64,000 bases of DNA, from assembly GCA_027079305.1 (NCBI GenBank), contig JALWVU010000075.1:1-64000 (forward strand). Direction: 5' to 3'. The notes under the pieces are model-generated. The model made no database searches. It was not told the origin of the DNA and worked only from the letters and a program-made list of their open reading frames with translations. This DNA comes from Aquificaceae bacterium (lineage in GTDB: Bacteria; Aquificota; Aquificia; Aquificales; Aquificaceae). The position numbers and the translations under genes were made by a program. Below, one piece after another: positions 1 through 64,000 of this stretch (the stretch's first letter is position 1; every line of letters begins with the position of its first letter).

Positions 1-63
1 GCGGACAGCTAAGGTGCTGTCGAGCCCTCCGCTGAGCAGTGCGACAGCCCTGATCTTTCCCAT
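1..63 (-). CDS. PP-loop ATP pyrophosphatase (partial, N-terminus only)
   Basis: Only the first 21 codons are inside the window. They read MGKIRAVALLSGGLDSTLAV plus one more residue, and SGGLDST is the PP-loop that binds ATP in the ThiI/MnmA/QueC/TilS superfamily. Such enzymes adenylate a tRNA base or another substrate, often before sulfur insertion. The start codon lies 1 nt beyond the iscU stop codon, so the two are probably one operon. A role in tRNA thiolation fed by IscU-type sulfur chemistry is only an inference, since the specificity-determining part is missing. Confidence 0.7.
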   Translation of the reverse strand, partial: MGKIRAVALLSGGLDSTLAVR

Positions 64-64
64 C

Positions 65-532
65 TCAGGTGCTCAGGAACTCGAACTCGCCCTGCTCTTC
101 CTCTTCCTCCTCCTCGTAGCAGTCGGGGATCTTGGCGGCCTCTTCTTCCCTTCCCTGCTTCATCAGGTAGTCCTTGATGGCCACGTGCAAGGTCTCGAGT
201 CCGAGGTTTGTGCAGTGGATCTTCTGGGGAGGCAGTCCTCCCAGCTCCTCGAAGATGTCCTTGTAGGTGAGGTTGAGTGCGTAATCTATTGGCTTGCCCT
301 TTATCATCTCGGTGAGCTGGGAGCTGACCGCTATGGCGGAACCGCATCCAAAGGTCTTGAACCTGACATCCTCTATGACGTCGTTCTCGGGGTTAACCTT
401 TATGGTAAAGAGCATCGCGTCCCCGCAGGCGGGGTTTCCGCACTGCCCCACACCGTTGGCATCCTCCAGAACGCCCACGTTCCTCGGGTTCAGAAAGTGA
501 TCCAGAACCTTCTCATTGTATTCGAAGCTCAT
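65..532 (-). CDS. iscU: IscU/NifU-type Fe-S cluster scaffold protein
   Basis: Iron-sulfur cluster assembly scaffold of 155 aa. The three conserved cluster-binding cysteines are visible in GNPACGDAM (C36), FGCGSA (C63) and KIHCTNL (C107), together with the usual Asp two residues after the first. The family receives sulfur from a cysteine desulfurase in the cytoplasm and passes Fe-S clusters to apoproteins. A good Shine-Dalgarno, GGAGGTG, lies 5 nt before the ATG. The C-terminus carries an unusual acidic tail with a run of seven Glu after the IscU fold. The next gene downstream is the PP-loop enzyme cut by the window edge. Confidence 0.95.
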   Translation of the reverse strand: MSFEYNEKVLDHFLNPRNVGVLEDANGVGQCGNPACGDAMLFTIKVNPENDVIEDVRFKTFGCGSAIAVSSQLTEMIKGKPIDYALNLTYKDIFEELGGLPPQKIHCTNLGLETLHVAIKDYLMKQGREEEAAKIPDCYEEEEEEEQGEFEFLST

Positions 533-614
533 CTTTGCACCTCCGTATTAAGATTTTACAACCATAATTAAATATCCTCCCGCCGAAGTCCTTAGTTATG
601 ATGGAAGTCAATGG

Positions 615-875
615 TCATGTTTCAAGAAGCTTCCTCAGCTCAGCGGGTGTGATTATCCTTATGCCTCCGATCTCACCTACGGAGATAAGGTCCCGATCCC
701 CACTGACTATGTAATCCGCCTTGCCCGATACAGCGCACTCTAAGAACTTAATGTCCTTTCTATCCTTGCATACTCTCTCATTCACTTTGGTAACTTTCCT
801 TACAATCCCTGTATCTCTCTCAAGACCAATGCAGGATGGATAGTTTCCGCAAGTTTTAGGAACTCTCCAGTGCAA
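615..875 (-). pseudogene. Truncated PIN-domain toxin (COG1569-like) remnant
   Basis: The last ~55 residues of this open frame look like the C-terminal half of a PIN-domain ribonuclease of the putative VapC-like COG1569 group: an RVCKDRKDIKF segment, then SGKADYIVSGDRDL with the acidic active-site residues, then GIRIITPAEL. Family members are about 130-150 aa and begin with a strand carrying the first catalytic Asp (LDTN-type). That half is absent. The first ~7 codons merely overlap the end of pabC, and only about 240 bp separate the remnant's stop from pabC. It is probably a dead fragment, and no antitoxin is next to it. Confidence 0.6.
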
Positions 876-1587
876 CCGACACCATCTCCTTCAGGAGGTC
901 TCTCTCCACCTCCTTCTTAAGCCCCTTTACCTCCACAACAGGGAGAACGCCGACGATGGAGTTGGTTATAAAGACCGCCCGAGCTTCCTCCAGATCCCTG
1001 AGGCCGAGCTTCTCCTCCCTTATGTCGAACTCCCTGCTCAGGATCTCGAGTGTCGTTCCCCTCAGGAGGCCACTCTCCCTGCGGGGTGTGAGGAGCTTTC
1101 CTCCCTTCAGGAGTATCAGGTTTGAGGAGGAGCACTCGGTCAGCTCTCCCCTCTCGTTGAGGACGACCGCATCGAAGAAGCCCTCTCTCCTTGCCTCCCT
1201 CTTGACGAGGACGTTGAAGAGGAAGTTGGTGGTCTTGTGTCTGAAGGTGGGGTTTTTGGAATGCCTCCTGTAGCTGGAGAGGGTGAGCCTGACCTCCTTA
1301 GGGACCGGGGGGAGCGCCTTCACGACCACTCTGACCTCGTAGTCCTCCGGCTCGTCCCCGAAGTAGTCGCTTCCCTTTGAAAGGAGGCAGAGCTTCACGT
1401 ATACGTCCCTATCACCGCCGGAGGCGGTCCTTATGTAATCGAGGAACTCTTCGTAGGAGGGGTATTTAAGTCCCAGCTCTATCGCCGAATTCTTCAGCCT
1501 CTCGTAGTGGAGCCTTACCTTCGGGGTCTCCCCCCTCCACCTTATGGTCTCGAAGAGTCCCTCTCCGAAGTAAAGGGTCCTGTTCAT
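856..1587 (-). CDS. pabC: Aminodeoxychorismate lyase (class IV PLP enzyme)
   Basis: A 243-aa fold-type IV PLP protein. [10 protein letters not shown] near the N-terminus and the PLP lysine in [10 protein letters not shown] are typical, followed by [11 protein letters not shown] and SGLLRGTT, which bind the cofactor phosphate. The short length and these motifs fit 4-amino-4-deoxychorismate lyase, which releases p-aminobenzoate for folate, better than the ~300-aa branched-chain aminotransferases. The ATG overlaps the stop codon of the upstream aminotransferase as ATGA, so translation is coupled. A D-amino-acid or branched-chain transaminase remains possible. Confidence 0.8.
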
Positions 1588-2804
1588 ACCTTGGCCTGGA
1601 GCTTCCTGAAAGCCCTCCTTATGCCTCTCACCGCCTGCTTGATCCTGAGCTCGTTCTCCACGAGGGCGAACCTCACGTATCCCTCCCCGTATTCACCGAA
1701 GCCTATACCTGGAGAGACCGCCACCTTGGCCTCCCTCAGTAGGAACATGGAGAAGTCGAGGGAGTTCATCCCTATCCACTCGGGTATCCTTGCCCAGACG
1801 AACATTGAGCCTTTGGGCTTTTCCACCTCCCAGCCCGCGCTCCTGAGTCCCTCCACGAGAACGTCCCTCCTCCTCTCATACATCCTCGCGTTCCTCTCCA
1901 CCATCTCGTAGGGACTGTCGAGGGCTATTATCGCGGCCACCTGTATGGGTGTGAAGACTCCGTAATCTAAGTAACTCTTGAGATGGGCCAGGTTCCTGAT
2001 TATCCTCTCGTTCCCCACCGCGAAGGCTATCCTCCATCCAGCCATCGAGAAGCCCTTGGACATGGAGTAGAGCTCAACCGCCACCTCCTTGGCCCCCTCT
2101 ACCTCGAGTATGGAGGGGGGTCTGTATCCGTCGAAGGCTATGTCCGCGTATGCGAAGTCGTGGACTATCCATATCCCTTTATCCCTGGCGAACCTGACCA
2201 GCTCTCTGAAGAAGTCCTTTTCTACGCATATGGTAGTGGGGTTGTGGGGGAAGCTGACCACTATAACCTTGGGCTGGGGCATGGACTCCTTAACTATCTG
2301 GTAGAACCTCCTCAGGAAGCCCTCCTGGGGGTCCTCATCGTCATCGAATATGAGAGGGATGGATCTGACCTCCCCTCCAGCGATTATGGGGGCGTAGTAG
2401 TGTATGGGGTAGGTGGGGTTGGGGACTATGACCGAGTCCCCGGGTGTGATCATGGCGAGCATCAGGTGGGAGTATCCCTCCTTGGCCCCTATGGTCATTA
2501 TGGCCTCCCTCTCGGGATCGAGCTTGACTCCGAAGCGCCTCTCGTAGAAGTCGCATATGGCCTTCCTGAGCCTCGGTATCCCCTTGGAGGCGGAGTAGCC
2601 GTGGACGTTGGGACGCCGGGCCACCTCGCAGAGCTTCTCGATTATGTGGGGGGCCGGAGGGGTGTTGGGGTTCCCCATCCCCAGGTCTATGATGTCCTCC
2701 CCCTGCCTTCTGAGGTTGTGCTTGAGCTCGTTCACGACCGCGAAGACGTATGGGGGGAGCCTCTTTATCCTGGGGAAGGCCCAGTCCATGTTCTCCTCAG
2801 TCAT
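1584..2804 (-). CDS. alaC: Alanine/aspartate-type aminotransferase (AlaC family)
   Basis: A 406-aa class I/II PLP aminotransferase. Visible motifs are [15 protein letters not shown] at the substrate end, [32 protein letters not shown] with the cofactor Asn, and the Schiff-base lysine in [12 protein letters not shown]. This combination is characteristic of the AlaC/YfdZ branch, which transaminates pyruvate and glutamate. Aspartate or LL-diaminopimelate as substrate cannot be excluded. It overlaps dksA upstream by 8 nt and pabC downstream by 4 nt, forming a dksA-alaC-pabC run. Confidence 0.85.
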
Positions 2805-3159
2805 TCTCCTGCTCCTCCTCCAGCTCCTTACACTCTATACACATCGTCGTTACGGGTCTGGCCTTGAGCCTCTCGAAGGGTATGGGCGCTCCGCAGTTCT
2901 CGCAGACTCCGTAGGTCCCCGCCTCTATCTTCATCAGTGCGTAGTCTATCTTGTGGACGAGCCTCGCCTCCCTTCCCTTTATCCTGAAGGTGAGATACCT
3001 CTCCCCCTCCAGATCCGCCCTGTCTATCTCGTCTCCCCCCTCGAAGGTGACGTTCGAGGGATCCCTTATCTGCTCCTGAGCGGACTCGAGGAGTCTCTTC
3101 CTCATATCGAGGAGGGCTTCCCTTATCTCCCTCACCTGCTCTTCCGTGAGATGTTTCAA
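2797..3159 (-). CDS. dksA: DksA/TraR family C4 zinc-finger protein
   Basis: A 120-aa protein with an N-terminal helical hairpin (about residues 1-75) and a C-terminal four-cysteine zinc finger, CENCG and CIECK, the latter after the ARPVTTM segment. The family binds the RNA polymerase secondary channel and adjusts initiation together with ppGpp. A purine-rich stretch, GAGGTAAGGG, lies before the ATG, and a TATACT box sits about 45 bp upstream. As first gene of the run it probably drives the two aminotransferase genes behind it. Confidence 0.85.
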
Positions 3160-3197
3160 TCCCTTACCTCACAACGGTGTATACATTTAAGTATATT

Positions 3198-3452
3198 TCA
3201 CTTTCCCTCCGAGAGCCACTCCGCTATAAGTCTTATCTCCATCTCGGAAAGTCCCCTTCCCCAGGGGCACCTTTTGGCCAGCTGTAGGACGCCTTCGGCG
3301 TTGTTTCTGTATTTGCTCTTGAGATAGCTCAGGGGCTTCTTGCTCCCCTGGGCGTGGCATCTGAGACAGTGGTTCTCGAATAGGAGCTTTCCCTCGGGAG
3401 TTGCCGAGGAGATGTATGAGAAAGCCATAAGGGCCAGCAGCACTCTTCCCAT
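3198..3452 (-). CDS. Small secreted monoheme cytochrome c with Cys in the Met-ligand position
   Basis: An 84-aa protein with a short signal peptide (about residues 1-17) and one heme-attachment site, CLRCH, after GKLLFENH. The distal-ligand region reads KRCPWGRGLSEMEIRLIAEW. In the neighbouring 168-aa cytochrome the matching stretch is TMPPIGQGMSEEDKDAVARW, so the usual axial Met is replaced by Cys here. His/Cys ligation is known in SoxA-type hemes, so a low-potential or sulfur-related role is possible but unproven. GGAGGTG precedes the ATG. It diverges from murG with 30 bp between the starts. Confidence 0.8.
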   Translation of the reverse strand: MGRVLLALMAFSYISSATPEGKLLFENHCLRCHAQGSKKPLSYLKSKYRNNAEGVLQLAKRCPWGRGLSEMEIRLIAEWLSEGK

Positions 3453-3482
3453 GGCTCACCTCCGTATTAGAATTTATTGCCC

Positions 3483-4535
3483 ATGAGGCTGGCGGTCTCG
3501 GGCGGAGGAACGGGAGGCCACTTCTTCCCTGCCCTCGAGGTTCTCAGAGAGGCGAGGGAGAGGAGGGTCGAGACCTTCTTCGTGGGAACCGAAAGGGGCA
3601 TAGAGAGAGATTTCGAGGGCGAGATACCAGGAGAGAAGGTTTTTCTGGAGACCTATCCCCTAAGGGGAGTCCCTTTTAAGGAGAAGCTCAGAGCCCTGCG
3701 GGGCTTTTTGAGGGGCCTTTCCCTGCTCGGATCCAGGGTGGAGGGAGACTTCAGGTCCCTCGTCTTCGGGGGATACTCGAGCGTTCCGCTGGGCCTTCAC
3801 ACGCTCCTCAGGAGGAAGCCCCTCTTTATCCACGAGCAGAACTCGGTCCCGAGCATGACCAACAGGAGCTTCTATCCCTTCTCGAGGAAGGTCTTCATCA
3901 CCTTCGAGCACACGAGGAGGTTCTTCAGGGGCGATCACGTGATCAGAGCGGGCCTTCCCGTGAGGAGGGAGCTCACGAAGGTAAGGATGGACAGAAGGAG
4001 CGCCAGAGAGGCCCTCGGCTTCGATCCAGATTCTCCCCTCCTGCTCTTTATGGGTGGGAGTCAGGGGGCGAGGTTTCTGAACACCTTGGCGGTGGACTTC
4101 GCCAGAAGGACGGGGGCTCAGGTCCTGCTCCTGTCGGGAAATCTGGATTACGAGAGGGTTGTTGAGATCTCGAAAGGGGTGAAGAATCTGAAGGCCTTCC
4201 CCTTCAGGACGGACATGGGTCTGGTCTACTCTGGGGCGGACGTGGCTGTTTGTAGGGCGGGAGCCGGAACTATTTCGGAGCTTTCAGCCTTCAGGGTTCC
4301 AGCTTTGTTCATTCCCTATCCCTTCGCGGTGGGGGACCACCAGTTTTACAACGCCAAAGAGATAGAGGACCTCGGGGGAGGGTTCGTGATCAGACAGGAG
4401 GAGGCAAGCTTGGACAAGGTGATAGCCCTTGTGGACAGGATCTTCTCCAACTTAAAGGCCATGTCCGAGGCGGTTGGAAGCTTCGCCAATCCGGATTCCG
4501 CCAAGCTAATCCTTGACAGCATCCTCGAGGATTGA
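3483..4535 (+). CDS. murG: UDP-GlcNAc--lipid I N-acetylglucosaminyltransferase
   Basis: MurG of 350 aa adds GlcNAc to undecaprenyl-pyrophosphoryl-MurNAc-pentapeptide on the inner face of the membrane. The N-terminal SGGGTGGHFFPALEV loop, the HEQNSVPSMTNR motif, MGGSQGARFLN and the donor-site CRAGAGTISEL are all present. I chose the ATG over the TTG two codons earlier. No Shine-Dalgarno is visible. A TAGAAT box ends 9 nt before the ATG, suggesting a leaderless or near-leaderless transcript. The 3' end overlaps the convergent kinase gene by 30 nt. Confidence 0.93.
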   Translation: MRLAVSGGGTGGHFFPALEVLREARERRVETFFVGTERGIERDFEGEIPGEKVFLETYPLRGVPFKEKLRALRGFLRGLSLLGSRVEGDFRSLVFGGYSSVPLGLHTLLRRKPLFIHEQNSVPSMTNRSFYPFSRKVFITFEHTRRFFRGDHVIRAGLPVRRELTKVRMDRRSAREALGFDPDSPLLLFMGGSQGARFLNTLAVDFARRTGAQVLLLSGNLDYERVVEISKGVKNLKAFPFRTDMGLVYSGADVAVCRAGAGTISELSAFRVPALFIPYPFAVGDHQFYNAKEIEDLGGGFVIRQEEASLDKVIALVDRIFSNLKAMSEAVGSFANPDSAKLILDSILED

Positions 4536-5027
4536 TACGAGCTCCTCCCTGCTCCTTTCCGTGCTGATTTCTACAAAGGGAACCTCGTCGGGAGGTTCGA
4601 AGACCTCCTTCTGTTTAAGGTATATTCTGAAGTCCGCGTCTGAAACGTCCTCCCTCTCCGAGAGCCTTTTTCTTATTTCCTCCTCGCTTGCGGTGGCGAG
4701 GATGAAGAGGGGTCTTTCGAAGCTCTCCCTCACGAGGTCCCTCTGCCAGCGCTTTAAAAAGGTGGCGTCCAGGACTACTCTCTTACCTTGAGAGAGGAGC
4801 TCTCTCGCTCTTTTCACCATCTCTTCGTAAACTCTCCTCGTCATCTCCTCCGTGTATATGCCCCTGCCGAACTCCGCGCCGGCCTTTTCTCCAGGATCCA
4901 TCCCCACCAGCTCCTTCCTTATCACGTCGCTCCTGAGCCACTCGTAGCCGAACTCCTCGTGGAGTATTCTTGAGAGGAAGGACTTTCCCGATCCCGAAAG
5001 GCCCATCACGACCACGAGACTTCTCAT
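4506..5027 (-). CDS. P-loop kinase (AAA_33 / COG0645-like)
   Basis: A 173-aa cytoplasmic P-loop protein with Walker A GLSGSGKS at residues 9-16 and a Walker-B-like strand VVLDATF near residue 92. WLRSDVIRKEL after the P-loop matches the predicted kinases of the AAA_33 group, which also contains adenylylsulfate and gluconate kinase relatives. The substrate is unknown. The gene is monocistronic. TAAAAT lies 7 nt before the ATG and there is no Shine-Dalgarno, the leaderless pattern seen elsewhere in the window. It overlaps murG tail to tail. Confidence 0.75.
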   Translation of the reverse strand: MRSLVVVMGLSGSGKSFLSRILHEEFGYEWLRSDVIRKELVGMDPGEKAGAEFGRGIYTEEMTRRVYEEMVKRARELLSQGKRVVLDATFLKRWQRDLVRESFERPLFILATASEEEIRKRLSEREDVSDADFRIYLKQKEVFEPPDEVPFVEISTERSREELVSILEDAVKD

Positions 5028-5034
5028 AGGGTCA

Positions 5035-5040
5035 ATTTTA
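5035..5040 (-). promoter_or_regulatory. -10 box of the P-loop kinase gene (leaderless pattern)
   Basis: On the minus strand TAAAAT is followed by 7 nt and then the kinase ATG. Transcription would start at or next to the start codon. Confidence 0.5.
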
Positions 5041-5064
5041 ATTGACTTGAAGCTCTCTTTTTCA

Positions 5065-5070
5065 TAAATT
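5065..5070 (+). promoter_or_regulatory. -10 box of the 168-aa cytochrome c gene
   Basis: TAAATT followed by 7 nt (AGAAAAT) and ATG, with no Shine-Dalgarno. It faces the divergent kinase promoter across a 50-bp intergenic region. Confidence 0.45.
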
Positions 5071-5077
5071 AGAAAAT

Positions 5078-5584
5078 ATGAATATTCTTAAGAGCTTAAC
5101 TCTCGGCGTGGCGGTGCTTGCGACGGTGTCCTCCGCCGTTCCGGAAGCGGACAGGGAGATCATGGAGAGGGGATACAGGGTCTACAAGGAGAACTGCTCC
5201 CTCTGCCACATGGAGAGGGCAACACTCTGGGACTTTCTGAAGGCGAGGCTCAGTGTCCTGAGCGGGAAGAGGCCCGAGAACATAGATGCACCTCCCATGA
5301 ACCTTGTCTCCGCGAGGGTGAAGGAGTTCTATCCCAACGAGATCGAGTTCGTCGAGTTCGTGAAGGACTACATAACCAATCCATCCAAGAGCAAGGGTGT
5401 CTGCAAGCCCGCCGCTTACACCTTTTTCGGCACCATGCCCCCCATAGGCCAGGGCATGTCCGAGGAGGACAAGGATGCGGTGGCCAGGTGGCTCTACCAC
5501 AACTACTCTGATGTGTGGAGCGAGCTTTTCAAAAGGGTGAAGGAGCTTCAGAGGAAGAGGGAGGCCATCCCCGAACTTCCGTAG
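5078..5584 (+). CDS. Periplasmic monoheme cytochrome c
   Basis: A 168-aa protein with a signal peptide (about residues 1-20, ending near SSAVPEA). One heme site, NCSLCH, lies near residue 40, and a Met axial ligand is in TMPPIGQGMSEED near residue 130. The region between is about 85 aa and longer than in class I cytochromes c of the c553 type; it contains an extra Cys (KGVCKPA). The C-terminal ~25 residues are a charged helix. It is likely a periplasmic electron carrier or a subunit of a larger oxidoreductase; its partners are not in the window. It overlaps the aldolase gene tail to tail by 37 nt. Confidence 0.85.
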   Translation: MNILKSLTLGVAVLATVSSAVPEADREIMERGYRVYKENCSLCHMERATLWDFLKARLSVLSGKRPENIDAPPMNLVSARVKEFYPNEIEFVEFVKDYITNPSKSKGVCKPAAYTFFGTMPPIGQGMSEEDKDAVARWLYHNYSDVWSELFKRVKELQRKREAIPELP

Positions 5585-6477
5585 AGCCTTATCCTTCTCT
5601 TAACTATCTCCTTAACCTCCTCCATGGCTGGCTTGAAGAACTTTCTGGGGTCTATGTTCCCTTTCTCCTCGCTCATTATCCTCCTCAGAGTCGCGACGAA
5701 GGCGAGCCTAAGGTCCGTGTCCGTGTTCACCTTGTTTATGCCGAGCTCCACCGCCCTCCTTACGTCCTCATCGGGCACTCCCTTTGCATCCTTTATCTCC
5801 CCTCCGAAGGTGTTTATCTCGTTAACGTATTCGTAGTAAACTCCCGAGGCCCCGTGGAGGACGAGGGGCATGTTGGTCAGCTCCTTGACCTTTCTGAGCC
5901 TCTCGAAGTCCAGCCTGGCCTCGCCTTTGAACTTGAAGGCACCGTGGGCTGTTCCTATCGCCGGGGCGAGGGCATCCACACCGGTTCTCAGGGCGAACTC
6001 CTTGGCCTGCTCGGGATCGACGAGAAGCTCCTCCTCGCTCTCGACGTTGTCCTCGATCCCCACGAGCCTCCCGAGCTCCGCCTCCACCGAGATCCCGAGG
6101 GGAGCGCACAGGGAAACCACCTTCCTCGTTATCTCAAGATTCTCCTCGTAGGGCCTGTCCGAGAGGTCTATCATCACGGAGGTGTAGCCGTGCCTTATGG
6201 CCAAAAGAACGGTGTCCAGGCTCCTTCCGTGATCCAGATGGAGGGCGAAGGGGACCCTGAACTCATCCTTCACCGCGTGGACCATGCCTGCGAGGAACTC
6301 GATCCCCGCATACCTTAGGGCGCTCTCGGTGGTCTGGAGGAAAACGGGGGCCTCTTCCTCTTCCGCCGCCTCCAGGATGGCTTTGAGAAATTCCATGTTG
6401 TTAAAGTTGAAGGCTCCCACCGCAAAGCCGGACTCGTTGGCCTTCTCGAAGAGGACCTTCCCAGAAAGCAGAGGCAT
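5548..6477 (-). CDS. fba: Class II fructose-bisphosphate aldolase
   Basis: A 309-aa zinc-dependent aldolase of glycolysis and gluconeogenesis. Metal-ligand and active-site motifs are in order: ALHLDHGRS, SVMIDLSDRPYEEN, VEAELGRL, IGTAHGAFKF, LVLHGASGV and the C-terminal NTDTDLRLAF. The protein ends in the usual RLYGSSG tail. In autotrophic Aquificales this enzyme works mainly in the gluconeogenic direction (family and pathway knowledge). TAAAAT stands 6 nt before the ATG without a Shine-Dalgarno, so it is probably leaderless and monocistronic. Confidence 0.95.
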   Translation of the reverse strand: MPLLSGKVLFEKANESGFAVGAFNFNNMEFLKAILEAAEEEEAPVFLQTTESALRYAGIEFLAGMVHAVKDEFRVPFALHLDHGRSLDTVLLAIRHGYTSVMIDLSDRPYEENLEITRKVVSLCAPLGISVEAELGRLVGIEDNVESEEELLVDPEQAKEFALRTGVDALAPAIGTAHGAFKFKGEARLDFERLRKVKELTNMPLVLHGASGVYYEYVNEINTFGGEIKDAKGVPDEDVRRAVELGINKVNTDTDLRLAFVATLRRIMSEEKGNIDPRKFFKPAMEEVKEIVKRRIRLYGSSGMASLFL

Positions 6478-6483
6478 GATTTA

Positions 6484-6489
6484 ATTTTA
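6484..6489 (-). promoter_or_regulatory. -10 box of fba (leaderless pattern)
   Basis: Minus-strand TAAAAT, then TAAATC, then the ATG of fba. The 6-nt distance puts the transcription start on the start codon. Confidence 0.55.
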
Positions 6490-6541
6490 TGTGAACTCGA
6501 TCACCCCAGAAAGATCAGCCCAGTTTAGATTATTAAGTTCC

Positions 6542-7729
6542 ATGGCTACTAAGCTCGTTATACCGGAGGATCTCGTTCTTAAGTGCGTCAAGTGTGGTCT
6601 GTGTAAATCCGTCTGCCCTTCATACCATGGCGAGGAGGGAAGTTACGCGAGGGGCAGGCTCGCCCTTGCGGAGATGGTGGCCAGAGGAGAGATCCCCCTG
6701 AACGAGGAGGTCGCCTCCCAGTGGAACGAGTGTGCCATGTGCAGGCGCTGTGAGTGGATCTGCCCTAACGACGTCCAGTATAAGGAGGTTCTCATCCAGG
6801 CGAGGGAGCTTCAGGAGAAGGAACTCGGGAGGGATTTCGTTTCCAGAATGGGCCTCAAGAGTCTCGAGTTCATGCAGTCGGATCTGGGCCGTAAGGTCAT
6901 AAAGCTGGCGGGAAAGCTGAGCTCCCTTCTGCCTTCCGAGATAAAAACACCCTTGCCAACGGGGACGGTCAAGTTCATGCCAAAGCCCGACGGGAAACCC
7001 TTCGGAATAAGGGGAAAGACCTTCAGGGCTGAGAAGGAAAAGGGCAGGCTACTTTTCTTTACAGGTTGCATGATAGATGTCTTCTACGGAAAGACGGGAG
7101 AGAGCGTTGTCAAGCTCATGAACAAACTCGGCTACACGGTGGTGGTTCCGGAGGATATAAAGTGTTGCGGAGCACCTCACCTATACCACGGAAACAGGGA
7201 GGCCTTTGAGAAGCTGAAGGATCACAACCTGAGGGAAATGGAAAGATACGAGTTCGATGCGGTAGTGGTGGCCTGCCCCACCTGCGGGGGAGCACTGACC
7301 GAGGACTATGGTAAGAACTGGAAGGTATACGACTTTGCGGAGCTTATATTCAAAGAGCAGGAAAATCCGAGGTTCAAGACCGCCAACGAGAAACTCACCT
7401 TCCACGTTCCGTGCCACTCTTATACCGCCATGAGGGTCGATCCCAAGGTCTTTTACGGGGTTATGGAGAGGGTAGAAGGTGCGGAGGTGGTCAGGGCTGA
7501 GAAAGCCCAGTCCTGCTGTGGCTTTGCGGGACTATGGAGCATAAAGAATCCCGAGCTTTCTGAAAAGGTCCAGAGAGAAAAAGTGGAAGATTTTGAAAGG
7601 ACGGGGGCGGATTACATACTCACCACGTGTCCGGGATGCGTTCTCCAACTTAGGGATGGAGTGAGAAAATTCAAAAACACCCAGAAGGTCATGCATCTGG
7701 CGGACTACCTGGCGGATAGGCTCGAGTAA
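6542..7729 (+). CDS. GlcF/GlpC-like Fe-S oxidoreductase subunit (CCG domains)
   Basis: A 395-aa protein with two N-terminal 4Fe-4S sites, CVKCGLCKSVCP and CAMCRRCEWICP, and two CCG domains in the C-terminal part (CCGAPHLYHG and CCGFAG). This is the layout of the iron-sulfur subunit of glycolate oxidase (GlcF), anaerobic glycerol-3-phosphate dehydrogenase (GlpC) and heterodisulfide-reductase-like systems. No flavoprotein partner lies beside it, so the substrate is open. I start at the ATG giving MATKLVIPEDL. A GTG 17 codons upstream is also in frame. The next gene begins 10 nt downstream. Confidence 0.8.
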   Translation: MATKLVIPEDLVLKCVKCGLCKSVCPSYHGEEGSYARGRLALAEMVARGEIPLNEEVASQWNECAMCRRCEWICPNDVQYKEVLIQARELQEKELGRDFVSRMGLKSLEFMQSDLGRKVIKLAGKLSSLLPSEIKTPLPTGTVKFMPKPDGKPFGIRGKTFRAEKEKGRLLFFTGCMIDVFYGKTGESVVKLMNKLGYTVVVPEDIKCCGAPHLYHGNREAFEKLKDHNLREMERYEFDAVVVACPTCGGALTEDYGKNWKVYDFAELIFKEQENPRFKTANEKLTFHVPCHSYTAMRVDPKVFYGVMERVEGAEVVRAEKAQSCCGFAGLWSIKNPELSEKVQREKVEDFERTGADYILTTCPGCVLQLRDGVRKFKNTQKVMHLADYLADRLE

Positions 7730-7739
7730 ACTAAGATCT

Positions 7740-8087
7740 ATGGGCGAAAAGCTCTTCGTCTACGGAACTCTGAAGAGGGGATACGGGAACCACCACTACC
7801 TTTCGGAGAGCGAATTCCTCGGAAAGGCTATCACGAAGGAAAGATACGCCTTATACAGCGACGGCATTCCCTTCCTCGTGAAGGAACCCCCCGTATCGAG
7901 GATAAAGGGGGAGCTTTACGAGGTGGACTCGGAAACTCTCGAAAGCGTAGATCTCCTCGAAGGGCACCCATCCGTATACAGGAGGGAGAAGATAGTGGTC
8001 ATCCTTGAAGATGGAAGGGAGGTAGAAGCCTGGGCTTACTTTTACCCACATCCGCGGGGAGAGTTGCTGAGGTCGGGTGAGTTCTGA
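7740..8087 (+). CDS. Gamma-glutamylcyclotransferase-like protein (GGCT/YtfP family)
   Basis: A 115-aa single-domain protein. FVYGTLKRGYGNHHYL forms the substrate loop, and VDLLEGHPSVYRR carries the conserved acidic residue followed by the Tyr-Arg strand of the AIG2/GGCT fold. The family cyclises gamma-glutamyl groups or acts in repair of modified residues; the exact substrate is unknown here. A TAAACT box 7 nt before the ATG could give it its own leaderless transcript, although it also sits right behind the GlcF-like gene. Confidence 0.8.
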   Translation: MGEKLFVYGTLKRGYGNHHYLSESEFLGKAITKERYALYSDGIPFLVKEPPVSRIKGELYEVDSETLESVDLLEGHPSVYRREKIVVILEDGREVEAWAYFYPHPRGELLRSGEF

Positions 8088-8088
8088 A

Positions 8089-9066
8089 TTACCTTCTGAA
8101 GCGTCTAAGTTTCCTCACGTTCTTCCTGTGCTGGGCATACGTTGTGCTGAAGATGTGTCTCCGGGTCTTCGGATCTACCACAAAGTAAAGATACCTGACC
8201 TTGGCGGGACGAAGAGCTGCCCAGAGGGAGGTAAGACCGGGGTTGCAGATGGGAGTTGGAGGAAGTCCAAAGTATAGGTAGGTATTGTAGGGGTCGTCTA
8301 TCTGGAGATCCTCCTTGGTGAGCTTCCCGTCCCACATACCTTTTCTCTTAAGGGCGTATATGACTGTCGGGTCTATCTGAAGCTTCATCCTCTCCCTCAA
8401 CCTGTTGTATATGACCGCGGCGATCATAGGTTTTTCATCTTCCCAGAAGGTCTCCTTCTCCACCATCGAGGCTACGGTCACAAGCTCCTCTATGGGAATT
8501 CCCTTCTCCGCAGCCTCTTTCCTTATGGCCACCGTCTTCTTAAGGAAGTTCCTATACATGGTGTCTATCACCCTGAGTGGGTGTGTGTTCTTGGAGAAGA
8601 AGTAGGTATCCGGGAAGAGAAAGCCTTCCATGGTGGGCGTAGACAGGCCGTAGCTCCGGGGAACACTCTCGTCGGTCGCGTATCTCAGGAAGTCCTCCGC
8701 CCTGCAAACACCCTCCCTCTCTAAGATCCTGGCGATGTCGTAAATATCGCTACCCTCCACCACAACGACCCTGTGGAGTTTGTGGAGTCCCTTGGAGAGC
8801 TTCTCGTAAACGTCGAAGGGTGTTACATAGCCCCCGAACTCGTACTCGCCCGCCTCAAGTTTGGACTTCCGGAGGACGTGGATCACTATGAGGGATAGCC
8901 TGCTCCTTACAATTCCCTCTTCGTGGAGAATCTCAAATATTTTCAGCGTGGGCGTGCCGTAAGGTATTTCGATAGTTTTCCGGGGTATGTAAACGGGAAG
9001 GAAGGCGTAGGAAAGATACAAAAGACCGATGAAGAAAAGGACAGAGGCGAGGAGTATCTTCTTCAT
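8089..9066 (-). CDS. mltG: Endolytic murein transglycosylase MltG
   Basis: A 325-aa inner-membrane enzyme that cuts nascent peptidoglycan strands. One N-terminal membrane segment (about residues 3-22) is followed by a LysM-like region and the YceG catalytic domain with VEKETFWEDEK, whose first Glu corresponds to the catalytic residue, then AAVIYNRL and LQIDPTVIYAL. The tail after YLYFVVDP is short. The ATG overlaps the ruvX stop as ATGA. It ends 1 nt from the convergent GGCT gene. Confidence 0.93.
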   Translation of the reverse strand: MKKILLASVLFFIGLLYLSYAFLPVYIPRKTIEIPYGTPTLKIFEILHEEGIVRSRLSLIVIHVLRKSKLEAGEYEFGGYVTPFDVYEKLSKGLHKLHRVVVVEGSDIYDIARILEREGVCRAEDFLRYATDESVPRSYGLSTPTMEGFLFPDTYFFSKNTHPLRVIDTMYRNFLKKTVAIRKEAAEKGIPIEELVTVASMVEKETFWEDEKPMIAAVIYNRLRERMKLQIDPTVIYALKRKGMWDGKLTKEDLQIDDPYNTYLYFGLPPTPICNPGLTSLWAALRPAKVRYLYFVVDPKTRRHIFSTTYAQHRKNVRKLRRFRR

Positions 9067-9446
9067 AAGCTACTGAGGTATTCCTCGAGTATTATCTGGG
9101 CGGCCACCGCGTCCAAATCTTCTCTACGTTTCCCAACTCTTCGGAGGGCCTCCTGGGTGGTATAGCGTTCGTCCCAGAGAAGTACCTCGATCCCGGGCAG
9201 GAGTTCCTTCAATCTACCTACGAAGTCCCTGACCGCCTTTGCCCTCTGCCCCTCCCTGCCGGAGGGTGTCAAAGGTAAGCCCACGATTACCTTCTTTACT
9301 CCACTCTCCAAAGCGGTAGACCTTATCCGTTCCAGAAGGCGATCGTCGTTCTTTATCACACCCTTGGGAACAGCTATCTTAAGTTCAGTGTCACCTACCG
9401 CGAGGCCTACTCTCTTTTCCCCGTAGTCTATGGAAAGGACCTTCAA
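9063..9446 (-). CDS. ruvX: RuvX/YqgF-type Holliday-junction resolvase-like nuclease
   Basis: Predicted RNase-H-fold nuclease implicated in Holliday-junction resolution and 16S rRNA 5'-end maturation. Motifs are SIDYGEKRVGLAVGD, VGLPLTPSGREG, LLWDERYTTQEA and DAVAAQIILEEYL. I start at the TTG (MKVLSIDYG) that overlaps the preceding gene's stop as TTGA, which gives 127 aa, close to the family length. The longer reading frame upstream only reads through the preceding gene. It is coupled to mltG by ATGA. Confidence 0.88.
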   Translation of the reverse strand: MKVLSIDYGEKRVGLAVGDTELKIAVPKGVIKNDDRLLERIRSTALESGVKKVIVGLPLTPSGREGQRAKAVRDFVGRLKELLPGIEVLLWDERYTTQEALRRVGKRREDLDAVAAQIILEEYLSSL

Positions 9447-9637
9447 GACTCGGACAAGGTCTTGAAACCCACCACCTTGTAGAGGGGACAGAAACCTATC
9501 GCGGAGGTTATGATGAATACTATCCCTATTATCCCCAGTATCCACCAGGCTCCCCCGTTCTTTACCGCGAGGGCGATGAATACGATTGCGAGGATTACCC
9601 TCACTATCCTGTCCCAGGACGCCATATTCTTTTCCAT
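9443..9637 (-). CDS. DUF2892 (YgaP-like) small membrane protein
   Basis: A 64-aa protein starting MEKNMASWDRIVR, with two membrane helices (about residues 12-30 and 33-50) and a short C-terminal FCPLYKVVGFKT stretch. This is the DUF2892 domain, found alone or fused to rhodaneses; its function is unknown. The Shine-Dalgarno GGAGGGA precedes the chosen ATG. The open frame extends further upstream but there it only translates tRNA-Ser. It ends in a TTGA overlap with ruvX. Confidence 0.8.
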   Translation of the reverse strand: MEKNMASWDRIVRVILAIVFIALAVKNGGAWWILGIIGIVFIITSAIGFCPLYKVVGFKTLSES

Positions 9638-9672
9638 GGCTCTTCCCTCCTCACAAGGATTATAAAGGATTC

Positions 9673-9764
9673 TGGCGGAAGGGGAGGGATTCGAACCCTC
9701 GGTGCCCGAAACCGGGCACACGGCGTTTCCAGCGCCGCGCCTTCGTCCGCTCGGCCACCCTTCC
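9673..9764 (-). tRNA. tRNA-Ser (anticodon GGA)
   Basis: The minus strand folds into a class II tRNA. The acceptor is GGAAGGG paired with CCCTTCC, the anticodon loop is GGCGCTGGAAACGCC, the long variable arm is GTGCCCGGTTTCGGGCAC and the T loop is GGTTCGAATCC. The discriminator is G and the CCA is encoded. A TATAAT box lies 13 nt upstream. Confidence 0.96.
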
Positions 9765-9777
9765 TCAGGACTTAATA

Positions 9778-9783
9778 ATTATA
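9778..9783 (-). promoter_or_regulatory. -10 box of tRNA-Ser
   Basis: TATAAT on the minus strand, 13 nt before the mature tRNA 5' end and directly behind the stop codon of the exonuclease gene. Confidence 0.5.
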
Positions 9784-9788
9784 ATCTC

Positions 9789-10514
9789 TCAGGGGGTCAA
9801 ACCCAAGGCCTCGCCGAGGGTTTCCACGAGCCTCTCGTAAAGCCTTCCCGTCGCGAGGATATCGTAGAAGTTGTAAAGGGCTATCTCCCTGTATTTCCCT
9901 TCCAAGAACTTTTCGTTTACCTCTTCCGCCTTCATAAACTTTTTGGGAGTATCTATCCCGAGCCTTCTGCAGAGGAAGTCCAAAGAGTAGAGCCTTCCGA
10001 CACCATGGAAGGAGAGAAGGTCAAGTATGTCCAGGTGACTGCCGTAATCGTATCTGTTTCCCATCAGGCTCCTCGTCGCCTTCACGCCCAGCATAAGGGA
10101 CTTTAGCATTAAAAAGTGGGAATCGAAGCCCCTCCCGTTGAAGCTGACAAGTCTCCCAACGCTCCTGCTTGAAACGACTCTCCAGAACTCCTCGAGAATC
10201 CTCCTCTCCGCCTCTTCTATACCCTCCGAAAGGGGAAAGGATCTGAACCTGACCTCCACACCGTCCACGTCCTCCACTTCTTCACCTTCTTCATCTCCCA
10301 CGTAGAGGACGAGGGCTCTCTTCTTTTCCAAAAGGAACATCCCCACGCTCACCAAGTGGGCTGTGAGGGCCCAGAAGCTCATCATACCCCTTATCTTCTC
10401 TCTCTTCTCCTCACTGTCCGCCCTTTTGAACAGATACTCAAGTTCCTCTTCGGAGAGGTTCTCCTCCCTCGTTGGGACCGTCTCTATATCAAAGATGAGT
10501 GTGTAGCGCCCCAT
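9789..10514 (-). CDS. Predicted DEDDy 3'-5' exonuclease (PolB-exonuclease-like)
   Basis: A 241-aa RNase-H-like exonuclease related to the proofreading domain of family B polymerases (COG3298-type). Exo I is LIFDIETVP at residues 6-14, Exo II is SFNGRGFDSHFL near 120-131, and Exo III is YNFYDILAT near 215 with the Tyr of DEDDy. Family members occur without a polymerase domain and are probably DNA repair nucleases. TATAAT 7 nt before the ATG, with no Shine-Dalgarno, predicts a leaderless mRNA. The -10 box overlaps that of trkH on the other strand. Confidence 0.8.
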   Translation of the reverse strand: MGRYTLIFDIETVPTREENLSEEELEYLFKRADSEEKREKIRGMMSFWALTAHLVSVGMFLLEKKRALVLYVGDEEGEEVEDVDGVEVRFRSFPLSEGIEEAERRILEEFWRVVSSRSVGRLVSFNGRGFDSHFLMLKSLMLGVKATRSLMGNRYDYGSHLDILDLLSFHGVGRLYSLDFLCRRLGIDTPKKFMKAEEVNEKFLEGKYREIALYNFYDILATGRLYERLVETLGEALGLTP

Positions 10515-10520
10515 CCCAAG

Positions 10521-10530
10521 AATTATAATT
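10521..10530. promoter_or_regulatory. Palindromic bidirectional -10 element (exonuclease / trkH)
   Basis: AATTATAATT is a perfect 10-bp palindrome, so TATAAT can be read on both strands. It lies 7 nt before the exonuclease ATG on the minus strand and 9 nt before the trkH GTG on the plus strand. The two start codons are separated by only 24 bp. Confidence 0.6.
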
Positions 10531-10538
10531 TGTGGAAA

Positions 10539-11870
10539 GTGAAGAAGTTAAGTCCTCCGAGGATAATACTCCTTTCATACCTCGGTCTGATCCTGATAGG
10601 AACATTCCTTTTTAAGGCACTTCCCACCACAAGGGAACCGGTAGGATGGGTAGATTCGCTCTTTACGATTACATCCGCGGTTACTGTAACGGGTCTTACC
10701 GTCCTCGATACAGGGAAGGATCTTACATTTCTCGGCCAGACGCTCATCCTTATCCTCATTCAGATAGGTGGCCTCGGCTACATGACCCTGACCACCTTCT
10801 TCCTTATAACCCTCGGCAGGAGGATAGGCATAAAGGAGAGACTGATACTCTCAGAAGCACTGAACTATCCGGGAGTATACGGCCTCGTGCGCTTCTTAAA
10901 GAGGGTTATTCTCTTCGTCTTCGCGGTGGAACTTTTAGGGTTTATACTCCTTTTTGTAGACCTCCAGGGTAAGCTTACCTTACGGGAGGCCCTCTTCGTT
11001 TCCCTCTTTCACTCGGTTTCCGCCTTCAACAACGCTGGCTTCTCTACCTTTTCCAACAGCCTCGAGAACTTCAGGGGGGATCTATTTCTTAACCTCGTAG
11101 TCTGCCTACTGATAATCGTAGGGGGTCTCGGTTTCTTTGTTATAAACGAGATTTACCTGTATCTGAGGGGAGACATAAACAGGCTCTCCACCCACACAAA
11201 GCTTGTCCTTACCACCACCTTCCTGTTTATCCTCGGAGGATGGGTGTCTCTGATACTCACCGAACTCTTCCACTACAGCGGAATTTGGTCCCTGAGCTGG
11301 AAGGAGAGGCTTCTTTCAACCTTCTTTCTGAGCGTATCCTCGAGGACAGCTGGTTTCAGCACCGTGGACCTGGGAACCCTCTCCGAATCCTCCCTCTTCC
11401 TGCTGATACTGCTCATGTTCGTGGGAGCCTCGCCCGGAGGGACCGGCGGAGGTGTTAAAACCACAACCCTTGCGGTTATGCTCCTGTCAATACTCTCCTA
11501 CATAAGGGGAGTTTCTGAGGTGGTTGTGTTCAGGAGAAGCGTTCCCCGGTCTCAGATACACAGAGCTATGGTGATAATAACACTCTCCTTCACCTACATC
11601 TCCTTCGTGAACCTACTTATAGACAGGTTGGAGGAGAAGGACTTTCTGGCTACTGCGTTCGAGGTGGTCTCCGCCTTCTCCACTACAGGCCTTTCCCTCG
11701 GATCCGGGGAGGGACTCAGCTTCTGTGCGGACTTTTCCGCCATCAGTAAGCTCCTGATAGTTCTTACCATGATAGTGGGAAGAGTGGGGATACTGAGCTT
11801 TGCCATTGCTATGATAGGTAGAGAAAGGGAGCCGAGGCTGAGACATCCTGAGGCGAGGTTGCTCCTATGA
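10539..11870 (+). CDS. trkH: Trk-type potassium uptake channel subunit
   Basis: A ~443-aa polytopic membrane protein of the TrkH/KtrB family. The four pore-loop selectivity regions are recognisable: SAVTVTGLTVLDTG, HSVSAFNNAGFS, SVSSRTAGFSTVD and SAFSTTGLSLGSG. GASPGGTGGGVKTTT is the family's intramembrane loop. With TrkA it imports K+. I place the start at the GTG giving MKKLSPPRI; a TTG 9 nt earlier is also possible. The stop overlaps the trkA ATG as ATGA. Confidence 0.92.
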   Translation: MKKLSPPRIILLSYLGLILIGTFLFKALPTTREPVGWVDSLFTITSAVTVTGLTVLDTGKDLTFLGQTLILILIQIGGLGYMTLTTFFLITLGRRIGIKERLILSEALNYPGVYGLVRFLKRVILFVFAVELLGFILLFVDLQGKLTLREALFVSLFHSVSAFNNAGFSTFSNSLENFRGDLFLNLVVCLLIIVGGLGFFVINEIYLYLRGDINRLSTHTKLVLTTTFLFILGGWVSLILTELFHYSGIWSLSWKERLLSTFFLSVSSRTAGFSTVDLGTLSESSLFLLILLMFVGASPGGTGGGVKTTTLAVMLLSILSYIRGVSEVVVFRRSVPRSQIHRAMVIITLSFTYISFVNLLIDRLEEKDFLATAFEVVSAFSTTGLSLGSGEGLSFCADFSAISKLLIVLTMIVGRVGILSFAIAMIGREREPRLRHPEARLLL

Positions 11871-12514
11871 GAAAGGTTTTCGGAGTTATAGGACTCGGAA
11901 AGTTCGGCTACCACGTGGCCAAAACTCTTGCGGAAGCGGGAGCGGAAGTGATAGCGGTGGACAAGGATCCGGACAAGGTGAAGAAGATAAGCGATCTTGT
12001 GACCCACGCCTACATAGCGGACGCCCTCGATGAGAAGGCTCTCGAGGAGTCGGGCATATTCACAGCGGACACGGTGGTTATAAGCATAGGGGTGAACATA
12101 GAGGCAAGTATACTCGTGGCGGTCATTCTCCTCGGGAGAGGTGTCAGGGAGATAGTGGCCAAGGCGATAAATCCCCTTCACGGAGAGGTTCTGAGGAGGC
12201 TGGGTGTCAGCAGGGTGGTGTATCCAGAGATGGAGATGGGGATCAAGCTCGGCAGATCCCTCCTGATAGGAGGCATGCTCGAGGAGATTCCCTTCGCCCC
12301 CGGATACAGCATCTTCGAGATAAAGGCCCCCCACAGGATAACCGGCAGAACGCTTAAGGAGCTGGATCTGAGAAAAAAGTATGGGATAACGGTCCTTGCC
12401 ATAAAGAGAGGAGAGGAGGTGATAGTGAACCCTTCCGCAAGGGACGAAATCAGAGGAGGGGACGTGCTACTGATATTAGGAAGCGAGGAGAAGATCGCTA
12501 ACCTTTCGGGTTAA
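11867..12514 (+). CDS. trkA: TrkA-type potassium uptake regulatory subunit
   Basis: A 215-aa cytoplasmic RCK protein: a Rossmann domain with GLGKFGYHVAKTLAEAG and an Asp at the end of the second strand (IAVDKD), followed by a TrkA_C domain from about residue 140 (EIKAPHRITGRTLKEL). It gates TrkH in response to nucleotides. It has a single RCK unit, as in KtrA, not the double unit of E. coli TrkA. It is translationally coupled to trkH and ends in a 4-nt overlap with the convergent TPR gene. Confidence 0.92.
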   Translation: MRKVFGVIGLGKFGYHVAKTLAEAGAEVIAVDKDPDKVKKISDLVTHAYIADALDEKALEESGIFTADTVVISIGVNIEASILVAVILLGRGVREIVAKAINPLHGEVLRRLGVSRVVYPEMEMGIKLGRSLLIGGMLEEIPFAPGYSIFEIKAPHRITGRTLKELDLRKKYGITVLAIKRGEEVIVNPSARDEIRGGDVLLILGSEEKIANLSG

Positions 12515-12831
12515 AAGCTCATGCTCTTTAGCTCCTCCATCCACTGCCTGTATTCCTCCGCCATGCTGGGATGGTTATATTTGAGGGCCTGCTCTATCCC
12601 CTTTTCCAAAGCCTCTATGGCTTTGCCGAACTCCCCCAGCTCCTCGTAGCATTTGGCGAGCAGTCTGTAAACCGCTCCCTCGTCCTCCTGTAATCTCAGA
12701 TACTCCTCTATGTGTCTTATCGCATTCTCGTAGTCTTTAACCTTGTAGTATTCCTGAGCGAGAGAGTAGTGGACCATGGGATTGTTCGGAGCCTTTTGGA
12801 GGAGCTCTCTAAAGTAATTCAGCCTGTTCAT
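12511..12831 (-). CDS. Small TPR-repeat protein
   Basis: A 106-aa protein made of two to three tetratricopeptide repeats: NPMVHYSLAQEYYKVKDYEN, then EGAVYRLLAKCYEELGEFGK. It is all helical, has no signal peptide, and is likely a cytoplasmic scaffold. The start codon lies inside the last 23 nt of the upstream DUF3108 gene, placing it in the panB-pilB-DUF3108-TPR run. A role with the type IV pilus is suggested by position only. Confidence 0.75.
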   Translation of the reverse strand: MNRLNYFRELLQKAPNNPMVHYSLAQEYYKVKDYENAIRHIEEYLRLQEDEGAVYRLLAKCYEELGEFGKAIEALEKGIEQALKYNHPSMAEEYRQWMEELKSMSF

Positions 12832-13555
12832 TTTTTACCTCCTTGAGAAGGTATACGTCTCCCTTGAGATCTTTAAGATAGATCCTCGCACTGCCTATGG
12901 TGAAGCTCACCTTCAGCATAACGGGTATGTTGGTCTCCTTGTCCACCCATACATACCATTTCCCTTTAGGTTTAAGCACGCCTTTCGTCTCTATGTTTGG
13001 GATCAGGACGACCCTCCACGTATCGTAAACCTTACCGTTGACTTCAAGCCTCTCCTCACCGACGGTTTTGTAATCTACGCTCTGGACCTTGCCGTCGTAG
13101 AATACGGGAATAGTCCCGCCTTTAAAATTGGGTGTGTCCAGGTATACGAGCAGGGATGTAGAAAAGGGATCGAATAGGTATACGGAGCTCTCGAAAAAAC
13201 CTTTCTTGACCTCATTACCTTCCTCCTTATACCTGACTATCTCATACTCTATCCCCCTGTCTCCGAACAGGTATAGGTGATCCCTTATGTAGGATCCTTC
13301 CCTCTGGTATAGGGCAAAGCTCTTGGGCTTCAGTTCAAACAGGGTGGCCATTCCCCAGCTGTTTACGGGCTTTACCAGCCTTCCCACCACTACGGTTCTG
13401 GCCCAGGACCTGATCCTGATCTCCCTTCCCTCTTTCTTATACTGAACACAGCTCTCCGCCACAGGAAAGAACCAGAAGTAAACCCTGTAGCAGGTCTCCA
13501 GCTCCTTTGCAAAGACGATCAGGGGGAGTATAAGCGCTGACAGGAGTATTTTCAT
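12809..13555 (-). CDS. DUF3108 periplasmic protein
   Basis: A 248-aa protein with a signal peptide (about residues 1-16) and a beta-rich body typical of DUF3108: YRVYFWFFPVAESCVQYK near the start, the DPFSTSLLVYLDTP segment in the middle, and GKWYVWVDKETNIPVMLKV near the end. Members of the family are envelope proteins of unknown function. The start overlaps the pilB stop as a 4-nt ATGA, so it is co-translated with the pilus ATPase. Confidence 0.75.
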   Translation of the reverse strand: MKILLSALILPLIVFAKELETCYRVYFWFFPVAESCVQYKKEGREIRIRSWARTVVVGRLVKPVNSWGMATLFELKPKSFALYQREGSYIRDHLYLFGDRGIEYEIVRYKEEGNEVKKGFFESSVYLFDPFSTSLLVYLDTPNFKGGTIPVFYDGKVQSVDYKTVGEERLEVNGKVYDTWRVVLIPNIETKGVLKPKGKWYVWVDKETNIPVMLKVSFTIGSARIYLKDLKGDVYLLKEVKNEQAELL

Positions 13556-15249
13556 TGCATGAGAACTCTGTTTATCTCCTCGAGGGAGGTTATTCCCTTT
13601 TTGACTTTCAGAAGACCGCTCTGGTATAGGGTCCTCATGCCCTTCTTCACCGCAAGGTCCCTTATGTCGTCCGCGGTTCCTCCCTTTATTATCAGCTTTC
13701 TAAGTTCCTCGTCTATCTCCATTATCTCGTGGACCGCTGTCCTGCCCTTATAGCCGGTGTTGTTGCAGACCTCACAGCCTTTCTCGCTGGCCTTGTATAT
13801 AACGATGTCCTCGTCGGGAGACTTTATCAGGCCGAGTCTGACGAGGGCCTCTTTGGGAATGTCATGGGGCTGTTTGCAGTTGGGACAGAGCTTCCTTATC
13901 AACCTCTGAGCGACGACGAGTATGAGCGATGAACCCACAAGGAAAGGTTCTATCCCCATATCGGTCAGCCTCGTAACGGTGGTGGGGGCGTCGTTGGTGT
14001 GGAGGGTGGAGAAGACGAGGTGTCCTGTGAGGGATGCTCTTATGGCTATGTCCCCCGTTTCATGATCCCTGATCTCTCCTACGAGTATGATGTCCGGATC
14101 CTGCCTCAGGAAGGCCCTCAGGACGCTGGAGAAGGTCAGACCTATCCTCTCGTTCACCTGAACCTGATTTATGCCGGGGATAGAGACCTCTACGGGATCT
14201 TCCGCGGTCATTATGTTTACGTCGGGATGGTTCCTCTCCATAAGGGCTGAGTAGAGGGTGGTCGTCTTACCTGAACCTGTGGGACCGGTCACGAGGATCA
14301 TCCCCCAGGGTTTCCATATGGCGTTTCTGAACTTTTCAAGATCGTCCGGCTCAAATCCGAGATCTTCAAGCTTTACGTTAAGATACTTCTCCGCCTCCTG
14401 GATCCTCATAACGACCTTCTCGCCGTAAACGGTAGGAACGGTGGATACCCTGAGATCTATCTTCTTCTTCTCTATCCTTATCCTTATCCTTCCGTCCTGG
14501 GGCTTCCTCTTTTCCGCAATATCAAGGTTCGACATTATCTTGTATCTGGCGACGAGGCTATCCTTAACGTTTGCGGGAAGCTGGTGGTATATCCTGAGAA
14601 CTCCGTCCACCCTGTATCTGACTATCACTTTTTTTTCGAAGGGCTCTATGTGTATGTCCGAGGCTCCCATAGAAACAGCCTCGTATATCAGACCGTTGGC
14701 CAGCTTGACTATCGGAGCCTCTTCCGTAGCGTGCATGAGTTGGTCTATGGGTGTCTCCTCGTCCTCCTTCTCTATCTCCACCTCTGTCTCTTCTATCTGA
14801 CTGAGGACGTCCCCCAGCTTCGGGAACTGGCGGTCGAGGATCTTCTCTATGGTTGAGAGGGGAGCAAAGTAAGGTATCACGCTGTTGGCCTTTGTGTAGA
14901 ACCTTATCTCGTTCACAAGGTTATGGTTCAATGGATTAAGCATAATTACGTGGAGCTTCCCTTTGTCGTATTTGACGGGGACCACCTTGTACTTCCTCAT
15001 GAACTCCTGAGGTATGGAGTTGAGAATGTGGGAGGGGACTTCGAGCTTGGTCACGTCCCCCCTCCAGATCTTCTGAGGGAGTATGTTCTGGAAGAAGTCC
15101 ATTATGTCCTTTTCGGTCAGTATGTTCAGCCTGAGGAGCGTCTGGAAAATGTCTTCGTCCTCGTTCCTCTCCTGGAGGACCTTCTTCACGTCCTGATCCT
15201 TTATGAAGCCCGCCTTTACAAGCAGGTTAAGGATCTTCTCATGTTCCAT
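13552..15249 (-). CDS. pilB: Type IV pilus / type II secretion assembly ATPase PilB
   Basis: A 565-aa GspE/PilB ATPase. The N-terminal T2SSE_N domain (about residues 1-150) precedes the ATPase core with GASDIHIEPFEKK, Walker A GPTGSGKTTTLYS, Walker B ILVGEIRDHETG, and STLHTNDAPTTV. A tetracysteine zinc site (CPNC ... CEVC) follows. It powers pilin polymerisation at the inner membrane. The Shine-Dalgarno AGAGGAGAG precedes the ATG. No other pilus genes are nearby, so the machinery is dispersed. Confidence 0.92.
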   Translation of the reverse strand: MEHEKILNLLVKAGFIKDQDVKKVLQERNEDEDIFQTLLRLNILTEKDIMDFFQNILPQKIWRGDVTKLEVPSHILNSIPQEFMRKYKVVPVKYDKGKLHVIMLNPLNHNLVNEIRFYTKANSVIPYFAPLSTIEKILDRQFPKLGDVLSQIEETEVEIEKEDEETPIDQLMHATEEAPIVKLANGLIYEAVSMGASDIHIEPFEKKVIVRYRVDGVLRIYHQLPANVKDSLVARYKIMSNLDIAEKRKPQDGRIRIRIEKKKIDLRVSTVPTVYGEKVVMRIQEAEKYLNVKLEDLGFEPDDLEKFRNAIWKPWGMILVTGPTGSGKTTTLYSALMERNHPDVNIMTAEDPVEVSIPGINQVQVNERIGLTFSSVLRAFLRQDPDIILVGEIRDHETGDIAIRASLTGHLVFSTLHTNDAPTTVTRLTDMGIEPFLVGSSLILVVAQRLIRKLCPNCKQPHDIPKEALVRLGLIKSPDEDIVIYKASEKGCEVCNNTGYKGRTAVHEIMEIDEELRKLIIKGGTADDIRDLAVKKGMRTLYQSGLLKVKKGITSLEEINRVLMQ

Positions 15250-16042
15250 AGCTCTCCTCTTCCGAAGGGAATCTCCCCTCCTCTACATCTATTTTAAATC
15301 TACGGAGTGCATCTTTAAAGATCTTTGCACCCTCCGCATACCTCCTGACGAACCTCGGCTTGATATCCTCGTAAAGGCCTACTATATCGTGAAACACAAG
15401 AACCTGACCGTCGCAGAATTTCCCCGCACCTATGCCCACAGTTATAACTTCGGACGTTTCGGTTATCTCCTTAGCGACCTTCCAGTGAACGCTCTCCAGA
15501 ACCACCATTAAGGCCCCCGCATTCTCGAGTGCTTTGAAATCCCTCTTAAGAGCCTCCGCCTCTTCCTCCTCCTTCCCAAAAACTTTGGGCCCTCCGAACC
15601 TGTGAATGGACTGGGGAGTGTAGCCTATGTGCCCCACAACGGGTATGCCTATCGAGTTCAGCCTGTAAACGAGTTCCGCTATATCCTCTCCGCCCTCCAG
15701 CTTGACCGCCTGCGCCCCGGTTTCCTTTATAATCCTCCCACAGTTCCTGATAGCCTCCTCCAGAGACACCTGATAGCTGAGAAAGGGCATGTCCACTATT
15801 AGGAAAGCGTTCGGAGCACCCCTGCGGACCGCCTTGGTATGGTATATCATCTCCTCCAATGTCACCGGCAGTGTGGAGTCAAGGCCCTGGAAGACCATTC
15901 CCAGAGAGTCCCCCACGAGGATCGAATCTATACCCACCTCCTCGCAGAACTTGGCGGAGAGGTAATCGTAGGTGGAGACCATCGTTATCTTTTCCCCCCT
16001 TGCCTTCTTCTTCTGGAGGGTCCGCACAGTGATCTTTGCCAT
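15239..16042 (-). CDS. panB: Ketopantoate hydroxymethyltransferase
   Basis: A 267-aa PanB, first step of pantothenate synthesis, transferring a one-carbon unit from methylene-tetrahydrofolate to 2-oxoisovalerate. Motifs are STYDYLSAKF, VGDSLGMVFQG with the metal-binding Asp, GDTL-type DMPFLSYQ, VKLEGGED, GHIGYTPQS and IGIGAGKFCDGQVLV. panD of the same pathway is at 61.5 kb. TAAAAT is 9 nt before the ATG. It overlaps pilB by 11 nt downstream. Confidence 0.95.
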   Translation of the reverse strand: MAKITVRTLQKKKARGEKITMVSTYDYLSAKFCEEVGIDSILVGDSLGMVFQGLDSTLPVTLEEMIYHTKAVRRGAPNAFLIVDMPFLSYQVSLEEAIRNCGRIIKETGAQAVKLEGGEDIAELVYRLNSIGIPVVGHIGYTPQSIHRFGGPKVFGKEEEEAEALKRDFKALENAGALMVVLESVHWKVAKEITETSEVITVGIGAGKFCDGQVLVFHDIVGLYEDIKPRFVRRYAEGAKIFKDALRRFKIDVEEGRFPSEEESYGT

Positions 16043-16049
16043 CCCAATC

Positions 16050-16289
16050 CTATTTTAAGTTAAGCCTTCTCCTGTAAACTAACCTCACAATCAGACAGGC
16101 TACGAGCTTTCTCGTAAGGCTTCCCCTTTTGCCACCGAGCCTTTTCAGTGCTCTCAAGAGCTTCTTCCTTTCTATAAGACCGAGAACGTAGAGAGCTATT
16201 AGAAAAAAGGGCCACCCCGGTATGAAAGGTAGGACAACACCGAGCACCCCCAGAAGAAAGAGGGAAAGGGCTATCGCGAACCTTTTCAC
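16050..16289 (-). CDS. Small PGPGW-like transmembrane protein
   Basis: A 79-aa protein with two membrane helices joined by VVLPFIPGWPFF, which resembles the putative transmembrane PGPGW motif, and then a strongly basic C-terminus (KRLGGKRGSLTRKLV and RRRLNLK). The function of the family is unknown. The start overlaps the end of the EamA-like gene by 4 nt, so xth, the transporter and this gene are one coupled run. Confidence 0.6.
   Translation of the reverse strand: MKRFAIALSLFLLGVLGVVLPFIPGWPFFLIALYVLGLIERKKLLRALKRLGGKRGSLTRKLVACLIVRLVYRRRLNLK
16052..16057 (-). promoter_or_regulatory. -10 box of the panB-pilB operon
   Basis: Minus-strand TAAAAT, then AGGATTGGG, then the panB ATG. The AGGA part could alternatively act as a weak Shine-Dalgarno. 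Confidence 0.4.
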
Positions 16290-16705
16290 TTCGACAGGGT
16301 TATAAGTATAACCCCGAGGACCACGAGAACCGTCCCGAGGAGCTTCAGAAGAGAGAAGCTCTCACCGAGCAGTAGAAAGGCGAGCAGGCTCGCCCAGAGG
16401 GGTGAGCTGGCCACTATTGGGGCCACCACGGACACCTCCCCCACCTTTATGGCCTTGTAGTAGAGCAGAAGACCAAGGAAGCCCGAGACGAACCCGCCGA
16501 AGGAGACTATGAGAAGGTCCCTGAGCGGGTAGCTGAGGGACTCCCTGATAAGGAGTATGGATACGAGGGCGAAGACCGCCGCGGTAAGGTTGTGGTAGAA
16601 GATCCCCACCAGAGGAGGGACCTCACCCTTGAGGCCTATCTTGAATATAAGGGGGGCGGTTCCCCAGACGATGGCGGAAAGAAGGGCGAAGATAACCTCC
16701 TTCAT
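16286..16705 (-). CDS. Half-size EamA/DMT-family membrane protein
   Basis: A 139-aa protein with five predicted membrane helices and a single EamA repeat: AIVWGTAPLIFKIGLK at the start, YYKAIKVGEVSVVAPIVASS in the middle, and LLLGESFSLLKLLGTVLVVL at the end. Most drug/metabolite transporters carry two such repeats, so this one must dimerise or pair with another chain. The chosen ATG overlaps the xth stop as ATGA. A longer open frame reaching into xth is not needed. Confidence 0.8.
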   Translation of the reverse strand: MKEVIFALLSAIVWGTAPLIFKIGLKGEVPPLVGIFYHNLTAAVFALVSILLIRESLSYPLRDLLIVSFGGFVSGFLGLLLYYKAIKVGEVSVVAPIVASSPLWASLLAFLLLGESFSLLKLLGTVLVVLGVILITLSK

Positions 16706-17478
16706 AGCTCGAGGATCCCCACAACGGGAGCGTGATCGGAGGGCTTGGGCTTTCTCCTCTTTCTGGGCCACAGATCCACAAACACATCCCTGAGCTTATC
16801 CTTTAAAGGCTCGGTTACGAAAATGTAGTCTATCCTCATGCCCTTGTCCTTCCAGATCATACCCCCTATGTAGTCCCACCAGGTGAACTGGACCTTATCG
16901 GGATACAGGTATCTGAAGGCGTCCGTAAAGCCCCACCCTATTATCCTCTCCAGGGCTTCCCTTTCCTCCCTCATCGTCCCTACGGTGTCTCTCAGAAGCT
17001 CCGGATCGAATACATCCCTGTCCTCTCTCGCCACGTTGAAGTCCCCGACCATACATACGGGTTCCTTCGGGGAGAAGTTCTCCTTCAGAAACTGAAGGAG
17101 TCTGTCGTAGAACTCGAGCTTGTAGTGGAACTTCTCAGTTCCCCTCAGATCCCCGTGGGGAGCGTATACGTTCACAAACCAGATGCCCTTTATCCTCGCG
17201 GTTATTATCCTCTTCTGCTGGTCGAAGAAGTCGTCCCCAAAACCCTTCCTCACCTCCTCCATGGGAATTTTGGAGCATATACACACGCCGTTGTAAGCCT
17301 TCTGGGAGAAGACCTCGCATCTGTAGCCTATATTACTAAAATCCTCAAAGGGAAAGTTCTTCTCCTCCTGCTTCAGCTCCTGAAGGCATAGGATGTCCAC
17401 GGGCTGTCTCTCGAGCCACTGGAAGAGGAGCTCTTTTCTCGCCTTTATGGAATTTACGTTGTAGGTGGCGACCTTCAT
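16702..17478 (-). CDS. xth: Exodeoxyribonuclease III
   Basis: A 258-aa AP endonuclease/3'-exonuclease of base-excision repair. Motifs are YNVNSIKARKE, LQELKQEE with the metal Glu, YNGVCICSK, VNVYAPHGDLRGTEKF, VGDFNVAREDRD, FTWWDY and SDHAPVVG with the catalytic His. The ATG is only 11 nt past the tRNA-Leu 3' end, with AAAGGAAAC as Shine-Dalgarno. The mRNA probably starts at the tRNA promoter and is released by tRNA processing, an uncommon arrangement. Confidence 0.95.
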   Translation of the reverse strand: MKVATYNVNSIKARKELLFQWLERQPVDILCLQELKQEEKNFPFEDFSNIGYRCEVFSQKAYNGVCICSKIPMEEVRKGFGDDFFDQQKRIITARIKGIWFVNVYAPHGDLRGTEKFHYKLEFYDRLLQFLKENFSPKEPVCMVGDFNVAREDRDVFDPELLRDTVGTMREEREALERIIGWGFTDAFRYLYPDKVQFTWWDYIGGMIWKDKGMRIDYIFVTEPLKDKLRDVFVDLWPRKRRKPKPSDHAPVVGILEL

Positions 17479-17489
17479 GTTTCCTTTTA

Positions 17490-17573
17490 TGCCGGAGGCG
17501 GGAGTCGAACCCGCACGCCCTTGCGGGCAGAGGATTTTGAATCCCCCGCGTCTGCCAGTTCCGCCACTCCGGC
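17490..17573 (-). tRNA. tRNA-Leu (anticodon CAA)
   Basis: Class II tRNA on the minus strand: acceptor GCCGGAG/CTCCGGC, anticodon arm GGGGATTCAAAATCCTC, variable arm TGCCCGCAAGGGCG, T loop GGTTCGACTCC, discriminator A. CCA is not encoded (TAA follows), unlike the Ser and Val tRNAs in this window. Confidence 0.96.
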
Positions 17574-17583
17574 TCGGATCTTA

Positions 17584-17589
17584 ATTATA
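17584..17589 (-). promoter_or_regulatory. -10 box of tRNA-Leu (and probably xth)
   Basis: TATAAT on the minus strand, 10 nt before the tRNA 5' end. No clear -35 box was found at the usual distance. Confidence 0.5.
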
Positions 17590-17666
17590 AATTAGCAACT
17601 TGTTCCACAGGACCTCATAAGTAAATTCATATATTCTGATGAGGCGATCTTGTCAGAAAATAAAAC

Positions 17667-17695
17667 TTACATTCAGTCTCAATTTTCTTTATAAT
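17667..17695 (+). promoter_or_regulatory. Sigma-70-type promoter of the FMN-binding gene
   Basis: TTACAT, a 17-bp spacer and TATAAT, with the start ATG only 9 nt behind the -10 box and no Shine-Dalgarno between. This is one of the clearest leaderless-type promoters in the window. Confidence 0.6.
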
Positions 17696-17704
17696 GTTTC
17701 TATC

Positions 17705-18241
17705 ATGAGAGTGATTCTCGCCTCCCTCCTGCTGGCCCTAGGAATATTCTCCTTCTCCGAGGAGAGGGACTTCACAACCCCCGAAAAGGTTCTGGGAAAG
17801 CTCTACCCCGGAGCGGAGGTGGAGGTAAAGAACATAGTTCTCACAAAGGAGCAGCAGAAGAAGATAGAAAAGCTGGCGAGGGCGAGGATCCCCTCGAGGC
17901 TGGTGTCCCTATACCTCGTGAAGAAAGGTGGGAAAGTCCTCGCCTACGGCTACGTGGACACCCACGTGGTCAGGACCCACACCGAGAGCGTCCTCTTTGT
18001 GATAAGCCCTCAGGGAAGGATAGAGCTTGTGGAGGTTCTGTCCTTCAACGAGCCCTTGGAATACATGGCTGACGAGAACTGGCTGGCCCTTTTCAAGGGG
18101 AAAAGTCTTGACGAGGGCGCCTCCAAGCTCAGGAGGCAGATACCCAACATGACCGGAGCCACGCTCACCGCGAGGGTTATCAAGAAGGCGGCGAGCAGAG
18201 CCCTTGCCATCTGGAAGGTCCTCTTCGGAGGTGGGAGGTGA
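17705..18241 (+). CDS. Secreted FMN-binding domain protein
   Basis: A 178-aa protein with a signal peptide (about residues 1-18, ending near FSFSEE) and an FMN_bind domain. The motif MTGATLTA near residue 152 matches the site where ApbE-type transferases attach FMN covalently to Thr in RnfG, NqrC and NosR relatives. It is thus probably a periplasmic flavoprotein passing electrons to or from a membrane partner. The stop codon overlaps the GTG start of the following membrane-protein gene, so the two are co-translated and likely work together. Confidence 0.75.
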   Translation: MRVILASLLLALGIFSFSEERDFTTPEKVLGKLYPGAEVEVKNIVLTKEQQKKIEKLARARIPSRLVSLYLVKKGGKVLAYGYVDTHVVRTHTESVLFVISPQGRIELVEVLSFNEPLEYMADENWLALFKGKSLDEGASKLRRQIPNMTGATLTARVIKKAASRALAIWKVLFGGGR

Positions 18242-19185
18242 GGTTCTTTATCTCTTCCAACATAAAGAACAACAGGCCCCTCTACTTCACGGTGGTGGTA
18301 TTTCTGCTGTCCGCTCTCCTTTACTGGATAATAAACTGGTTCTTCTACCACACCAAGTTCGGTATAAGCTACGAGAGGATGTTCAGATACTTCTTCACAG
18401 ATCCGGAGTTCCCCGAAAGACTTCCCCTGGGTCAGCTCCTTGAGGACCTTCACATCCAGTTCTTCCTATACATAATCTTTCTGGTGGTTCTCGCCTCCCT
18501 CTTCCTCCACAAGTGCGTCAGGGACACCTTCAAGTACTCCCTCGTGGGCCTCTCCTTCCTCTCAGCCTTCGGAGACACAGCCTCAAGCCTTCTGGTCTAC
18601 TTCCTGGGGCCGGCCTTTATACACTTGAAGATCTTCATGTTTTTCCTCTTCCAGACCTCCACGGGTTTTATGCTCCTGCTCACCTTGAAGCTCTACCTGA
18701 CGAAGGAGAGGGAGGAGCCCCCCGAGAGGTCACTACTCTACTTGATCGTCCTCGTGTTCGCCATCTCCACTATCCTCTTCGCCCTCCTTAACCTCTTCCT
18801 GTTCGTCAGCAAGATGGGGATAACTCCCCAGAGCGTGGCGGGCTACTACGCGGGGGATCCGGAGAGGTTCATCAGGCCAAAGAGCTTAGAGGGAATGCTG
18901 GAGGTTATAAGCCCTCACACGGTAGGGATGGGCGTATACCTCTTTGCCCTCGTTCACTTTGCTTTCTTCACCAATCTGAAAAGGAAGGTCTTCCTGAGCC
19001 TTATAACTCTCTCCTCCGCCCTCGTGGACAACTTCTCCCCCCTGCTCATAAGGTTTTTAAGTCCCGAGTTCTCCTACCTGAAGCTCCTTTCCTTCCTGAC
19101 ACTCACCTTCTCCATGTTCTTTATCTCGGGTGCTGTAATAGTCTCCATACTCAGGCACAGGGCAAAGACGATCCTCTACATCTGA
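18238..19185 (+). CDS. Membrane protein with two tandem four-helix repeats
   Basis: A 315-aa protein of unrecognised family starting at a GTG that overlaps the FMN-binding gene. It has about eight membrane helices arranged as an internal duplication. Residues 15-155 and 168-305 share the order helix, FGI/MGI, a Tyr-Tyr/Phe-x-x-Asp-Pro-Glu loop, LLEDLH or MLEVISPH, helix ending in His, and a FLGPAFIHLKI / FLSPEFSYLKL segment. His72/His91 and His227/His240 occur at matching places and could be heme ligands (inference). It is likely the membrane partner of the secreted flavoprotein. The 3' end overlaps argH by 10 nt. Confidence 0.6.
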   Translation: MRFFISSNIKNNRPLYFTVVVFLLSALLYWIINWFFYHTKFGISYERMFRYFFTDPEFPERLPLGQLLEDLHIQFFLYIIFLVVLASLFLHKCVRDTFKYSLVGLSFLSAFGDTASSLLVYFLGPAFIHLKIFMFFLFQTSTGFMLLLTLKLYLTKEREEPPERSLLYLIVLVFAISTILFALLNLFLFVSKMGITPQSVAGYYAGDPERFIRPKSLEGMLEVISPHTVGMGVYLFALVHFAFFTNLKRKVFLSLITLSSALVDNFSPLLIRFLSPEFSYLKLLSFLTLTFSMFFISGAVIVSILRHRAKTILYI

Positions 19186-20558
19186 GAGAGGCCCTCCTCC
19201 CTCTTTGCTACCTCGAGCATCCTGAAAACCTCCTCCTTCGAGGTTCCCCCGTAAGTTTTCCTCCTGTCCGCTACAACTTCAGGTTTGAAGAGCTCGAACA
19301 CATCCTCCTCGAAAAGCTCGGAGAAGCTCTTTAGCTCCTGAAGTGTGATTTCTTCCAGCCTCTTGCCCTTCTCTATCAGGTAGCCCACTATGCTCCCCGT
19401 CACGTGGTGAGCCTTTCTGAAGGGGACTCCCTTCTGAACCAGATAATTGGCCACATCCGTTATGAGGACGAAGTTTCCGGCGTTCGAGACCATCCTCTGC
19501 TCCCTGACCTTGAGGCCCTCTAAGATCTTCCTCATGCCGATGAGGGAACCCTTCAAAGTTCTCACGCTGTCGAAGAGGGGTTCCTTGTCCTCCTGGAGGT
19601 CCCTGTTGTAGGCGGTGGGAAGGCCCTTGAGGGTGGTCAGGATCGAGATCAGGTTCCCGTAGAGCCTGCCCGTTTTTCCCCTTATGAGCTCCAAAAGGTC
19701 AGGGTTCTTCTTCTGGGGCATTATGGAGCTCCCCGTGCAGAGCTTGTCGGGAAGATCCACGTAGCCGAACTCCTCCGAGGCCCAGATTATGAGATCCTCA
19801 GACAGCCTGGAGAGGTGCATCCCCGTGAGGGCACAGGCGAAGAGGAACTCCGCTATGAAGTCCCTGTCCGCGGTAGCGTAGACGGAGTTCCTTACGAGCT
19901 TGTTAAAGCCCAGAAGCTCCGCTGTGTGGTGCCTGTCAAGGGGGAAGTCCACGCCCGCAACCGCACCGCTCCCGAGGGTAAGCTCGTCCACCCTCCTGTA
20001 GCAGTCGAGAAACCTTTCAGTATCTTTCAAAAACGCTTCCCTGAAGGAGAGGAAGTAGTGGGCAAGTCTGATGGGCTGGGCCCTCTGGAGGTGGGTGTAG
20101 GCTGGAAGGACAACGTCTACCGTGTTCTGGGCAAGCCTCACGAGGGACTTCCTCAGTTCTTTGAGGAGGTGGATCAGGCTCCCTATCTCCCTCTTCAGGT
20201 AGAGCCTCTCGTCCGTGGTGATCTGGTCGTTCCTCGACCTTCCCGTGTGGAGCTTTCCCCCCAGGTCCCCGAGCCTTTTTATAAGCTCCGCCTCTATGTT
20301 CATGTGAACGTCCTCGAGGGATCTCCTCCACTCGAACCTCCCCCCCTCTATGTCCTTCCTTATCCCCTCGAGGGCCTCGATTATCCTCTGGGCCTCTTCC
20401 TCCGTCAGAACTCCCGCCTTCTGGAGGGTTTTAACGTGGGCTATGTCCTGCTCGATGTCTTCAAGGGCCAGCTCTCTGTCGAAGCTGATCGATTCGGTGA
20501 ACTCCTCCACGAACTCGTCCGTCTCCTCTGAGAACCTTCCAGACCAGGGCTTTTCCAT
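19176..20558 (-). CDS. argH: Argininosuccinate lyase
   Basis: A 460-aa enzyme of the aspartase/fumarase superfamily, last step of arginine synthesis. GRSRNDQITTDERL, TYLQ-like AYTHLQRAQPIRLAHY and the catalytic loop GSSIMPQKKNPD are clear. TATAAT lies 8 nt before the ATG without a Shine-Dalgarno, which predicts a leaderless mRNA. The start codon is 24 bp from that of the divergent MEMO gene, and their -10 boxes overlap. No other arginine gene is near. Confidence 0.96.
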   Translation of the reverse strand: MEKPWSGRFSEETDEFVEEFTESISFDRELALEDIEQDIAHVKTLQKAGVLTEEEAQRIIEALEGIRKDIEGGRFEWRRSLEDVHMNIEAELIKRLGDLGGKLHTGRSRNDQITTDERLYLKREIGSLIHLLKELRKSLVRLAQNTVDVVLPAYTHLQRAQPIRLAHYFLSFREAFLKDTERFLDCYRRVDELTLGSGAVAGVDFPLDRHHTAELLGFNKLVRNSVYATADRDFIAEFLFACALTGMHLSRLSEDLIIWASEEFGYVDLPDKLCTGSSIMPQKKNPDLLELIRGKTGRLYGNLISILTTLKGLPTAYNRDLQEDKEPLFDSVRTLKGSLIGMRKILEGLKVREQRMVSNAGNFVLITDVANYLVQKGVPFRKAHHVTGSIVGYLIEKGKRLEEITLQELKSFSELFEEDVFELFKPEVVADRRKTYGGTSKEEVFRMLEVAKREEGLSQM

Positions 20559-20566
20559 AAGAGGAA

Positions 20567-20574
20567 ATTATATT
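20567..20574. promoter_or_regulatory. Overlapping divergent -10 boxes (argH / MEMO gene)
   Basis: The minus strand reads TATAAT at 20572-20567, 8 nt before the argH ATG. The plus strand reads TATATT at 20569-20574, 8 nt before the MEMO-family ATG. Both genes lack a Shine-Dalgarno. Confidence 0.55.
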
Positions 20575-20582
20575 TAATAACC

Positions 20583-21383
20583 ATGAAGAGGAAGCCTGCG
20601 GTAGCGGGGACCTTCTACCCGGCGGAAAGGGAAGAGCTCAGCAGACTCATGGATCTTCTCTGTGGGAGTGAATCTGGGGAGAAGCTCAGAGCCAAAGCGG
20701 TTCTCGTTCCCCATGCGGGACTCATATACTCGGGCAGAACCGCCTGCGCGGTTTATAAAAGGGTATATATCCCGGAACGGATAGTTCTTCTGGGTCCCAA
20801 CCACACGGGTATGGGAGCGGACATATCAGTTTACCCTGGAGAAGCGTGGGAATCACCTTATGGAGACGTTCCCATAGATACAGAGCTTAGAAACGAAATC
20901 CTCGAGTATCCTTGGGCAAGGGCGGACGAGAGCGCCCACCTTTACGAACACTCCCTCGAGGTCCAGATCCCTTTCCTATTCAGGTATGCGAGAGGATCCT
21001 TCAAGATACTTCCGATAGTTCTGGGCTTCCTCGATTACGACAGGGCGAGAGACCTGGGCAGGTTCTTAGGTGAACTACTGAAGGGCAGGGAGGCCCTTAT
21101 AGTGATAAGTTCTGATATGTCCCATTACATACCCGCGGAAGAAGCAAAGAGAAAAGATGAGATCCTCATATCCGCCATGGAAAGGCTCCAGACTGACGAG
21201 CTTTACCTGAAGAGAGTTCAGTACAACATAACCATGTGTGGTTTTATCCCTGCGGTAGTCGGTATAGAAGCATCAAAGGTTCTCGGGGCGAGGCAGGGAG
21301 TTTTAATAGACTACACCAACTCGGGGGAGGTTACCGGGGACTACGATAGGGTGGTGGCCTACGCGGGCATGGTCTTTCTTTGA
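20583..21383 (+). CDS. MEMO1 / AmmeMemoRadiSam system protein B family
   Basis: A 266-aa cytoplasmic protein of the MEMO family, which shares its fold with class III extradiol dioxygenases. AGTFYPAEREEL at the start, VPHAGLIYSGRTA, LLGPNHTG, EHSLEVQIPFL, SSDMSHYIP and the Cys in NITMCGF are the conserved metal-site and fold motifs. In bacteria the gene is often linked to AMMECR1 and a radical SAM gene, but neither is nearby. The true substrate is unknown. Confidence 0.85.
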   Translation: MKRKPAVAGTFYPAEREELSRLMDLLCGSESGEKLRAKAVLVPHAGLIYSGRTACAVYKRVYIPERIVLLGPNHTGMGADISVYPGEAWESPYGDVPIDTELRNEILEYPWARADESAHLYEHSLEVQIPFLFRYARGSFKILPIVLGFLDYDRARDLGRFLGELLKGREALIVISSDMSHYIPAEEAKRKDEILISAMERLQTDELYLKRVQYNITMCGFIPAVVGIEASKVLGARQGVLIDYTNSGEVTGDYDRVVAYAGMVFL

Positions 21384-21708
21384 TCTGTAAAATTCAAATA
21401 TTAAAAATCTTGAAGATAAAGACTCGAGTTAAGGTAAAGGAGTTTGGAATGGAAGCGGTGGTGCCTGGTGAGGACAGTTGGCGGATTGTAGTTAGGAATC
21501 CATACAGGTTATGGGCGAGGGAGAATTACTGAAAGAGGAGGAAGATTTATAAGAATGGGGGGAATATAGAAGAATAGTGAAGAACACAATGGGGAAGAGA
21601 GATTGAACTAAGGATTTGCGTATTACAAGATCTATTATTGAAGTTTCTCCCGACAGGCTCTTAAACTATTGTCCTGCACTTTAAAATAACTTATAATTTT
21701 CAAAGGTA
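21384..21708. other. 325-bp spacer with possible transposase debris and the tRNA-Val promoter
   Basis: No intact gene fits here. On the plus strand one frame reads KVKEFGMEAVVPGEDSW, then RIVVRNPYRLWARENY and a stop near 21530. A shifted frame continues with ERGGRFIRM, and another with GEYRRIVKNTMGKRD ending near 21605. The basic, Tyr- and Arg-rich composition and the frame changes resemble a decayed IS transposase tail, but I cannot assign a family. The last 40 bp contain the tRNA-Val promoter. The spacer lies exactly at the edge of the polysaccharide region. Confidence 0.35.
21669..21697 (+). promoter_or_regulatory. Sigma-70-type promoter of tRNA-Val
   Basis: TTGTCC, a 17-bp spacer and TATAAT, 11 nt upstream of the tRNA 5' end. 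Confidence 0.6.
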
Positions 21709-23816
<2,108 letters not shown>

Positions 23817-23820
<4 letters not shown>

Positions 23821-24683
23821 AAGTCTTCAACATTTATACACTCTATGAACTTCTTCAGGCCTTCAACCCAGGGTCCGAGATCAATGCCCTTCTTTGTCCC
23901 AAGCACACTCCACAAAGGTCTCCTTGCTTTCGTCCTAAATTCTTTATGACTTACTGGCTCAATAAAAGCTTCTATATTTGCCAGTTCAAGAATCTTTTTG
24001 GCAAATTCGTACCAGCTACAGTATCCAGTATGAGTTATATGATAAATCCCGTAAGGATGTTCTTCTAAAACCAGCCTCCATATACCTTGCGCCAGGTCGT
24101 AGGTGTGGGTGGGAACCATGTATATGTCATCGACAACTTTAAGTTTCTCTCCCGCCTTTGCCTTCCTCAGGATAGTGTAGGGGAAGTTTCCTCCTTTCCC
24201 CGAGGCTCCAGCGACCCCGTATAAGCTTGAGGATCTGACTATGTAGTATTTCTCAAGATAGTTTTTCACTACATTTTCACCGGCAAGCTTGGAGATCCCA
24301 TAGATATTTATCGGATTCGGTATATCATCCTCGTAGTATGGTTCCTTTTTTGAAAGTTTCCCTCCGTCAAATACATAGTCGGTGGAGATGTGGACTAAAA
24401 CAGAACCTGCTTTTTCGCAAGCTTCCACAAGATTCTTCACTCCCACCGCGTTAACCACAAAGGCTTTTTGAGGTTCATCCTCACACAGATCCGTCTTGTG
24501 AAAAGCTGCCGTATTTATAACTATGTCGAACTTCTCCTCTCCTGCGAGAAAGTCAAAAACATCCTCCCTGTCAGTTATATCGAAGTCCGCGTGAGTAAAA
24601 GTGGTAAGCTCTACCTTCGAGGGAGATGTTCTAATAAGGTCTTGCCCAAGCTGACCCCTGCTACCTATAATAGCAAACTTCAT
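23817..24683 (-). CDS. rmlD: dTDP-4-dehydrorhamnose reductase
   Basis: A 288-aa reductase of the SDR superfamily making dTDP-L-rhamnose. It shows GSRGQLGQDL at the NADPH site, NTAAFHKTDLCEDE, STDYVFDG and YGISKLAGE with the Tyr-Lys pair. The C-terminal SVLGTKKG region is normal. It is joined by 4-nt overlaps on both sides, between the second epimerase-like gene and the WecA-like gene. Confidence 0.9.
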
Positions 24684-25666
24684 ATCATCACTCCTTCCTT
24701 GAGGAGGTTTTTATACCACTCAACCGTGATGGTTTGGGGATCATCAGGGTTGACCTTTCCAGACTCTAAGGCCTCCCATATCTCCACAGCTCCTTTCTCC
24801 GCGTCGTATTCTGGTTCGAACCCAAGCTCCTCCTTTATCTTTTTAAAGCTTACTCTGTAGCTTCTATGATCAGGAAGTCCGTACCACTCATACTCGAAAG
24901 GAATACCTATGGCTTCCGCTACCCTTCTGGCGAGATCAAATATCTGGTAGTTCTGCTCGTCTGAGCCAACGTTAAAGATTTCCTTGTTAACCTTTTCCCT
25001 TGGTGCTTTAAGAGCCATAATCATAGCTTTTGAGGTATCCCTTACATGAACAAAAGGCCTCCATTGGGTTCCGTCTCTAAGTATGGGTATCTTCCCGTTT
25101 TTGAAGAAGCCTCTTACCATACCGTTTATGGCAAGATCGAACCTCATCCTCGGAGAGAGTCCGTAAACGGTAGCCTGACGGAGTATTATCACCGTAAAGC
25201 GTCCATCCGCAAGATTCAGAATATCTTTCTCCGCTTTAAGGTTGGCTTTTGCATAGGTTGTCAAAGGGTTGGTCTTAGAGGTTTCATCTACTACCTCATC
25301 CTGAAAGCCGTAAACACTACAAGAAGAAGGCAGTATGTATCTTTTTACGTTCATCAGCTTCGAAAGGGTTGCCACTCTGAACCTTCCAAGGTAGTTGATG
25401 GACCACGTCTTAACTGGATCGAGCTCTCCCGCCGGATCGTTTGAGAGAGCAGCAAGGTCTATTACAGCGTCCACATCCTTGAGGATTTCCTTCTCAAAAA
25501 ACCTTATATCCTCCTCCAGTATATCAAGCTTGCCGTTGGGAGGAGGTAACTTGTCCTTCCCAAAGAAAAACCTATCCAAGGCGAGGACATTGTAGCCTCT
25601 TTCGAGAAGCATTGGGACGAGAACACTTCCTATATACCCGCCCGCTCCTGTAACTAAAATTCTCAT
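24680..25666 (-). CDS. NAD-dependent nucleotide-sugar epimerase/dehydratase-like protein
   Basis: A 328-aa extended SDR with VTGAGGYIGSVLVP, DLAALSNDP and SSCSVYGFQD. The catalytic segment reads TTYAKANLKAE: the position four residues after Tyr, normally Lys, is Asn. WRPFVHVRDTSKA and FNVGSDEQNYQ complete the sugar-nucleotide site. It probably acts on an activated sugar in this pathway, but the changed active site makes the reaction uncertain. It might fill the place of the missing rmlB. Four-nt overlaps join it to rmlC and rmlD. Confidence 0.75.
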   Translation of the reverse strand: MRILVTGAGGYIGSVLVPMLLERGYNVLALDRFFFGKDKLPPPNGKLDILEEDIRFFEKEILKDVDAVIDLAALSNDPAGELDPVKTWSINYLGRFRVATLSKLMNVKRYILPSSCSVYGFQDEVVDETSKTNPLTTYAKANLKAEKDILNLADGRFTVIILRQATVYGLSPRMRFDLAINGMVRGFFKNGKIPILRDGTQWRPFVHVRDTSKAMIMALKAPREKVNKEIFNVGSDEQNYQIFDLARRVAEAIGIPFEYEWYGLPDHRSYRVSFKKIKEELGFEPEYDAEKGAVEIWEALESGKVNPDDPQTITVEWYKNLLKEGVMI

Positions 25667-26229
25667 ACATCACCTCCGTAAATAAAGTTGTTCTCTGCCT
25701 CTTTTAGTCTCGGGAGCTTTCTATCCTTATCCGAAAGGATAGGGTCTTTCACAGGCCAGTCTATTGCCAGATCAGGATCGTTCCAGATAATACCTCTATC
25801 CAACTCAGGGGCATATTCTTTAGTTACCTTGTAAACCACTTCAGTTCCATCCTCAAGGGCCACAAATCCATGGGCAAAGCCCGGTGGAACCCATAGCATA
25901 AGTTTGTTTTCTTCTGAAAGCTCTACAGCCACCCACTTCCCGAACCAGGGAGAACCTTTCCTTATATCCACTGCCACATCCCATATCCTTCCTCTCACAC
26001 ACCTGACGAGCTTCCCTTGCTCCATGGGCATGAGCTGATAATGAAGTCCCCTAAGAACTCCTTTTTGCGATTTAGAGTGGTTGTCCTGAACAAAATCGTA
26101 GCTTATGCCGTTTTTCTTGAACTCTGAAGCTTTGTATGTCTCCATGAAGAATCCCCTCTCGTCCCCGAAGACCTTGGGCTCCACCAGTATTACATCCGGA
26201 ATCTCAAGACGTCTAAAGCTAAAGGGCAT
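25663..26229 (-). CDS. rmlC: dTDP-4-dehydrorhamnose 3,5-epimerase
   Basis: A 188-aa cupin epimerase. GDERGFFMETY, the catalytic His in VLRGLHYQ, RGRIWDVAVDIRKGSPWFG, PPGFAHGFVAL and the Tyr/Lys in VVYKVT match RmlC. It overlaps the FAD oxidoreductase gene by 11 nt upstream and the SDR gene by 4 nt downstream. Confidence 0.94.
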   Translation of the reverse strand: MPFSFRRLEIPDVILVEPKVFGDERGFFMETYKASEFKKNGISYDFVQDNHSKSQKGVLRGLHYQLMPMEQGKLVRCVRGRIWDVAVDIRKGSPWFGKWVAVELSEENKLMLWVPPGFAHGFVALEDGTEVVYKVTKEYAPELDRGIIWNDPDLAIDWPVKDPILSDKDRKLPRLKEAENNFIYGGDV

Positions 26230-27418
26230 ACCTTACCTCCTCAAATATGTATCGGGAAACTACGTATTCCGCAAAGGCAAAGGCACTCGTGAAGGCTGGA
26301 GATATGGCATTCAGGATGTGAACAGAGTTAGAGTCCTTTAGAACTAAGAAGTCCATCACCAGTTCCTTCCTCTCCCAGTCAACAAGCTGAGGTCTTATCC
26401 CAACCTTATCGGAAGGAATTATATCTTCCTTAGAAATCCCCTCCACCATAGGTTCTATATCTTTAAAAAAGAATCTGGGAATATACTTTTTTGGTTCGGT
26501 AAGTGCTACCCTCCGAAACTTGGGGTTTGTAAAGAGCAAGATAATGTTTTTAAAGAGTATACTCAGAGCTTCCCTATCCAATCCCTTTATTATCCCGTAA
26601 TTTTCTCTTCCAAAAGCGGGTATAGCGGTAGGACCTATGTATACCTCCCCGTTGTAGCTTTTTGTAAAATGGACACCTAAAAAAGGATTCCTTATATCCG
26701 GAACAGGATATATGTTGCCTCGGACAAGATAACTCTTTTCTCTCTTCAGCTTTTTATAAGTCCCTTTGAAAGGGACTATGGTAAATTTCTTTCCCACATC
26801 AAACAAATGTGCTAATTTATCCGCATGAGCGCCGGCGGAGTTTATAAAGAAAGTAAAGTTAAAGTCTCCTTTTGTAGTTTTAAGAACATTGGACCCTTTC
26901 AAGTTTTTTACTTTTACATCTCTAATTATCTTCACCTTTCCGTTACTTTCAAGCTCAGAAGCTAAAGTTTTTAAAACTGTTTTAGAATCCACGACCGCGG
27001 TAAGAGGTGAGTAAAGGGCCTTTTCAACTGTTTTTGCATATGGCTCCACCTCTTTTAATTCTTCGGAGTCTACAAGCTTAACTTCAGTTCCGTTGGCCTT
27101 AGCTCTCCTATAAAGTTCATATAAAGTTTCAAGCTCCTCTTCCTTTTTTGTTACAATAACTTTTCCCGTTTCTAAAACTGGTATTCCTCTTTCTTTACAA
27201 TACTCCTTCATCAACAGGTTTCCCTTAAGACAGAACTTAGCCTTCAAGCTATCCGCAGTGTAGTAGATTCCCGCGTGGAGAACTCCGCTGTTCCTCCCCG
27301 AAGCATGAACTCCAAGGCTTCTTTCTTTCTCCAATATAACTATGTCTTCAGCACCCTTTTTCAAAAGTTCCCTTGCAATAGAAAGCCCTACTATACCTGC
27401 ACCACAGATAACTATCAT
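26219..27418 (-). CDS. LhgO-like FAD-dependent oxidoreductase
   Basis: A 399-aa DAO-fold flavoprotein. The FAD Rossmann loop is GAGIVGLSIARELL at the N-terminus, then HASGRNSGVLHAGIYY and INSAGAHADKLA, all typical of L-2-hydroxyglutarate oxidases. LhgO passes electrons from 2-hydroxyglutarate to the quinone pool. Its place between rmlA and rmlC, with a 1-nt and an 11-nt overlap, is unexpected for a catabolic enzyme. It may instead oxidise a sugar-derived hydroxy acid in this pathway (inference). Confidence 0.75.
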   Translation of the reverse strand: MIVICGAGIVGLSIARELLKKGAEDIVILEKERSLGVHASGRNSGVLHAGIYYTADSLKAKFCLKGNLLMKEYCKERGIPVLETGKVIVTKKEEELETLYELYRRAKANGTEVKLVDSEELKEVEPYAKTVEKALYSPLTAVVDSKTVLKTLASELESNGKVKIIRDVKVKNLKGSNVLKTTKGDFNFTFFINSAGAHADKLAHLFDVGKKFTIVPFKGTYKKLKREKSYLVRGNIYPVPDIRNPFLGVHFTKSYNGEVYIGPTAIPAFGRENYGIIKGLDREALSILFKNIILLFTNPKFRRVALTEPKKYIPRFFFKDIEPMVEGISKEDIIPSDKVGIRPQLVDWERKELVMDFLVLKDSNSVHILNAISPAFTSAFAFAEYVVSRYIFEEVRYAL

Positions 27419-28293
27419 TATTCCTCAGCAAGCCTGATTAAGTATCTTCCATATTCCGTTTTTTTCAAAGGTTCAGCGAGTTTTATCAGCTGTTCCTTAT
27501 CTATCCAGCCGTTTCTATAGGCTATTTCCTCAATACACCCTACCATCAATCCAGTTTTCTTTTCTATGGTGGCTATAAATTCACTTGCTTCAAGAAAACT
27601 GTCGTGTGTTCCTGCATCAAACCATGCAAAACCCCTACCCAGAAGCTTTACCTTTAACTTTCCTCTTTTTAGATATTCCTCATTTACTGATGTGATTTCA
27701 AGTTCTCCTCTCGTTGAAGGTTCTACTCTCTTAGCAATTTCCACAGCCATGTTATCGTAAAAATACATACCCACAACAGCATAGTTTGATTTAGGATTCT
27801 TGGGCTTTTCCTCTAATGAAATAACATTACCTTCCCCATCGAACTCGACTACGCCAAACCTTTCAGGATCTTTCACATAGTATCCAAATATATAGGCTCC
27901 ACCGTTTAACTCTATTTCTTTTTTAGCTTCGAGCATTATTCTGGGTAGGTCATGTCCGAAGAAAATATTATCTCCCAAAACATAACATATATTGTCATTT
28001 TCAATAAAATCCTCTCCGAGAACTAACCCTTCTGCCAGCCCTCTTGGCTTTTCTTGAATTTTGTAATTTATACTTATTCCTATGTGTGAACCATCTGCCA
28101 GAAGTTTCTCATAATGCTCTAAATCCTGTGGATTCACGATCAAAAGAATTTCCCTTATGCCTATAAGCATAACCAGAGAAAGCGGATAATAAATCATGGG
28201 CTTGTTGTAAACAGGAAGAAGATGTTTATTAACCACTTGAGTTACAGGATAAAGCCTTGTTCCACTACCGCCTGCGAGGATTATGGATTTCAT
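27418..28293 (-). CDS. rmlA: Glucose-1-phosphate thymidylyltransferase
   Basis: A 291-aa nucleotidyltransferase making dTDP-glucose. [13 protein letters not shown], the Lys in [50 protein letters not shown] and [16 protein letters not shown] are all present. It is separated from the GT2 gene by about 23 bp. The next enzyme, dTDP-glucose 4,6-dehydratase (rmlB), is not in this window. Confidence 0.95.
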
Positions 28294-28316
28294 AGATTTA
28301 ATAAAAATAAAACTTT

Positions 28317-29171
28317 TTACTTTAGTTTATACCCAAGCTTTTCTAAAACTTCCTTATTTATTCGTTCTCTTTCGGGATCATTAAACCATCCCCATTTGTT
28401 AAAGTATTTTATAGCACTATTTATGTGATGATAAAGAAGTTTAAGATCTTTATAAGATCCTTTTCCATATTCATGATATATATATACATGTGGGAAATAA
28501 ATATTTTTAGCAACTCTATAAATTCTCCTGGACAGATCAACGTCTTCCATATACATAAAGAATCTTTCATCAAATAAGCCAATTTTTTTAAGTACATCTA
28601 CTTTGATAAACATAAAACACCCAGATAAGTAAGGGACTTCCATTATTTCGTTGTATCCAGTAAATCTTAATTCATAAATTTTATTTCTTTTTTCCAAAAA
28701 TCTTTTAAAAGGCCCAAAATTCAAAAACCTCCTTCCGAATAAATCTAATGGTGTCGGCAAAAGCTTACATAAATACTGCAAGTTTCCATTAGGATACAAA
28801 ACTTTTGGCATTAACAGTCCAACCTCTTTGTGTTGACTCATATATGTGTATATTTTCTCAAGGATGTCACCCTTAAAATACACATCTGGATTCATAACAA
28901 GATGGAAAGGAGTTTTGCTTTCTATAGATTCCCTGATTGCTATATTGTTTGCTCTTCCATATCCAAGATTTTTACCAACAAAAATATACTCTACTCTTGA
29001 ATCAACAACGGGAAGCTTTAATATGTTCCTTTGAGGTGAGTTGTCAATCAAATATAATTTGATTTTTAAATTCGTATTCAAAATACTATCAACAGCCCTT
29101 ATAACTTGGGACTCTTGTGGGTTGTAGAGAACTATTGAAACAAATATATCATACATAATTTTAGTTTTCAC
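28317..29171 (-). CDS. Family 2 glycosyltransferase (rhamnosyltransferase-like)
   Basis: A ~284-aa GT-A enzyme with [32 protein letters not shown], a DxD-like MNPDVYFKG, and [18 protein letters not shown] with the [12 protein letters not shown] segment. The pattern fits the rhamnosyltransferase-type GT2 group. The GTG start touches the upstream stop codon; an ATG five codons later is equally plausible. The DNA is strongly AT-rich here. Confidence 0.85.
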
Positions 29172-30289
29172 TATCCAGAACGGTTCACTAAAACCTCTTC
29201 TAAAAAGATCTTATATCTGTATGCCACATTTTTAAACAAAAATTTATCTGGTAGAAAAATATTTAATTTAGACGTATCTGCATTTATAGCTTTCTCTAGA
29301 AGTTTTTCCAATTCTTCTTTACTATTAAATAGGAAACCGTTAATATTATGTTTTATAAGCTCATTATTCCCCGGTATATTTCTAGCTATACACAACTTTT
29401 TTAAATATAAAGCCTCCATTAGAGACCTAGAAATACCCTCAGATTTGCTCGTTGATACATATATGGATGATTTAGCTATATACGGTAGAGGATTTTCTAT
29501 ATATCCAGTAAAATAAAATCTATCTTTGAACCTAGAGTTATTAACCATATACTCCAGCTTTGCTTTGCAAGGACCATCTCCAATAATCAATACATTAAAC
29601 TCTAAACCTTTATACATTAAGCGTAAAGAAACCTCTATAAGGAGTTCTATATTTTTCCTCTTTGTTAATAGAGAAGCTGTAACTATAGTAGGAAGATTAT
29701 TTTTAAATGGAAAATTGACATTCTCTCTTACTTTTTTATCAACATATTCTGTATTTAATCCATTCGGAATTATGTAGATTTTCTCTTCGCTTATGCCTGC
29801 GCTTTTAAACATTTCTTTCATTTGCTTCGACATAACAATCGTATAATCAAATTTTTTGAGAATTCTAAAATGCAAATGTGATAAGATCCTGCCCAAGATA
29901 TTCCCATAATCAGCTACATACTGCATATTTGTAAATTCCCTTATTGTTGAAACCTTTAAAAAATCACCTTTTAATGGTGAGACTAAAAAATCTGATTTTA
30001 ATAGAGAACTTAATACTACTTCTGGATCAATATAACTTACTATTTCATTCAACAAATTCATCGCTTTAAACAAATCTATTTTGTTTCTACAATTAAGGTA
30101 AAAAAATCGTAGCCCGTGATTTTTTATATAATCTTCTAAAGTTTTATTACCGCGATTGGCATCAATAGATATTAGATAAACATCAAAAAAATGACTTAAA
30201 TATATTGATAAATCCACAATAAATTTAATAGGACTATAAGGCTTAAAGGAGGGTAACACTATTAAGATCCTTTTCATTTCATTATTCAT
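29171..30289 (-). CDS. Family 4 glycosyltransferase
   Basis: A 372-aa GT-B enzyme. ILIVLPSFKPYSP starts the acceptor domain, IYIIPNGLNTEYVD marks the linker, VTASLLTKRKNIELLIEV starts the donor domain, and STSKSEGISRSLMEALYLKK is the donor-sugar EX7E-type region. An alternative ATG lies four codons in (MKRILIVLPSF). The sugar and linkage are unknown. Very AT-rich. Confidence 0.85.
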   Translation of the reverse strand: MNNEMKRILIVLPSFKPYSPIKFIVDLSIYLSHFFDVYLISIDANRGNKTLEDYIKNHGLRFFYLNCRNKIDLFKAMNLLNEIVSYIDPEVVLSSLLKSDFLVSPLKGDFLKVSTIREFTNMQYVADYGNILGRILSHLHFRILKKFDYTIVMSKQMKEMFKSAGISEEKIYIIPNGLNTEYVDKKVRENVNFPFKNNLPTIVTASLLTKRKNIELLIEVSLRLMYKGLEFNVLIIGDGPCKAKLEYMVNNSRFKDRFYFTGYIENPLPYIAKSSIYVSTSKSEGISRSLMEALYLKKLCIARNIPGNNELIKHNINGFLFNSKEELEKLLEKAINADTSKLNIFLPDKFLFKNVAYRYKIFLEEVLVNRSG

Positions 30290-30290
30290 T

Positions 30291-31400
30291 TTAGAAAAGA
30301 CTAAATTTGTAAGAAGCTACAGGGTGCGCACTAAGAGCTAAGTTGAAAAATAGATGTAATAAGGCATATAGTATTAATGTGAAGGCAATTAGTAATTTAA
30401 TTAATCTGTTTCGAAATATCATTATAAAAAATGTAATCAATATAGGTTCCACAGAAAAAAGAATATTAGATAATCTTGCAGATAGTATTGCAAAATCGGA
30501 CAGCAATAATCTGATGATGACACCAGAAAGATAAAACGAAAATATAGATGTGAAATATGGTAGGGTTGTAAATCTATGCCATAAAAACAAAACCATTAGT
30601 GTTAGGAACAAACTCTTGATTGTTGTAAGATTAAAAAAACCTAATTTATAGTTATAAATAGGGTCTAATATATAAGATTCTATTTTATAAGCTATTGGTT
30701 CTATATTAAAACTGTTTAATATAAAAGCAGCTATTGTATTTCCCATACTTGTAAATAAAGATGCTAAGACTGCTAGAAATATTAATATTAATATTCTCTT
30801 ACGAGAAAGCTTAAAACTTCTTAATACAAACGGAGCGAAGGCAACAAGTGCTGACATATGAAAAGAAAATGCTATTAATATATATTTAAGCGTTGTATAA
30901 AACCTTTTTTTTTCCACACTATCGACTGCTAACAAAATTATAGCGGAAGCTATGCCTGCTCTTAACTGAGTTATATCTTTGTGAAGAAAGTTATGAGCAT
31001 AGTAAATTATAAATGCAAGCACAGGATATTTCGTGTATTTGTAAAAATTATAGCTATTCAGAGAGACTGAAATTGTAGATACAACTAAAAAGAGCAACAT
31101 ATAATGTTCTGATATATATCTTAACAAGGCATTTAACATAACAAATCCAGGTTCCATACGTATATGTTTATAATCATAATTAACCTTGCCTTCTGAAAAA
31201 TCCAAGTAATTATGAATATTAGTAAACAAAGATATATAATTGAAATCATCTAATCCTACACCTGCTTCTCTAAATCCTGATAATAGAATCAATATGAAAG
31301 ATGCAAAAACCAGACATGAAAATTTTAAAGTTCTGTTTGTAACCATAGATAAAAGTGCCAAAGCTGACAGAATTAAGAACACAATGTAGTAAATATGCAT
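30291..31400 (-). CDS. Wzy/EpsG-like polysaccharide polymerase
   Basis: A ~369-aa protein with about ten hydrophobic helices. The loop after the first two helices reads SGFREAGVGLDDFNYISLF, which resembles the FR..GVG.D..NY signature of EpsG-type Wzy polymerases. Polymerases of this kind link repeat units on the periplasmic face. I prefer the ATG at 31400 (MHIYYIVFL), because the longer frame would overlap asnB by 35 nt and add a polar leader. One of the most AT-rich genes in the window. Confidence 0.75.
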   Translation of the reverse strand: MHIYYIVFLILSALALLSMVTNRTLKFSCLVFASFILILLSGFREAGVGLDDFNYISLFTNIHNYLDFSEGKVNYDYKHIRMEPGFVMLNALLRYISEHYMLLFLVVSTISVSLNSYNFYKYTKYPVLAFIIYYAHNFLHKDITQLRAGIASAIILLAVDSVEKKRFYTTLKYILIAFSFHMSALVAFAPFVLRSFKLSRKRILILIFLAVLASLFTSMGNTIAAFILNSFNIEPIAYKIESYILDPIYNYKLGFFNLTTIKSLFLTLMVLFLWHRFTTLPYFTSIFSFYLSGVIIRLLLSDFAILSARLSNILFSVEPILITFFIMIFRNRLIKLLIAFTLILYALLHLFFNLALSAHPVASYKFSLF

Positions 31401-31434
31401 TACGACATGAAAGTGACAAATAAAGTTGGAATTA

Positions 31435-33348
31435 TCACAACCATTTATCTCTCCATTGCTCAAAAACAAATAGAAGCCATAGTTTATTATGATTAATTCC
31501 TCTGTTTGCTAAAAAGTCTTTGAGGATTTTTTCAACTTCCAGAAAATTAAAAATCCCCTCTTCTTTAATTCTTTCCTTACTTAAGTATTCTAAGTATAGG
31601 TTTTTAAGGTCCTTTTTAAACCACTCATAAATTGGTACACTAAAACCTTGTTTTGGTCTTTCTATAAGTTTAGAGGGGATGTATTTGTATAAAATTTTCC
31701 TCAAAAGATACTTACTCCTTCTGTTTCTATATTTAAATTCTACAGGTAATCTACTAGTCCATTCAACTATTTTATGATCAAGGAAAGGTTCCCTTCCCTC
31801 AAGAGCCACACTCATAGTGGCTCTATCCACTTTCACAAGTATGTCATCAGGAAGATAGGCTTTTATATCCATGAGCATAAGAGTTGAGCATGGGTCAAGA
31901 GAATTTATATCCCAGAACATTTCTCTATAAGTTGTAAGTCCAAGATTTTTTAAGTCTTCATCTAAAAAATAGCTGATTGCAAGTTTATATTGTGAAAGCA
32001 AATCGTTAGCTTTTAAAACATTTCTTAACTTAATATATTTGTCCCTGAAGTTTGTATATTTAGGAAGTATAGGTTTAAACAGATTATAAAGTTTTAGAGC
32101 AAGATCAGGGTTTAGTATATTAAGAGTCCTTAATATTAACTCCCTAAAAGGTAAATGCGCAAGCTTATTTATTCTATCTACCACCATCCAATATCTTGTA
32201 TAACCGCAGAATTGTTCATCTCCTCCATCTGCAGAAAGAGATACCTTTACTTGAGACTTTGCAAGTTTTGAAACTAAATATGTGGGAATAGCAGATGAGT
32301 CTCCGAAAGGTTCATCATAGATTTCTGAGAGTTTAGGGATTATTTCAAAGGCTTCTTTTGGTGTACAATAAAGTTCCGTGTGATCTGTTCCAAGATATTC
32401 TGCTATCCTTTTTGCGAAAGGGGCTTCATTATAACCTTTTTCATAAAAGCCGATGGTAAAAGTCTTAAGTTTTATGCCTTCCTTAGCGAGAAGAGCACTT
32501 ACGGTTGTTGAATCAATACCTCCACTTAAAAACATACCAACAGGCACATCAGAAACAAGCCTAAGTTTAAAACTCTCTGTAAGAATGTTCTCTAACTCTT
32601 CAGCAAGCTCCTCTTCAGACCTCTTTAGCCAGAAATTTTTTTCTCCCATTCCTTTGAGGAAATAATCTTCTACATCCCAATATTTTTCCTTTTTTATTTT
32701 TCCGCTTTTTTCTACTATAAGAAAATGTCCTGGTTCTAGTTTGTTAGCATACTCAAAGATGCTGTAAGGTGAAGTTATATATCCGTACTGCAAAAACAAC
32801 GATAGAGATTTAAAGTTCAGGGTTTTACTGAATTTAGGATGCTTATGAAAAGCTTTTAGCTCAGAAGAAAACATAAAAAGGCCGTCTTTCCAATACCAAT
32901 AAAGAGGCTTTACTCCCATTCTATCCCTACAAAGAATTAATATTTTCTCTTTTTTGTTCCATATTGCAAAAGCAAACATGCCTCTGAACTTATGCACGGC
33001 ATCTAAACCCCACTTATGAAAAGCTTTTAAGATGACTTCTGTATCCGTGTTTGAAGAAAAACTGTACCCATATTTTTCAAGTTCTTTTCTAATTTCCTTG
33101 TAGTTATAGATCTCTCCGTTGTATGTGATAACAAGATTGTCAAACTCCATAGGCTGATGGCCCGCTGGAGAGAGGTCCAATATAGACAATCTTCTATGAC
33201 CTAAAGCCATTTCGTTTTTTGTATCTACATACTCACCAGCATCATCAGGTCCGCCGTGGATCATAGTATCTCGCATGGATTTTATAACCGCTTGAAGTTC
33301 ATACTCTCCCTTATAGTTTAGGTCCCAGAAGCCAACTATTCTACACAT
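31435..33348 (-). CDS. asnB: AsnB-like glutamine-dependent amidotransferase
   Basis: A 637-aa class II glutamine amidotransferase fused to an asparagine-synthase ATP-pyrophosphatase domain. The nucleophile is Cys2 in MCRIVGFWD, with GHRRLSILDLSPAGHQPM and YNGEIYNYKE. The synthase part has FLSGGIDSTTVS and SLSADGGDEQFCGY. Inside surface-polysaccharide loci such enzymes are thought to make amides of uronic acids. Whether it makes asparagine or a sugar amide cannot be told from sequence. AT-rich, 5 nt behind the methyltransferase gene. Confidence 0.88.
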   Translation of the reverse strand: MCRIVGFWDLNYKGEYELQAVIKSMRDTMIHGGPDDAGEYVDTKNEMALGHRRLSILDLSPAGHQPMEFDNLVITYNGEIYNYKEIRKELEKYGYSFSSNTDTEVILKAFHKWGLDAVHKFRGMFAFAIWNKKEKILILCRDRMGVKPLYWYWKDGLFMFSSELKAFHKHPKFSKTLNFKSLSLFLQYGYITSPYSIFEYANKLEPGHFLIVEKSGKIKKEKYWDVEDYFLKGMGEKNFWLKRSEEELAEELENILTESFKLRLVSDVPVGMFLSGGIDSTTVSALLAKEGIKLKTFTIGFYEKGYNEAPFAKRIAEYLGTDHTELYCTPKEAFEIIPKLSEIYDEPFGDSSAIPTYLVSKLAKSQVKVSLSADGGDEQFCGYTRYWMVVDRINKLAHLPFRELILRTLNILNPDLALKLYNLFKPILPKYTNFRDKYIKLRNVLKANDLLSQYKLAISYFLDEDLKNLGLTTYREMFWDINSLDPCSTLMLMDIKAYLPDDILVKVDRATMSVALEGREPFLDHKIVEWTSRLPVEFKYRNRRSKYLLRKILYKYIPSKLIERPKQGFSVPIYEWFKKDLKNLYLEYLSKERIKEEGIFNFLEVEKILKDFLANRGINHNKLWLLFVFEQWRDKWL

Positions 33349-33353
33349 TCCTA

Positions 33354-34217
33354 TTAAAGCTTTTCGAAAACGAACTCATTACACCCCGTATTTTGTGTTC
33401 TTAAGGTTCCTAACAAACTTACTTTTTCTTCTTTACCACAGGGCAGTTTAGTTGGACTTTTAATTAATCTAAATCCCAGCTTCTCAACGAAGTTTTTTAT
33501 ATCTTCAAAACAAGCAAATTCATAAGGATAACCCCCAATCCAATCTATAGCATCATAGAATACGTGCATACCTCTGTCTCTATAAAGATTAAAAGTTTTT
33601 CTTCTTATAATGTATCTCAAACATACATATGTTCCATAAATAAGACCAAGAATTGGTTGTAGACCGGGGTAGTCGTTGTAAAACCTTTTTATTTTTTTCC
33701 AAGTTTTCGACGAAGGAGCATGGTTATAAATGGCAATAATCAAAAATCCCCCTGGTTTAACCAGTCTACTCACATTTTCAATTGCTTTCCACATATTACC
33801 TGTATGATGCAAAACTCCCCAAGAGTAAACTATATCTCCTCTCAGTTCAAGTTCTTTTACTAAATTTTCATTTAATATATCCCCCACAAAATATCCCCAG
33901 TATACATCTCGTGGTATTAAATGTTGAAATTTTCGCTTTAATATTTCTAATGCTTCTATACTTTCTCTTTGAATGTCAAAGCTTATAACTTTTCCTGCTC
34001 CAAGCAACAAAGCGGACAAGGAGAACAAACCGCTACCGCACCCAACATCGATAAAAGTTTTTCCTCTATAGAAGCTTTCCTTATTCGCATTCTCAGGCAC
34101 ATATCTTAATAAAGATGCCTTTGCTTTTTCCAAAACTTCTTGGTCCACCACATTTTTCACATAATTTTTCCAGTTTCTACCGAATTTAAACATTTTCACC
34201 ATAATATTTCCTCCCAC
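33354..34217 (-). CDS. SAM-dependent methyltransferase
   Basis: A ~287-aa class I methyltransferase with FIDVGCGSGLFSLSAL (motif I), VISFDIQ (acidic end of strand 2), DIVYSWGVLHHTG and LVKPGGFLIIAIYNH. It has no signal peptide, so it probably acts on a nucleotide sugar or lipid-linked sugar in the cytoplasm. Starts at MGGNIM or at the later MVKMFKFG are both possible. It overlaps the upstream GT4 gene by 22 nt. Confidence 0.8.
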   Translation of the reverse strand: MGGNIMVKMFKFGRNWKNYVKNVVDQEVLEKAKASLLRYVPENANKESFYRGKTFIDVGCGSGLFSLSALLLGAGKVISFDIQRESIEALEILKRKFQHLIPRDVYWGYFVGDILNENLVKELELRGDIVYSWGVLHHTGNMWKAIENVSRLVKPGGFLIIAIYNHAPSSKTWKKIKRFYNDYPGLQPILGLIYGTYVCLRYIIRRKTFNLYRDRGMHVFYDAIDWIGGYPYEFACFEDIKNFVEKLGFRLIKSPTKLPCGKEEKVSLLGTLRTQNTGCNEFVFEKL

Positions 34218-35428
34218 TGTGCAATAATTTTGTTTATATGGAAATCATAGGCTCTTTTTTCAGCCAATTGAGAATATTTTTCTCTTAATTCATCATCTCT
34301 TAGCAACTTCTTTATTGCCTCAACCCACATTTTTTCCTTCTCGCTTAAAGATTCATTAACATCTAAGAATTTATCCCTAAAAACCGGCATCAATACACCA
34401 TATTTTGCAAACTCCGGTTTATTTGTTTCATATCTAAAATCTGTATCAGGTGCAAGTATCTCTCTCGGTCCACTTCTGCAGTCTGATGATATAGCGGGAA
34501 CTCCACACGCCATAGCTTCTACAAGTGCATTTGGAAACCCTTCCCATAACGAGGGGAATATAAATAACTTTGCCTTTGATAAATACTTAAATGGATTCTT
34601 CTGAAACCCCATATAGTAAACATCATATCCTTCATTTAAACTATCTCTGCCCCGTACGTATGTCTTTAAACATAACCCTTCAGATAAATTCACTAAATAA
34701 TCTTTAAGTTCTCCTTCCCCAAGTATTAAGAGTTTCAAATCTGGATAACATTTCTTTATTTCTCTAAAAATTCTTAAGAGATACCACTGACCTTTCTGTT
34801 TTGTTAGCCTTCCTGTGGTTACAATATATTGAGCTCTTTTAAAAACTTCTTCTACAGGTTCTTTAGCTTTCCCTTTTATCTCTTCAATAGGATATGGATT
34901 GTATATAACCTTTATCCTCTCTTCTGGAATGCCAAGTTTTATTAAACTCTCTTTTACTCCCTCTGATACCGCTACTATTATATCCGCTCTGGGATAAAGA
35001 AACTTTATTAAAAGCTTATATCCATTTACTAAAATTTTTCTTCTGAATCCAGTTAAAAGAAAAGGGTCTTTTTCAAAAGTTTTTATAATATCACTACGCA
35101 CAGAAATAATTACTTTTTCTGAAAGCCTTGACAAAATATTAAGTATATTCGCATTCTCTAATAGAGAAATAGAAGCAATATAATCATTGAACTTTAATTT
35201 TCTTAAGAGTTTCCACCTTAAATAAAAATTCTTCGTTTTCTTCATTATATTCTCCGATGAAGTTATATTAAGACTTATTATGTTCCCTTTAACCTCATAA
35301 TCTATTTTATTTTCAAAAATTACTATGTCCTTTTCAAGTCCTTCAATATTATTTACCAAAGTAGCTAAAACCCTTTCAGCACCTCCTTTTGCCAAAGTTG
35401 GGATTATGAAAAGAATCCTTCTATTCAT
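34196..35428 (-). CDS. Family 4 glycosyltransferase
   Basis: A 410-aa GT-B enzyme. FIIPTLAKGGAERVLATL is the typical acceptor-domain start, VIYNPYPIEEI the linker, VTTGRLTKQKGQWYLLRIF the donor-domain start, and FPSLWEGFPNALVEAMACG the donor-site motif. Enzymes with this N-terminus often add GalNAc or GlcNAc-type sugars, but I make no assignment. It overlaps the upstream methyltransferase gene by 4 nt. Confidence 0.88.
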   Translation of the reverse strand: MNRRILFIIPTLAKGGAERVLATLVNNIEGLEKDIVIFENKIDYEVKGNIISLNITSSENIMKKTKNFYLRWKLLRKLKFNDYIASISLLENANILNILSRLSEKVIISVRSDIIKTFEKDPFLLTGFRRKILVNGYKLLIKFLYPRADIIVAVSEGVKESLIKLGIPEERIKVIYNPYPIEEIKGKAKEPVEEVFKRAQYIVTTGRLTKQKGQWYLLRIFREIKKCYPDLKLLILGEGELKDYLVNLSEGLCLKTYVRGRDSLNEGYDVYYMGFQKNPFKYLSKAKLFIFPSLWEGFPNALVEAMACGVPAISSDCRSGPREILAPDTDFRYETNKPEFAKYGVLMPVFRDKFLDVNESLSEKEKMWVEAIKKLLRDDELREKYSQLAEKRAYDFHINKIIAQWEEILW

Positions 35429-36426
35429 TTTCGGATTTCCCTGGCCTGGAAGTAGAGATGTAAGCCATTTCCTTTTAATTTCCCTGAGTAAAATAATGCA
35501 ATTGGTGTAAGCATAAAATTACGTAGCCTTTTAAGGCCCTTCAAAAGCTTTGCTTGAAAAGTAGACTTTATTTGCTCTATATCTTCTACAGCAACAGCAT
35601 TGGCGAGTCTCTGATTTCCAAGAGCTTTACCTTTTAACCAAGTTTTTATTTTATCCAAATCTCCTAACAACTTCTTCTCAAGGTATACAGGAAGTTCTTC
35701 TCTGGGAAAATCCGTCTTGTAAACCTCTATTTCTTTAAATCCACAAATCTTTAAAGTATTTTCTAAAGCTTCTTTTGAAAATCTTAAGAAGTGATGAGGA
35801 GGAAAATCTATCCAAGGTTGCAATTTCCGATGCAAATTTATTAATATGCTTTCCCTATTTGGTACAGACCCTGCTATACAACCTCCAGGTTTTAAAAGTT
35901 CTCTTACTATTTCCAAGAATCTTTTGGGTTTATCTTGGTGTTCAAGAACTTCAAAAAAAGTTATGACATCAAATTTTAGGTTTTCCTTTTGAGTATATTC
36001 ATAAAATTCTTCAAGGCTCATAGCATAAAGAGTATTTATACCTAAATGTTTTTTAGCCATTTCTATGCTCTTTGAGTCAAAGTCAATACCCCATACTTCA
36101 AACCCATGTTTCCGAGCTTCCTTTAGAAAAACACCATCCCCACACCCTATATCAAGCAATTTTCCTTTAACATTCTTAGGAAAGTGAGTAAAAAATTGTC
36201 GATGGTGAAATCCTATTTTAGACCTAACTCTTTCGTGAAAGGATATATACATTTCAAAAATCTCACTTTCATAAAATTCAGGAATTATTCTCAGAGGTTC
36301 CCACCAATGAAGATCGCATTTAGGACATTCACATTTTTTATATTCTTGGTTATCAAAAGGTGAAATATACCTTTCTGTAAAAGATTCTTCACTCACTTTA
36401 AATTCACAAATTGGACACTTTAGCAT
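35425..36426 (-). CDS. SAM-dependent methyltransferase with N-terminal zinc ribbon
   Basis: A 333-aa protein. CPIC at residues 4-7 and CECPKC around residue 35 form a zinc ribbon. Then come LLDIGCGDGVFLKEARKHG (motif I), VWGIDFDSKS, FDVITFFEVLEHQ and LLKPGGCIAGSVPN. This layout matches methyltransferases common in O-antigen and exopolysaccharide loci. The target is probably a sugar hydroxyl. It overlaps the sulfotransferase gene by 7 nt. Confidence 0.8.
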   Translation of the reverse strand: MLKCPICEFKVSEESFTERYISPFDNQEYKKCECPKCDLHWWEPLRIIPEFYESEIFEMYISFHERVRSKIGFHHRQFFTHFPKNVKGKLLDIGCGDGVFLKEARKHGFEVWGIDFDSKSIEMAKKHLGINTLYAMSLEEFYEYTQKENLKFDVITFFEVLEHQDKPKRFLEIVRELLKPGGCIAGSVPNRESILINLHRKLQPWIDFPPHHFLRFSKEALENTLKICGFKEIEVYKTDFPREELPVYLEKKLLGDLDKIKTWLKGKALGNQRLANAVAVEDIEQIKSTFQAKLLKGLKRLRNFMLTPIALFYSGKLKGNGLHLYFQAREIRK

Positions 36427-37352
36427 GTCTTTCTCCAGTTATCAAATTTCCTTTTAAGCATATTCTCTAACTTTATTATTTCGGGTTCAAAAAATTCCGA
36501 TAGTATCTTTTTGGTATTACAATCGAGTTCAATCTTTTTCTTTTTGAAGGAAAAACTTTTCAAAAATTTTAGCAATCCTAAATTTGTTAATCTAAGCCTC
36601 TTACGTATATTAAAGGTTTTGTACGACAATTTTAATGCATTTGTATATATTTTATATACATATTGATTTTTAAGCACTTTTCTTTCGTTGTATACAGGGA
36701 ACTCTGTCCTGCCATCGTCATTTAATTCTAAAAATTTCATAATTCTAAGCCATTCTTTTCGTGGATTTTCTTTTAAATCGTCTAATACAAGCACCAAGAC
36801 TCTTTCTGGTGGGACTATTTTAAATAAATTTTCCAATTGAGTTCCCAGCGAGCAAACGTGAAGATATGCTCCTATCTTAGGGTCATACATTTCAGAATTC
36901 CAATAAATGGATTCACCCTTTATTCTTAAGTCTGAAAATTTAAATGCCTCTAAGAAATCATGAATGCATAGTTCACCTCCATCTTTTATAAGTTGTAACC
37001 ACAAGGAAAAAGCCATATCAACCGGATTTCTTATGCCTACTATATATCTAGGAGATTCAATATTACTTTCTATATTTTTAATTGCAGTTTTGGAAAAAAG
37101 ATACCATACAGAAGCTTCGCCTGCATATTTTATAGAATTGTTCATACTGTTAAATAGATTAAAATATTCTTCTTCCTTAAGTTTGAGAGGCGATTTTAGG
37201 TCTGAAGCCCAATAATGTGGCTCCACTTTGCCGTCCTTCTCATTTCCTATATAAAAGTAAATTTGTGGGTGCTCAGCCAACCAATGTGCTAAGGAAGTTG
37301 TTCCACACTTAGGAGCTCCTATTATGAATAGATTAGGGAACTTTCTTTTCAT
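36420..37352 (-). CDS. PAPS-dependent sulfotransferase
   Basis: A 310-aa carbohydrate-type sulfotransferase. The 5'-phosphosulfate loop is FIIGAPKCGTTSLAHWL near residues 9-25 and the 3'-phosphate loop is YIVGIRNPVDMAFSLW near 103-118, both binding PAPS. The family moves sulfate from PAPS to sugar hydroxyls or amines. It lies between the flippase and methyltransferase genes, in the same operon as the PAPS-making sat-cysC fusion, which supports sulfation of the lipid-linked glycan. There is no signal peptide, so it would act before export. Confidence 0.88.
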   Translation of the reverse strand: MKRKFPNLFIIGAPKCGTTSLAHWLAEHPQIYFYIGNEKDGKVEPHYWASDLKSPLKLKEEEYFNLFNSMNNSIKYAGEASVWYLFSKTAIKNIESNIESPRYIVGIRNPVDMAFSLWLQLIKDGGELCIHDFLEAFKFSDLRIKGESIYWNSEMYDPKIGAYLHVCSLGTQLENLFKIVPPERVLVLVLDDLKENPRKEWLRIMKFLELNDDGRTEFPVYNERKVLKNQYVYKIYTNALKLSYKTFNIRKRLRLTNLGLLKFLKSFSFKKKKIELDCNTKKILSEFFEPEIIKLENMLKRKFDNWRKTC

Positions 37353-37356
37353 AGCA

Positions 37357-40403
<3,047 letters not shown>

Positions 40404-41243
40404 TTAACCTACCAGATCTTCAAATTCCCTTCTAAATACCAGAAAGTGTGGATTCACAAGACTCTGCTTATTGTAAGTGAGATCTTTACCTTCGAGTGTC
40501 CTTATTACGCAACCACTTTCCGTGGCTATCACATGTGCAGCCGCGGTATCCCACTCCATAGTTGGGCCAAGCCTCGGATATATGTCTGCCTTCCCTTCCG
40601 AAACGAGACAGAACTTAAGAGAGCTTCCGATAGAAGTTGTTTCAATGTCCACTCCTTTTTCTTCCAAACCTTGCAGAAATTTTTCTGTCTCCGCGTTGAG
40701 GTGAGATCTGGAAACCACCACGCGGACAACGTTATTAGGTGCCCGTTTTTCCAAAGGAAGCTTTTGAGCCTTTCTTAAGCCATGCTCAGCGAAATCACCG
40801 TTACTAAGATCCACCCTGAAAGCTCCCTTTCCTCTTTCGGCAAAATATATAAGACCAAGGGCTGGGGCATGAACCACACCCAAGACCGGAACATTTCCTT
40901 CTATAAGTGCTATGTTCACAGTAAACTCACCATTCCTTTTTATAAACTCCTTTGTCCCATCGAGGGGATCCACAAGCCAAAACTTTTTCCATTTCCTCCT
41001 TTCCTCATAACTGATGTCCTTACCCTCCTCGGAAAGCACCGGTGTATTAGGGGCTAACTCTTTCAATCTTTCAACTATAATCTTATGAGATTTTCTATCC
41101 GCCTCTGTAAGAGGAGTTTTGTCTTCTTTGTAGTCTACTGAAAAGGTTGTCTTATATATGTTCATTATTTCTGTGCTTGCCTCTAAAGCAATTTTCATTA
41201 CATCGTATGCTGTCATCATTTGTTTTTGGAAAATCTGTTCCAC
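40404..41243 (-). CDS. cysQ: 3'(2'),5'-bisphosphate nucleotidase CysQ
   Basis: A ~279-aa Mg-dependent phosphatase of the inositol-monophosphatase superfamily. DKTPLTEADRKSH, LSEEGKD, WLVDPLDGTKEFIKRNGEFT and TMEWDTAAAHVIATESG are the metal-site motifs. It removes the PAP left by sulfotransferases, which would otherwise inhibit them. The start is either GTG (MEQIF) or one of the two ATGs eight or nine codons later. It is the first gene of the 18-gene operon. Confidence 0.92.
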   Translation of the reverse strand: MEQIFQKQMMTAYDVMKIALEASTEIMNIYKTTFSVDYKEDKTPLTEADRKSHKIIVERLKELAPNTPVLSEEGKDISYEERRKWKKFWLVDPLDGTKEFIKRNGEFTVNIALIEGNVPVLGVVHAPALGLIYFAERGKGAFRVDLSNGDFAEHGLRKAQKLPLEKRAPNNVVRVVVSRSHLNAETEKFLQGLEEKGVDIETTSIGSSLKFCLVSEGKADIYPRLGPTMEWDTAAAHVIATESGCVIRTLEGKDLTYNKQSLVNPHFLVFRREFEDLVG

Positions 41244-41280
41244 CTTAGAATTTACACACTAAACCGCTTTCCTTAGGAAG

Positions 41281-41310
41281 ATTATAAACTTAAGGAGATT
41301 CTTGCAGCAA
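41281..41310 (-). promoter_or_regulatory. Promoter of the sulfation/polysaccharide operon
   Basis: On the minus strand TTGCTG, an 18-bp spacer and TATAAT. The distance to the cysQ start is about 37 nt, so this operon has a normal leader. Confidence 0.5.
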
Positions 41311-41352
41311 GGGAATTTTCACATCCCAAGGTTGACAATAACATACTCACAT

Positions 41353-42573
41353 CTAAAGGGCTCTAAAGAGCAACCACAGGTTTATAAGAGCAATAGGTAT
41401 GAGCTTTGAATATCCTTTCAACAGGTAGAGCGATACTCCGCCAGCAAACGTGAGGAGGACTGCCTCGTAGAATCCCACCTGAGGATAGAGCTTAAAGGAA
41501 AAGTGTGAGGCGAGCCCAACAGCGCTTTCGAACACAGTTCCGACCAGGTTAAACATGTCTATGAATGGAGGAAAGCTCATTAGGGTTAGTAAAGATAGAA
41601 CACCGAATAGGGAGTAGAGTAGGACCACAGGTGAGAGAAGAGGTGTAAATATAACGGACAGAGGGGATATCCCTGAAAAGGTGCTTATTAGAGGGGCTAC
41701 ACCTGTAAAGGCGGAGGCGGAAGCCACAAGGGTTTTAACCTTTGTATTGGCCTCAAGGTTTTTAATGGCAAGTATTATATATGCTGTCGCAACGAAAGAG
41801 AGCCAGAAGGAGTAGGAAAATACGTAGTGAGGATACGCCAGTAGAATGGCCGTGCCAGAGAAGAATAGAATGGCCAATGTGTTTGGTCTGCGGAAGGTTA
41901 GCAAGGAAAGAAGGATGAGAGACAGCATTATGGAAGCTCTGAGAACGGGAGGCTCATGTGGGACAATGAAGACTGTATAGAAAACTATACCTATAAGGGC
42001 AAGCTTCATTCCCTGAAATCTTGGTAGCATCTTTGATAACACAAGAGCGACGGTTCCTACGTGCAGGCCACTGACGACGAGGAGATGGACCAGGCCTGTA
42101 TTCAAAAAGTTTCTCTGGACATCTGAGGGCAGGAGTTCCCTCGGCTGGCCAAAGAGGAAAGCTAAACCGAGATGTGTTATATATTTATCTCCAGAAATTC
42201 TTACATATCTGTCCATAAGAACATCCCTGAGAGTTCTTTCAGGAGTAAGTATGTCTATATCGTTTCCCTTTGCGTATAGAAAGATCCTGTTATTTATCAC
42301 AGACACATCTCCTATAAGAGCTATTTCCTTAGCTTCCACAGGCAGGTATCCGTAGACCTTAAGAGTAGCTTTCCTGTCCTCTATTTCTTCTATCTCGCTC
42401 TCCTCTATCTTTATTCTGGTAAGGGTGTATCCGGGTTCCCTTAAGATGTCTCCCACTATAGTTCCTTTCACGTAGATCTCCCGTTCTTTGAAGCTGGGCA
42501 GGTTTGAGCGATAGTAGGAAAGTGCAAGGGCAAGCAGAAAGAGTAGCAAATGTATGAGCTCACCTCTATTCAC
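41353..42573 (-). CDS. comEC: ComEC/Rec2 DNA-uptake channel, short form
   Basis: A 406-aa membrane protein. A DUF4131-like soluble segment (about residues 25-140) precedes the Competence domain with GLAFLFGQ, FLNTGLVHLLVVSGLHVGTV and eight or so helices. The C-terminal metallo-beta-lactamase-like nuclease domain of long ComEC proteins is absent. The channel would carry single-stranded DNA across the inner membrane. The GTG start overlaps the HEPN gene stop by 8 nt, which ties it to the toxin-antitoxin-like genes. Confidence 0.88.
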   Translation of the reverse strand: MNRGELIHLLLFLLALALSYYRSNLPSFKEREIYVKGTIVGDILREPGYTLTRIKIEESEIEEIEDRKATLKVYGYLPVEAKEIALIGDVSVINNRIFLYAKGNDIDILTPERTLRDVLMDRYVRISGDKYITHLGLAFLFGQPRELLPSDVQRNFLNTGLVHLLVVSGLHVGTVALVLSKMLPRFQGMKLALIGIVFYTVFIVPHEPPVLRASIMLSLILLSLLTFRRPNTLAILFFSGTAILLAYPHYVFSYSFWLSFVATAYIILAIKNLEANTKVKTLVASASAFTGVAPLISTFSGISPLSVIFTPLLSPVVLLYSLFGVLSLLTLMSFPPFIDMFNLVGTVFESAVGLASHFSFKLYPQVGFYEAVLLTFAGGVSLYLLKGYSKLIPIALINLWLLFRAL

Positions 42574-42982
42574 TTACGGACAGACTAATGCCGTCGTAAA
42601 CCTTCTTGAAAGCCTCGAGGACGTCCCCACGCGTTATTCTCTTATAAAGATCCTTCGCCCTTTCAAAGTCGTAAACGTGGACAAGCTCACTTCTTATCTT
42701 TATGAGTTCAGCGAGTATGCTCTCATAACTTTCCGGCACAACACCTTCCTTGATTAAAGCTTCAAAGCAGGACCTTGGAGAGAAGCAATCCACTCCCCCC
42801 TCTCCGAGAAAGTCCTTTGCGCTTTTCCACATAGCCTCGAAAGTGTATTCGAACCTTTTGGTAGTTATCTCCATAAGAAACTCCTCGGAGAACATCTCAG
42901 GAAGTGCCCTGGAAGTCAGGACTTCCTCAAACTTTCCAAGTGCTCTCTTAAATCTTTCAAGAGATCTGGAGAACTTTTCCAA
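42566..42982 (-). CDS. HEPN-domain protein (HepT/HI0074 family), pair 1
   Basis: A 138-aa all-helical protein of the nucleotidyltransferase-substrate-binding HI0074 group. The RNase motif RX4HXY is intact as RSELVHVY, and FEYTFEAMWKSAKDFL is the helix-1/2 signature. HepT-type toxins cleave RNA and are silenced when MntA-type enzymes AMPylate the motif Tyr (established for other HepT/MntA pairs). The start is a TTG with a perfect GAGGAGG Shine-Dalgarno lying inside the partner gene, giving a 67-nt overlap. Confidence 0.85.
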   Translation of the reverse strand: MEKFSRSLERFKRALGKFEEVLTSRALPEMFSEEFLMEITTKRFEYTFEAMWKSAKDFLGEGGVDCFSPRSCFEALIKEGVVPESYESILAELIKIRSELVHVYDFERAKDLYKRITRGDVLEAFKKVYDGISLSVSE

Positions 42983-43278
42983 ACCCTGCCCTCCTCGAGC
43001 ACGTTTGCAAGGAACTCCGGATCTTTTACCTCTCCCAGATCGACTATATCCACCCTCCTGAGAATCGGGAGCTCTTCCACTCTGTCCATAATACGCAGGT
43101 AAAGTTTAGGATCCAAACCATCCCTGCAGTATACACCCACATCTATGTCCGATGTCCTTCTCAGGTCTTTCCTCACCACAGATCCGAAGAATACTATGAG
43201 GCAATCCCTTCCTCCAAGGACATCCTCTATAGCGGAGCCTACCATACTGATATATTCCTCCGGAGTGTAGGCTTTCAA
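42916..43278 (-). CDS. MNT-type nucleotidyltransferase (MntA-like antitoxin), pair 1
   Basis: A 120-aa minimal nucleotidyltransferase. The GSX10DXD active site is intact: GS then ten residues then DID within FFGSVVRKDLRRTSDIDVGV. A third Asp is in RVDIVDL. Such enzymes AMPylate and neutralise HEPN toxins. The TTG start overlaps the stop of the upstream HEPN gene as TTGA, with GGAG 7 nt before it. Confidence 0.85.
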   Translation of the reverse strand: MKAYTPEEYISMVGSAIEDVLGGRDCLIVFFGSVVRKDLRRTSDIDVGVYCRDGLDPKLYLRIMDRVEELPILRRVDIVDLGEVKDPEFLANVLEEGRVWKSSPDLLKDLREHLESLRKS

Positions 43279-43682
43279 ATTCCACTCCTGATAGCTTTTA
43301 TAACTTCAGAGAATGCGTGTATATGTTCTCCCACCCTGCTAAATATCTCTTCCGCAATCTCCTCTCTGTAAGTGTGAACTGTGAGATTTTTATCCTCGAG
43401 GGTGCGGAACAACCTGCGCGTAAGATCCTCAGATATATAGCCTGTGGAGAAAAGATCCCTTATACAACCTCTTGGAGATCTGCAGATAATACCCTCCCTT
43501 TCCAGAAATGCCTTTATAGCTTTCCACATAACTTCAAAGGTAAACTCAAAACGTTGGATGGTAGAGTCTCTGTAAAAGTTGTAATCCTCCGCTTCCTTCA
43601 GCTCTTCGGTTCTCTGAAAAGCTTCTTCCGGTCTCATGAGAGCCTTTCCAAAATCATCTAAGTATTTCTTGTATCTATCCAA
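43275..43682 (-). CDS. HEPN-domain protein (HepT/HI0074 family), pair 2, altered active site
   Basis: A 135-aa HEPN protein with FEFTFEVMWKAIKAFL, the same helix signature as its two paralogues. The RX4HXY motif reads KNLTVHTY, so the catalytic Arg is Lys. Its partner nucleotidyltransferase gene just upstream carries a frameshift. The start is a TTG preceded by GGGAAGG. It is probably an inactive or weakened toxin that can be tolerated without its antitoxin. Confidence 0.8.
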   Translation of the reverse strand: MDRYKKYLDDFGKALMRPEEAFQRTEELKEAEDYNFYRDSTIQRFEFTFEVMWKAIKAFLEREGIICRSPRGCIRDLFSTGYISEDLTRRLFRTLEDKNLTVHTYREEIAEEIFSRVGEHIHAFSEVIKAIRSGI

Positions 43683-43965
43683 ATCCTTCCCTCTCTGAGG
43701 ATCTCCCTCCTGAGATCTTCGGGAACCTTCGATAGCTCTACCACGTCTACCTTTTGGGGGAGGTCTGACTCTTCGAATGTCCCCTTAAGCTCCACCAAAA
43801 GGTCGTATAGATCTTCTTCCGAGTCCACCGCTATATCCACATCGGAATGAGGATGGAAATCCTCTCTCGCCCTTGAACCGAAGAGGATAACTCGGACTCT
43901 GATATTTCTTCTTTGAGGAAGGTTTCCAAGAATTTCTCCAGGTCATCCACAGTGTTTATACTCAA
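43658..43965 (-). pseudogene. MNT-type nucleotidyltransferase, pair 2, frameshifted
   Basis: A natural start is the TTG overlapping the comM stop as TTGA; it gives MSINTVDDLEKFLETFLKEE. Near 43900-43908 the reading must change frame to continue as IRVRVILFGSRARED and then HPHSDVDIAVD, which holds an intact GSX10DXD motif (GS, ten residues, DVD). One extra A in the GAAGAAATATC stretch would restore a single 103-codon gene. It is either a pseudogene, a sequencing error or a recoded gene. The last 25 nt overlap the HEPN gene of pair 2. Confidence 0.7.
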
Positions 43966-45491
43966 TTAATCTCTTCCTCCACTCTGAACTGGAGTGCCTG
44001 GGCCATATGGCTCGCTTCGATAGTATCGCTCTCCTCCAGATCCGCTACGGTCCTGGCAACCTTTAGTGTTCGGAAGTATCCTCTGCCAGAGAGCCTGAAG
44101 TGCTCTACCGCACTTTTAAGAAGCTTTTTTGCATCGGTGGATAGCATTCCCAGACAGAACTTTTCCACCTCCGAGTTGGTCATCCTACCGTTGAAGTCGG
44201 TATCAGAGTCCTTGAACCTTTCTTTCTGGATCTCGTAAGCCTTAAGAACCCTCTCTCTGATCTTTGAAGAAGTCTCTCCCTTTGCGTGCTCCACAAGGTT
44301 GTCCTCTCTAACGGGGTCTATCCACACCTTCAGGTCTATCCTGTCCTTTATCGGCTGGGAGACTTTGGAGTTGTAGGACCTTATCTGGTTCTTGGTGCAG
44401 GTGCATTCCTTGAACGGGTTTCCGAAGTTCCCGCAGGGACACGGATTCTGGGCGGTTATCAGGGTGAACCTGGCGGGGAATACGACCCTGCCCTGTGCTC
44501 TCGCTATGTTTACGTATCCGTCCTCCATGGGCTGACGGAGGACCTCTAAGGACCTTCTTGAGAACTCGGGAAGCTCGTCCAGGAAGAGAACTCCTTTGTG
44601 GGCTAAAGATATTTCCCCTGGCATCGGCACGGAGCCTCCCCCTATGAGGGCAACCTCCGAGGCTGTATGATGGGGAGATCTGAAGGGTCTTTCGGTCATC
44701 AATCCGTCCGTGAGGAGCCCAGCCACGCTGTATATCCTGCTCACCTCAAGCATCTCATCAAACTCGAGGGGCGGAAGGATCGTAACTATCCTCTTGGCAA
44801 GCATGGACTTACCGGATCCTGGAGCACCGATCATGGAGAGGTTGTGAGCGCCCGCCGCGGAAATCTCCAAAGCCCTTTTGGCAAGATCCTGACCCAGAAC
44901 CTCCCCCATGTCTATATCCAGTTCCCTGTTACTTTTGAGTATGCTATCGTAGTCCACATCTACGGGACTCACCTTTAAACTTCCATTTAGGAACTCTACC
45001 ACCTCGGTGAGATCCCCAAAGCCGTAAATCCGCGACCCCTTGACAACTGCGCCTTCCACAGCGTTCTCGAGGGGGAGAACAAAATTTGTAAATCCCTTTT
45101 CCTTCAGGGAAATCACTATGGGGAGCACTCCAGAGACTTTGTTCAGCTTTCCGTCGAGAGAAACCTCTCCCAAGAAAACGAACTCGCTCACCCTCTCGAA
45201 GTTTATCTGACCGCTGAGCGCGAGTATACCTATGGTTATAGGAAGATCGTAGATAGTTCCCTGTTTTCTTACATTAGAAGGGGAAAGGTTAACCGTTATC
45301 CTTTTTTGAGGGAAGCTGAAACCGAGGTTCTTCACAGCGCTCCTGACCCTCTCCTTGGACTCCTTTATGGCGGAGTCAGGGAGGCCTACGATGGTAAAGG
45401 AAGGTATGCCCGGAGAGATGTCTACTTCTACATCTACCTCGTATCCCTCTACTCCCCAGACGCCTCCACTCTTTACCTTTACGAAGCTCAT
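43962..45491 (-). CDS. comM: ComM/YifB-type Mg-chelatase-like AAA+ ATPase
   Basis: A 509-aa protein with an N-terminal Lon-protease-like S5 fold (SFTIVGLPDSAIKESKERV), an AAA+ core with Walker A GAPGSGKSMLAKRI, Walker B VLFLDELPEFSRRSLEVLR, the CPCGN/CTC cysteine loop, and a C-terminal Mg-chelatase domain (LSGRGYFRTLKVARTVADLE). ComM is a branch-migration helicase that helps integrate incoming DNA during transformation. It is coupled by a 4-nt ATGA to the HEPN gene upstream and by TTGA to the nucleotidyltransferase gene downstream. Confidence 0.92.
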   Translation of the reverse strand: MSFVKVKSGGVWGVEGYEVDVEVDISPGIPSFTIVGLPDSAIKESKERVRSAVKNLGFSFPQKRITVNLSPSNVRKQGTIYDLPITIGILALSGQINFERVSEFVFLGEVSLDGKLNKVSGVLPIVISLKEKGFTNFVLPLENAVEGAVVKGSRIYGFGDLTEVVEFLNGSLKVSPVDVDYDSILKSNRELDIDMGEVLGQDLAKRALEISAAGAHNLSMIGAPGSGKSMLAKRIVTILPPLEFDEMLEVSRIYSVAGLLTDGLMTERPFRSPHHTASEVALIGGGSVPMPGEISLAHKGVLFLDELPEFSRRSLEVLRQPMEDGYVNIARAQGRVVFPARFTLITAQNPCPCGNFGNPFKECTCTKNQIRSYNSKVSQPIKDRIDLKVWIDPVREDNLVEHAKGETSSKIRERVLKAYEIQKERFKDSDTDFNGRMTNSEVEKFCLGMLSTDAKKLLKSAVEHFRLSGRGYFRTLKVARTVADLEESDTIEASHMAQALQFRVEEEIN

Positions 45492-45904
45492 CCTTTGCAG
45501 GACTCTCTGATCCTCCCGATTATAGCCTCGAAAGTGGGAATTACTTTGTCCTTGACGAACACAAAAACCTCTTCCGCAAGGGAGAAATCGTATATGTGAA
45601 CCACTCTGTTTCTCATCCTTACTATTCTGGGAATCTCTTCGGAATACCTTTCATCTATTAGCCCTACCGCATAGAGGGATTTAAAGCAGTCCATAGGAGA
45701 GTTGCACTCTATTCCCTTCTCCTCTAAAAGAAAGAGCCGTATGGTTTTCCAGAGGGATTCGTATGTGTATTCGAACCTCTTGGCGGACACTTCATATAGA
45801 ATTTCCTTGGGAAGAGTTCCCTCCAAATTTTCCAATTCCTTCAACTTCTGGAAGGCTCTCTCAACTTGATCCAGTTTCTTAAGTATTCTCTCCCCACATG
45901 CCAT
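45488..45904 (-). CDS. HEPN-domain protein (HepT/HI0074 family), pair 3
   Basis: A 138-aa HEPN protein with FEYTYESLWKTIRLFLLEE and an intact RX4HXY motif, RNRVVHIY. It overlaps its partner nucleotidyltransferase gene by 64 nt and the comM start by 4 nt (ATGA). Overlap with the antitoxin gene ensures that both are made together; overlap with comM makes the competence gene part of the same translational chain. Confidence 0.85.
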   Translation of the reverse strand: MACGERILKKLDQVERAFQKLKELENLEGTLPKEILYEVSAKRFEYTYESLWKTIRLFLLEEKGIECNSPMDCFKSLYAVGLIDERYSEEIPRIVRMRNRVVHIYDFSLAEEVFVFVKDKVIPTFEAIIGRIRESCKG

Positions 45905-46191
45905 ATTACGGCTTCCTTTAGAGCGAATAGTAGGAAGTCTTCGTCAAGCTCTTTCAACTCTACCAGGTCTATTTTCCTGAGTGTATCTACCTCCTCATTC
46001 AGCTTTCTTTGAAGCTCTAGGAACACCTCATCACGAATAGGCTCTGTGCAGTCTATACCCAGATCTATATCGGATCTTGAAGTAGATTTACCTCTTGCTT
46101 CGGAACCAAAGAGGACGAGCATACATCTTTCGAGGTCAAGACTCTCCTCCACGACCTTCATTATCTGCTCTTTCAAATCCTCAGAGATCAT
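45841..46191 (-). CDS. MNT-type nucleotidyltransferase (MntA-like antitoxin), pair 3
   Basis: A 116-aa minimal nucleotidyltransferase with LVLFGSEARGKSTSRSDIDL: GS, ten residues, DID. The third acidic residue is in KIDLVEL. Its C-terminal 20 residues are encoded in the overlap with the HEPN gene. The ATG overlaps the stop of the small secreted protein gene as ATGA. Confidence 0.85.
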   Translation of the reverse strand: MISEDLKEQIMKVVEESLDLERCMLVLFGSEARGKSTSRSDIDLGIDCTEPIRDEVFLELQRKLNEEVDTLRKIDLVELKELDEDFLLFALKEAVIWHVGREYLRNWIKLREPSRS

Positions 46192-46445
46192 CTTCTATTC
46201 CTGTAGAACTTTACGATCTCTCCGTTCCTTGCATCCAGTATCATGTATCCCTCAGTTCCCTTAACCTTCCAGAAACACTCCCCTGTCCTTCTGGACTGGC
46301 TTATCCAAGCTTTGTAGGGAGTTCCAACTTGGGACCGTGCTATCTCTATAGCCCTTTCTATCCCTATGGCTCCCCTGATACAGTCATAATAGCCACCTGC
46401 CGATGTTATTCCTGAGATTGCCAGAAGAAGAATAAAACTTCTCAT
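46188..46445 (-). CDS. Small secreted PepSY-like protein
   Basis: An 85-aa protein with a signal peptide (about residues 1-16, ending near ITSAGG) and a PepSY-like half domain: AIEIARSQVGTPYKAW, then GYMILDARNGEIVKFY. Two Cys (near residues 22 and 57) could form a disulfide. PepSY domains often regulate proteases or bind ligands in the envelope. It leads the HEPN/MNT-comM-comEC operon with a strong AAGGAGGTG Shine-Dalgarno. Its link to DNA uptake is unknown. Confidence 0.65.
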   Translation of the reverse strand: MRSFILLLAISGITSAGGYYDCIRGAIGIERAIEIARSQVGTPYKAWISQSRRTGECFWKVKGTEGYMILDARNGEIVKFYRNRR

Positions 46446-46487
46446 CCCTCACCTCCTTTATGTAGACTACCGCTAACGCTTCAAGAT

Positions 46488-46493
46488 ATTTTA
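46488..46493 (-). promoter_or_regulatory. Possible -10 box of the HEPN/MNT-competence operon
   Basis: TAAAAT on the minus strand about 42 nt before the start of the small secreted protein gene; no convincing -35 box. Confidence 0.3.
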
Positions 46494-46551
46494 ATTCACG
46501 TAAGGTGTTCAGGCAAGGGAATTTCCAAGAAGTCTGTTTATATAACCATAC

Positions 46552-47379
46552 TCAGGTTTTGGATACTTCTTGCTCGTGCCTTTTCCTCGCCTCTTCGAGC
46601 CACTCTGCAAAGAGAGCCAAGAAAATTCCCAGGAAAATTGAAGATACACCTGCTACTGCCAAGATTAACGCCTTCTTTGGCTTAGAAGGATTCCTCGGCA
46701 CAGGAGGCTCATACAGAACTTCAAAAGGTTTTAGCTCCCTTATCAGATATTCCGTATACAACACTTCCTTCTCAAGATCCGCAATAATTTTATCCATCTC
46801 AACGAGCTTTGCGTAGTCCGAACCGCGTTTTTCCAGAATGGATCTGTATCTGCGGGCGTCCCTTAAGGTTTCCTTAAGCTTGCCGAGTCTTTCCTCAAGA
46901 GAGGATCTGAGGAACTCTACTTTGCTTGTTATGGTTTCGTCCGAGTTCAGGATCTCAAGAAGTTCCCTGTAAGCCTCTGGTATGGTCTCACTCTTATAAG
47001 CTTCTATTGTGATTTTTACTGGTGAAAAAAGTTCTCCAGATCCGCGTTTTATGATAGGGCTAGCGTCAACTGATTTTAAACCATCTACCTTTAAATTTGA
47101 AGCTTTCGCGTTTATCAACCGGGCAAACTCCTCCGGTAGAAAAATAAGCTGGACTCCCTTACTGGTAGCATTACCTAAGAGGATAGTAGGATCTTTTCCT
47201 ATCTTTATAATAAAAGAGCTTGTGTAAATTGGCTTGGCAGTGAACACGTATATAAGGGAAGCAATCATAAACAGCAGAAAGGTCCCAACTACTATCTTCC
47301 ACCTTTTCTTAAGCTTCAACCACAGCTCGTAGAGGTCTATCTCGTCTTCATAAAAGGGCTCCCTTTGCCTTTCGTCCAT
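46552..47379 (-). CDS. wzz: Wzz-type polysaccharide chain-length regulator
   Basis: A 275-aa inner-membrane protein with two membrane helices (about residues 30-48 and 232-252) around a periplasmic coiled-coil region, and the Pro-rich VPRNPSKPKK motif just before the second helix. EIDLYELWLKLKKRWK starts the cytoplasmic side. It sets the modal length for Wzy polymerases and probably serves the cluster at 21.8-41.2 kb, although separated by the competence operon. I prefer the ATG at 47379, with TAAAAT 8 nt upstream; a GTG six codons earlier exists. Confidence 0.85.
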   Translation of the reverse strand: MDERQREPFYEDEIDLYELWLKLKKRWKIVVGTFLLFMIASLIYVFTAKPIYTSSFIIKIGKDPTILLGNATSKGVQLIFLPEEFARLINAKASNLKVDGLKSVDASPIIKRGSGELFSPVKITIEAYKSETIPEAYRELLEILNSDETITSKVEFLRSSLEERLGKLKETLRDARRYRSILEKRGSDYAKLVEMDKIIADLEKEVLYTEYLIRELKPFEVLYEPPVPRNPSKPKKALILAVAGVSSIFLGIFLALFAEWLEEARKRHEQEVSKT

Positions 47380-47387
47380 GGGAGTGT

Positions 47388-47393
47388 ATTTTA
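47388..47393 (-). promoter_or_regulatory. -10 box of wzz (leaderless pattern)
   Basis: Minus-strand TAAAAT, then ACACTCCC, then the wzz ATG; the box overlaps the stop codon of the radical SAM gene. Confidence 0.45.
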
Positions 47394-48473
47394 GCACCTA
47401 AAGGCTTTTCCGTAATACCTGCCCATCAGGGTTATGTATTTCAGTATCTTCCTCAAGTTTCTTATGCCTTTCAAATCCTCAGGAGTCTTCAGAGCTCCCC
47501 TCAGGCGCCTCTTTATTATTTCCTTAGCGGTTTGCTTTCCTATGCCGGGAACCCTTATCAGAAGCTCGTAATCCGCTCTGTTGATCTCAACGGGAAAGAG
47601 GTGCATGTTCCTCTCCGCCCAGGCCTCTTTTGGATCTCTGTCCTCCGGGAGCCTGCCGTTTTCGAAGGGTAACTCTTTCCACGAGAAGCGGTAGTCCCTT
47701 ATGAGGAAGTCCGCCTGGTAGAGCCTGTGCTCCCTTCTCTTCGACTCGGGAGGTCTGTTCTCGAGGGGCGTCTCCTTCACGGGGAAGAAGGCGCTGTAGT
47801 AGACTCTGCTGAGCTTCAGCTTTCTGTAGAGATACTCGGAGCTCCTGAGCAGTTCCTCGTCGGTCTCGTCGCTCACTCCCACCATCACCTGGGTTATGTG
47901 GCTCTTCTTCGGATAGTTTTCAAGGATCCTGCTTACCTGGGCTATGCTGGGGATTATCTCCTTTCTAAGGCTCTTTCCCTTGGCTATCCTTTTAAGCTTC
48001 TCCTCGTTCGGGGCTTCTATGTTCATGGAAACCCTGTCCGCCAGCCTGACCGCCTCCTCGAGGGTCTGGAGGCTCACGCCGGGCATGAGCTTGAGGTGGA
48101 TGTAACCTTTATAGTGGTATTTCCTCCTGAGAATTTCCGCTGTCTCTATGAGCTTCTCCATCGTGACCTCCGGGTGGACGAATATGCCCGAGGAGAGGAA
48201 GAGGCCCTGCACCTTTCCTTTTCTGTAGAGCTCCATAAATCCCCTGGCCAGGTCCTCGGGCTTTATGAAGAGCCTGGGGGTGGATTCCCTGTCCCTCCTG
48301 AAGGCGCAGTAATCGCAGTTCTTATCGCAGTATGTGGAGAGCATGACCTTGAGTATGGGCCTCTTTCCCCCGGGGGTCGAGGCCTCGTAGATGCATCCGC
48401 TCAGGTCCGGATCCCTCTCGCACTCGAATCTGGCAAGCCTGGAGAGGAGCCTGAGCTTTTTCTGAGGATCCAT
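47391..48473 (-). CDS. Radical SAM putative DNA modification/repair protein with HhH domain
   Basis: A 360-aa protein. The 4Fe-4S/SAM motif is CDKNCDYCAF near residue 52, followed by the TIM-barrel part (GLFLSSGIFV, HLKLMPGVS, MNIEAPNEEKL). A C-terminal helix-hairpin-helix reads INRADYELLIRVPGIGKQTA. The order matches the TIGR03916 family, whose members usually sit beside a uracil-DNA-glycosylase-like gene; no such partner is adjacent. The reaction is unknown. Confidence 0.85.
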   Translation of the reverse strand: MDPQKKLRLLSRLARFECERDPDLSGCIYEASTPGGKRPILKVMLSTYCDKNCDYCAFRRDRESTPRLFIKPEDLARGFMELYRKGKVQGLFLSSGIFVHPEVTMEKLIETAEILRRKYHYKGYIHLKLMPGVSLQTLEEAVRLADRVSMNIEAPNEEKLKRIAKGKSLRKEIIPSIAQVSRILENYPKKSHITQVMVGVSDETDEELLRSSEYLYRKLKLSRVYYSAFFPVKETPLENRPPESKRREHRLYQADFLIRDYRFSWKELPFENGRLPEDRDPKEAWAERNMHLFPVEINRADYELLIRVPGIGKQTAKEIIKRRLRGALKTPEDLKGIRNLRKILKYITLMGRYYGKAFRC

Positions 48474-48559
48474 GCCTAAAAAGATAGCCTCTTGACACAG
48501 GTCATCAACTCGCCAGCCGGGAGAAATAAGCTTTAACGAGATCTCTACGGAGGTATGGT

Positions 48560-48787
48560 ATGGAGAATCTGCAGGAGCTTGCGGTGAACTTTGGAAGGTT
48601 CGTCGCCGAAAGGGACGAGATTCAGATAGAGGACATAACCGAGGAGACGGTTGAGGAGGTGGTTCGGGAGTTTATAAGGCAGGTTCTGAAGGGGAGGGAG
48701 CTCAGCGAGGAGGAGCTCGCCCTGGTTCATGTGGCGGTCGAGGAGGGGCTTTTCGACGGTGCCACGGTGAACGAGATGGAGGGCTAA
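48560..48787 (+). CDS. Small acidic protein of unknown function
   Basis: A 75-aa strongly acidic, helical protein (IEDITEETVEEVVREFIRQ, then LSEEELALVHVAVEEG). GGAGG precedes the ATG by a suitable distance. I do not recognise a family. It ends 16 nt before pheA and may be co-expressed with it, although pheA seems to have its own -10 box. Confidence 0.65.
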   Translation: MENLQELAVNFGRFVAERDEIQIEDITEETVEEVVREFIRQVLKGRELSEEELALVHVAVEEGLFDGATVNEMEG

Positions 48788-48789
48788 GT

Positions 48790-48795
48790 TAAAAT
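48790..48795 (+). promoter_or_regulatory. -10 box of pheA in a near-palindrome
   Basis: TAAAAT inside GTTAAAATTTAAC, 8 nt before the pheA GTG, with no Shine-Dalgarno. Confidence 0.45.
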
Positions 48796-48803
48796 TTAAC
48801 TCT

Positions 48804-49892
48804 GTGGAGGAGCTGAAGAGACTCAGGGAAAGGATAGACCAGATAGACGAGGAGATCCTGAGGCTTCTGAGTGAGAGGGCGAGGCTCGCCAAGGAGATAG
48901 GGGAGATAAAGAAGAAAAGAAACCTGGAGATACACGTCCCGGAGAGGGAGAGGGCGATATTTGAAAAGCTCCTCAGACTGAATAAGGAGAAGTTCGGAGA
49001 GGTTTTCCCCTCCGAGGCCCTCGTTCACATCTACAGGGAGATAATCTCCGCCTGTCTCTCCTTAGAAAAGCCCCTGAGGATAGCCTACCTGGGGCCCAAG
49101 GCCACCTTCACCCACCAGGCTGCCCTGGAATACTTCGGCTTCTCCGCCCACTACGTCCCCTGCGCGACCATAAGGGACGTCTTCGTGGAGGTGGAGTCGG
49201 ACAGGGCGGACTACGGGGTGGTTCCCGTGGAGAACACCATAGAGGGTGTGGTCAACTACACCTTAGACATGTTCCTCGAGAGCGAGCTCAAGATCTCCGG
49301 AGAGGTGGTGATCCCCATAAACCTGCACCTGCTCTCGAACGCGGAGGACCTCTCGGAGGTGAAGAGGGTCTACTCCCACAAGATGGCCCTGGGGCAGTGC
49401 AGGAGCTGGCTGGAGAAGAACCTCCCCAAGGCCCAGCTGATAGAGACGGAGAGCACCGCAAAGGCCTGCGAGATAGCATTGGAGGAGGAAGGAGCGGGGG
49501 CGATTGCGAGCGAGGTGGCCAGCTACACCTATCACCTTAACATCCTCACCCAGAACATACAGGAGAGCACCGACAACTTCACCAGGTTCCTGATAGTTTC
49601 CAAGAGGGAGATGAAGCCCACGGGCAAAGACAAGACAAGCCTCATCTTTGCGGTCAGGGACGAGCCGGGAGCCCTATACAAAGCCCTCGAGGCCTTCTAC
49701 CTTAGAGGTGTAAACCTTACCAAGATAGAGTCGAGACCTTCGAGGAAGAAGGCCTGGGACTATGTCTTCTTTGTAGATCTGGAGGGGCACAAGGACGAAG
49801 AGAATATAAGGGGAGTCTTAGAGGAGCTTAAAAACAGAACCCAGATGGTAAAGATCTTGGGTTCTTATCCGAGGGCACTTTTGAGGGAGTAG
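48804..49892 (+). CDS. pheA: Chorismate mutase / prephenate dehydratase (P-protein)
   Basis: A 362-aa bifunctional enzyme of phenylalanine synthesis. Residues 1-~85 are AroQ-type chorismate mutase (RERIDQIDEEILRLLSERA). Residues ~90-270 are prephenate dehydratase with YLGPKATFTHQAA, VPVENTIEGVV and the catalytic Thr in ESTDNFTRFLIV. Residues ~275-360 are an ACT domain (DEPGALYKALEAF, KIESRPSRKKAWDY) that binds phenylalanine for feedback control. The GTG start has TAAAAT 8 nt upstream. Confidence 0.94.
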   Translation: MEELKRLRERIDQIDEEILRLLSERARLAKEIGEIKKKRNLEIHVPERERAIFEKLLRLNKEKFGEVFPSEALVHIYREIISACLSLEKPLRIAYLGPKATFTHQAALEYFGFSAHYVPCATIRDVFVEVESDRADYGVVPVENTIEGVVNYTLDMFLESELKISGEVVIPINLHLLSNAEDLSEVKRVYSHKMALGQCRSWLEKNLPKAQLIETESTAKACEIALEEEGAGAIASEVASYTYHLNILTQNIQESTDNFTRFLIVSKREMKPTGKDKTSLIFAVRDEPGALYKALEAFYLRGVNLTKIESRPSRKKAWDYVFFVDLEGHKDEENIRGVLEELKNRTQMVKILGSYPRALLRE

Positions 49893-49894
49893 GT

Positions 49895-49900
49895 TAAAAT
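49895..49900 (+). promoter_or_regulatory. -10 box of purL (leaderless pattern)
   Basis: TAAAAT, then AGAGCTTCC, then the purL ATG; the box lies just behind the pheA stop. Confidence 0.5.
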
Positions 49901-49909
49901 AGAGCTTCC

Positions 49910-52138
49910 ATGGAAAAGGTATGGGAGATCCACGGACTGACGGAGGAGGAATACAGAAGGATTCTTGAGCGTTTGGGGAGGGAGCCCAACCAGGTAGAAC
50001 TTGGCATCCTGGGAGCTCTATGGTCTGAGCACTGCTCTTATAAGTCCTCCAAAAAAGTCCTCAAAAGGTTTCCTACCAAAGCGGAATGGGTAGTTCAGGG
50101 CCCGGGTGAGAACGCCGGGGTGGTTAAGATAGACGATGAGGTATGGGTAGCCTTCAAGATAGAGAGCCATAACCACCCTTCCTTTATAGAGCCCTTCAAC
50201 GGCGCTGCCACAGGTGTGGGAGGGATAATCAGGGACATCCTTTCGATGGGTGCCCGTCCAATAGCCCTCGCGGACTCCCTCAGGTTCGGGGAGATGGAAG
50301 GGCCTCATACAAGGTTCCTGCTCAGGGGTGTGGTGAAGGGCATAAGCTCTTACGGAAACTCCATAGGTGTCCCCACCGTGGCGGGGGAGACCTTCTTCGA
50401 AGGTTCTTATCAAACTAACCCCCTCGTGAACGCCTTCTGCCTGGGCGTCCTTCCCGCGGGCAGGATGCTGAGGGCGAGGGCCACGGAGGTGGGTCAGGCT
50501 CTCTTTCTGATAGGCTCCTCCACAGGAAGGGACGGGATACACGGGGCTGTAATGGCATCGGGAGAGTTCGGTGAGGAGGTGGAGGAGAAGAGACCCAACG
50601 TTCAGGTGGGAGATCCCTACTTTGAGAAGAAGCTGATAGAGGCAGTCCTGGAAGCTGTAGAAAGAGATCTTGTGGTCGGCATGCAGGACTTGGGAGCTGC
50701 GGGACTCGCGGGGTCCGCCTCCGAGATAGCGAGCAAGTCGGGAATGGGTGTGGAGCTGTATCTTGAAAGGGTTCCCCTGCGGGAGGAGGGGATGAGCCCC
50801 TACGAGATACTCCTTTCCGAGAGCCAGGAGAGGATGCTCCTGATAACCGAAGAAGAGAACGTCCCTGAGCTCGAAAGGCTTGCGCGGAGATATCACCTCA
50901 GCTACGGGGTGGTGGGAAAAACTACCGAAGGGGACAGGTTCAGGGCCTACTTCAATGGAGAGCCTGTGGCGGACCTGCCCGTGAGCCTGATAGTGGAGGA
51001 GGCCCCTGTCTACGATAGGCCCATCAAAGAGCCGGGATACCTGCGTGAGGTCAGAAGCTTCGACCAGAGCACCCTTCCTGAAGTGGATATAAAAGAAGCC
51101 CTATACAAGCTCCTCTCATCCCCCAACGTCTGCTCCAAGGCCTGGATCTTTACCCAGTATGACTACCAGGTGGGAACCAACACGGTCCTCAAACCCGGAG
51201 GCGACTCGGCGGTCTTGAGGCTCAAGTGGCCCGTCCGTCCCGAGATAAGGTCCGAAAAGGGGATAGCCATCTCCTGTGAGGGGAACGGAAGGATAGTCTT
51301 TCTGGACCCCTACGAGGGGGGCAAGTCCGTGGTGGCGGAGGCCTGCAGGAATGTGGCCTGCGTAGGAGCGAGGCCCCTTGCCATAACCGACTGCCTTAAC
51401 TTCGGAAATCCAGAGAGGCCTGAGATCATGTGGCAGTTCGTCAGAGCGGTAGAGGGTATGGCGGAGGCCTGCGAAAAACTGAGCGTTCCCGTGGTGAGCG
51501 GAAACGTCTCCCTATACAACGAGACGGTGGAAAAGAGGGAGATCAGGAACGTGTACCCCACTCCGGTTGTCGTCTGCGTGGGTGTGCTGGAGAAGGCAGA
51601 CAAGCATGTGGACATAACCTACATATCCACCGGAGATATACTCCTGATAGGGGATCTGAGTAGGGCTTCGAATGTGGGAGGGAGTGAGTATCTTAAGGTG
51701 GTCCACGGACTCGTTAAGGGAAGTGTTCCACCGGTGGATCTGGACAAAGAAAAGCTTTTGATAGATACCCTTATAGAGCTTGTCTATAGAGACATGATAA
51801 TGTCCGCCCATGATATCTCCACAGGGGGGCTTCTGATTAACGTTCTTGAGAGCCTTTTCCCGACCAGATTCGGAGCAGAGCTGGAGCTTTACGGGGACGA
51901 GAGGCCCGATTTCTTTCTCTTCGCGGAGATGCCCACGAGGGTCGTTGTAAGCGTGGAGAGTTCTCTGACGGACAAGGTGAAGGACTTCCTTGAGGAGAGG
52001 GGAGTGGACTGGATGTATGTGGGAAGGATAACGAAGGACAGGAGTTTGAAGGTAAGCTACAACGGGAAACTCATATTAGAAGAGAATGTGGACAGGCTCA
52101 AGGAGGTGTGGGAAAGATCCTTAGAGGAAGCTCTCTGA
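49910..52138 (+). CDS. purL: Phosphoribosylformylglycinamidine synthase II
   Basis: A 742-aa small-type PurL. WSEHCSYKSSKK, KIESHNHPSFIEPFNGAATG, GGIIRDILSMGARP, GMQDLGAAGLAGSASEIASK and VSGNVSLYNE are typical of the two-fold repeated AIR-synthase fold. With PurQ and PurS, not seen here, it makes FGAM in purine synthesis. lspA begins 31 nt before its end. Confidence 0.96.
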   Translation: MEKVWEIHGLTEEEYRRILERLGREPNQVELGILGALWSEHCSYKSSKKVLKRFPTKAEWVVQGPGENAGVVKIDDEVWVAFKIESHNHPSFIEPFNGAATGVGGIIRDILSMGARPIALADSLRFGEMEGPHTRFLLRGVVKGISSYGNSIGVPTVAGETFFEGSYQTNPLVNAFCLGVLPAGRMLRARATEVGQALFLIGSSTGRDGIHGAVMASGEFGEEVEEKRPNVQVGDPYFEKKLIEAVLEAVERDLVVGMQDLGAAGLAGSASEIASKSGMGVELYLERVPLREEGMSPYEILLSESQERMLLITEEENVPELERLARRYHLSYGVVGKTTEGDRFRAYFNGEPVADLPVSLIVEEAPVYDRPIKEPGYLREVRSFDQSTLPEVDIKEALYKLLSSPNVCSKAWIFTQYDYQVGTNTVLKPGGDSAVLRLKWPVRPEIRSEKGIAISCEGNGRIVFLDPYEGGKSVVAEACRNVACVGARPLAITDCLNFGNPERPEIMWQFVRAVEGMAEACEKLSVPVVSGNVSLYNETVEKREIRNVYPTPVVVCVGVLEKADKHVDITYISTGDILLIGDLSRASNVGGSEYLKVVHGLVKGSVPPVDLDKEKLLIDTLIELVYRDMIMSAHDISTGGLLINVLESLFPTRFGAELELYGDERPDFFLFAEMPTRVVVSVESSLTDKVKDFLEERGVDWMYVGRITKDRSLKVSYNGKLILEENVDRLKEVWERSLEEAL

Positions 52139-52578
52139 TATACGTATACACCCTGATCACGGTGGTTTTGCTGGACCTATCCACCAAAAAGCTGGCGGAG
52201 GTCTACCTGTCCGAAAGGAGCTACGAGCCTCTTCCATTTCTGAAACTCTTTCTGATCCACAACAGGGGTGCAGCCTTCGGCCTGTTTGCAGACCTTCCGG
52301 ACATTATAAGAGTTCCCCTCCTCCTTATAACACCCCTCGTGGCCCTCCTGATAACCTACCTTTACTCCCGCAGAAGTGAAAATCCAAAGGTAGCCCTCGC
52401 CATGGGACTGATAGCGGGGGGAGCGCTCGGGAACCTCTATGACAGACTGTTCCTGGGGGAAGTCAGGGACTTTATCCACCTCCACGTGGGAGATCTCTAC
52501 TGGCCCGCCTTCAACCTGGCGGACGCATCCATAACGATGGCGATCCTCTTCCTTCTCCTCCACTACATAAGGAAGTAA
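52108..52578 (+). CDS. lspA: Signal peptidase II
   Basis: A 156-aa membrane aspartyl protease that removes lipoprotein signal peptides. Four helices are visible; LLDLSTKKLAEVYL, IHNRGAAFGLF, GNLYDRLFLGEVRDFI and PAFNLADASI carry the two catalytic Asp residues (in VRDF and LADA). The GTG start lies inside purL (31-nt overlap), so translation is probably coupled. Confidence 0.93.
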   Translation: MGKILRGSSLIYVYTLITVVLLDLSTKKLAEVYLSERSYEPLPFLKLFLIHNRGAAFGLFADLPDIIRVPLLLITPLVALLITYLYSRRSENPKVALAMGLIAGGALGNLYDRLFLGEVRDFIHLHVGDLYWPAFNLADASITMAILFLLLHYIRK

Positions 52579-52581
52579 AAT
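52576..52581 (+). promoter_or_regulatory. -10 box of the archaemetzincin gene (leaderless pattern)
   Basis: TAAAAT, then CTAAGCG, then ATG; it overlaps the lspA stop codon. Confidence 0.5.
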
Positions 52582-52588
52582 CTAAGCG

Positions 52589-53113
52589 ATGGGTTACATC
52601 TACACAACCTCCTTCGGAAAGGTTGAGGAGAGACTGCTTCTGGGGACTGCTGGGAACATAAAGGAGGTTTTCGGTATTGAAGTAAGGATATCTTCCGTTC
52701 CATTCCCGCCGAGGCTCGGCTTCGATCCGTCGAGAGAACAGTATCACGCAGGGACGCTACTGGGATACCTCAGCACCCTGGACTTTCCTGATCTTATAAA
52801 GCTCCTCGCCCTCGTGGAGTTCGATCTATACGAGAAGGGGCTCAACTTCGTCTTCGGGGAGGCCCAGCTGGGCGGTAGGAACGCGGTGGTGAGTGTATTC
52901 AGATTGAGAACGGAAAACGAGAGGCTCTTCTTCGAGAGGACCTTCAAGGAGGTGAACCACGAGCTCGGGCATACCTTCGGCCTCGAACACTGTCCAGATC
53001 CAGAATGCGTTATGAGCTTTTCCAACTCCCTTATGGAGGTTGACAGAAAGGGCAGGTTCTTCTGTAGATCCTGCAGGGAGAAGCTATCATCCGCTCTGAA
53101 GTCTTATTCCTGA
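52589..53113 (+). CDS. amzA: Archaemetzincin-type zinc metalloprotease
   Basis: A 174-aa protein with the archaemetzincin motif HELGHTFGLEHC near residue 129, followed by CVMSFSNSL with the Met-turn, and FCRSCREKL. One zinc is held by the His residues and a second by the Cys residues, as in known family members. No signal peptide, so cytoplasmic. The family is best known in archaea and animals and is patchy in bacteria; the natural substrate is unknown. It overlaps the convergent MFS gene by 27 nt. Confidence 0.9.
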   Translation: MGYIYTTSFGKVEERLLLGTAGNIKEVFGIEVRISSVPFPPRLGFDPSREQYHAGTLLGYLSTLDFPDLIKLLALVEFDLYEKGLNFVFGEAQLGGRNAVVSVFRLRTENERLFFERTFKEVNHELGHTFGLEHCPDPECVMSFSNSLMEVDRKGRFFCRSCREKLSSALKSYS

Positions 53114-54259
53114 AAGCCACAGGTAGACGAGAAAGAGCCAGATTAGGGAAAGGGAAAAGTTCGTAAGGAGCATGTAGGTGGTTCCCAACTTTAGAAAAAG
53201 TCCTCCCACTGCACCACCCGCAAAGGCTCCCACAAACTGGAAGGTGTTGTAGACTCCCACAGACATACCCCTCGTGTCCTTAGGGGAAAGCTTGGTGAGT
53301 AGGGAGGGCATAACAGGCTCCAGAAGATGGAAACCGATGAAGTACAGAGTCAGAAGTAGAACCACTCCCCAGAAACCTCCCAGTATCAAGTGGGAAAGGA
53401 AGCCGAGAGATATCAGGACCACACCCGTGAGGAAGACTCCCTTTATCTTCCCCTTTTTCTCTGCAAGGATGGTGGAGGGAACCATTATCGCCACCGAGAG
53501 GAGTATCACGGGCAGGTAGATCTTCCAGTGTTCAGGTTTGGGGAAGCGGTATCTGTCTATGAGCTCTATTGGGATCACAGTGAATATAGAAACCAGAAAG
53601 GCGTGGAGAACACCCACGGAGAGGTCCAGCATCATCTGATTTCTGTCCCTGAGTATCCTTCTCATACCCTTCAGAAGGGGGCCAGTTTCCTCCTGGTGCT
53701 TTTTAGGCTCAGGTATGAAGAAGAGGATGTAGAGCATGGCAACCGTGGAGAGGAAAGCGGTCAGGTAGAAGATAAAAGGGACACCCAGCTTCCCCGCAAT
53801 TACGGGAGCGACCGTTATACTCAGTGCAAAGACCATCCCCACGGAAGCTCCTATGTGGGCAAAGGCCCTCGTTCTCACCTCCTCCCTTATCAGGTCCGCG
53901 GCAAGGGAGACCGCTGCGGAGGATATAGCCCCAGCCCCCTGAATGAGCCTGGCGAGGATCATGCTCCAGATGTTCCAGGCAAGACCCCCCAAAACGCTTC
54001 CGATTATGTAAGCGAGAAAGCCGAAGGTGATCACCGGCTTCCTTCCGTATCTGTCCGAGAGGTATCCGAAGGGTATCTGGAGTAGGGCCTGGGTGAGTCC
54101 GTATATACCCACAGCCACACCGGTGAGCACGGGAGTGCTTCCCTCCAGACCTCTCGCGTAGGGGGCGAGGACGGGAAGGAGCAGGAAAAGTCCCAGCATG
54201 CGGGCGACCACAGCAAATGTTATTCCCGCAAGGGTTTTCTTCTCCTGGGGGGTGAACAT
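53087..54259 (-). CDS. MFS transporter (DHA1-like)
   Basis: A 390-aa protein with twelve membrane helices. The loop 2-3 motif is FGYLSDRYGRKPVITFG, and VLTGVAVGIYGLTQALLQIP precedes it, as in DHA1-type drug or metabolite efflux proteins. The substrate cannot be told. TATAAT is 9 nt before the ATG without a Shine-Dalgarno. Confidence 0.85.
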   Translation of the reverse strand: MFTPQEKKTLAGITFAVVARMLGLFLLLPVLAPYARGLEGSTPVLTGVAVGIYGLTQALLQIPFGYLSDRYGRKPVITFGFLAYIIGSVLGGLAWNIWSMILARLIQGAGAISSAAVSLAADLIREEVRTRAFAHIGASVGMVFALSITVAPVIAGKLGVPFIFYLTAFLSTVAMLYILFFIPEPKKHQEETGPLLKGMRRILRDRNQMMLDLSVGVLHAFLVSIFTVIPIELIDRYRFPKPEHWKIYLPVILLSVAIMVPSTILAEKKGKIKGVFLTGVVLISLGFLSHLILGGFWGVVLLLTLYFIGFHLLEPVMPSLLTKLSPKDTRGMSVGVYNTFQFVGAFAGGAVGGLFLKLGTTYMLLTNFSLSLIWLFLVYLWLSGIRLQSG

Positions 54260-54268
54260 CAGGAAGTT

Positions 54269-54274
54269 ATTATA
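54269..54274 (-). promoter_or_regulatory. -10 box of the MFS transporter gene (leaderless pattern)
   Basis: Minus-strand TATAAT, then AACTTCCTG, then ATG, between the MFS start and the stop of the GTPase gene. Confidence 0.5.
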
Positions 54275-54276
54275 GA

Positions 54277-54828
54277 TCAGGAGCTTTCCAGGCTGTATCT
54301 GATTATCTCAAGGAGTGTTAGCAGGACCTTTTTGACGTCCTCCTTGTTTTTGGCGGAGAGGGGTATGACCGGGATGCCTTCATCATCGGATATGTCGAGA
54401 GCGAACTTAACGTCGTCGGGGGGCCAGGCGTTAGGGAGATCCTGTTTGTTGGCCCCCACCACTATTGGAACGGGGAACCTGGACTGGAAGAAGTTGATTA
54501 TCCTTCTCGCCTCGTGGAAGGTTTTAGGATCGGTGCTGTCCACGAGGACTATTATCCCGAGGGCGCCTTCACCGAGGATCTCCCACATGAAGTCGAACCT
54601 GGACTGGCCCGGTGTCCCGAAGAGGTAAAGCTCGTGCTCGTCGTCTATCCTTATCTTCCCGAAGTCCATAGCTACGGTGGTGTAGTCCTTCACACTCTTC
54701 TCGTTGGTGGCTGACGTCTTCCTTTCGGTGGTTACGGTCTTTATCTCGCTGACGGTGTTTATAAACTGAGTTTTTCCCGCCGCGAAGGGTCCCGCGACCA
54801 CTATCTTGATCTTCTTCAGCTCCTTCAT
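54277..54828 (-). CDS. Small Ras-like GTPase (COG2229 / MglA-like)
   Basis: A 183-aa GTPase. G1 is AGPFAAGKTQFI at residues 12-23, G3 region is FGTPGQSRFDFMW, G4 is GANKQDLP and G5 is PLSAKN. Instead of the canonical DxxG it has GTPGQ, typical of these bacterial predicted GTPases. It is the last gene of a group with DUF4388, roadblock and membrane coiled-coil proteins; roadblock proteins act as regulators of MglA-type GTPases in cell polarity. Shine-Dalgarno: TAGGTGGGAG. Confidence 0.88.
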   Translation of the reverse strand: MKELKKIKIVVAGPFAAGKTQFINTVSEIKTVTTERKTSATNEKSVKDYTTVAMDFGKIRIDDEHELYLFGTPGQSRFDFMWEILGEGALGIIVLVDSTDPKTFHEARRIINFFQSRFPVPIVVGANKQDLPNAWPPDDVKFALDISDDEGIPVIPLSAKNKEDVKKVLLTLLEIIRYSLESS

Positions 54829-54836
54829 ACTCCCAC

Positions 54837-55529
54837 CTACAGCTGTTTAATCTTGTCTATTATCTTCGCAAGAAGGTCGAGGGTTATGGAAGGCTTCTGG
54901 ACCCTCTCCTTCCTCTTCCTCCTGATTATTCCGGAGGCGAGGAAACCGTATAAGGCCCTGTCAACCGTCAGCCTGTCGAGGCCCGATTCCTTCCTTATGT
55001 CCGCCACTGTTCTGCTTCCGTTCACAAGGGATAGAACCTTCTTCTCTTCCTCGGTCAGGTTCACTTTGGAGAGTTTTGCGTCCGCACCGGGGGATTTCTC
55101 AAAGACGAGCATCTCGTCCGAGATCTTCCTCTCCACCTCCTCTTCGGTAAGGTTACGGGAGGCCCTCATTATAAGCTCTTCCACAGGATAGTAGACGGGA
55201 ACGTCGCTGTCATACTTTATAAAGCCCGGAGTGAAGGAGAATATACCCTCCTTCTGGTTCAGCCTCGGGAGGAAGAACCTTTCTATGGTCTTGTGGATGT
55301 CCTCCTTCCTGATCCTGAGCTTCTTTATGAGCTGATCGAAGTTCCTGTCCGTGTATACGCGGAAGACCTTATCCACGGGTCTAGCGAACACTATCTCGCC
55401 GTCCTTGACGTAGTAGGCTACTATCATGTCCTTCCACTCTACGAGAAGGACACCGCTCTTTTTGTCCTTTGCAAGGACCTGAAGTATGTCCGCAAAGTTG
55501 AAAGTAGTAAGATCCCCCGTCAGAGCCAT
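54837..55529 (-). CDS. DUF4388-domain protein
   Basis: A 230-aa protein. Residues 1-~115 match DUF4388 (GDLTTFNFADILQVLAKDKK, KSGVLLVEWKD, GEIVFARP). Residues ~160-225 look like a winged-helix segment (LSLVNGSRTVADIRKESGLD, ALYGFLASGIIRRKRKER). Such proteins are common with GTPase/roadblock genes and two-component systems. It sits 8 nt before the GTPase gene, so it is likely part of the same switch. Confidence 0.78.
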   Translation of the reverse strand: MALTGDLTTFNFADILQVLAKDKKSGVLLVEWKDMIVAYYVKDGEIVFARPVDKVFRVYTDRNFDQLIKKLRIRKEDIHKTIERFFLPRLNQKEGIFSFTPGFIKYDSDVPVYYPVEELIMRASRNLTEEEVERKISDEMLVFEKSPGADAKLSKVNLTEEEKKVLSLVNGSRTVADIRKESGLDRLTVDRALYGFLASGIIRRKRKERVQKPSITLDLLAKIIDKIKQL

Positions 55530-55532
55530 CTA

Positions 55533-55889
55533 TTAACCTATAGCCTCCTTAAGTTGTCCCTGTGCTTTCTTTATCTCCATAAGTAGAAGCCCCAGCTTGG
55601 CCGCGTTGCTCGCCAGAACGGTCAGAACCGCATCCTGACCTATACCTGTCAGAATTATGTATCCGTCCTCCCCCTTTATGGTTATCTGCTCAAGAACGCC
55701 CTTTTCGAGCTCTTCGGTAACCTTCTCACCGAGGGAGAGTATGGCCGCACTCATAGCGGCAACCCTGTCCTCCTCTATCCCAGGCTTCAGGACTGCGGAT
55801 ATGGGAAGCCCGTCCGCGCTGACGAGAACCGCTCCTTCGAGTCCGGAACTCTTGATAAGCTCCTGAAGGATCTTTTCATACTTGTCCAT
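55533..55889 (-). CDS. Roadblock/LC7-domain protein
   Basis: A 118-aa single-domain protein: SSGLEGAVLVSADGLPISAV, AAMSAAILSLGEKV, and GEDGYIILTGIGQDAVLTVL. MglB-type roadblock dimers stimulate GTP hydrolysis by MglA-like GTPases. AAAGGAGGG precedes the ATG. It lies 3 nt upstream of the DUF4388 gene. Confidence 0.88.
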   Translation of the reverse strand: MDKYEKILQELIKSSGLEGAVLVSADGLPISAVLKPGIEEDRVAAMSAAILSLGEKVTEELEKGVLEQITIKGEDGYIILTGIGQDAVLTVLASNAAKLGLLLMEIKKAQGQLKEAIG

Positions 55890-55905
55890 ACCCTATGACC
55901 CTCCT

Positions 55906-56634
55906 TTAAATGTCTTTCAAAAATCCAAGCTCTCTTTTTATCTCTCCCTGCACCTCTATCAGCTTCTCTAACCCCTCCTTGATCCTATTTAGATCTATTT
56001 TATCGCTTTTTTCTTCGAGAAGTAAAATTAAGGACTCGAGCTCCCTCCTGCACTCTTCGTTCAGCGCTTTTATCTTGGAAAACTTCTCCCTGTAAACCTC
56101 AAGCAGATGTTCCAAGGACTGGCCTATGGCACCCACCGGATCCAAACCGGTAGGTAGCTCTACCTGAGTTCTTCCCTCCTGAAGCTCTTCAAGGGCCCTA
56201 AGTATGGCGGCAGCGTTTTCAGATATGGAGTCGAGCTGATCCTCAAGCTCCCTTATGCTCCTTTCGTATCTCTCCTCAAAGGTCTCCACAAGCTCCTTTA
56301 TGCTGTGGACTACATCGAGAACCTCCTCATGGAGCGGTATGGGAACCACCATCTTCTCCCTATGCTTTTCCTCGAGTATGTCGATAACATACATGAGCCT
56401 TCCGAAAAGCTCCTCTATCTTGGTCTTCATCCAGAGTATGCTCAAAAACACCCACAGGAGGGCCACACCGAATCCTGCACCCACCGCGTAGTAGGGATTT
56501 ACTCCGCCCAGGAAGAAGAGAGCGCCTGATATAGCCAAACCGAGAACCAAAGAGGAGAATAGAAAAAACTTGAGAAGCTCTCCCGCCAGGGACGATAACT
56601 TAGGAGTTTCAACCATGGGCCCGCCCTCTCTCAT
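55906..56634 (-). CDS. Membrane-anchored coiled-coil protein of the GTPase/roadblock group
   Basis: A ~242-aa protein with two N-terminal membrane helices (about residues 23-42 and 48-68) and a long cytoplasmic coiled coil from about residue 75 to the end (EERYERSIRELEDQLDSISE, then EKLIEVQGEIKRELGFL). It resembles the signalling part of chemoreceptors in heptad pattern but I see no receptor tip motif. Starts at MREGG or at MVETPKL (56616, with GAGAGG upstream) are possible. It may anchor the GTPase switch to the membrane. Confidence 0.65.
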   Translation of the reverse strand: MREGGPMVETPKLSSLAGELLKFFLFSSLVLGLAISGALFFLGGVNPYYAVGAGFGVALLWVFLSILWMKTKIEELFGRLMYVIDILEEKHREKMVVPIPLHEEVLDVVHSIKELVETFEERYERSIRELEDQLDSISENAAAILRALEELQEGRTQVELPTGLDPVGAIGQSLEHLLEVYREKFSKIKALNEECRRELESLILLLEEKSDKIDLNRIKEGLEKLIEVQGEIKRELGFLKDI

Positions 56635-56683
56635 TTTTTGCTCTTAAAAGATATCGTCATTTCCGCTCCACCTTTTCAGCAAA

Positions 56684-57262
56684 CTACTCTCCCGCCTCTT
56701 CCGCAAAAAGCTCCCTCCTCATGGCGACCTTGCCCGTTCTGGCCATCTCCTTTATCCCGAAGGGCTTGAGAAGCTCGAGCATGGCGTTTATCTTGTCCTC
56801 ATCGCCGGTGACCTCTATGGTGTAGGTCTCGGGAGAGACGTCCACTATCTTGCCTCTGAATATCTCCACTATTCTCAGGACCTCGTCCCTCGCCCTGGAG
56901 GTAGGGGTGTGAACCTTTATGAGAACCAGCTCCCTCTCCACGTGGGGAACGTCCGTTATGTCCCTGACCTTGAGGGTGTCTATCAGCTTCCTGAGCTGTT
57001 TCACCACCTGGTCTATGACTATATCGTCCCCAACCACCTCTATAGTCATCCTCGAAATGCCGGGTTCGTGGGTTTCACCAACGGAGAGGCTCTCTATGTT
57101 GTAACCTTTTCCCGCTATCAAAGTTGCTATCCTTGCAAGGACACCTATCTCGTTCCTTACCTTTACGTTTATGATGTGTTTCCTGACCTGGCCCTTTCTC
57201 GTCTGTCTGAACTTGGGAGCCTTCGCGACGGTTATATCCGCTCCTCCAACGATGTCCGCCAT
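56684..57262 (-). CDS. ilvN: Acetolactate synthase small (regulatory) subunit
   Basis: A 192-aa regulatory subunit with an N-terminal ACT domain ([30 protein letters not shown]) and a C-terminal ALS_ss_C domain ([33 protein letters not shown]). It binds valine and controls IlvB. It starts 12 nt after the ilvB stop. Confidence 0.93.
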
Positions 57263-57274
57263 ACTCTTCCTCCT

Positions 57275-59026
57275 TCAGCCTACCAGATACATGGTCTCTG
57301 CCTCCGTCCCCCTTCCGTCTTCGAGAATCATATCCCTGTAGGACTTACCGGGTGGCACCATGGGAAGGACGTTCTCCTCCCTGTCCACAACGAAGTCCAT
57401 TATGACGGGCCTGTCGTCGATTCTCATGGCTTCCTCAAGTATCTCCCTAACCTCTTTAGGTTTCTCAGCCCTGAAGCCCACAGCTCCCATAGACTCCGCG
57501 AGCTTGACGAAGTCCGGCTGGAGGCTGAGATCCACCTCCGAGTATCTCTTGTCGTAGAAGAGCTCCTGCCACTGGCGGACCATCCCCAGATAGGCGTTGT
57601 TTATTATTGCCACCTTGACGGGGACCTTATACTGGACCGCGGTTATTATCTCCTGCATCGTCATTATGAAAGAGCCGTCCCCGTCCACGACGAAGACCTC
57701 CTTCTCGGGCCTTCCTATCTTTGCCCCTATTCCCGCGGGGAGCCCGAAGCCCATGGTTCCGAGACCGCCCGAGTTGAGGAACTGCCTCGGATAGGAGAAC
57801 TTGTAGAACATGGCGGCCCACATCTGGTGCTGTCCAACTCCGGGGACTATTATCGCGTCCCCGCTCGTTACCTCGTAGATCTGCTCTATCACATACTGGG
57901 GCTTTATGACCTTCTTGGAGTTCTTGTAGGTCAAGGGGTGGAGCTTCTTCCACTTCTCTATCTGCTCGAGCCACCTCTCCCTCTCTTCGAGGTAAAGGAT
58001 CTTGGCTCCCTTCCTTTTGAGCTCGTTTATCAGCTTCCTGAGAACTATCTTCACGTCCCCCACTATGGGAACGTCCACGATTATGTTCTTGGATATGGAG
58101 GCGGGATCTATGTCTATGTGAATTATCTTCGCGTCGGGAGCGAACTCGTCTATCTTGCCCGTGACCCTGTCGTCGAACCTGGCTCCGACAGCTATCAGGA
58201 GATCCGAGTTGTAAACCGCCATGTTGGCGTAGTAGGTCCCGTGCATGCCGAGCATTCTGAGCGAGAGAGGATGGTTCTCTGGAAAGGCCCCCTTGCCCTG
58301 GGTGGTGGTGGTTACGGGAATCTTCATGAGCTCCGCGAGCTCTATAAGTTCCTCCTGGGCTTCCGCGTTTACAGCCCCTCCTCCCACGTATAGAACCGGT
58401 CTTTTAGCTTCCATTATCAGCTTGGCCGCCTTCTTTATCTGCTGAGCGTTTCCTTCCACGTGGGGCTTGTATCCGGGGAGGGCCTTTTTGACCTCTTCCA
58501 AGGAAGGGATCTTCACGTCCGAAAGCTGCTGGGTTATGTCCTTGGGAATGTCCACGAGAACCGGTCCCGGTCTTCCGGTCTTGGCTATGTAGAAGGCCTC
58601 CCTTATGATGAGGGGGAGCTCCTCTATGTCCCGGACGAGGAAGTTGTGTTTGGTTATCGGCCTCGTTATGCCGACTATATCGACCTCCTGGAAGGCGTCG
58701 TTACCTATCATGTGGGTGGGAACCTGTCCTGTTATGACTACGAGAGGAACGGAGTCCATGTAGGCGTCCGCTATGGGCGTGACTATGTTGGTGGCTCCCG
58801 GGCCGGAGGTTGTCATGGCGACTCCTACCTTCCCCGTGGCTTTTGCATACCCTTCCGCCATGTGGCCGGCACCCTGCTCGTGACGGGCGAGTATATGTTT
58901 TATACTCCCGTCCCTATAGAGGGCGTCGTAGACCTCCATTATGGCCCCGCCGGGAAGGCCGAAGATCACCTCCACATTTTCCTCTTTTAGGGTTTCTATG
59001 ACTATGTCCGCGCCTTTCCTCGACAT
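57275..59026 (-). CDS. ilvB: Acetolactate synthase large subunit
   Basis: A ~583-aa ThDP enzyme that starts valine, leucine and isoleucine synthesis. [15 protein letters not shown], the catalytic Glu in [40 protein letters not shown], and the ThDP site [13 protein letters not shown] to [11 protein letters not shown] are clear. I use the ATG at 59026 (MSRKGADI), which has GGAGGAGAAAGG upstream; the longer frame adds 11 unlikely residues. Confidence 0.95.
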
Positions 59027-59096
59027 TATCCTTTCTCCTCCGGAGTAATATATAAACAAAATAAGGTAAAGGCATCACAAAGCCAAGGGAATTTGA

Positions 59097-59102
59097 TATA
59101 AT
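59097..59102 (+). promoter_or_regulatory. -10 box of atpA
   Basis: TATAAT in TTTGATATAATTTG, about 29 nt before the atpA ATG, which also has a GAGGAGG Shine-Dalgarno. This highly expressed gene is leadered, in contrast to many others here. Confidence 0.5.
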
Positions 59103-59131
59103 TTGAAGGCACAAAAAGAGGAGGTCTGAGT

Positions 59132-60643
59132 ATGGGAATGCTCAGCTACGAGGAGGCCCTCGACATACTCCGTCAGCAGATAAAGGACTTCGAAGCTGAA
59201 GCCAAGATGGAAGAGGTGGGCGTCGTCTACTACGTGGGGGACGGCGTTGCGAGAGCCTACGGACTTGAGAACGTTATGGCTATGGAAGTCGTTGAGTTCG
59301 AGGGAGGAGAGAAGGGCCTTGCCTTTAACCTGGAAGAGGACAACGTAGGTCTGATAATACTCGGAAGCGAAACGGGAATAAGGGAAGGTTCTATAGTCAG
59401 GAGAACAAAGCAGATACTCTCCGCCCCCGTCGGTAAAGGCCTTGTAGGAAGGGTTATAAACGCCCTCGGGGAGCCTATAGACGGTAAAGGTCCGATAGAT
59501 TACGAATACATGTCTCCCGTTGAGAAGATAGCTCCCGGCGTTGTGGCAAGAAAGCCGGTTCAAGAACCCCTCCAGACGGGGATAAAGGCCATAGACTCCA
59601 TGATCCCCATAGGAAGGGGTCAGAGGGAGCTGATAATCGGTGACAGGGCAACGGGTAAGACGACCATATGTATAGACACGATCCTCAACCAGAAGGACAC
59701 GGACGTCTACTGCATATACGTGGCGATAGGTCAGAAGAGGTCCACGACCGCGAGGATAATAGAGCTCCTCGAGAAAGAGGGCGCTATGGAGTATACCACC
59801 GTGGTGGTCGCTTCCGCCACCGATCCCGCCTCGCTCCAGTATCTCGCTCCCTTCGTGGGGTGCACCATAGGTGAGTATTTCAGGGACAACGGTATGCACG
59901 CCCTCGTGGTCTACGACGACCTCTCCAAGCACGCGGAGGCCTACAGACAGCTCTCGCTTTTGATGAGAAGACCACCCGGAAGGGAGGCCTATCCCGGAGA
60001 CGTCTTCTACCTCCACTCAAGACTCCTCGAGAGGGCTGCAAAGCTCAAGGACGAGCTGGGAGGAGGGTCTCTTACCGCCCTTCCCATAATCGAGACCAAA
60101 GCTGGGGACGTGGCAGCCTACATCCCCACCAACGTTATCTCGATAACCGACGGGCAGATATATCTTGAACCCGACCTCTTCAACAAGGGAGTTAGGCCCG
60201 CCATAAACGTGGGCCTCTCTGTTTCCAGGGTCGGGGGAGCGGCCCAGATAAAGGCCATGAAGCAGGTGGCTGGAACGCTGAGGCTGGATCTGGCCCAGTT
60301 CAGAGAGCTGGAAGCCTTTGTCCAGTTCGCCTCCGAGCTCGACAAGGCGACCCAGCAGACGATAAACAGAGGTATGAGGCTGGTGGAGCTCCTCAAGCAG
60401 GAGCCCTACAACCCCCTCCCCGTGGAGAAGCAGATAGTTGCCATATTTGCGGGGACCAACGGATACCTGGACGACCTGCCCGTCGAGGCTGTCAGAAAGT
60501 TCGAAAAGGAGCTCTACGCCTTCCTGGACCATGAGAGGCCCGACATACTCCAGGAAATAAGGGAGAAGAAGGCCCTCGACGATGACCTGAAGAAGAAGAT
60601 CAAGGAGGCCCTCGACACCTTCAAGTCCAAGTTCGTTCCGTGA
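59132..60643 (+). CDS. atpA: F1 ATP synthase alpha subunit
   Basis: A 503-aa alpha subunit. Walker A is GDRATGKTT (most relatives have GDRQTGKT), followed by [55 protein letters not shown] and [10 protein letters not shown] with the Arg finger region. The other ATP synthase genes are not adjacent, fitting the dispersed arrangement of Aquifex. The stop overlaps the next gene's GTG. Confidence 0.97.
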
Positions 60644-61470
60644 AAAGGAACATACATATAGGGTGCAGTGGCTTCTCCTATAAAGACTGGAGGGGGACCT
60701 TCTACCCCCCCTCCTTAGACCAGTCCCAGATGATAACCTACTACGAGAGGTTCTTCGACGTCCTCGAGGTAAACTACACCTTCTACTCCATGCCCCACCC
60801 CTACACCTTCGAGAGCTTCCTTGAAAAGACCAAAAGACTCAGGTTCTCTGTCAAGGCAAACAGGGTGTTCACCCACGAAAGGAACTACTCGGAAAAAGAC
60901 GTGAAAAGGTTCCTGGAAGGGATAAAGCCACTACTTGAGGAGGAGAAAAGGTTCATAGCCCTGCTTTTCCAGTTTCCGCAGAGCTTTATATTCTCCGAGG
61001 AAAACTTCGAATATCTGAAGAAGCTCTCCCACATCTTTGAGGGAATAGACAGAGCTGTGGAGCTCAGGAGCAGGAGCTGGGGCAGACCTCACCTGGCGGA
61101 GGAGCTGGAGAGCCTGGGATTTGTTCTCGTGAACGTGGACGCTCCAAAGGTGAAGGGTCTTCTGATAGGTCCCTGGAAATCTGTGGGTAGCTTTAACTAT
61201 GTCAGACTGCACGGAAGAAACCAGGAAAAATGGCACGAACACGAGGAAGCCTACGAGAGATACGACTACCTCTATTCTGAAGCGGAGCTTGAGGAGCTGA
61301 AGGAGAAGATTCTGAGAATATACGAGGGTAAGGACACCTACGTTTTCTTCAACAACCACTACAGGGGAAAGGGAGCGCTGAACGCCCTTCAGATGAAGGA
61401 ACTTTTCGGTGAGAGTGTTCAGATACCAAAGGGGCTTAGGGCCACCTTTTCAGGGAAGCTTTGGGAGTAG
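60640..61470 (+). CDS. DUF72 family protein (YecE-like)
   Basis: A 276-aa TIM-barrel-like protein with [17 protein letters not shown] at the start, [31 protein letters not shown] and YVRLHGRN, the DUF72 signature. Its function is unknown. The GTG start overlaps the atpA stop by 4 nt (GTGA), so it is co-translated with the ATP synthase subunit. Confidence 0.88.
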
Positions 61471-61521
61471 AAATCGATAAGGATTTTCTTATATTATTAA
61501 TCTGCTTAGGAGGTGCGCAAG

Positions 61522-61932
61522 TTGAGGAGGCAGATGCTCAAGTCGAAGATACACAGGCTCACGGTTACCGGCGCAGATCTACACTACGAGGGAAGCCTGT
61601 CCCTTGACGAGGAGCTTATGGAAGCTGCGGATCTGACTCCCTTTGAGAAGATAGACGTATATAACATAAACACGGGGGACAGGTTCACCACCTACGTTAT
61701 TCCAGCACCAAGAAATTCTGGAACGGTTAGGTTAAACGGTGCCGCCGCAAGGCTGGGAGCCAAGGGAGATCTGATAATAATAGCCTCCTACGCGGATTAC
61801 GATGAGGAGGAGCTTAAGTTCTACGCACCGAAGCTCGTCTACGTGGACTCCAACAACAGGATAAAGACTGTAAAAAGATCTATGGAGGAAGAAGATGTTC
61901 AGTGTGCCGGAAGTAACTCCGGAAGAGGCTAA
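61522..61932 (+). CDS. panD: Aspartate 1-decarboxylase
   Basis: A ~136-aa pyruvoyl enzyme making beta-alanine for pantothenate. The self-cleavage site is HYEGS; with the TTG start at 61522 the Ser is residue 25, as in E. coli PanD, and GGAGGTG lies 6 nt before this [25 protein letters not shown] is typical. The C-terminal tail ([13 protein letters not shown]) is encoded in the overlap with the rhodanese gene. panB is far away at 15.2 kb. Confidence 0.93.
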
Positions 61933-62215
61933 GAAGATACTCGAAGAGGAAGGAGATAAAGTCGTTCTCCTCGATGTGAGAACACCTCCCGAGCACTTTC
62001 AGCTAAGGATTCCTAACTCTATGTTCATCCCCCTCGACGAACTCAGGTTCAAGTTCAACGAGCTTCCCAAGGATAAGAAGTATATAGTCTACTGCAGGAG
62101 CGGAGAGAGGAGCGCCTTCGCCACATACTTCCTCAGACAGCTGGGATACGAGGCCTACAACCTTGCGGGCGGGATAATAAGCTGGCCCTACGAGAAAGAG
62201 TCCGGGGCGGCTTAG
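61895..62215 (+). CDS. Single-domain rhodanese
   Basis: A 106-aa rhodanese with [12 protein letters not shown] and the active-site loop [11 protein letters not shown], Cys near residue 70, then [13 protein letters not shown]. There is no signal peptide, so a cytoplasmic sulfurtransferase. AGGAAGAAG precedes the ATG. It overlaps panD by 38 nt. The physiological sulfur acceptor is unknown. Confidence 0.9.
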
Positions 62216-63444
62216 ATCTTCAGTATCTCCTCCGCTTTAGTTTGGGCTTCAAAGAGAAGGTTTCTTAGCTCTCCGGGTCCCATACGGAGCTTGTAAGAGA
62301 ACTCCTCCACGACCTCGTCCAGCTTGGGCGCCCCTATCTCAAGAGCCTCCTCCAGAGCAAAGGCGTCTTCAAGGATAGTTTTGAGCTCCTCGTTCTTTCC
62401 CGTATAAGCGTCTATTATCTCCTGTTCTATGTTGACCTCCTTCAAGAATTCTATCTTGTCCACACCGAGTATCTTATCAATTAGAGAGAACAGACCTGCC
62501 AGATACGCCTCGTTGGCTATCTGGGGATTTCTTCTCTTAGCTATCTCCTCCGCAAGTATGGCCCTCACGAGTGATCTCTTCCAGAGATAGGGGTCTTCAA
62601 CAGCGACGTAGTCGTTGGTCGCAACCAGGAGGGTGAACTTCTTCAGGTTCTCCATACCAAGGTATGAACAGGCCTGAACTATGTCCTTTATCTCCTTCCT
62701 CCTGGAGAAGTAGGCGGAGTTTACGAACCTGAGGAGCTTTGCGGACATCCCCACATCGCTCGCTATTATCTTGGCAAAGTCCTTTATGCTCTGAACGGTG
62801 TTGAGTGCCCCGATCATCCTCATAAGGGTGCTCTTGAGGAAGGGGGCTATCTCGAACTCCTTTATAACGGTAGGTTGACCAAGGAGGTTGCCCTGAAACA
62901 GATCCCCGAAGGCAAAGGCCTTCTCTTTCTCCTCCTCAGTCTCTATCCTCGTTATCAAAACCTTCTTGTTGTTCCTCTTAACCGCGGATGCCTTTCCCTC
63001 GTCCACGCTTCTGACCGTAAACTCTACTATGTGGGCTTTGTGAAGCAGATCCACAAATTTTCCAGAGTAGAGCTGTTCTGTAATTGCAACCATGGCACCC
63101 TTCTCTCTCAGATCATCTATTCTCTTCAGTATGCTGTTCATCAGGGTCCTACCCACGTCAACCTGGGAGGGAATTATCGCGAAAACCACCTTATCGATGG
63201 GAAGCAGATCGAGAACCTTGTTCAGAAGCGAATCCAAGGTAACGTTCACAAGTATCCTCTTTCCTTCGGACACCCTGTTTATGCCAAGCTCCGCTATGAG
63301 TTCCGCTATTATGAAGGTGGCCTTGTTGTAGGGTATATCTTCGGGATATTTATCGAGGTTGTCCAACCTCCTGAGATAAACCTCGTAACCGAATACCCCC
63401 CCTTCCTTGTCAAATACCGGCTGTCTTGCTATTGCGAAGCTCAT
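62212..63444 (-). CDS. Degenerate EAL plus HDOD signalling protein (YuxH-like)
   Basis: A 410-aa protein. The N-terminal ~190 residues have the EAL fold ([32 protein letters not shown]) but YEVYLRR replaces the ExL catalytic motif, so c-di-GMP hydrolysis is unlikely. Residues ~200-400 are an HDOD domain ([53 protein letters not shown]). Such proteins are signalling adaptors. It overlaps glyA by 35 nt upstream. Confidence 0.85.
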
Positions 63445-64000
63445 CTATCCTCCCCTTGAGCTCCGGATAGAGCGGGAACTGTTCACAAAGCTCTTTAACC
63501 TCCTCCCTTACCCTCTCTATTATCGTATCATCCTTTATGTTCTTTACAACGGTCGATATCATCCGAGCTATCCTTCTCATCTCGTCCTCTTTCATGCCCC
63601 TTGTGGTCAGGGCGGAGGTCCCGATCCTTATACCGCTCGTTATCCAGGGTTTCTGGGGATCGAAGGGAACTGCGTTCTTGTTCACCGTTATGTTGGCCTT
63701 CCCGAGCGTCTCCTCGACCTCCTTACCGGTAAGGCCGAAGTTCCTCAGGTCCACAAGGACTATGTGGCTATCCGTTCCCCCCGTAACAATTTTGAAGCCT
63801 TCCTTCATAAGCTCCTCCGCCATAACCCTGGCGTTGAGTATCACCTGCTTTGCATACTCCTTGAATTCCTCAGTCATTGCCTCTTTAAAAGCCACCGCCT
63901 TCGCAGCTATTACGTGCATCAACGGCCCTCCCTGAATACCCGGGAAGACCGACTTGTCTATAACTTTGGCAAACTCGGACTTGCACAGGATAAAACCGCT
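63410..64000 (-). CDS. glyA: Serine hydroxymethyltransferase (partial, C-terminal part)
   Basis: The last 196 codons of GlyA; the rest lies beyond the window. [20 protein letters not shown] follows the PLP-lysine region, and [13 protein letters not shown] and [15 protein letters not shown] carry the substrate-binding Arg. The enzyme interconverts serine and glycine and supplies one-carbon units. The frame is open to the window edge. Confidence 0.95.

Follow-up and report, generated by a model that had tools for sequence, protein, structure and literature searches.

A gene for an exported FMN-binding protein and the gene directly behind it, both found in a 64,000-nucleotide stretch of an Aquificaceae genome (the whole stretch is called the window below), encode what is likely, with a probability of roughly 0.55, to be the inner-membrane and periplasmic part of an Aquificota envelope electron-transfer system, in which an eight-helix membrane protein would exchange electrons between quinone and FMN. 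The membrane protein represents a conserved, real family, apparently without a published description as far as we found. It is built by internal duplication and carries strictly conserved residues, and its gene is paired with that of the FMN-binding protein, co-occurs with a set of partner genes across related genomes and is linked to them in operons.

The gene pair and its exported FMN-binding protein

The first gene of the pair (Table 1) encodes a protein whose residues 96-167 match the Pfam domain FMN_bind (PF04205; E 9.8e-6, 26.6 bits against a curated cutoff of 22). By inspection, the N-terminus is hydrophobic and signal-like, and a signal peptide is predicted at about residues 1-18. Judging from the motif, Thr153 occupies the FMN-acceptor place of the S/T-G-A-T type and is the predicted flavinylation site. 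This Thr is kept in 61 of 62 homologues, where G151 and A152 are conserved as well. H87, R90, T91, E94, E116, P117, E119, Y120 and W126 are invariant.

The GTG start codon of the membrane-protein gene (18238-18240) overlaps the TGA stop codon of the FMN gene (18239-18241). The identical 4-base overlap is present in 46 of 49 relatives, and such an overlap would fit translational coupling of the two genes. The first-pass annotation had described an FMN-binding protein with a TGAT motif and a signal peptide, and a following gene that starts within its stop codon; all of this was borne out. The FMN gene lies directly upstream of every intact membrane-gene homologue with enough upstream contig, and homologues lacking such a neighbour, which the same annotation had named as a refutation of its reading, were not seen among these loci. 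By inspection, the pair is preceded by an exonuclease-like gene and followed by an argininosuccinate lyase-like gene, both on the minus strand, so that it stands isolated in the genome of the window.

Table 1. Features of the gene pair, of its partner genes elsewhere in the same genome and of the related proteobacterial operons. Positions without a locus name refer to the window.
Feature	Position	Strand	Basis
Exported FMN-binding protein, 178 aa	17705..18241	+	Pfam PF04205; residue conservation
NMTGAT flavinylation motif codons (aa 148-153; predicted acceptor Thr153)	18146..18163	+	sequence; conservation in homologues
4-base GTGA overlap of FMN gene and membrane gene	18238..18241	+	sequence; relatives
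Membrane protein, 315 aa, with eight helices in two homologous halves of four	18238..19185	+	AlphaFold2; no Pfam/NCBIfam/PDB family
Repeat 1, aa 1-159, TM1-4, invariant H72, K131	18238..18714	+	alignment; separate gene in L063-L067, L069, L070, L073-L075
Repeat 2, aa 161-315, TM5-8, invariant K192, G206, K215, H227, H240, F244, K282	18718..19182	+	alignment; own model
apbE, locus L090 on contig C55	about 9497-10201	-	genome search
Porin, locus L090 on contig C55	about 8016-9317	-	genome search
Di-haem lipoprotein, locus L090 on contig C55	about 6121-7857	-	genome search
Proteobacterial porin-FMN_bind-ApbE-four-His 4TM operons	L094 5719-8847; L097 5644-9105; L100 5848-9371

A duplicated membrane protein

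The second gene had been read as two tandem four-helix repeats, and structure prediction and alignment agree with this reading. An AlphaFold2 model built on 39 aligned members (pLDDT 91.8, pTM 0.86) contains eight long helices, at residues 13-40, 64-89, 96-123, 125-154, 164-192, 217-242, 250-273 and 276-314, and two short ones at 45-53 and 197-205; repeat 2 modelled alone reaches a pLDDT of 94.4. The two halves are 35% identical over 125 residues (blastp, E 3e-8). Their local alignment score is 138, against 46.9 +/- 9.6 for controls shuffled in 10-residue blocks with the hydropathy profile preserved, and in this shuffle test the duplication signal exceeds z = 3 in 35 of the 39 members. From these comparisons the internal duplication is judged to be real. 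In the second, or sister, family of the order, 11 loci (L063-L070, L073-L075) have separate four-helix genes in place of the fused one. Both halves were recognised in ten of these, in the gene order FMN, half 1, half 2. The eight-helix protein is a fused pseudo-dimer of a four-helix unit.

Searches of Pfam and NCBIfam over all members of the membrane protein gave no family match, and a sequence search of the PDB gave no match. Foldseek against the PDB likewise found no significant fold match, the best E values being 0.32 for the whole protein and 1.5 for repeat 2. Only chance-level matches to helical bundles were obtained; the haem A synthase fold, which ranked third among them (E 0.38, TM 0.23), was not accepted. 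An Acyl_transf_3 match (E 9.7e-4, in one of two members) was attributed to chance helix composition.

Conserved residues and predicted topology

H72, H227, H240, K131, K192, K215 and K282 never vary among the 39 members, and G206, F135 and F244 are likewise invariant. The first-pass annotation had proposed matching His pairs in the two repeats, 72/91 and 227/240, and only part of this survives. Three of the four residues are invariant, but residue 91 is His in only nine of 39 members and most often Leu. Moreover, the pairs do not correspond to each other. In the register of the two second helices (offset 153), read from an ungapped alignment and the helix boundaries of the model (64-89 versus 217-242), H72 stands opposite residue 225 and H227 opposite residue 74, two residues out of register, and H240 corresponds to residue 87. 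One His pair is therefore not a repeat of the other. The in-register invariant residues common to both halves are K131 and K282 in the fourth helices, which match exactly (offset 151). The stand-alone genes for the second half retain H227, H240 and K282 (invariant H67, H80 and K122 in domain numbering); those for the first half retain H72, and K131 is lost in several.

Counts of Lys and Arg per loop suggest that the N-terminus, the C-terminus and the loops TM2-3, TM4-5 and TM6-7 are cytoplasmic, although the TM5-6 loop is also basic. From this distribution of charge, H72, H227, K131 and K282 would be close to the periplasm, and H240 would lie toward the cytoplasm.

Partner genes and distribution

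A search for apbE in the genome of the window, a check that had been proposed for the pair, found two copies. One lies on another contig, together with genes for a porin and a di-haem lipoprotein (Table 1), so that the system is split over two places in this genome. The same separation is seen in several other genomes of the genus. In more than 20 genomes apbE is near the FMN/membrane pair, and elsewhere it is often unlinked. Contiguous operons of apbE, porin, in some cases the di-haem lipoprotein, FMN protein and membrane protein were found; genome G019 (L047), for example, has them all, with apbE first, then porin, di-haem lipoprotein and FMN protein, and the membrane protein last. Elsewhere a member of the operon, not always the same one, is missing, or apbE follows the membrane gene. 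The porin starts with a coiled coil in its N-terminal part and matches Porin_O_P/OMP weakly; the di-haem cytochrome shows a lipobox-like Cys and two CxxCH motifs. The pair had been called a minimal system; this does not hold, because the gene set also includes apbE, an outer-membrane porin and sometimes a di-haem cytochrome.

Several observations were made around these partners. The second apbE of the genome (L091, G000:C65:54000-66000, 7314-9698) adjoins a gene whose product belongs to DUF3570 (PF12094, E 4e-45). Proteins of this class are known ApbE substrates, and the two ApbE copies therefore probably serve two systems. In G064 (L066, 9400-12159) the di-haem frame runs into an OprB-type barrel (PF04966, E 7.6e-29) to give 920 aa, which may be a cytochrome-barrel fusion or a sequencing error. 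Pseudoalteromonas megaplasmids (L092, L099, L101, at about 6000-7450) encode a homologue of the di-haem lipoprotein with about 31% identity. It was not accepted as the same system, as the L099 copy follows a PhoX phosphatase gene and has no FMN pair. Porin homologues of Manganitrophus and Persicobacter have no clear FMN_bind neighbour.

The membrane gene was found in 65 of 101 related genomes and, when a domain profile was used, in 71 of 136 Aquificota genomes, so that the system extends through much of the phylum; a single scan of the genome collection gave close relatives only. Among the 101 genomes, ApbE is present in 68, the porin-like protein in 65, FMN_bind in 62 and the di-haem lipoprotein in 23. 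The membrane gene occurs jointly with ApbE (62 genomes with both, 30 with neither), with FMN_bind (61 and 35) and with the porin (59 and 30), and the p-values of such co-occurrence ignore relatedness and are not to be taken literally. ApbE occurs without the membrane gene in six genomes, and the di-haem gene never does. Since it was detected in only 23 genomes, the di-haem lipoprotein is optional to the system. Joint absence of the gene set is seen in several separate groups, namely all five genomes of genus g10, G037 (genus g9), and G062 and G068 (genus g13), and the genomes concerned include ones that are 99-100% complete. In G035 (L072, about 5763-7187), the membrane gene contains several stops and stands beside a fragmentary apbE, a case of joint decay.

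Relation to known flavinylation systems

A resemblance to Rnf/NosR-type modules had been suggested for the pair, and it holds for functional logic only. Like RnfG/NqrC and the FMN domains of NosR, the exported protein has an FMN_bind domain with an S/T-G-A-T attachment site. The match of the FMN protein to the full-length RnfG model TIGR01947 (E 8e-4, 19.5 bits) is far under the cutoff of 102, and no NqrB/RnfD homologue (NQR2_RnfD_RnfE) was found in the 101 genomes by a search that was positive in control genomes. Membership of Rnf/Nqr was rejected on these grounds. Meheust et al. 2021 (PMC8238504) describe NapH-, MsrQ-, PepSY-, DsbD- and Nqr/Rnf-like classes of membrane protein linked to flavinylation. 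The Aquificota pair is similar in that an ApbE-dependent FMN_bind protein is encoded with a polytopic membrane partner, but the partner matches none of these families in Pfam searches of the 39 members at E up to 1. Aquificota and porins are unmentioned in the main texts of two flavinylation surveys, and no paper in the literature examined brings Aquificota together with FMN_bind and ApbE, or porin operons together with flavinylation.

Porin-cytochrome conduits such as MtrCAB carry out extracellular electron transfer. They share with the Aquificota system an outer-membrane barrel and, in some species of the latter, a c-type lipoprotein. However, the lipoprotein has only two CxxCH motifs, the Aquificota barrel is without haem motifs, a flavoprotein would be the periplasmic carrier, and conduction by the barrel is putative.

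A closer counterpart was reached via the porin. On three proteobacterial plasmids, of Ideonella dechloratans, Bradyrhizobium and Methylocystis heyeri, genes for a porin, an FMN_bind protein and ApbE are followed by one for a small membrane protein. The Ideonella and Bradyrhizobium FMN proteins are homologous to those of Aquificota (E 3e-13 and 7e-13), the Methylocystis one was aligned with them, and the Ideonella porin is homologous to the Aquificota porin (E 3e-44). Searching plasmids in general by tblastn, with the Aquificota membrane protein, a stand-alone half or the FMN protein as query, had given no match. Four His are invariant in the small membrane protein, whose match to DUF4405 (PF14358) is weak and below the cutoff. 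Clustering with apbE is known for DUF4405 genes, and haem b binding has been shown for one protein of this family (PMC11334425). Thus, the operon logic of porin, FMN_bind, ApbE and a His-bearing membrane protein is the same, and the operon place of the Aquificota membrane protein is held on these plasmids by a protein that looks cytochrome-like. The two membrane proteins differ: that of Aquificota has two four-helix halves with three invariant His, rather than the four of DUF4405 cytochromes, and invariant Lys, whereas the proteobacterial one is a single four-helix unit. Homology between the Aquificota protein and this counterpart was not detectable (hhalign probabilities of 0.2 and 2.5%, nothing by hmmsearch), and the former has no match to PF14358. 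The proteobacterial loci have copper oxidase, ferritin-like or TonB-receptor genes as neighbours, the Methylocystis copy lying among copper oxidase and ferritin-like genes. No description of this operon was found in the literature examined.

Proposed mechanism and alternatives

The strongest indirect evidence on the role of the Aquificota membrane protein is the presence of a DUF4405-like four-His protein in its place on the plasmids, which leads us to infer a membrane electron-transfer subunit. In the proposed scheme, ApbE would attach FMN to Thr153 of the exported protein, and the eight-helix protein would exchange electrons between the quinone pool and this FMN. A b-type haem would most likely be held by two of H72, H227 and H240, with the third serving a second site or quinone. 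The FMN protein would then pass electrons to or from a periplasmic or extracellular partner via the co-inherited porin and, where a species has it, the di-haem c lipoprotein; the porin may admit an acceptor or hold the lipoprotein. The outward direction is thought likelier. Of the initial idea of a transmembrane electron-transfer pair, the exported FMN protein tied to a duplicated, undescribed membrane protein remains, with electron transfer as its most likely role. The conservation of His is compatible with the class of b-type cytochromes, and a full scheme of two bis-His haems does not fit, since there are three invariant His only and H72 and H227 are out of register. Against haem, the membrane protein has no homology to a known haem protein or fold in the PDB, and against the scheme as a whole stand the split repeat-1 genes without K131.

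These points bear on an alternative in which the membrane protein is a haem-free quinone oxidoreductase, whose invariant His and Lys would make up a quinone site on the periplasmic side, with electrons passing directly between quinol and covalent FMN and not crossing the membrane. H72, H227, K131, K192, K215 and K282 all lie toward one, predicted periplasmic, side, and both the missing haem fold and the number of invariant His would suit such a site. It is unlikely on balance. Against it, H240, which sits toward the other end of the same helix, is invariant too, and the protein in the same operon position in Proteobacteria has four invariant His, as DUF4405 cytochromes do. Rather unlikely as well is that the same relay serves metal handling instead of respiration, the porin admitting a metal complex and the FMN protein reducing the metal in the periplasm for uptake. 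The neighbours of the homologous proteobacterial loci would agree with such a use, but no conserved metal transporter was seen beside the Aquificota loci inspected, and the di-haem lipoprotein of some species is more in line with electrons moving further outward. A frequent link of flavinylated systems to iron assimilation (PMC8238504) speaks for the metal reading.

The membrane protein might also supply ApbE by carrying FAD or its precursor into the periplasm, without being redox active itself. Its co-occurrence with ApbE and its adjacency to apbE in many genomes accord with a supplier of flavin, and some apbE clusters contain a flavin transporter (PMC11334425). This is nevertheless improbable: the membrane gene is tightly linked to the FMN gene, with apbE often elsewhere, six genomes have ApbE and lack the membrane protein, and in Proteobacteria a cytochrome-like protein stands in its position in the operon. 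Highly improbable is an ion-pumping complex of the Rnf/Nqr kind cut down to two subunits. The weak RnfG match is what would speak for it, whereas NQR2_RnfD_RnfE is lacking from all 101 genomes and the membrane protein matches no Rnf/Nqr family or PDB fold. We retain electron exchange between quinone and FMN by the eight-helix protein as the main explanation.

Implications

Flavinylation-linked electron transfer in the envelope is a recognised class whose membrane partners belong to a small number of families, and one apparently undescribed family is added here. The general kind of system is known, and the membrane family is apparently new to it. About two thirds of the related genomes searched have this family, which is tied to an outer-membrane porin and a di-haem lipoprotein. 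As a tentative possibility, duplication and fusion of a four-helix unit may have given rise to a transmembrane electron carrier of new family and fold, which in Aquificota would stand where DUF4405-type cytochromes are found elsewhere, in a porin-flavoprotein conduit that would connect the quinone pool with the outside of the cell by covalent flavin instead of multihaem cytochromes. The natural split genes offer a ready system for studying the origin of a fused membrane carrier. Aquificota are mostly thermophilic chemolithoautotrophs. If the membrane protein carries electrons, they would have a flavin-based route through the envelope, which is directly testable.
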